Virus record (IMG/VR): IMGVR_UViG_3300021197_000800
Coordinates: 1-22,912 of that record
DNA from: a virus
DNA: 22,912 bases
Direction: 5' to 3' (one strand)
A model generated the notes under the pieces. The model was not told where the DNA came from and searched no databases. It saw only the letters and a program-made list of their open reading frames with translations. A program made the position numbers and the translations under genes. Below, piece after piece: positions 1-22,912 of this stretch (positions within the stretch are counted from its first letter, which is position 1; each line of letters starts with the position of its first letter).

Positions 1-40
1 GCCCAAATAGTTTTTTATAAAAAAATAAAATGAAAAATGC

Positions 41-107
41 CGGTACAGGCGGTACGGTGGTACACCCCTTGTCGCAGAAGGCTTTCCGGCGTACCGTTGG
101 CGTACCG
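41..107. repeat. Cluster of five GGTAC-type sites in the leader
   Basis: The hexamer CGGTAC occurs at 41-46 and 50-55 and as TGGTAC at 58-63. The complementary form GTACCG occurs at 91-96 and 102-107 inside two direct copies of GGCGTACCG (88-96 and 99-107). The first group is spaced 8-9 bp and the second 11 bp, and the two face each other across about 27 bp. The rest of positions 1-243 is A/T-rich with no gene seen. An operator or an iteron-like binding site is possible; the function is unknown. Confidence 0.4.
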
Positions 108-243
108 CTATCACAAACGCTGTTACACAATGTAAATGTCCGTTTTAGCATAGGAGTTTTCCGGAACTTTTTTTATTTTTATTTTTGTTTTGGTAAATAG
201 TTGTATATAGAAACGGTTTTTTAGATGGTATAAGATTAGCCGC

Positions 244-798
244 ATGGCAAAACAAGAACTGAAAGTAGAAACACGGGGCCGACCACGGGTTAGCGAAGAA
301 ACTCGTTTAACCGGCAAACAGGCTAAGTTTGTTGAATTGGTGGCTACGAGAGAAGGGCAAGATACTTTGCGCGATCTGGCGGCGGAAGCCGGCTTTAGTG
401 TGAAGGGTGCCCACACCCGAGCATACGAAATGCTGAACCCTCGCAAGTCTCCCCACATTGTTAAAGCTTTAAAAGCTAGGCGTGCGGAACTGGCCGAAAA
501 GTATGAAGTCACTTACAGCCGGCACATCCGCGACCTTCAAAAAATCCGTGACGATGCGATTGCAGCCGGTGCCTACTCTGCTGCTGTTCAAGCCGAAAAG
601 GCGCGTGGATTGGCGCAAGGCGATATCTACGTTAGTAAAAGCGAGATCCGTACAGGCTCTATTGATCAAATGAGCAAGGCGGAAGTAAAGAAAGCCTTAG
701 AAGAACTCAAGCGCCAGCTAGGCGAGAAGGTAATCGATGTCGAACCAGACCGAAGCGAACTTCTGGAAATCGATACGGGCGGGGCTGTCGAGCACTAA
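244..798 (+). CDS. terS: Terminase small subunit (DNA recognition)
   Basis: This 184-residue protein has the look of the Terminase_2 small-subunit family, which binds phage DNA and passes it to the large-subunit motor. After a basic, AT-hook-like RGRPR segment (residues 11-15) comes LTGKQAKFVELVA and a helix-turn-helix region (about 23-75) with alanine-rich and NPRKSPHI segments, as in the family's DNA-binding domain. A helical, charged stretch (about 80-165) would be the oligomerisation region. The ATG at 244 has no clear Shine-Dalgarno; TATAAG at 229-234 could be a -10 or just A/T-rich leader. The 3' end overlaps the following nuclease gene by 62 bp. It is unusual that the large subunit lies 4.4 kb downstream rather than next to it. 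An unrelated phage DNA-binding protein is less likely. Confidence 0.72.
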   Translation: MAKQELKVETRGRPRVSEETRLTGKQAKFVELVATREGQDTLRDLAAEAGFSVKGAHTRAYEMLNPRKSPHIVKALKARRAELAEKYEVTYSRHIRDLQKIRDDAIAAGAYSAAVQAEKARGLAQGDIYVSKSEIRTGSIDQMSKAEVKKALEELKRQLGEKVIDVEPDRSELLEIDTGGAVEH

Positions 799-1120
799 TA
801 CTTTTTGCACCCGCATTGAAAACACCAGTGCGTTAGGCACGCCCGACTTGCTGCTACTGGATCGAAATAAAAACTTTCACCTGATCGAATTAAAAGTTGC
901 GAAAGGCAACAAAGTTTTGCTTTCCCCGCATCAAATAGCTTTCTGCGTTCGCCATCGTGGCGCGAACTCATGGGTACTTGTCAAAAAGAATGATGATGTA
1001 CTGCTTTATCGTGCCGACCAAGCAATGGACCTGTTCGAGCAAGGCGTAAAGCTTGAACCGCACTACCGATTTACTAAGCCGGTTATCTGGCCGGACTTTT
1101 TAAAAGTTTTAGAAACATAA
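737..1120 (+). CDS. VRR-NUC-like PD-(D/E)XK nuclease
   Basis: The 127-residue product carries the core of a small VRR-NUC/restriction-fold nuclease. Glu28 lies in an RIEN segment, GTPD at 34-37 supplies the catalytic Asp37, and IELK at 50-53 supplies Glu51 and Lys53 of the (D/E)XK signature. LSPHQ at 62-66 matches the conserved downstream Gln. Phage members are annotated as VRR-NUC or Holliday-junction-resolvase-like enzymes acting on branched DNA, so a role in clearing recombination intermediates before packaging is plausible but inferred. The start ATG at 737 has GAGAAGG at 724-730, six bases upstream. The gene overlaps the end of terS in another frame, which suggests translational coupling. 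Substrate preference cannot be read from the sequence. Confidence 0.75.
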   Translation: MSNQTEANFWKSIRAGLSSTNTFCTRIENTSALGTPDLLLLDRNKNFHLIELKVAKGNKVLLSPHQIAFCVRHRGANSWVLVKKNDDVLLYRADQAMDLFEQGVKLEPHYRFTKPVIWPDFLKVLET

Positions 1121-1139
1121 CTATTTACCTATTACTGTA

Positions 1140-1168
1140 TTGACAGTGCGCGTTGTGGTGGTGTTAGC
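1140..1168 (+). promoter_or_regulatory. Candidate promoter, consensus -35
   Basis: A perfect TTGACA lies at 1140-1145 in the 80-bp gap after the nuclease gene. A 17-bp spacer leads to GTTAGC (1163-1168), a poor -10, so activity is uncertain. Its position would serve the genes starting at 1201. Confidence 0.35.
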
Positions 1169-1200
1169 GTTCGTTCCTCACTTACAAAAGGAAAAATAAA

Positions 1201-1467
1201 GTGCTGTTTTTGTTAAGCAAAGTACTTGGTCCCGCTCCCGCAGAAGATCCCAACTCACGGGAATCTAGAATCGCCGCAAGGGATAAAGAAAACTTACAAG
1301 CCTATAGAGAGATAACCGCGTACTGGAAGGCGTACACGCTAGAAAGAAAAAAGGCTTTGGGCCTTGCTACCTACCCCGATATATACGATGATTCGCGTAC
1401 ACCTATAACAACGGATGTTCACGATGAAACTATTAGATACTCGAGCGACGAATACCAAAGTAAGTAA
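1201..1467 (+). CDS. Small unknown protein
   Basis: This 88-residue hydrophilic protein starts at GTG 1201, with AAAAGGA at 1187-1193 as the ribosome binding site. The N-terminus (FLLSKVLG) is hydrophobic for only eight residues, too short for a signal peptide or membrane segment. The middle is a predicted charged helix (about 22-58, rich in Arg, Lys and Glu) and the tail is acidic and tyrosine-containing. No family is recognised. The 3' end overlaps the next gene by about 50 bp in another frame. The good ribosome binding site and placement behind a candidate promoter support it as real. Confidence 0.5.
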   Translation: MLFLLSKVLGPAPAEDPNSRESRIAARDKENLQAYREITAYWKAYTLERKKALGLATYPDIYDDSRTPITTDVHDETIRYSSDEYQSK

Positions 1468-2182
1468 AACGCAAAAAGGCTTTAACGCTTTCAACAAATC
1501 AGAACAGCAAGCACTTGCTGACCTATTTCCCGAACAATTTAAGGCTATCCGATTGGCTAGCCTAAGCCTGTACCCCAATAACCGACTATGTGCCGGCGCA
1601 AAAGCCGCGGGCTGTATGGAAGGCTGCATATCTAATTCTGGCCGCGCCCTGATATTTAAGGGTGTTAACAAGGCCCGCAAAGCGAAAGCCGATTTTTACG
1701 AGCGCGATACAGCACTGTTCATTGAAACTTTAAAAAGAGAACTGGGCAATTTCGATAAGTTATGCGCCAAGCAAGGGGTGCAAGGCGTGGTCCGGCTTAA
1801 CGTTTTCTCTGATATCCAATGGGAAAAGCACGGCATACCCCAAGCCTTCCCGAATCTATTCTTTTATGACTATACGAAACTGGCCGCTAGGCTAGGCAAC
1901 ACGCCATCCAACTACAGTTTGATGTTCAGTTACAGTGGTCGTGCTCAATACGCCAAGCAAGTAGCCATAGCTTTAAAAACGGATGTGCCGTTAGTCGTTG
2001 TTTTCCGCGGGCCTATGCCGCAGTACTTTTTAGACCGGCCAGTAGTTAATGGTGACGCTAGCGATTTGGATAACGTTTTTGCTGGCCGCGTAGTCATTGG
2101 GCTAAAAGAAAAACGCACGCTAGTCCAAGCCGATAATGGCTTTGTAGTGGATACGAACGAAATAGTGCGCATTGCTGCCTGA
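1415..2182 (+). CDS. GP88-family protein (mycobacteriophage gp88-like)
   Basis: This 255-residue protein fits the family named after mycobacteriophage gene product 88. Visible hallmarks are a cysteine segment with Cys59, Cys67 and Cys71 followed by SGRAL, a KARKAKADF helix (about 86-94), RLNVFSDIQWE (127-137), the signature FYDYTK (150-155), a SNYSLMFSYS segment (about 165-174) and a hydrophobic PLVVVFRG strand (192-199). The function of the family is not established. The three close cysteines could bind a metal or iron-sulphur centre, which is inference. The start may be ATG 1415 or ATG 1424; the second has a weak CGGA eight bases upstream and is slightly favoured. It overlaps the preceding gene and lies in the accessory block between the terminase genes. 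Confidence 0.75.
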   Translation: MFTMKLLDTRATNTKVSKTQKGFNAFNKSEQQALADLFPEQFKAIRLASLSLYPNNRLCAGAKAAGCMEGCISNSGRALIFKGVNKARKAKADFYERDTALFIETLKRELGNFDKLCAKQGVQGVVRLNVFSDIQWEKHGIPQAFPNLFFYDYTKLAARLGNTPSNYSLMFSYSGRAQYAKQVAIALKTDVPLVVVFRGPMPQYFLDRPVVNGDASDLDNVFAGRVVIGLKEKRTLVQADNGFVVDTNEIVRIAA

Positions 2183-2283
2183 TTAAACTTTTAAAAACTG
2201 GGTTGCACGCTTTCTTTACATATGCGAATATTCCCATGCGGTTCAATTAACGGGTTGCCGCGCCCGATCAAAGTGAGATAGAT

Positions 2284-3399
2284 ATGTTAGATACTAAACT
2301 AGAAAACCAATCCGGCACGCTGCAAGCTATTCTTGAAAAGGTAGCAGATCAAGCCTCTAGAAAAGCCGACTACGTCACCAGCACCAACAATATCCAAGTG
2401 CGCACAATCGAGGGGAATACCAACGTAGTGCTCGAAGCGGATCGTGGCGTGCCTACGCAAAGCTTTGCCACTAATGATGTAGCCTTTTCTCAATTGGCTA
2501 ATAATTGTGATATCGACGTGCGAACCGCTAGACGTTTGCGGGACAATGACAGCTATGCGCCAGAATTCGACGCGCTGCTAAATAAGATATTGGTCAATGA
2601 ACCTAAAAACAAAATGCTGCGCACCTTGTCAGGCGAACGGCCAATATTGCGGGCGCTAGTTAGCGATAAGTTTAAAACTTTCGATAATCTGGACTTAGTG
2701 CAAAGTGCATTGCCCCAATTGATCCATTCTGACAGCGATTGGCAAATAGTGAATGGCACGGTTACCGATAGCCATTTGTATATGCGCCTTAAATCGGCAA
2801 ACCAAATTGCGGAGCCGGCTATTGGCGATACGATGGCGAACGGCATATTGCTCCGGAATAGTGAAGTAGGGTTGGGAAGTGTTGAAGTATCCCAATTGGC
2901 TTGGACGTTATGGTGCCTAAATGGCTGCACTACCGAAAATAAGTCTAGGCATACGCACGTTACTAGTGCGCGTGGTGGTGATCAATGGGCCTTGTTAACC
3001 GACGAAGCGAAAAATGCGGACAATAAAGCTTTGGAGTTAAAACTGCGGGACGTTGTGGCGGCATTCAGTAGCCGTGAATCGTTTGATGCGCACGTGGAAT
3101 TAATGCGGGCAGCCCATGGCGACATAATCGAGGGTAGTGCTAGTGCTGCGGTTAACGCCACAATCCAAGTTTTAAAACTTCCCAAAAAGAGCGCCGACGA
3201 TTTGATGACCGGACTTTTAAATACCTTGCAGCAAGATGGCTATCGCAACAAACCGATTTCCCGCGCCACTATTGTTAACGCGGTCACTGCCGTTGCGCAC
3301 GTGGCAAAGCCTGATGATGTGGATAGCTGGTATCAAACTGGCCGCGCTGTTCTAGATCTGCCTCGCAATCAATGGGAGACAATTGCACGCGCCGCGTAA
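2284..3399 (+). CDS. DUF932-family phage/plasmid protein
   Basis: This 371-residue protein matches the DUF932 (phage/plasmid-like TIGR03299) pattern. RALVSDKFKTFDNLDLV corresponds to the family's 'LSDRYxxxDNxD' segment. GILLRNSEVGLGSVEVSQLAWTLWCLNG corresponds to 'NSEvGxgsl...CxNG'. The C-terminal half is helical. The family is common on phages and plasmids and its biochemical role is unknown. ATG 2284 is preceded by a weak GTGAGA. A 101-bp gap upstream holds TTGCAC (2203-2208) and ATATGCGAAT (2220-2229), and the second recurs before the 3521 gene. The gene ends at 3399 and a strong terminator follows at 3419, so it closes a transcription unit. Confidence 0.75.
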   Translation: MLDTKLENQSGTLQAILEKVADQASRKADYVTSTNNIQVRTIEGNTNVVLEADRGVPTQSFATNDVAFSQLANNCDIDVRTARRLRDNDSYAPEFDALLNKILVNEPKNKMLRTLSGERPILRALVSDKFKTFDNLDLVQSALPQLIHSDSDWQIVNGTVTDSHLYMRLKSANQIAEPAIGDTMANGILLRNSEVGLGSVEVSQLAWTLWCLNGCTTENKSRHTHVTSARGGDQWALLTDEAKNADNKALELKLRDVVAAFSSRESFDAHVELMRAAHGDIIEGSASAAVNATIQVLKLPKKSADDLMTGLLNTLQQDGYRNKPISRATIVNAVTAVAHVAKPDDVDSWYQTGRAVLDLPRNQWETIARAA

Positions 3400-3418
3400 C
3401 TTAAACTTTTAACCATCT

Positions 3419-3443
3419 AAGCCGGCGTAATGCCGGCTTTTTT
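3419..3443 (+). terminator. Rho-independent terminator after the DUF932 gene
   Basis: AAGCCGGC (3419-3426) pairs with GCCGGCTT (3432-3439) around the loop GTAAT. A run of six T begins at 3438. It begins 20 bp after the stop codon. Confidence 0.85.
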
Positions 3444-3450
3444 GTGCCTA

Positions 3451-3480
3451 TTGTTTTATATATGCGAATGCCCTTATACT
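3451..3480 (+). promoter_or_regulatory. Candidate promoter for the 3521-4129 pair
   Basis: TTGTTT (3451-3456) and TATACT (3475-3480) are 18 bp apart, immediately after the terminator. ATATGCGAAT at 3460-3469 within the spacer is shared with the gap before the DUF932 gene. The string TTATACTC recurs at 4194-4201 before the 4253 gene. Confidence 0.5.
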
Positions 3481-3520
3481 CTGACCACGCCATATCGGCG
3501 CTAACATAGGAACACGAAAT

Positions 3521-3898
3521 ATGATTGATGTAGATTATTTAGATAAATTAGCGGCTGACCAAATCGATGCCGGCTTTGAGTTGACTGGCTTGGATATAAA
3601 AAGCGCAGCCGTGGCCATTAGACGGTTGCAGGAACAGGTTGCTAATTTAGAAAATGCGGCCACGGTCCCGTCATTGAATGATGCCCTTTCCGCCGCGATC
3701 CGCCACGAAATAGAAAACTTTGATTTTTCCGTGTTCGGTTTTCAAGATAAGGATAGCGTTCGCGACATTGTCCAGCAAATGAGCGCCGATGGGGATATCG
3801 AGTCAACACCTGATAGCGATCAGGTAGAAGATGTCGTTCGCGATATGATCCGAAACGGGTCAATCACTATCCAAGCCGACATTGAACTGGAGTGTTAG
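3521..3898 (+). CDS. Acidic unknown protein
   Basis: This 125-residue protein is markedly acidic (many Asp and Glu, calculated only by eye) and largely helical. A short heptad-like LQEQVANLENA segment at about 36-46 could form a small coiled coil. No domain is recognised. ATG 3521 has AGGAA at 3508-3512, eight bases upstream, behind a good candidate promoter. It is followed after 3 bp by the 3902 gene, so the two probably share a message ending at the 4151 terminator. An accessory early function is possible; an acidic DNA mimic cannot be claimed on composition alone. Confidence 0.6.
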   Translation: MIDVDYLDKLAADQIDAGFELTGLDIKSAAVAIRRLQEQVANLENAATVPSLNDALSAAIRHEIENFDFSVFGFQDKDSVRDIVQQMSADGDIESTPDSDQVEDVVRDMIRNGSITIQADIELEC

Positions 3899-3901
3899 AA
3901 A

Positions 3902-4129
3902 ATGAAATTAGCCGAATTGAGTAAGATCATTACGCCAGATCAGGACCGCAAACTGGTGCAAGTATTCGAGCGCCACGTCCGCGATAAGACAACCGGACCA
4001 TTCGCTAATCTAAGCTTTGTTGATTGGGTGGAGCGTGACGTTATGCCGGAGACATACGGCGATGCTGTTATATGTCCGGTCCCGTGCGGTTATATCGGAA
4101 TCGAACCTGACGGCCATGCGCATATGTAG
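3902..4129 (+). CDS. Small unknown protein
   Basis: The 75-residue product begins at ATG 3902 with GGAG at 3889-3892 inside the end of the preceding gene. It has a charged helical N-terminal half (about 1-45) and a C-terminal part containing ICPVPCGYIG, with Cys57 and Cys61, then an EPDGHAHM tail. Two cysteines and two histidines in the last 20 residues could bind a metal, but four ligands in this order match no motif I know. The gene ends just before the first copy of the 50-bp terminator repeat. Confidence 0.55.
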   Translation: MKLAELSKIITPDQDRKLVQVFERHVRDKTTGPFANLSFVDWVERDVMPETYGDAVICPVPCGYIGIEPDGHAHM

Positions 4130-4130
4130 C

Positions 4131-4180
4131 AGCCGCCCGCTGCTTGATCAGGCCCGCCATTGTGTGGGCCTTTTTTTTGC
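4131..4180 (+). repeat. 50-bp terminator repeat, copy 1
   Basis: This copy matches 4773-4822 at 48 of 50 positions (differences at 4139 and 4142); the last 38 bases (4143-4180) are identical. It starts directly after the stop region of the 3902 gene and contains a complete terminator hairpin. Confidence 0.9.
4151..4178 (+). terminator. Rho-independent terminator
   Basis: GGCCC (4151-4155) pairs with GGGCC (4166-4170) across a loop of about 10 bases, followed by eight T (4171-4178). Confidence 0.85.
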
Positions 4181-4183
4181 CCA

Positions 4184-4225
4184 GCGTTTGGGGTTATACT
4201 CGCCAAACGCCAACACTTGCTGGCG
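4184..4225 (+). promoter_or_regulatory. Candidate promoter/operator with two inverted repeats
   Basis: GCGTTTGG (4184-4191) and its complement CCAAACGC (4203-4210) flank TTATACT (4194-4200), a good -10 sequence with no clear -35. A second inverted pair, CGCCA (4208-4212) and TGGCG (4221-4225), follows over the expected transcript start. The arrangement resembles a -10 between operator half-sites; regulation is inferred. Confidence 0.4.
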
Positions 4226-4252
4226 CGAATCAATAACGAAGGATAACGAAAA

Positions 4253-4774
4253 ATGGAAAACCTCGAAGCTTTAACCGAAATAGTCCAACGCAAACAGCCA
4301 ACATTGGCAGCCGTTCGCCGGCAATGTCTCCATCTATGTGAATTAGGCAGCGATAGCAGTGCGCGTACCGCATGGGGCTGCGTTGCTGAGATCTGCCACG
4401 CAGTTGAGCAATACTCTAACGCTCCGGATGATGGGGCCAATTTTGATTGGACACCGTTCTATTATGACGTTCAATACCGTAGCGCATGGTCTAGCGATTT
4501 TACCGGCTGGGATATCTCCGACAGTGGCGTGGAGTGCGAAATTCTTTTAGCGGGTGGCGGTCCGACTGTTCGCCTTTACTGTGAACTAGACGGCTATTCC
4601 GGATCGGGGCAGTACCGCGTCGATCACTCGCACGCTTGCGCTACTCAATCGCTAGACTTGCGAGAAGGCATGAGGGAATTCGCAACCGGCAGCTCTTTAG
4701 AAAACTACGGCATTCTCTGCGATGCGCTCGAGTTGTACATCTTAAACGTTGCGAGTTACGTGCAGGAATACTAG
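4253..4774 (+). CDS. Unknown protein of the accessory block
   Basis: This 173-residue protein starts at ATG 4253 with AAGGA at 4239-4243, nine bases upstream. The N-terminal part (about 1-60) is helical with Cys25, Cys28, Cys42 and Cys47. The middle (about 70-125) is rich in Tyr, Trp, Ser, Asp and Gly and looks like a small beta domain. The C-terminus (about 135-173) is helical. No family is recognised and there is no signal peptide. It sits alone between two copies of the same terminator, with a candidate promoter in front, so it looks like a single-gene cassette. Its G+C content and codon use resemble the neighbouring accessory genes. Confidence 0.6.
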   Translation: MENLEALTEIVQRKQPTLAAVRRQCLHLCELGSDSSARTAWGCVAEICHAVEQYSNAPDDGANFDWTPFYYDVQYRSAWSSDFTGWDISDSGVECEILLAGGGPTVRLYCELDGYSGSGQYRVDHSHACATQSLDLREGMREFATGSSLENYGILCDALELYILNVASYVQEY

Positions 4775-4822
4775 CCGCCCTCTACTTGATCAGGCCCGCC
4801 ATTGTGTGGGCCTTTTTTTTGC
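4773..4822 (+). repeat. 50-bp terminator repeat, copy 2
   Basis: This is the second copy of the 4131-4180 repeat, 48 of 50 matching, beginning at the stop codon of the 4253 gene. The two copies bracket that gene. Confidence 0.9.
4793..4820 (+). terminator. Rho-independent terminator
   Basis: The same GGCCC/GGGCC hairpin as at 4151 (arms 4793-4797 and 4808-4812), followed by eight T (4813-4820). Confidence 0.85.
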
Positions 4823-5100
4823 TTGGCTTTTAACAGTGTAACCGCCCGCGGTCTGCCGCCCGCGTGCCGCGCCAAACGTACCGCGCACCGTTGGCCGCGC
4901 TCTGCGTCGATCCTTCCCGCGCCGCGCACCGCGATCCGCGCCGCGCGATCCGTGCCGCGCCGTTCGGGTCCCCCAGCCAATAGAGGCTAATCCGCGGATC
5001 TTGGCGGTTTATCCTGCGCCGATCCGCGCCGCCCGCGGCCACGCGCCACCGAGCGGGTGTAAGAGCAGGTTTCATACAAACAACACAGTTCTCAAACAAA
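4823..5100. other. GC-rich non-coding leader with 14-bp direct repeats
   Basis: This gap before terL holds no convincing gene; its open frames are arginine/alanine-rich artefacts of composition. By hand count 4861-5040 has 133 G or C in 180 bases (74%), far above the neighbours. GATCCGCGCCGCGC at 4933-4946 is followed directly by GATCCGTGCCGCGC at 4947-4960. A 13/14 copy lies at 5021-5034 and a looser copy at 4909-4922. Candidate roles are a packaging site, a replication origin, a protein-binding array or a structured RNA leader; none is shown. Confidence 0.55.
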
Positions 5101-5104
5101 TGGC

Positions 5105-5132
5105 TTTAACTGACTTAAAAAAGTGCTATATT
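5105..5132 (+). promoter_or_regulatory. Candidate promoter for the terL operon
   Basis: TTTAAC (5105-5110) and TATATT (5127-5132) are 16 bp apart, in an A/T-rich stretch directly between the GC-rich leader and the terL start. It lies downstream of a terminator, where a new promoter is needed. Confidence 0.45.
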
Positions 5133-5159
5133 GTCCCAAAATAACGCTTAGGGACCCCT

Positions 5160-6632
5160 TTGAACCTAGATACCCAAACAGATGCCGACATCCAAAAACT
5201 ACGCTTAGAACTGCGTTTAAAGCAGCTTGAGAAGGTAGAAACTTGCCACAATGAATTTTTACCATTTGTAAGAGCTATGTGGCCCGAGTTCATCGCTGGT
5301 ACGCACCATCATTTGATCGCAGAGAAGCTAGAAAAGATCGCGGACGGGTCTTTAAAACGCTTGATCATCAACATGCCACCGCGACACACGAAGTCTGAGT
5401 TTGGTTCTTACTTGTTTCCTGCGTGGATGATTGGACGCAAGCCGTCAATGAAGATCATACAAGCGACACACACCACCGAACTTGCTGTGAACTTTGGCCG
5501 TAAGGTTAAAAACTTGGTTGAAACTGAGGAGTACAAGGAAGTTTTTGAAGATACGAAGCTATCTGCGGACAGTAAAGCCTCTGGTCGGTGGGACACGAAG
5601 GCTGGCGGCATGTATTACGCCGTGGGCGTTGGATCGAACCTCGCGGGCCGCGGCGGTGATTTAATCATTATTGATGACCCGCACTCGGAGCAGACGGCGA
5701 TGTCTGCCAGTGGGTTTGAGAATGCATGGGAGTGGTACACGGCGGGTCCCCGGCAGCGTCTCCAGCCGGGTGGCGCTATTGTTTTGATTCAGACGCGGTG
5801 GTCGGAAAAGGACATGACGGGCAATTTGATCCGTCAAATGACTAAAGACCCTTTTGCTGATCAGTGGGAGGTAGTTGAGTTACCGGCTATATTTGAGTCT
5901 GGTGAGCCTTGTTGGCCTGAGTTTTGGAAGAAGGAGGAGTTGGAGTCGGTTAAGGCATCTATCCCTGCTTATCAGTGGAACGCGCAGTATCAGCAGAACC
6001 CCACGTCTGAGACGTTGGCTATCTTGAAGCGTGAGTGGTGGAACGTGTGGGAGAAGGATCATATTCCTAATTTGCAGTATGTAATTCAGAGTTATGATAC
6101 GGCGTTTAGTAAGCGGGAGACGGCGGACTATAGTGCTATTACTACTTGGGGTGTATTTTATCCGGAGGAGATAGGTGGTGCGGCGCATTTAATATTGTTG
6201 GATGCGAAGAAGGGCCGGTGGGATTTTCCTGAGTTAAAAGAAATTGCTATGGAGCAGTACAAGTATTGGGAGCCTGAGACGGTTATTGTTGAGGCGAAGG
6301 CATCAGGGACCCCTTTGACGCAGGAATTGCGACAAGTTGGCATTCCTGTGGTAAATTTCACGCCAAGTCGTGGAAATGACAAGCTTTCTAGGGTCCACAG
6401 TATTTCACCTTTATTTGAAGCTGGTATGATATGGGCACCGGATGAGTCGTGGGCGCATGAAGTTATTGAAGAATGCGCAGCTTTTCCTAACGGGACCCAC
6501 GATGATTTGGTTGATAGTACTACTCAGGCTTTGATGCGCTATCGGCAGGGAAATTTTGTACAGTTGCCTACGGATGATTGGGAAGAAGGCGACGAATACG
6601 TGAATATTAACGCTGGAGCGTACTATGGCTGA
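5160..6632 (+). CDS. terL: Terminase large subunit (packaging ATPase/nuclease)
   Basis: This 490-residue protein has the full two-domain terminase layout of the Terminase_6 type. The ATPase has a Walker A-like PPRHTKS at 73-79, Walker B LIIIDDP at 168-174 and a coupling-type segment IQTRW at 210-214. The RNase H-fold nuclease has Asp313 (SYDTAF), Glu378 (VIVEAK) and the HDDLVD acids at 447-452. It cuts and pumps DNA into the prohead through the portal. No ATG gives the expected N-terminus; TTG 5160 has TAGGGA at 5149-5154, five bases upstream, and keeps the usual N-terminal helix. The last 8 bp overlap the next gene. Glutamate codons switch sharply inside the gene: residues 177-378 have 22 GAG to 2 GAA, while the remainder favours GAA. 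This hints at mosaic origin. Confidence 0.95.
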   Translation: MNLDTQTDADIQKLRLELRLKQLEKVETCHNEFLPFVRAMWPEFIAGTHHHLIAEKLEKIADGSLKRLIINMPPRHTKSEFGSYLFPAWMIGRKPSMKIIQATHTTELAVNFGRKVKNLVETEEYKEVFEDTKLSADSKASGRWDTKAGGMYYAVGVGSNLAGRGGDLIIIDDPHSEQTAMSASGFENAWEWYTAGPRQRLQPGGAIVLIQTRWSEKDMTGNLIRQMTKDPFADQWEVVELPAIFESGEPCWPEFWKKEELESVKASIPAYQWNAQYQQNPTSETLAILKREWWNVWEKDHIPNLQYVIQSYDTAFSKRETADYSAITTWGVFYPEEIGGAAHLILLDAKKGRWDFPELKEIAMEQYKYWEPETVIVEAKASGTPLTQELRQVGIPVVNFTPSRGNDKLSRVHSISPLFEAGMIWAPDESWAHEVIEECAAFPNGTHDDLVDSTTQALMRYRQGNFVQLPTDDWEEGDEYVNINAGAYYG

Positions 6633-9600
6633 ACGGGCAGATTTAACCCCGGCTGAGATATTGGCACGTCAACGAATGCTTGAAGAAGCGTTGGCGGGTC
6701 AGGATGCGGATGCCGAGCTTTTTGGCGCGGTAAACCAAGTGCCGCCGGAAAATTATGGCCCGAAGACCGTCCGAGGCATACCAGAAGCCGACGAAAACCT
6801 ACTTAAAACGCTGGTAAGCCCTCTTGTACCGCTTGAAACGGACGTAGTTAGGGAGCCAGAGTCCACCTATACTCAGATCCCAGAAGCTTTCCAAAACCCT
6901 GCGGACATGGGTAATCCAGAATTACTTCGCACCAGCTATACGCCGGGTAGGTATGCAAACCCACGGCTAGCAGCGCCGCCCATTGTCGATTCGATTAGTG
7001 GCGGCTTAAAGTTTGGCAACAAGTTATTGTTTGGGGATGCTGGCGAACAAGCCGAGGCCCGCGAAAAGGTAAGTCAAGGCATTGGTGCATTACCCGGTTT
7101 ACCTAAATCAATGGTTGAAAGCGTCATTGGTGGCGGGCGGAACGTTGCCCGTGGCAACATCACTACGCAAGATGCTGAAGGCAACATTACTCGCCCCGGT
7201 CAGTTTGCCGAAGGGCTTGCTATGTTTCCTGCGGCGAGGGCTTTTTCTTCTGTACCGGAAGGCACTTCGTTCGGCGTATTTGGTGGTCGCACGGGCGTAG
7301 AGATTGGCGCAGATGTCGCGGAATATGAGCGGATGCGTTTTGAAGAGCAGCAGCCACCTAATTTAGCTTCTGCCGAAACGGGCGTATTTTTAGGCATAGA
7401 CAATCAACCGCGCAAGTTTTTGGGCGATTTTAAAATTAGAGACAATTTTTTTGCAATAAGTAAAGAAATCAAAGATGGCTTGGCCGATAGAGACGGGAAG
7501 CCTTATAAAGTTCCTTTATCTGCTGTCATTTATTTTCCGGGTTTAGAAAAAAACTATCCAACTCTTGCGAATGCCTTGGTAGTGCTTAGTCCTAGATTGG
7601 GCGCAAGGCGGGACCCGAATGTCGCGGAATATGACGCGGCGGCTGAAAAAGTAGGCAAAAAACCTCGCTTTGGGGGAAACAATAATTTTTATGACCCAGA
7701 CACGAATACTTTTTATTTTGAGGCAGAGTCAGAAATGCCGCGAGGAGATGCTACGGAAGTCGAAAAAGTAAGCGAATATAAATATAAAGGACTAAAAGAA
7801 AATTTAGCAAAAACTATTCAAGAAACTATTCAGCTTCGAGAAGGCTTTGCTACACCAAGACCCACAGATGATTATGTTCTTTCATCAACTACACCGGCAA
7901 TAGTTGCCATGCGAGACAGGGGTCTAACCACAGAATCCGAAATAAAAGCCTATTTTGACGAGTTGCAAAAGCAACGAGACGCGCTGCAAGCGGAACAAAC
8001 ACAGAATATAGCTCCGGCAAGTCCGGATGCTAGCCGTCAAGAACGCCTTGTCCAGAGAGGAGTTGAAAACTCTTTGAGCACTGTTTCAAATTCGCTGGTT
8101 AATGCGTATTTGTATGAAAACGTACCCTCAACCATAGCTAATCGTCATTATGTGGGTAGAAAAGTTGCAGACGAGTTGCCGAAGGATGCACTTAAACTTT
8201 CATCGCAAGAGTTTATACGCTATGGGTCCTCCGGGCAGCTAGGCGCTGTAAGCGCAGCAAAGTTGACGAAGGCTGCAAATCAACTTAGATCAAAATTTGG
8301 CGATAAACCAAGCATTGTTGATAGAATTCGCGGAGCGCAGTCTTCGGAACCCGGCTCGTTTAACGTACCTGCGGACGCTGAATTTACTGCGGAAGACGTA
8401 TCCAACGCCGTTTCCCTGTTAGAAGGCATGGCAGATACCCTTAAAGCTCCAAACAAAACTTTTTGGAGAAATCAAAACAGCATTGCGAAAGAACAAGCAA
8501 CCGCAACGGTGTCTTTACAAGACGTACAGTCAGAAGAACGTCTATACCCCGGAGCGGCTCGTATGGAGCAAGATGCTGCGGCGGAGTTGGCTATTCGAGG
8601 TGGTCGTAATAGAGACTATCTTATGCGTAGTGAAAAAGCCGCGCTGGAGATGTTAGACCCGGTAAGAGCTACCGCTCAGTCCGAAAAAATGCGGCAAGAC
8701 GTAATGGACGAAGAACTTGGAAGTTCTCTTTTGTACGGCGATAGAGGTTTTTATGACGCTTTAGATAGGGGTGACACAAACTTACGGCAACGCACGGAAG
8801 AAGCGGCAAGGCAAGGAACCCCTGTTTACGATCCTGAAAAGCCGTTTGTTGCTAAAATTCCGGTGGCTATTACCAATGTTAAACGAGAAAGAGGCACTCC
8901 GGAGCAGTGGATGGCCGACATCCGAAAACAAAACCAAAAAGATCTTTTAGGCATTAAAGAAGAGTCTTTGAAGCTGCTAAACCTGCAAGAAGAGCTAAAA
9001 CTAGAAGAGCAGCGGCTACGACAACTATTCGACGAAGATCAAGCCGGTTTTGAAACATTACCCGGCAATAACGAGCCAGAAGGGTTGTTTGAATCCTCAA
9101 CTAGAAAGAAAGGCACGTTAACTAAAGAAGAGGTTTTAGCGGTATTTGAACGGCAAGATCGTCCGGTAGATATTGAAGTCTTGGATGGTTCTAAATCTTA
9201 CCGCACTTTTTTATTGCCCGGAAAAGGGCGAGACACCGCTCGAACGTTTGTTTTTAGATCTTTGCCCAAGGAAGGCGACACGGATTTTTTTATAGAACAG
9301 CATTTCGATAGAGAAAACCCCAAAGAGGGGAAGATAAACACTTTTGCGCATAACCGCGTTACATCTAGAGTAGATGTTGATGACAACAAAGTTTTTCTTG
9401 CGGAAGAGTTTCAATCAGAAGCTTTTAAACCACAGAAACGCGACAAAGATAAGCTTAAATCAGAGGGCGTAGCTCTTCCTCACCGAAGCGATTGGTTAAA
9501 TCTATCCGTAGAACGTATGTTGTTGGCCGCAGCCGAAGAGGGTTTTGACACGTTTGCAGTGCCACCGGGGTTTGTTCCACACAGTATGTATAACGCAGGG

Positions 9601-11169
9601 CCTACCAAGCAAGGATACATCGACGTATACGATAAAAAAATACCCGCGTTGCTAAAGAAAATGGCTAAAAAATACGGGATGGATTACGACGATGAGATTT
9701 CTTTGCCGTTAGAAAATGACCGTGGTAAACCGTTGATGATTGATCAACTAGACAGGCAGATTGGCGAAGAAGCTTATATAAACGAAGAGTTGTACAACAC
9801 CGCCAACAGAGAGCAAGCGCACATCTCGGTTCGCGGCTTGCGGATTACGCCCGAAGCTCGTAAGGCTATTCTAAAAGCAAAAGTAGGTCGTGCCCAAGGC
9901 GGCGCGGTACAAAGATTTAATCAAGGTGGTATGGTGTCCCCTATGAACAAACCTAGAGTTACGCAGGGTTTAACGAACCTGTTGAATAAATACAGCACGG
10001 GTCCTCTAGCGGGAGCCGGTAATGTTTCACGTGGAACACCTGTCCAGAGTTTTGCTCCCGGTGGTCCGGTAGCAAATTATAATCCTCGCTTAGATCCTTC
10101 TTTAGATTTCTCTGACCCGTTGAACCCTCCGGAAGGGTATGAGTATCTTGGGATTGGGGGAGAAAGCGGGCAGGTGCTTACGGGAGCAAATGATTTTATT
10201 TATGTTGGCGATCCAGTAGCAGATGCGCCGTTGGATTTGGTCACCACTACTCCGCCGGTCACCGCTAATACAAGTCCGGTATCAATTACGCCTGCGTATG
10301 AAGATGGCCCTGTTTCACAAACGGATAACTTTGAAGATAACCCTGTGACAAGTGTCCCCGTGGTGACTCCCGCATCTACGGCACCGGCAACTGCCGATCC
10401 GTTGACTTCTGATTTAGCGGTCAGCACTACGCCGGCGACCACTACGCCGGCGACCACTACACCGGGAACCACTACGCCGGCGACCACTACACCGGGAACC
10501 ACTACGCCGGTAGTCGCATCACAGCCTATTGTTAATCCGATTGACAATACACCCTTACCGCCTTCGGTTTACAACCCGCCCGCGCCTCCAGAGGAAGCTG
10601 TTTACACGCCTCCTGCGGCCACGGTGGTAGATACTCCTGCAACTTTGTTTACTCCGCCGGAAGTTTTTGATGTACCGGAAGCAAAAAAGTATCAGTACTT
10701 GCAAGATCTTCGGCCTGATTTTGACATCTCGGATGTGATTAAAACTCAAACGGGCGGTTACGCGCCTACTCAAGGTATGGTCATTAACCCTACGGAGTAT
10801 CAATATTCTCCAGATCAGGTGATGAGCGACAACGTGTATGTCCCGCAAATTTATAGACCTATGCCCCAGTTTACGTTAAGTGACATCGATGCCACCGAAG
10901 GAACAACTTCTGAAGATTCAACCGCCGAAACAGACACCGAAGATACTGCGAGTACTGCGGATACTACGCAAGGAACTACGTTTGCTTCGTTAGACTCTTT
11001 ATCGTCTAACCAACAAGCGTACAATCCGGAGCAAGATTATGCCGATAGATATGGGTATACTCTCGCAGAACTTCGAGAAATTAATGCTGAACGACTTCGT
11101 ATGGGCCTTCCCCGCTTGCAAGATTTGCATACGGACATTGGCGATATAAATTTTAGTGGCGGGATGTAA
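6625..11169 (+). CDS. Large polyvalent protein
   Basis: This 1,514-residue multidomain protein starts at ATG 6625 (GGAG six bases upstream) inside the end of terL. An N-terminal region of unknown fold leads to FYDPDTNTFYF (355-365) and AKTIQETIQLREGFAT (395-410). These align with the zincin-like polyvalent segment 'HEIQHAIQxxEGFA', but the HExxH positions read KTIQE. Residues 757-852 carry TPEQW, GIKEE and TKEEVL. These lead into 910-1090 with EEFQSE (927-932), WLNLSVERMLLAAAEEGFD (957-975), YDKKIPALL (1002-1010) and LRITPEARKAIL (1072-1083). This is a domain order typical of phage large polyvalent proteins. After QGG-containing linkers the C-terminus is Pro/Thr-rich with a TTTPA/TTTPG repeat (1267-1296). 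Such proteins are thought to be delivered with phage DNA; that role here is inferred from family and position. There is no signal peptide. Confidence 0.75.
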   Translation: MAERADLTPAEILARQRMLEEALAGQDADAELFGAVNQVPPENYGPKTVRGIPEADENLLKTLVSPLVPLETDVVREPESTYTQIPEAFQNPADMGNPELLRTSYTPGRYANPRLAAPPIVDSISGGLKFGNKLLFGDAGEQAEAREKVSQGIGALPGLPKSMVESVIGGGRNVARGNITTQDAEGNITRPGQFAEGLAMFPAARAFSSVPEGTSFGVFGGRTGVEIGADVAEYERMRFEEQQPPNLASAETGVFLGIDNQPRKFLGDFKIRDNFFAISKEIKDGLADRDGKPYKVPLSAVIYFPGLEKNYPTLANALVVLSPRLGARRDPNVAEYDAAAEKVGKKPRFGGNNNFYDPDTNTFYFEAESEMPRGDATEVEKVSEYKYKGLKENLAKTIQETIQLREGFATPRPTDDYVLSSTTPAIVAMRDRGLTTESEIKAYFDELQKQRDALQAEQTQNIAPASPDASRQERLVQRGVENSLSTVSNSLVNAYLYENVPSTIANRHYVGRKVADELPKDALKLSSQEFIRYGSSGQLGAVSAAKLTKAANQLRSKFGDKPSIVDRIRGAQSSEPGSFNVPADAEFTAEDVSNAVSLLEGMADTLKAPNKTFWRNQNSIAKEQATATVSLQDVQSEERLYPGAARMEQDAAAELAIRGGRNRDYLMRSEKAALEMLDPVRATAQSEKMRQDVMDEELGSSLLYGDRGFYDALDRGDTNLRQRTEEAARQGTPVYDPEKPFVAKIPVAITNVKRERGTPEQWMADIRKQNQKDLLGIKEESLKLLNLQEELKLEEQRLRQLFDEDQAGFETLPGNNEPEGLFESSTRKKGTLTKEEVLAVFERQDRPVDIEVLDGSKSYRTFLLPGKGRDTARTFVFRSLPKEGDTDFFIEQHFDRENPKEGKINTFAHNRVTSRVDVDDNKVFLAEEFQSEAFKPQKRDKDKLKSEGVALPHRSDWLNLSVERMLLAAAEEGFDTFAVPPGFVPHSMYNAGPTKQGYIDVYDKKIPALLKKMAKKYGMDYDDEISLPLENDRGKPLMIDQLDRQIGEEAYINEELYNTANREQAHISVRGLRITPEARKAILKAKVGRAQGGAVQRFNQGGMVSPMNKPRVTQGLTNLLNKYSTGPLAGAGNVSRGTPVQSFAPGGPVANYNPRLDPSLDFSDPLNPPEGYEYLGIGGESGQVLTGANDFIYVGDPVADAPLDLVTTTPPVTANTSPVSITPAYEDGPVSQTDNFEDNPVTSVPVVTPASTAPATADPLTSDLAVSTTPATTTPATTTPGTTTPATTTPGTTTPVVASQPIVNPIDNTPLPPSVYNPPAPPEEAVYTPPAATVVDTPATLFTPPEVFDVPEAKKYQYLQDLRPDFDISDVIKTQTGGYAPTQGMVINPTEYQYSPDQVMSDNVYVPQIYRPMPQFTLSDIDATEGTTSEDSTAETDTEDTASTADTTQGTTFASLDSLSSNQQAYNPEQDYADRYGYTLAELREINAERLRMGLPRLQDLHTDIGDINFSGGM
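10023..10038. promoter_or_regulatory. parS-like ParB-binding site
   Basis: TGTTTCACGTGGAACA differs from the chromosomal parS consensus TGTTTCACGTGAAACA at one position. It fits the degenerate palindrome with the invariant CACGTG core, because G at that position also occurs in known parS variants. It lies inside the polyvalent gene, encoding residues N-V-S-R-G-T-P in a low-conservation linker. With uniform base use the chance of a match this close anywhere in the window is about 3 in 10,000 (hand estimate). Use by host ParB is inferred. Confidence 0.6.
10423..10510 (+). repeat. 15-bp tandem repeat encoding TTTPA/TTTPG
   Basis: Nearly six units of accactacgccggcg / accactacaccggga follow one another, with the two variants alternating from the third unit, so a 30-bp higher period is visible. 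They encode residues 1267-1296 of the polyvalent protein, a flexible Thr/Pro linker. Confidence 0.9.
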
Positions 11170-11185
11170 ACAAGAGTAAATATTT

Positions 11186-13630
11186 ATGGCAAATGAAAAC
11201 AGACCTCCCGTATCGTTAATGGAACGAGAAGGCATGGAGCTTGGAGACGAAGAGCTTTTAGCCGTAGAAGTTGAAGCACTGCCCAGCGGTTTAGAAACCA
11301 ACAGTGCTTTAAGTATTGAAGGCATTGAGATCACCGAAGATGAAGACGGTGGTGTCACTTTCGATTTTGATCCGCTGCGTAACAAAGAACGTGAAGACGA
11401 TTTTTTTGACAACTTGGCCGAGTTTTTATCGGATTCCGAGCTTGCTGAAGTGTCGAACGACCTGATGGATCAGTACACCTCGAACAAGGCATCTCGCCAA
11501 GATTGGGAAGAGACGTATTCTAACGGCTTAGAGCTACTAGGCTTTAAGTACGAAGACCGCACCGTGCCGTTTAGAGGTGCTACGGGTGTCACACACCCCG
11601 TGTTGGCCGAAGCGGCGGTACAGTTTCAAGCACAAGCTTTTAACGAGCTACTGCCCCCTGACGGCCCTGTACGGACCACGGTTCTCGGGTCACAGACTCA
11701 CGCTAAAGTAGAGCAGGCTTCTCGCGTTAAAAACTTTATGAACTACTACATTACTAATGTAATGGAAGAGTACACCCCAGAATTTGACCAGATGTTGTTT
11801 AATCTGCCCTTGGCGGGCAGTACGTTTAAGAAAGTGTACTTTGATGACACGCTTGGCCGTCCAGTAAGCAAGTTTGTACCGGCGGAATACCTTGTTGTCC
11901 CGTATGAAACAACGGATTTGTTGACTTGCCCGTGTGTAACACACGTTGTTCGTACTTCTTTAAACGATTTGCGCAAGCAGCAGGTAAGCGGTTTCTATAG
12001 AGACGTTGCGGTTTTACCGTCTCAGCAAGGCACCACCAGTATTTCAGAAGAAACAGACTATATTGACGGCATGAGCGCCTCTAATGTGGACTACGACTGC
12101 ACACTTTTAGAGTTTCACGCGGACTTAGACCTAGCGGGCTATGAGCATAAAGACGAAGATGGCGAAGAAACAGGCATAAAAGTGCCGTATATCGTCACTA
12201 TTAGTGAAGAAAACAACAAAGTTTTAGCTATTCGCCGTAATTATCAGGAAGAAGACCCGCTAACTACTAAGATTCAGTACTTTGTACACTACAAATTTCT
12301 TCCGGGCTTTGGTTTCTACGGCTTAGGCTTGATCCACACTATTGGCGGCTTATCGCGCACCGCGACTGCTGCACTGCGGCAATTGATTGATGCGGGTACG
12401 TTATCTAACCTTCCTGCGGGCTTTAAAGCACGCGGCCTGCGGATCAGGGACGATGATACTCCGTTACAGCCGGGTGAATTTAGGGATGTAGACGCTCCGG
12501 GTGGTCAAATACGTGATAGCTTGATGCCGTTACCGTTCAAAGGGCCGGATCAGACGCTATACCAGCTATTAGGCTTTGTTGTAGACGCTGCACAGCGGTT
12601 TGCCACCATTACTGACATGAAAGTAGGTGATGGCAATCAAAACGCGGCTGTCGGCACTACTGTTGCGTTATTGGAGCAGGGTAGCCGTGTAATGAGCGCA
12701 ATACACAAGCGTTTGCATTATGCGATGAAGACTGAGTTTAAGATTTTAGCGCGGGTAATGGAGGAAAGCTTGCCTCCGGTTTATCCGTATGAAGTTCCGG
12801 GTGCAGAAGCCACCGTAAAAGCAACGGATTTTGATGACAAGGTAGATGTTTTACCTGTTTCAGACCCTAATATCTTTTCTCAAAGCCAGCGTATTGCTTT
12901 GGCTCAGACAGAGCTTCAAATGGCTATGCAGGCTCCGGACATACACAACATTCCGGAAGTATATCGCCGTGTTTATGATGCCTTGGGCGTTAAAAACACT
13001 GACATGATATTGATCTCAGACACGCCAAACGACATTTCCCCTAAAGATCCGGCGCAAGAAAACATAGATTCGCTTGAAAATGGGGCTTTACAGGCTTTTA
13101 AGGGTCAGAATCACATGGCGCACATGCAATCGCACTTGTTGTTTATAACGGGTGGATCTGCGTCTCAGATGCCGAATGTGCAGCTAGCCATGCAAAAGCA
13201 CCTGTTAAACCACATACAGTTGCAGGCAGAAGAGCAGGCGGACCAGCAATTTGCTCAACAAAACCCCAACGTAGCGTTGCAAGATCCTGCAACGAATATG
13301 CAGTATCAAGCTATGTTGGCGCAATTTGTAGCGCAAGGCACTCAGCAGCTTGTAGAGCTTGGAAAGCAGATACAGGGTGGTGGGCAAGAGCAGGCACCAG
13401 ATCCGTTGATTGAATTAAAACAACAAGAGTTGCAGCTTAAATCTCAACAAGAGCAAAATGACATGGCTATGGAGCAACAACAACTTCAACTAGACCGTGA
13501 AAAGCTTGCTCAAAGAGAAGCTCAGTTCCAGCAACGGCTACAAAGCCAAGAAAACATGACTGCCGCACGTATAGATGCGGGTATGCAGCGTGAACTTTTA
13601 AAACAACAATCTCAAAAAGGTGATTTATGA
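11186..13630 (+). CDS. Portal protein
   Basis: This 814-residue protein is a podovirus-type (P22-like class) portal, the dodecameric ring through which the terminase feeds DNA. Evidence is its position after terL, its length (P22 portal has 725 residues), the DWEETYSNGLELLG segment (about 106-119) and the VPFRGATGVTHPVLAEAAVQF region (127-147). There follow an aromatic/proline-rich core with LPGFGFYGLGLIH and the conserved RFATITDMKVGDGNQNAAVGTTVALLEQGS stretch, seen in this class. The N-terminal 70 residues are acidic. Residues about 674-814 are Gln-rich and helical, likely a long coiled-coil barrel or an internal tail. ATG 11186 has only a weak AAGAG. The gene ends in an ATGA overlap with the next gene. 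Confidence 0.9.
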   Translation: MANENRPPVSLMEREGMELGDEELLAVEVEALPSGLETNSALSIEGIEITEDEDGGVTFDFDPLRNKEREDDFFDNLAEFLSDSELAEVSNDLMDQYTSNKASRQDWEETYSNGLELLGFKYEDRTVPFRGATGVTHPVLAEAAVQFQAQAFNELLPPDGPVRTTVLGSQTHAKVEQASRVKNFMNYYITNVMEEYTPEFDQMLFNLPLAGSTFKKVYFDDTLGRPVSKFVPAEYLVVPYETTDLLTCPCVTHVVRTSLNDLRKQQVSGFYRDVAVLPSQQGTTSISEETDYIDGMSASNVDYDCTLLEFHADLDLAGYEHKDEDGEETGIKVPYIVTISEENNKVLAIRRNYQEEDPLTTKIQYFVHYKFLPGFGFYGLGLIHTIGGLSRTATAALRQLIDAGTLSNLPAGFKARGLRIRDDDTPLQPGEFRDVDAPGGQIRDSLMPLPFKGPDQTLYQLLGFVVDAAQRFATITDMKVGDGNQNAAVGTTVALLEQGSRVMSAIHKRLHYAMKTEFKILARVMEESLPPVYPYEVPGAEATVKATDFDDKVDVLPVSDPNIFSQSQRIALAQTELQMAMQAPDIHNIPEVYRRVYDALGVKNTDMILISDTPNDISPKDPAQENIDSLENGALQAFKGQNHMAHMQSHLLFITGGSASQMPNVQLAMQKHLLNHIQLQAEEQADQQFAQQNPNVALQDPATNMQYQAMLAQFVAQGTQQLVELGKQIQGGGQEQAPDPLIELKQQELQLKSQQEQNDMAMEQQQLQLDREKLAQREAQFQQRLQSQENMTAARIDAGMQRELLKQQSQKGDL

Positions 13631-13833
13631 CCGGAGTAGTTAAAACAATGGGTGGGCCGATTCAAGAGCCGCCTAAGCCTGTTAACAAAGCAGAAATCAA
13701 AGGCCAAGGCAGTATTCCATACGCTCAGTTAAAGGAAGAAAAAACGCCCAACACCATGATGGGTAAGATTACCCGAGGCACTAAGAGGGGCATGGGTGCT
13801 GCGGAGCGTGGCGGGCGTTACACAAGCTGTTAA
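13627..13833 (+). CDS. Small basic unknown protein after portal
   Basis: The 68-residue product starts at ATG 13627, overlapping the portal stop (ATGA), with AAGGTGA at 13617-13623 as the ribosome binding site. It is rich in Gly, Lys, Pro and Thr with no predicted core fold; the C-terminus is RGGRYTSC with Cys68 as the last residue. The coupling to the portal gene suggests a virion or assembly role, but no family is recognised. Confidence 0.6.
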   Translation: MTGVVKTMGGPIQEPPKPVNKAEIKGQGSIPYAQLKEEKTPNTMMGKITRGTKRGMGAAERGGRYTSC

Positions 13834-13857
13834 AGGCATTGCTTGTTTGCTTTCCCA

Positions 13858-13888
13858 TATAAAAGAAGCGACAATATCGGATATCGTC
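13858..13888. promoter_or_regulatory. A/T-rich site with near-palindrome
   Basis: In the 76-bp gap before the 13910 gene, TATAAAA (13858-13864) is followed by GACAATATCGGATATCGTC (13870-13888). The second is a palindrome broken at one pair and the centre. A -10 with a downstream operator is possible, but no matching -35 was found. Confidence 0.25.
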
Positions 13889-13909
13889 AGATAATTAAGG
13901 ATAATTAGC

Positions 13910-14107
13910 ATGGACGGTATCGATATCGTGCAGTTTGTTCGTAAGACGCTGCTTGATCGCAAGGGCCAGATCTCTGAACTTATGTCAGAGGGTGGCGTTA
14001 AAGATATGGAACATTACAGGGAGTGCATGGGCGAAATCCGTAATTGTGATTACGTTCTTGTAGAGCTTTCTGAAATGCTAGACAAACAGGAAGATATGGA
14101 TGTCTGA
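13910..14107 (+). CDS. Small unknown helical protein
   Basis: This 65-residue acidic helical protein begins at ATG 13910 with AAGGA at 13897-13901. It contains a heptad-like run through VKDMEHYRECMGEIRNCDYVL, with Cys39 and Cys46, ending in an acidic tail. Small helical proteins at this site in phage head operons are usually uncharacterised. It overlaps the co-chaperonin gene by 8 bp and is probably translationally coupled to it. Confidence 0.6.
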   Translation: MDGIDIVQFVRKTLLDRKGQISELMSEGGVKDMEHYRECMGEIRNCDYVLVELSEMLDKQEDMDV

Positions 14108-14546
14108 AAGTAAAGAACCCTTGGATTTATCCAAGCTATACGTTCCCGAAGAGGAGCGCGTGTTAGATCCCACTTTGATTACCGCAAGTGCAATTGAAAG
14201 ACTTCCTCAACCAACAGGTTGGCGGATTTTGATTATGCCGTTTCGAGCACCGAAACGAAGTAAAGGCGGTATTTTGTTAAATACTAAGACTTTAGAAGAA
14301 GACGCTGTTCAAACAAATGTCGGTTACATTCTTAAACTTGGGCCAGATGCCTACGAAGATAAAGAAAAGTACCCCCGCGGGCCGTGGTGTGAAGAACGAA
14401 AATGGGTAATTTTTGCTCGTTACGCCGGTTCTAGATTTCGTTTGAACGGGGAAGATGCCGCTGTCTTTGGCAGCGAGGTTAGAATTCTTAATGATGATGA
14501 GATTTTAGCCACAATTCTTGATCCTAACGATATACACCATAGTTAA
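14100..14546 (+). CDS. GroES-like co-chaperonin
   Basis: This 148-residue protein carries a GroES (Cpn10) domain at about 36-141 after an N-terminal extension. PTGWRILIMPF (38-48) matches the first GroES strand. SKGGILL (54-60) is the mobile loop with the hydrophobic ILL tripeptide (IVL in GroES) that docks on GroEL. VGYILKLGP (74-82) matches 'GkVvaVGpG', KWVIFARYAG (101-110) matches 'gDrVlFskYaG', and VRILNDDEILATI (127-139) matches the C-terminal strand. Phage co-chaperonins such as T4 gp31 replace host GroES so that host GroEL can fold the capsid protein. Its place just before scaffold and capsid genes fits this. ATG 14100 has CAGGAAG at 14087-14093. No GroEL gene is in the window. Confidence 0.88.
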   Translation: MSESKEPLDLSKLYVPEEERVLDPTLITASAIERLPQPTGWRILIMPFRAPKRSKGGILLNTKTLEEDAVQTNVGYILKLGPDAYEDKEKYPRGPWCEERKWVIFARYAGSRFRLNGEDAAVFGSEVRILNDDEILATILDPNDIHHS

Positions 14547-14557
14547 GGGACATGCAG

Positions 14558-15484
14558 ATGAGTGAAAAGTTAAAGGCCCATGAGGCAGACGATGGACAGG
14601 TAGACCTTGAGTTTACGGAAGAAGCTCAAGATGTAATTTTAGAAGCAGAAGATTCGGCAAATTCTCAGGATTCTAGTGCAGAAACCGTAGTACAAGAGTC
14701 GGATAGCGAGGATGAACATGAGAAATACAGTAACTCAGTTCAAAAACGCATTAACCAGCTTACTAAAAGAGCTAAAGAAGCGGAAAGGGAGCGTGAAGAG
14801 GCGTTGCGCTATGCTCAAAACATTCAAGCTGAAAACACGGATGTTAAGCAAAGGCTTCAAACTTTAGACCGTAGCTACATAGATGAGTACGGGCACCGAG
14901 TTAGCTCGGAGCAGGCTAGAGCTAAAGACGAGTTAAAGTCTGCTATTGAAGTGGGCGATACAGATCGCCAGATGCAGGCTCAAGAAAGAATTACACAGCT
15001 AACTTTAGCCGCGGATAAACATGCGCAAGCTAAAGCTAGTAGAGAAGCTCAAGCGCAACAAGCGCAGCAGCAACAAGAATATGCGCAACAACAGCAATAC
15101 CAACCTGCTCCTCGACAAGCCGCACCCGATCAAAAAGCCGAAGAATGGGCTTCTAAAAACGATTGGTTTGGTGAAGATGACGCAATGACGTTTGCGGCGT
15201 TTGGTTTGCATAAGAAATTAGTTCAAGAAGAAGGATTTGACCCAGCTAGTAATGATTACTATGATGCGTTAGATTCTCGCATGAAAAATGCGTTTCCTCA
15301 CCGGTTTCCGGATGAAGAAGTAACAAGACAAAATCGTTCTGGACAAACTGTAGCGGGAGTATCTCGCTCTAAAGGAACAGGACGCGGTAAAAAGGTTCGT
15401 CTCTCCCCGAGCCAAGTTACCATTGCAAAAAGATTGGGAGTGCCACTCGAAGAGTACGCTAAGTACGTGAAGGAAGGACAATGA
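14558..15484 (+). CDS. Capsid scaffolding protein
   Basis: This 308-residue protein has the composition and layout of a phage scaffold. It has an acidic N-terminus (about 1-55), a long charged coiled-coil region (about 60-150), a Gln/Ala-rich stretch (about 155-195), an EEWASKNDWFGEDDAMT segment, and a basic helix-turn-helix tail RLSPSQVTIAKRLGVPLEEY (281-300) that would bind capsid protein. Scaffolds assemble the prohead interior and are then released. ATG 14558 is preferred over ATG 14552 because the ribosome binding site AAGGGA (14545-14550) is seven bases from the first and one from the second. No protease motif is seen. It ends in an ATGA overlap. Confidence 0.82.
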   Translation: MSEKLKAHEADDGQVDLEFTEEAQDVILEAEDSANSQDSSAETVVQESDSEDEHEKYSNSVQKRINQLTKRAKEAEREREEALRYAQNIQAENTDVKQRLQTLDRSYIDEYGHRVSSEQARAKDELKSAIEVGDTDRQMQAQERITQLTLAADKHAQAKASREAQAQQAQQQQEYAQQQQYQPAPRQAAPDQKAEEWASKNDWFGEDDAMTFAAFGLHKKLVQEEGFDPASNDYYDALDSRMKNAFPHRFPDEEVTRQNRSGQTVAGVSRSKGTGRGKKVRLSPSQVTIAKRLGVPLEEYAKYVKEGQ

Positions 15485-15966
15485 CAGATAATCAAAATGA
15501 TGAAATTGAAGCTATCAAGAGAACTTCCCGCGCTAAATCATCACGGGCTGCAAAGGCAAGAAGAACGCCTTGGAGTCCACCGTCTAAGTTAGACGCGCCC
15601 CCTGCGCCAGAAGGGTATAAACATCGTTGGATACGTGCTGAAGTGCGTGGTTTTGAAGACCGCACCAATATTTCTGCTCGTATTAGAGAAGGCTATGAAC
15701 TAGTCAGACGCGATGAATATCCCGATTTTGAGGCACCTACTATAGAATCAGGGAAATATGAAGGCGTGTTTGGTGTAGGCGGATTGTTGCTAGCAAGAAT
15801 ACCGTTAGAAACCGTGGCTGAAAGAACTGAGTACTTCCAACGGAAGAGCGCAGATCAGATCGAAGCGATTGAAACGGACATTCTTCGCGAAAATGCACAC
15901 TCGACTATGGTGATTGACAAACCAGAACGTCAATCCCGTGTAACTTTTGGTGGTCCTCGTAAGTAA
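15481..15966 (+). CDS. Conserved unknown protein between scaffold and capsid
   Basis: The 161-residue product starts in an ATGA overlap with the scaffold gene, behind AAGGAAGGA (15470-15478). The N-terminal 40 residues are very basic (KSSRAAKARRTPW). The middle forms a compact domain with RWIRAEVRGFEDRTNISARI, YPDFEAP and the hydrophobic VFGVGGLLLARIPLETV. The tail is an amphipathic helix followed by a basic RVTFGGPRK end. I associate this type of protein with head operons of aquatic phages but know no function. A basic N-terminus fits contact with DNA or the acidic scaffold, which is inference. Confidence 0.65.
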   Translation: MTDNQNDEIEAIKRTSRAKSSRAAKARRTPWSPPSKLDAPPAPEGYKHRWIRAEVRGFEDRTNISARIREGYELVRRDEYPDFEAPTIESGKYEGVFGVGGLLLARIPLETVAERTEYFQRKSADQIEAIETDILRENAHSTMVIDKPERQSRVTFGGPRK

Positions 15967-15985
15967 CGCTTTTAGGAGCAATTAA

Positions 15986-16636
15986 ATGGCAAATCAAGAA
16001 ACTGCTTACGGGCTTCGTCCTATTGGACTAGTAGGAGCAGCCGCAAATTCAAATGGTCTAACTCAATACGAAATCGCTTCGGATAACACGGGCGCTATAT
16101 TTCAATATGGCATCGTTGTTCCGTTAGCTGCTGGGGTAATTGCCCAAGCAGGCGCAACCGATGGTGGCACTACGCAAGCCCTCGGTGTATTAGTTGGTGT
16201 TGAATATGTGGATTCTGTAACTAAGAAGCCCACTTTCATTAACTATTGGCCCGGATCTAACAGCGTAAGCGTTGACACGAATTTTCCTGTCAAAGCACTC
16301 GTTGCAGATAATCCGATGCAAACTTTCCAAGTTGCTACAGACGCATCTATTACCAACAGAGCTACTGCTCTGGCGGCAGTATTCGCTAATGCTAGTCTTG
16401 GCACTTCTGCTCGAACCGGTTCAACCGACACAGGTCGCTCTAACTCGGCGTTAGGCGTGTCTACAATCGCAACTACAGCTACGCTGCCGTTGAAAATCAT
16501 GGGTATCGTTGATGACGATGCTAACAGTGATTTTGCTTCAGCAGGGATTGGCTTGATTGTGCGATTAAATGCACACTATAACTCTCCGAATGCGAGATTC
16601 GATTCACAAACTACAGCCACTACAACTGGCATATAA
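15986..16636 (+). CDS. Probable head structural or decoration protein
   Basis: This 216-residue protein is rich in Ala, Thr, Gly, Ser and Asn and predicted mainly beta. It opens with ETAYGLRPIGLVGAA, followed by GAIFQYGIVVPLAAGVI and YWPGSNSVSV, and ends in LIVRLNAHYNSPNARF. It has a strong AGGAG at 15974-15978 and lies directly before the capsid gene, spaced by 15 bp. Phages often encode a decoration or capsid-vertex protein here, so a head-surface role is likely, but no named family is recognised. Confidence 0.6.
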   Translation: MANQETAYGLRPIGLVGAAANSNGLTQYEIASDNTGAIFQYGIVVPLAAGVIAQAGATDGGTTQALGVLVGVEYVDSVTKKPTFINYWPGSNSVSVDTNFPVKALVADNPMQTFQVATDASITNRATALAAVFANASLGTSARTGSTDTGRSNSALGVSTIATTATLPLKIMGIVDDDANSDFASAGIGLIVRLNAHYNSPNARFDSQTTATTTGI

Positions 16637-16651
16637 GGTAGGAGAAATTCA

Positions 16652-17557
16652 ATGCCTATTACACGCGCCCAACTGGCGAAAGAGCTTGAACCCGGCCTAA
16701 ACGCTTTGTTCGGCTTAGAGTATGATCGATACGACCAAGAGCATTCTGAAATCTTTGACGAAGAGTCTTCGGACAGAGCGTTTGAAGAAGAAGTGATGCT
16801 TTCTGGCTTTGGTACAGCCCCAGTTAAATCTGAAGGTGGTTCAATTTCATTTGACCAAGCGCAGGAGACTTATACTGCACGCTACTCACATGAAACTATT
16901 GCACTAGCCTTTTCGATCACTGAGGAAGCTATTGAAGATAACCTTTACGACAAGCTGGCAGCACGCTACACCCGTGCATTGGCACGATCTATGTCACAAA
17001 CCAAGCAAATCCGCGCAGCAAGCGTACTGAACAATGCGTTCAGCACTGCGTCGCCTATCGGTGACGGCTCGGCATTGTGTGCAGCAGATCACCCGTCAAT
17101 CTCAGGTGATCAGTCAAACGTATTGGCCGTAGCCGCCGATCTCAACGAAACATCTCTTGAGCAGATGCTAATTGATATCGCAGGCTTCACCGATGAGCGT
17201 GGCTTAAAGATTGCAGTTCGTGGAATGAAGTTAGTAATTCCTAAAGAGCTTCAATTTATTGCAGAAAGAGTTATGAACTCTACACTGCGATCAAGTACGG
17301 CTGACAACGATGTCAACGCTATGAAGTCTATGGGAATGCTTCCAGAAGGAGCGGTTGTAAACCACTTCCTTACGGACACAGACGCATACTTCATAAAGAC
17401 TGACGCTCCAAGTGGCTTTAAATTGTTTCAAAGAACTCCCATCAAAACTGCGATGGAAGGTGACTTTGATACAGGTAACATGCGCTTCAAGGCACGTGAA
17501 CGTTATTCGTTCGGCGTATCTGATTGGCGTTCCGTTATCGGCACACCCGGAGCCTAG
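16652..17557 (+). CDS. Major capsid protein (HK97 fold, Mu gpT-like)
   Basis: This 301-residue protein is the expected length for an HK97-fold shell protein and resembles the Mu-like major head subunit gpT group. Its features are an N-terminal helix (TRAQLAKELEPGL), YSHETIALAFSITEEAIEDNLYDKL as the long spine-helix region, and ALCAADHPS followed by a variable loop. LKIAVRGMKLVIPKELQF is a strand-helix of the A domain, and GDFDTGNMRFKARERYSFGVSDWRSV is the C-terminal P-domain strand region. AGGAGA lies six bases before ATG 16652. It is followed 22 bp later by a terminator, consistent with a strongly expressed gene. No protease is seen in the window, and the N-terminus shows no long delta domain. 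Confidence 0.88.
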   Translation: MPITRAQLAKELEPGLNALFGLEYDRYDQEHSEIFDEESSDRAFEEEVMLSGFGTAPVKSEGGSISFDQAQETYTARYSHETIALAFSITEEAIEDNLYDKLAARYTRALARSMSQTKQIRAASVLNNAFSTASPIGDGSALCAADHPSISGDQSNVLAVAADLNETSLEQMLIDIAGFTDERGLKIAVRGMKLVIPKELQFIAERVMNSTLRSSTADNDVNAMKSMGMLPEGAVVNHFLTDTDAYFIKTDAPSGFKLFQRTPIKTAMEGDFDTGNMRFKARERYSFGVSDWRSVIGTPGA

Positions 17558-17579
17558 TTCTTTTGAGCTAGCTATTAAG

Positions 17580-17609
17580 AAAGGGGCACTTGTTGCCCCT
17601 TTTCTTTTT
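17580..17609 (+). terminator. Rho-independent terminator after capsid gene
   Basis: AAAGGGGCA (17580-17588) pairs with TGCCCCTTT (17594-17602) around CTTGT, followed by a TCTTTTT tract. Confidence 0.85.
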
Positions 17610-17618
17610 GTGTATATT
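17590..17618 (+). promoter_or_regulatory. Candidate promoter overlapping the terminator
   Basis: TTGTTG (17590-17595) and TATATT (17613-17618) are exactly 17 bp apart. The -35 lies in the terminator loop. It could re-start transcription of the following structural genes. Confidence 0.35.
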
Positions 17619-17676
17619 TAATTTATTCCTGACAGGTGCATTCCGTGCCTGACACTAGCCACGACAGGAGATAATC

Positions 17677-18330
17677 ATGGCGAACACAACTTTTACTGGA
17701 GCAGTACGCTCAGAGAACGGTTTTTCAGATATTACCAAAAGCGCAACAACCGGCGCGGTAACTACTAATTCTACTTACGGCACTAACGCCTCCATAGGCG
17801 GCACCCTTGGTGTAACTGGCGTAACAACACTCACAGGAAATGCAGGCCCAGAAGCAGGCACTGGTATTACTACCGGAACCGGCACTATATATGCATCTAC
17901 TGTTACTCAAGCTGGTGGCATGTGGCACACAAGCATCCTTATGGATCTTACTGGCCTAGCGTCTTCTGGCAGCGGCGACATCATTGGTAAAGCGGGCACT
18001 GCTAGTTCCAACATAGGTACTACAACCGTAGCCTTAAACGGCACGATTCTAGGCGGTAAGCTTACATGCATAGAAACTCCTGCTGGCGGCGATCCAGACA
18101 TCGACCTTTGGTATGCCGATGAATCAACAGGTGCTGAAGATGCTGCAATTACATCTTTAACTAATCAAGTTCAAATGTTGAACTCTGGCGACCTAGCCGC
18201 TGGTTCTGTTCTTGGTATTCCGGTCCCTCCGGCTGCCAGTAAGTTTATGTACTTGGTAGCAGGTGCGGCAACTAACGCAGACTACACCGCAGGCAAGATC
18301 CTTATTGAATTCTTCGGATACAATGCTTAG
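17677..18330 (+). CDS. Probable virion structural (decoration-like) protein
   Basis: This 217-residue protein has an N-terminal Gly/Thr/Ser-rich stretch of short beta repeats (GAVRSENGF, GTLGVTGVTTLTGNAG, about 9-56), as found in trimeric head fibres and tail-spike stems. A beta-rich domain follows (about 75-217) with MWHTSILMDLTGL, TCIETPAGGDPDIDLWY and ILIEFFGY. AGGAG lies six bases before ATG 17677. The gene is isolated between two terminators, immediately after the capsid gene, which suggests high and separately tuned expression. Decoration protein or head fibre is my best guess; no family is recognised. Confidence 0.6.
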   Translation: MANTTFTGAVRSENGFSDITKSATTGAVTTNSTYGTNASIGGTLGVTGVTTLTGNAGPEAGTGITTGTGTIYASTVTQAGGMWHTSILMDLTGLASSGSGDIIGKAGTASSNIGTTTVALNGTILGGKLTCIETPAGGDPDIDLWYADESTGAEDAAITSLTNQVQMLNSGDLAAGSVLGIPVPPAASKFMYLVAGAATNADYTAGKILIEFFGYNA

Positions 18331-18342
18331 TTGTAAGCTTTT

Positions 18343-18368
18343 AAGGGGCGGCAACGCCCCTTCTTTTT
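18343..18368 (+). terminator. Rho-independent terminator
   Basis: AAGGGGCG (18343-18350) pairs with CGCCCCTT (18355-18362) around GCAA, a stable tetraloop, followed by CTTTTT. The ribosome binding site of the next gene begins directly after it. Confidence 0.88.
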
Positions 18369-18379
18369 AGGAGAAGATT

Positions 18380-18994
18380 ATGGGTATGTCCGATGTAATT
18401 GCGGTAACCATTACCGCAGATACGCTTGCCGCAGATGACGATGGCATTTCAGCTTCGGCGCAAGTAGCGAATAATGCGGCGCTAGTAATCGGTGGAGCAT
18501 TGGCAAGTGGCGGTTCTGTCACGTTGAGTAACGCAAGAAAATTAACCATCACATCCGGCGGCAATGACTCAGGCATATCGTTTACGATTGTTGGAACCGA
18601 CATTAATGGCACTGCGCAGACAGAATCCCTTACGGGTGCTAACGCAGGTGTTGCTACAAGTGCGGCATTTTTCCTTACGATTGCAAGTATAACCGCTGTA
18701 GGAGATCCTGCGGGAACCGTCAAGGCTGGTATCAGTGGCGACTCTTCAGATATTGTTTTTGCCGGTAGATCTAGGCTAAAAGGTGCATATCTAACAAGCA
18801 CTGCAACTGCTGGAACGGTTGATTTTTTGAACACCTCAACAGCCGGTACAAGTCTACTAAAAATAAGTTCTGTTGCATCTGCCACAGCAACTAGAGACGT
18901 AGTTATCCCAGAAAACGGGGTTTTGTTTACTGACGGTATATACTTGCAATACACCGTATCAACTTTTTTAACCTTAACTGTTTTTCACGCATAG
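18380..18994 (+). CDS. Probable virion structural protein
   Basis: The 204-residue product is beta-rich and full of Ala, Thr, Ser and Gly. It contains SVTLSNARKLTITSGGNDSGISFTIVGTDINGTAQTESLTG followed by FLTIASITAVGDPAGTVKAG, the pattern of a repeated beta-sandwich used in phage surface proteins. ATG 18380 has AGGAG (18369-18373) directly behind the terminator's T tract; ATG 18386 is too far for that site. Homologues that I associate with aquatic phage genomes lie between capsid and adaptor genes. The exact role (decoration, fibre or tail) is not decidable. Confidence 0.6.
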   Translation: MGMSDVIAVTITADTLAADDDGISASAQVANNAALVIGGALASGGSVTLSNARKLTITSGGNDSGISFTIVGTDINGTAQTESLTGANAGVATSAAFFLTIASITAVGDPAGTVKAGISGDSSDIVFAGRSRLKGAYLTSTATAGTVDFLNTSTAGTSLLKISSVASATATRDVVIPENGVLFTDGIYLQYTVSTFLTLTVFHA

Positions 18995-19007
18995 CATAGG
19001 TGATTAA

Positions 19008-19292
19008 ATGGCGACAACTAAAGACGTTACACGGACCCCTTCTGGCCGTATAAAGTATCGAGGTGAAACTTTTTCGGGTTTTAACAAGCCGAAAAGAACG
19101 CCTAATAAACCTAAGAAAAGTGCGGTTTTGGCTAAAAAAGGTAGTGACATCAAGATAGTACGTTTTGGGGACCCCAAGATGTCTATTAAGAAAGATCAAC
19201 CAGCTAGACGTTCTAACTTTAGGGCACGCCATAATTGCGATACTGCCAAAGATAAATTTAGCGCCCGGTATTGGTCTTGTAAAGCATGGTAA
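19008..19292 (+). CDS. Very basic small protein 1 of 4
   Basis: This 94-residue protein has 26 Lys/Arg against 7 Asp/Glu (hand count). The N-terminal half is KPKRTPNKPKKS-like and probably disordered. The C-terminal part, SIKKDQPARRSNFRARHNCDTAKDKFSARYWSCKAW, contains a His-Asn-Cys and a late Cys with aromatic residues, so a small fold or metal site is possible. This C-terminal sequence pattern recurs in uncultured aquatic phages in my experience. TAGGTGA at 18997-19003 precedes ATG 19008, and the stop overlaps the next gene's start as TAATG. Confidence 0.68.
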   Translation: MATTKDVTRTPSGRIKYRGETFSGFNKPKRTPNKPKKSAVLAKKGSDIKIVRFGDPKMSIKKDQPARRSNFRARHNCDTAKDKFSARYWSCKAW

Positions 19293-19501
19293 TGACACGC
19301 GGGGACATGCCCAAAGGGTTGACGTATTACCGTAAAGGTGGCGCTGCGTCTAAAAAAAGCAAGGGCAGTAAGATTTGCCCTGCGGGTAAAGCGTGGGCAA
19401 AAAGAACCTTCGACACATACCCTTCGGCATATGCCAACATGGCCGCTTCTAAGTATTGTAAAGACCCTAACTATGCCAAAGGCAGTAAGAAGAAAAGCTA
19501 A
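19292..19501 (+). CDS. Very basic small protein 2 of 4
   Basis: The 69-residue product (from ATG 19292; 71 from ATG 19286) has 17 Lys/Arg against 3 acids. Its core, ICPAGKAWAKRTFDTYPSAYANMAASKYCKDP, has two cysteines and regularly spaced aromatics and looks folded, flanked by lysine/glycine/serine-rich arms. ATG 19292 is preferred because it overlaps the upstream stop as TAATG; ATG 19307 is a further option. It overlaps the next start in the same way. The family function is unknown; nucleic-acid binding is inferred from charge only. Confidence 0.65.
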   Translation: MTRGDMPKGLTYYRKGGAASKKSKGSKICPAGKAWAKRTFDTYPSAYANMAASKYCKDPNYAKGSKKKS

Positions 19502-19827
19502 TGGGTGAGTTAAAGAAATGGCGTGACCAAAACTGGGTTCGTATCGACTCCGAAGGCAATATTGTTGGAAAATGCGGTACTTCTCCAGACAAAAAGAATC
19601 CAGACCGTTGCTTGCCAGAAGCCAAAGCACGATCTTTGACTAAAGCAGAACGAGCAGCAACAGCGCGTAAAAAGAAAAAAGCCGGAAGTAAAGGCAAGAC
19701 AGTGGTTTCCAATACTAAGAAAGCTACTGTAAAAGGAATGCGGGATGGGGGCGAAGTTCGTCAACAAATTGCAAAAGGATGCGGTGCGGTATTAGAAGGC
19801 CGTCGAAAAGTAACCAAATATTTGTGA
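19501..19827 (+). CDS. Very basic small protein 3 of 4
   Basis: This 108-residue protein begins at a TAATG overlap. Its N-terminal domain, LKKWRDQNWVRIDSEGNIVGKCGTSPDKKNPDRCLP, has two cysteines and tryptophans in a conserved-looking pattern. Next comes a helix, ARSLTKAERAATARKKKK, and then a long basic tail; the total is 29 Lys/Arg against 11 acids. Proteins with this 'W-x-RI...GxCGT...NPDRCLP' pattern are frequent in environmental phage contigs. Their function is unknown to me. DNA condensation or capsid-interior binding would fit, but is inference. Confidence 0.66.
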   Translation: MGELKKWRDQNWVRIDSEGNIVGKCGTSPDKKNPDRCLPEAKARSLTKAERAATARKKKKAGSKGKTVVSNTKKATVKGMRDGGEVRQQIAKGCGAVLEGRRKVTKYL

Positions 19828-19834
19828 GGTCGAT

Positions 19835-20092
19835 ATGTCGGTAGTTAATTTAGGCAACGGTGCCCCTAAGAAAAAAGGCACAACAAAAATTAAATCCAAA
19901 GGTATGTCTATGGGCGGTGCCATGAAATCTAAAGGCATGGCTGCGGGTGGTAAGATGAAGCCCAAGGGTATGGCGGCTGGTGGTAAGGTAGCCAAGAAGT
20001 CTATGGGCGGTGCCATGAAGTCTAAAGGCATGGCCGCAGGCGGTAAGATGAAATCCAAGGGTTATCGAAGTGGTGGCAAAGTAAGCAAATAA
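19835..20092 (+). CDS. Lysine/glycine repeat protein, 4 of 4
   Basis: The 85-residue product has 21 Lys and 1 Arg and no acidic residue. It is almost wholly built from MGGAMKSKGMAAGGKM-type units, so it is expected to be disordered and strongly cationic, resembling a protamine or histone-tail-like DNA binder. GAGGT at 19826-19830 gives a strong ribosome binding site. The coding DNA contains a 93-bp (31-codon) duplication. The same 'GGxxxK/GGMV' flavour appears in linkers of the polyvalent protein. Function is inferred from charge only. Confidence 0.65.
   Translation: MSVVNLGNGAPKKKGTTKIKSKGMSMGGAMKSKGMAAGGKMKPKGMAAGGKVAKKSMGGAMKSKGMAAGGKMKSKGYRSGGKVSK
19907..20092 (+). repeat. 93-bp imperfect tandem duplication
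   Basis: The unit beginning TCTATGGGCGGTGCCATGAA at 19907 recurs at 20000, in phase (31 codons), with mostly third-position differences. Shorter KGMAAGGK units repeat inside each copy. Confidence 0.8.
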
Positions 20093-20095
20093 AAC

Positions 20096-20779
20096 ATGTC
20101 TTACTTAACGTCGAATATCCCTCATTTTAAGTGCTGGGTCAGAAAAGAATTTACGCATAACCATGAGCAGTTTCATGGAGAGTTTCTTCATGCAATGGTG
20201 GTTGCTGTAACTACAATGCCTTGTAGGTGTTTAAGTTTTCAGATTATTTTCACCGGAATTGAAGCAGAAGGTGAAGAAGAAGATACCGTACATGGCGGTG
20301 CAATGTGGGCTAGGATGCCGATAACGGCTTTGGTTGCGGACATTCCGCTAGAAGAGTGGCCGGAGCCGATGGCGGTACACGATGCCCAGCCGTGGGACTG
20401 TTCCTCTAATCATCACTCGGTGTATGTTTTAGATAGAGCAACGCCGTCTCCGTGGATGGCTAAAATAAACGGGGAAATGTTCCCTGCAAAGTATTTGTTT
20501 ACTGTGGATTATACGGAAAGCGAAATAGCAGATGATCCGGCGCAGCATAAGCAATCGCATGTTTTACAGCTATTGGATGCAGGCCAATGGACGGGCAATA
20601 TCGTAGCGTTGCCAAACAACCGAGTACGGGTCACACACCCTGCTTGGTTTGAAACAGGCTCGGGTGCCCCCGATTTTAAACCTTCGGCGCACATACATTA
20701 CTCTAAATCTGATTTAGACTATAGTTTGGACGTTAACCGAATATTTGATAATTTATACAATGACAATATCGAACAGTAA
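20096..20779 (+). CDS. Conserved unknown phage protein
   Basis: This 227-residue protein has a His/Phe-rich N-terminus (FTHNHEQFHGEFLHAM, about 18-33), then TMPCRCLSFQIIFTG and EGEEEDTVHGGAMWARMPITALVAD. Then follow WPEPMAVHDAQPWDCSSNHHSVYVL, a beta-rich middle and SAHIHYSKSDLDY near the end. Numerous histidines and acids (H20, H22, H26, H31) could bind a metal. I associate this sequence type with environmental phages, where it is annotated hypothetical. The start ATG 20096 lies 3 bp after the previous stop with no clear Shine-Dalgarno, and the end overlaps the next gene by 20 bp. Confidence 0.65.
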   Translation: MSYLTSNIPHFKCWVRKEFTHNHEQFHGEFLHAMVVAVTTMPCRCLSFQIIFTGIEAEGEEEDTVHGGAMWARMPITALVADIPLEEWPEPMAVHDAQPWDCSSNHHSVYVLDRATPSPWMAKINGEMFPAKYLFTVDYTESEIADDPAQHKQSHVLQLLDAGQWTGNIVALPNNRVRVTHPAWFETGSGAPDFKPSAHIHYSKSDLDYSLDVNRIFDNLYNDNIEQ

Positions 20780-21644
20780 GAATTTTGAAATAGATGTCGC
20801 TGAATATATTGAAGAAGCGTTTGAGCGGTGTGGTCAAGAAGTACGCACGGGCTATGATCTAAGGACCGCAAAAAGGTCTTTGAACTTATTGTTTGCTGAT
20901 TGGGCCAACAGAGGTTTAAATCAATGGACCATAGAGCAAACTACCATCACGCTTGCCGCAGGAATCAGTGAGTATCCCTCGGGTTCGTTAACTCTTTCCG
21001 TAGCGGCTACCGGCAGTTTCACGGTTGGCGAAACGATTACGGGCGGTACAAGCGGCGCTATTGCTTCTATAACTAGCTCTCCTACAACCACGTCTTTTGC
21101 CACTACTATTCCAGTAGGCTCGTTTACGCTTAACGAAACGATTACGGGCGGTACAAGCGGCGCTACAACCACTGTTTCGGCGGTTCAAGATTTATCGGAC
21201 ACGCAATCTACAATAGATATGCTTTCTGCGGTGGTTACTCGAACCGGAACGGACTTTGAAATCACACGCCTTAGTCGGTCTGAGTTTTTAAATATTCCAA
21301 CAAAAACTCAAACGGGTCGCCCTAATCAATTCTTTTTAGATAGGCAAATAAGTCCTGTTCTAAAAATATGGCCGGTTCCGGACAACAATACGGACGTTAT
21401 TAAATTTAACCGTCTAACTCGAATAGACGATGCGGATGCTTTTACAAACACGGTAGATATACCTTTTAGGTTTTACCCTTGCTTGGCCGCGGGCCTTGCG
21501 TACTATCTTTCTATGAAGCGTAGTCCTCAACTAATGGCACCACTTAAAGCTATTTATGAAGAAGAAATGCTTCGTGCAATGGAAGAAGATCGCGACAGGG
21601 CATCCTTTAAGATAAGTCCTCCTTCATACCAGTACGGTCTTTAA
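20760..21644 (+). CDS. Head-to-tail adaptor (P22 gp4-like) with beta insert
   Basis: ATG 20760 gives a 294-residue protein; a TTG at 20745 is less likely. Helical ends frame a beta core. Residues 10-60 (EYIEEAFERCG, RTAKRSLNLLFADWANRGLNQWT) and the run SRSEFLNIPTKTQTGRPNQFFLDRQISPVLKIWPVPD (about 174-210) match the pattern of phage gp4-like adaptors, which bind under the portal and receive the tail. The C-terminal helix EEEMLRAMEEDRDR also fits. The usual 'xYxLp...vDil' region is split: GISEYPSGS (68-76) is separated from STIDMLSAVV by about 70 residues. That stretch includes two copies of GSFT-xx-ETITGGTSGA at 85-100 and 120-135. Confidence 0.72.
   Translation: MTISNSKNFEIDVAEYIEEAFERCGQEVRTGYDLRTAKRSLNLLFADWANRGLNQWTIEQTTITLAAGISEYPSGSLTLSVAATGSFTVGETITGGTSGAIASITSSPTTTSFATTIPVGSFTLNETITGGTSGATTTVSAVQDLSDTQSTIDMLSAVVTRTGTDFEITRLSRSEFLNIPTKTQTGRPNQFFLDRQISPVLKIWPVPDNNTDVIKFNRLTRIDDADAFTNTVDIPFRFYPCLAAGLAYYLSMKRSPQLMAPLKAIYEEEMLRAMEEDRDRASFKISPPSYQYGL
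21029..21165 (+). repeat. 32-bp direct repeat, 105-bp period
   Basis: 21029-21060 and 21134-21165 are identical over 32 bases and in the same frame, encoding the ETITGGTSGA units of the adaptor insert. Confidence 0.9.
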
Positions 21645-21646
21645 TC

Positions 21647-21952
21647 GTGTCTGGCTTTGCGTCTGGAAAAAATGCTTACGGAATATCAGATCGCTCTGGT
21701 TTTCGATACAAGCTCAATCGCATGAAACGCGAGTGGAACGGCAATTTAGTTGGGTTTGACGAGTTTGAACCAAAACAACCGCAATTGTTTCCAACACGCC
21801 ATATAGATGACCCGCAAGCTTTAAAGAACCCTCGCCCGGATCGCATAGAACCTTTTGTAGTTTCAGTAGGTGTTTCAACAATCGATAATTTCCCATTTGT
21901 ACCCGTAAAAGGTTCGGGTCAAGTAGGGCAGGTAACTGTGGTGATAACATGA
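21647..21952 (+). CDS. Small conserved unknown, connector region
   Basis: The 101-residue product starts at GTG 21647, two bases after the adaptor stop. SGKNAYGISDRSGFRYKLNRMKREWNGNLVGFDEFEPKQPQL occupies the N-terminal half, with an FEPKQPQL motif that I have seen in environmental phage contigs. The C-terminal part is Pro/Val-rich, ending in GQVTVVIT. It ends in an ATGA overlap with the next gene. Position between two adaptor-like genes suggests a role at the head-tail junction or tail, but the family is uncharacterised to my knowledge. Confidence 0.62.
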   Translation: MSGFASGKNAYGISDRSGFRYKLNRMKREWNGNLVGFDEFEPKQPQLFPTRHIDDPQALKNPRPDRIEPFVVSVGVSTIDNFPFVPVKGSGQVGQVTVVIT

Positions 21953-22587
21953 GTTTTACACTAGCAACATTAAAATCTACCGTACAAGATTATTGCGAAA
22001 CGTCTGAAACAACGTTTGTAGCAGACTTACCTACGTTTATAAAAGAAGCGGAAGAACGAATTTTAAAAAACATTGAGCTACCGTTTTTTCGTAAAAACGT
22101 TACTGGAAATGCTACGGCAAGCAACGCGTATTTGTCTACGCCATCTGATTTTCTTGCGCCGTACAGCTTGGCGGTAATTGCAAATGACGAATATAATTAT
22201 TTGTTTTTGAAACAAGTGTCGTTTATTCGAGCATATACGCCCAATGCTTCTACAACGGGGGAACCCAAGTACTATGCGCAGTTTGATGATTCTACTTTTA
22301 TCGTAGCGCCAACTCCGGATTCGGCATACAGCTTTGAGCTTCACTACAAATTTAGACCCGCATCTTTAACCGCAGGTGCTGAAAGCGGAACAACATGGCT
22401 GTCTGAAAATGGCCCCGATGCGCTTCTTTACGGAACTTTAGTCGAAGCCGCAACGTTTTTAAAAATCCCCGAAGAAGTTGCGCAGTATGAGCAAAGATTT
22501 GGCGCAGCAGTTGCGGGATTAAAAGCTTTGGGTGAGGGCTACGGTTCTCGCGATGAGTACCGTTATGACATAAGTAGGGGTGCGTAA
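21949..22587 (+). CDS. Phage adaptor / tail-tube-like connector protein
   Basis: This 212-residue protein has a helical N-terminus (LATLKSTVQDYCETSETTFVADLPTFIKEAEERI), then a beta core: YLSTPSDFLAPYSLAVI, EPKYYAQFDDSTFIVAPTPDSAYSFELHYKFRP. A C-terminal helix contains WLSENGPDALLYGTLVEAATFLK. This helix-beta-helix order, with a 'P.yya..g..i.l.P.pd..y...l.Y...p' stretch, is shared with podovirus adaptor and tail-tube proteins. It would join the portal ring to the tail. The start is coupled to the previous stop as ATGA; no strong Shine-Dalgarno is seen. Confidence 0.66.
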   Translation: MSFTLATLKSTVQDYCETSETTFVADLPTFIKEAEERILKNIELPFFRKNVTGNATASNAYLSTPSDFLAPYSLAVIANDEYNYLFLKQVSFIRAYTPNASTTGEPKYYAQFDDSTFIVAPTPDSAYSFELHYKFRPASLTAGAESGTTWLSENGPDALLYGTLVEAATFLKIPEEVAQYEQRFGAAVAGLKALGEGYGSRDEYRYDISRGA

Positions 22588-22881
22588 GTGGCTTTTTTTG
22601 AAGCGCCGAAGTTAGAAATAGGCAACGTATTAGTAGCAACTACGAACAATAAAGGGCATGACCCTGAGTTTTGGGCGCAAACAATAGCTGATAGAATTGT
22701 AAGTGTTGGTGGTAATTGTCATCCTTCTATTGCTCAACAAGCCGAAGAGTTTAAAGAAGCGGTTAGAGCTACGGCTTTGCATTACATTAAAGAAGCAATT
22801 AAGAGCGATAGGACTACCCTTACCGCTGAATTTGAACGTCAAGGCCATAAGGATATGGCAGACATAATTAGGAGTCTATAA
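22588..22881 (+). CDS. Small unknown protein
   Basis: The 97-residue product starts at GTG 22588, with AGGGG at 22576-22580. It has a beta N-terminus (PKLEIGNVLVATT), a HDPEFWAQTIADRIVSVGGN segment with conserved-looking His/Trp, and a C-terminal charged helix (about 50-97). It is predicted soluble. No named family is recognised. The stop overlaps the next start as TAATG, so it belongs to the same connector/tail operon. Confidence 0.6.
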   Translation: MAFFEAPKLEIGNVLVATTNNKGHDPEFWAQTIADRIVSVGGNCHPSIAQQAEEFKEAVRATALHYIKEAIKSDRTTLTAEFERQGHKDMADIIRSL

Positions 22882-22912
22882 TGGCTATTACAACCGCGCT
22901 TTGCACTAGCTT
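22881..22912 (+). CDS. Partial gene cut by window end
   Basis: Only the first ten codons are present (MAITTALCTS). ATG 22881 overlaps the previous stop (TAATG) with AGGAG at 22870-22874. Structural phage proteins often begin this way, but too little is present to assign it. Confidence 0.6.
   Translation, partial: MAITTALCTS

Follow-up and report, generated by a model that had tools for sequence, protein, structure and literature searches.

A run of four small basic proteins in a viral DNA fragment and its possible place in a modular protein set linked to head assembly

Phages possess internal head and DNA-condensing proteins that are small, basic, produced late and linked to the head genes. 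The four products studied here, called A to D, are like these proteins in each of these respects, although the comparison concerns how such proteins work and implies no sequence relation. Closer in sequence is Tlr6F, which the accessible part of one paper equates with the Pfam family PF19058, also known as DUF5754 (PMC12220804). As far as the accessible text of a 2015 study goes, Tlr6F is conserved in nearly all polinton-like viruses (PLVs), several virophages, numerous giant viruses and some phages, and its function was not detectable (PMC4642659). Two further families touch on our locus, DUF5872 (PF19197) and DUF6321 (PF19846); a literature search for DUF6321 found no paper. A described protein with an A domain is Gp125 of ICP1, which carries a capsid protease. 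In the available part of a review, Gp125 degrades the scaffold by prediction, and the virion proteome of ICP1 is described as incomplete by 2021 (PMC9040626). The accessible part of the eLife paper on ICP1 (PMC10945586) does not name Gp125.

The first-pass annotation of our locus knew of no described system with this composition. This is partly wrong, since A (Tlr6F) and DUF5872 are already named families, although both are without known function. In the literature searched, to the extent that its texts were accessible, we found no description of an A-B-C cassette, of the exchange of modules in the slot of A, or of a fusion of A to a protease.

Layout and conservation of the four genes

The window, i.e., the whole stretch of DNA that was analysed, is a viral fragment of 22,912 bases. 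Gene A (19008-19292; 94 aa) encodes a Tlr6F/DUF5754-related domain and matches phrog_7595 (8.7e-22). Gene B (19292-19501; 69 aa, or 71 aa from an alternative in-frame ATG at 19286) encodes a PSAYAN module and matches phrog_27331 (2.6e-25), gene C (19501-19827; 108 aa) matches phrog_23735 (1.1e-21), and gene D (19835-20092) encodes 85 aa; all four lie on the plus strand. Recounting net charge as K+R minus D+E gave +19, +14, +18 and +22, identical to the earlier hand counts, and D indeed contains no D or E. The four ORFs are also consecutive and translationally coupled or nearly so, as the first-pass annotation had stated: A shares a single base with B, and B with C (TAATG), while 7 nt separate C from D. 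The gene that follows D after 3 nt in the late operon (20096-20779) matches phrog_3704, which is labelled ferredoxin.

Among the 28 genes taken for the window, A to D have the four highest charge densities (0.167-0.259), and the probability that the top four would be adjacent by chance is 0.0012, a post hoc value for these 28 genes. However, mechanical ORFs of similar size reach charge densities of up to 0.26 (31 ORFs, real genes included), and hence charge by itself is no evidence. When the window was compared with its relatives, each of the four ORFs had a dN of 0.08-0.34, and dS was saturated or nearly so. Low dN at saturated dS means that A to D are real, constrained proteins. All four ORFs are under purifying selection, which, together with conservation of the cassette, rules out a chance artefact.

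A to D are placed between the major-head region and the head-tail adaptor. The large terminase, TerL (5160-6632; phrog_38, 3.1e-108), the portal protein (11186-13630; phrog_1216, 7.5e-54), a scaffold candidate (14552-15484; weak match to the head scaffolding family phrog_8865, 0.0043) and the major head protein, MCP (16652-17557; phrog_371, 7.9e-22), precede them, and an SU10-type adaptor or head-tail connector (20745-21644; PF24175, 4.1e-7) follows, all on the plus strand. The interval between TerL and portal holds an acidic ORF of 1514 aa (6625-11169; net charge -62) with no PHROG match. Directly upstream of the scaffold candidate lies a gene for a GroES-like co-chaperonin (14100-14546), as is also the case in HTVC027P and CRP-902.

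The order A-B-C-D recurs in marine phage contigs. We counted co-occurrence in IMG/VR scans, using the best 80 matches per scan, cut to distinct query proteins and to loci with at least 1.5 kb on either side. Duplicates were left out, as were loci too near a contig end (16 for close A, 29 for B, 14 for C, 18 for D, 28 for distant A) and two D loci without a plus-strand match; in these counts D was recognised by composition only. Within 3 kb, and among these best 80 matches, all 41 C loci contained B (with A in 28 and D in 38), and all 45 B loci contained C (with A in 18 and D in 33). Close relatives of A (n = 44) had B in 36 cases, C in 36 and D in 32, leaving 8 without B, C or D, whereas distant relatives of A (n = 52) had B in 12, C in 20 and D in 14, and 30 stood by themselves. 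D loci (n = 41) contained A in 24, B in 28 and C in 31 cases. Gene order was mostly ABCD or BCD. Within this sample, B and C thus form an obligate pair, from which A and D can be separated.

The earlier suggestion that the four act as a set is thus supported for B and C, which are always together in these loci, and usually extends to A and D; moreover, A, B and C are fused elsewhere. Conversely, independent occurrence of the genes applies in part to A and D, and not to B and C. Scanning bacterial and archaeal genomes with the C alignment yielded 11 loci, all on MAG contigs from scattered taxa, and hence C looks essentially viral.

Module families and exchange in the first slot

Module A is characterised by the motif YRGExFxGxNKPKRTP ... 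RRxxFRARHxCDTAKDKxxARYWSCKAW. The window A sequence does not match the Pfam model PF19058, but 10 of 24 A-family records match it at E ≤ 0.01, 2 of these 24 exceed its cut-off, and 3 of 13 A members reach it at E ≤ 1. The profile matches place A in the Tlr6F/DUF5754 family, which spans phages, polinton-like viruses and giant viruses, even though window A itself falls short of the model that its relatives reach. In a fold search, 21 predicted proteins of viruses matched the AF2 model of window A (pLDDT 94.5) at E ≤ 0.001, ICP1 ORF125 among them. Weaker matches came from Tunisvirus and Chloriridovirus anopheles1 (predicted proteins; probability 0.98 and 0.97; TM 0.55-0.59; E 0.1-0.23). Fold searches against solved structures with the models of A and of a fused protein gave only weak matches (Z ≤ 2.9), which imply no new fold, and no DNA-binding fold was recognised in the fold searches of these models. 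Searching PDB sequences with the A, B and C profiles returned nothing useful.

CRP-902 gp67 (L007:5917-6174), annotated as 'HVA1 family protein', is an A-family protein. We rejected this label, which is used in CRP-901 and CRP-902, as a name for A, because 13 A members gave no such Pfam match at E ≤ 1. We also rejected a zinc or disulfide core as an essential feature, because the A cysteines are missing in the KBS-S-2A and ICP1 versions and the B cysteines are missing in the fused proteins.

Profile coverage indicates that B and C correspond to the N- and C-terminal halves of DUF5872. On PF19197, B-type genes cover positions 1-52, and the C-type genes extend over about 42-112. In CRP-2, the B gene matches positions 1-52 above the cut-off (5.6e-12) and the next frame matches 42-88; in C72C1 the coverage is 1-39, then 50-104. 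Likewise, C of P-SCSP2 covers 55-112 and the B part of the S-BM3 protein 1-48. Neither window B nor window C reaches the PF19197 model, so that the link to DUF5872 runs via their families. Compared to DUF5872, which is a single model, the window carries the two halves as separate coupled genes.

C has a W-x(4)-WVRI...CGTS...RCLP module, a GG-linker and the conserved tail ARGCGAVMxxRRKxT. This tail (window 19732-19827, and in relatives) follows a GG-rich linker whose length varies, and is missing in some members. The idea that its GCGxV motif is common to other small basic proteins was rejected, with 0 found. Similarly, a PSAY motif upstream of and fused before WFKEKW, which we take to be the giant-virus layout, was found in none of at least 120 C-motif ORFs (0/120); the PSAYAN module lies downstream instead.

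D begins with MSVVNLGNGAPKKK and continues with KSKGMxxGG repeats, and is thus a repetitive, acid-free GGK protein. It matched no family, and window D gave no match to the SAP domain PF02037. A D-type homologue (L100:4595-4822) has a SAP-like C-terminal segment (PF02037, E 0.062, 13.4 bits versus a cut-off of 23.9), which could be a weak hint of DNA binding.

The slot of A can be taken by DUF6321. In the cyanomyophages S-B43 and S-BM3 we found proteins of the layout C-B-X-DUF6321 (the C and B parts assigned partly by eye), encoded between terS and terL in S-B43 and beside terS in S-BM3. The T4-GC_119 protein is labelled 'structural protein' in S-B43 and 'hypothetical' in S-BM3, where a different gene of the T4-GC_119 stretch is labelled 'virion structural'. 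The accessible part of Sullivan 2010 (PMC3037559) reports the virion proteome of S-SM1 and does not name T4-GC119. In P-SCSP2 and HTVC027P, B, C and DUF6321 are part of an unbroken run of five small basic genes; in P-SCSP2 the three lie between scaffold and MCP. These runs (P-SCSP2 19-23, L405:5001-5979; HTVC027P gp48-52, L006:6723-7840) also include unmatched basic proteins.

Among 18 records picked via A, B or C hits, and hence not a random sample, A was present in 13, DUF6321 in 5 and both in 0. The same pattern held for 306 distinct C proteins from the fetched loci, which were accompanied by A in 192 cases, by DUF6321 in 70, by neither in 44 and by both in 0. DUF6321 is strongly basic, and in 66 of the 70 distinct cases it was located upstream of C on the same strand. 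Alignment of A with DUF6321 by hhalign gave a probability of 47% over 17 columns, covering the RRxSFxAR core only. Homology between the two is thus unproven, but, whether homologous or not, A and DUF6321 look interchangeable in the first slot.

Fusions and the possible role of the modules

Our main interpretation, to which we give just under an even chance, sees in A to D one form of a modular and widespread group of small, basic viral proteins that serves at the stage of head assembly and packaging, and that probably binds DNA. The sequences show that the first slot of the set is filled by A or, in other phages, by DUF6321, the second and third by B and C, and the fourth by D. They also show that the modules are used as coupled genes, as a single polypeptide next to TerL in T4-like phages or, for A, as a fusion to the capsid protease. 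Presumably made late, the proteins would join the procapsid, or work on it, while the head is assembled and DNA is packaged, and their positive charge would attach them to the packaged genome. As folded modules, A, B and C may dock to DNA and head components, whereas D may act as a flexible polycation. The family is common to viruses with HK97-type capsids and terminases and to polinton-like and giant viruses with unrelated capsids and motors, which makes the genome a likelier common ligand than any one capsid lattice.

The polypeptide form was found by scanning for the C-type motif only, which selected at least 120 ORFs. By regular expression, 78 of these had the layout C-B-X-A; the others were C only (21), C-X (2), CBX (2), cut by a contig end (15) or unrelated (2). 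In 493 loci, HMMs recognised 82 ORFs of the type C-B-A and 8 of the type C-B. The fusion loci are closely related and are therefore not independent events. One fused protein of 333 aa (L397) matches phrog_7595, phrog_27331 and phrog_23735 in separate stretches, the same PHROGs as window A, B and C. The fused proteins are basic too, with a median net charge of +22 (n = 89). TerL was found in 13 of 23 long contigs hand-chosen from the fusion loci, and in 13/13 of these, from T4-like phages, the motif-bearing gene adjoins TerL on the same strand. The gap from the TerL stop to the start of the fused gene was 20-35 bp in 12 of the 13, and three small ORFs intervened in the other. Of the 23 contigs, 6 yielded a T4-type Gp23.

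This arrangement might suggest that the modules are accessories of the packaging motor, which recruit or regulate TerL at the terminase or portal or handle the DNA end, and which need not be packaged. The position of the fused gene directly after TerL, the S-B43 gene between terS and terL, and the CRP-2 cassette, which precedes terS/terL by a few genes, are all in line with this explanation. However, we consider it unlikely, because the modules are found with capsid genes rather than the terminase in the window, P-SCSP2 and ICP1, and because A is fused to a capsid protease.

The latter fusion occurs in both orders. In ICP1 Gp125, Peptidase_S78_2 (37-160) is followed by A (184-261), whereas A precedes the protease in Vibrio phage qdvp001 (A 77-154, protease 203-318) and Aeromonas phage 4L372D (A 75-150, protease 176-287). 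The gene lies between portal and scaffold in ICP1; in qdvp001 and 4L372D it takes an ICP1-like position, ahead of the genes for decoration and major head proteins. Window A, in contrast, consists of the A domain only (94 aa) and lacks the catalytic Peptidase_S78_2. The strong matches to phrog_1530 combine A with Peptidase_S78_2 (L414:3818-4825, L415:3824-4747, L004:5482-6318). We therefore rejected the label 'DNA methyltransferase' of phrog_1530, which is probably a mislabel.

A second alternative explanation might be docking and counter-charge, where A (or DUF6321) binds an acidic scaffold or the inner MCP surface and positions proteases or cargo in the procapsid, while the other modules neutralise acidic head proteins. 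The occurrence of A on either side of the protease fits this explanation, as do the acidic neighbours in the window (portal -57, scaffold candidate -16, MCP -16). Yet, it seems quite improbable, since A is located beside TerL rather than the scaffold in T4-like phages, and, as far as the published surveys were accessible, is also present in PLVs, virophages and giant viruses with different capsids.

Least probable, in our estimation, are non-virion late proteins that act on host or phage nucleic acid (in nucleoid displacement, as RNA chaperones or in counter-defence): small basic proteins of no assigned function are common in phages, and A lies near nucleotide-metabolism genes in some of them (adjoining a cytidyltransferase in HTVC008M, and by ribonucleotide reductase, away from the head genes, in Aegir), but most sampled genomes show tight linkage to the head and packaging module, and the protease fusion also argues against it.

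Returning to a packaging-stage, DNA-binding set, several points count against it, namely the 'hypothetical' label of the T4-GC_119 protein in S-BM3, the location of A outside the head genes in some phages, the large share of distant A loci that stand alone, and the negative outcome of the fold searches for a DNA-binding fold. In SIO1, A is located between gp22 and PhoH. The first-pass annotation proposed that the four may coat or condense packaged DNA, line the capsid or balance an acidic scaffold. This idea is partly supported, in that a head and packaging context is borne out by position (after the MCP region in the window, next to TerL elsewhere, and between scaffold and MCP in P-SCSP2) and by the capsid-protease fusion. 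Three of the four belong to a stock of modules that other phages exchange, or fuse into one protein next to the packaging motor or to the capsid protease, and this suggests a common role when viral DNA is loaded or compacted.

A broader proposal, which we regard as doubtful, is that tailed phages and eukaryotic polinton-like and giant viruses share a modular basic 'genome-handling' kit (Tlr6F or DUF6321, plus DUF5872) that would coat or compact DNA during packaging, whatever the capsid fold or the type of motor. Phages would then reshuffle this kit as separate genes, as one polyprotein linked to the terminase, or as a domain by which the capsid protease is brought into the procapsid. The gene set connects Tlr6F with DUF5872, DUF6321, the capsid protease and the terminase. 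It thereby turns three families of 'unknown function' into one testable hypothesis, for which CRP-2, HTVC027P, P-SCSP2 and ICP1 are cultured carriers.
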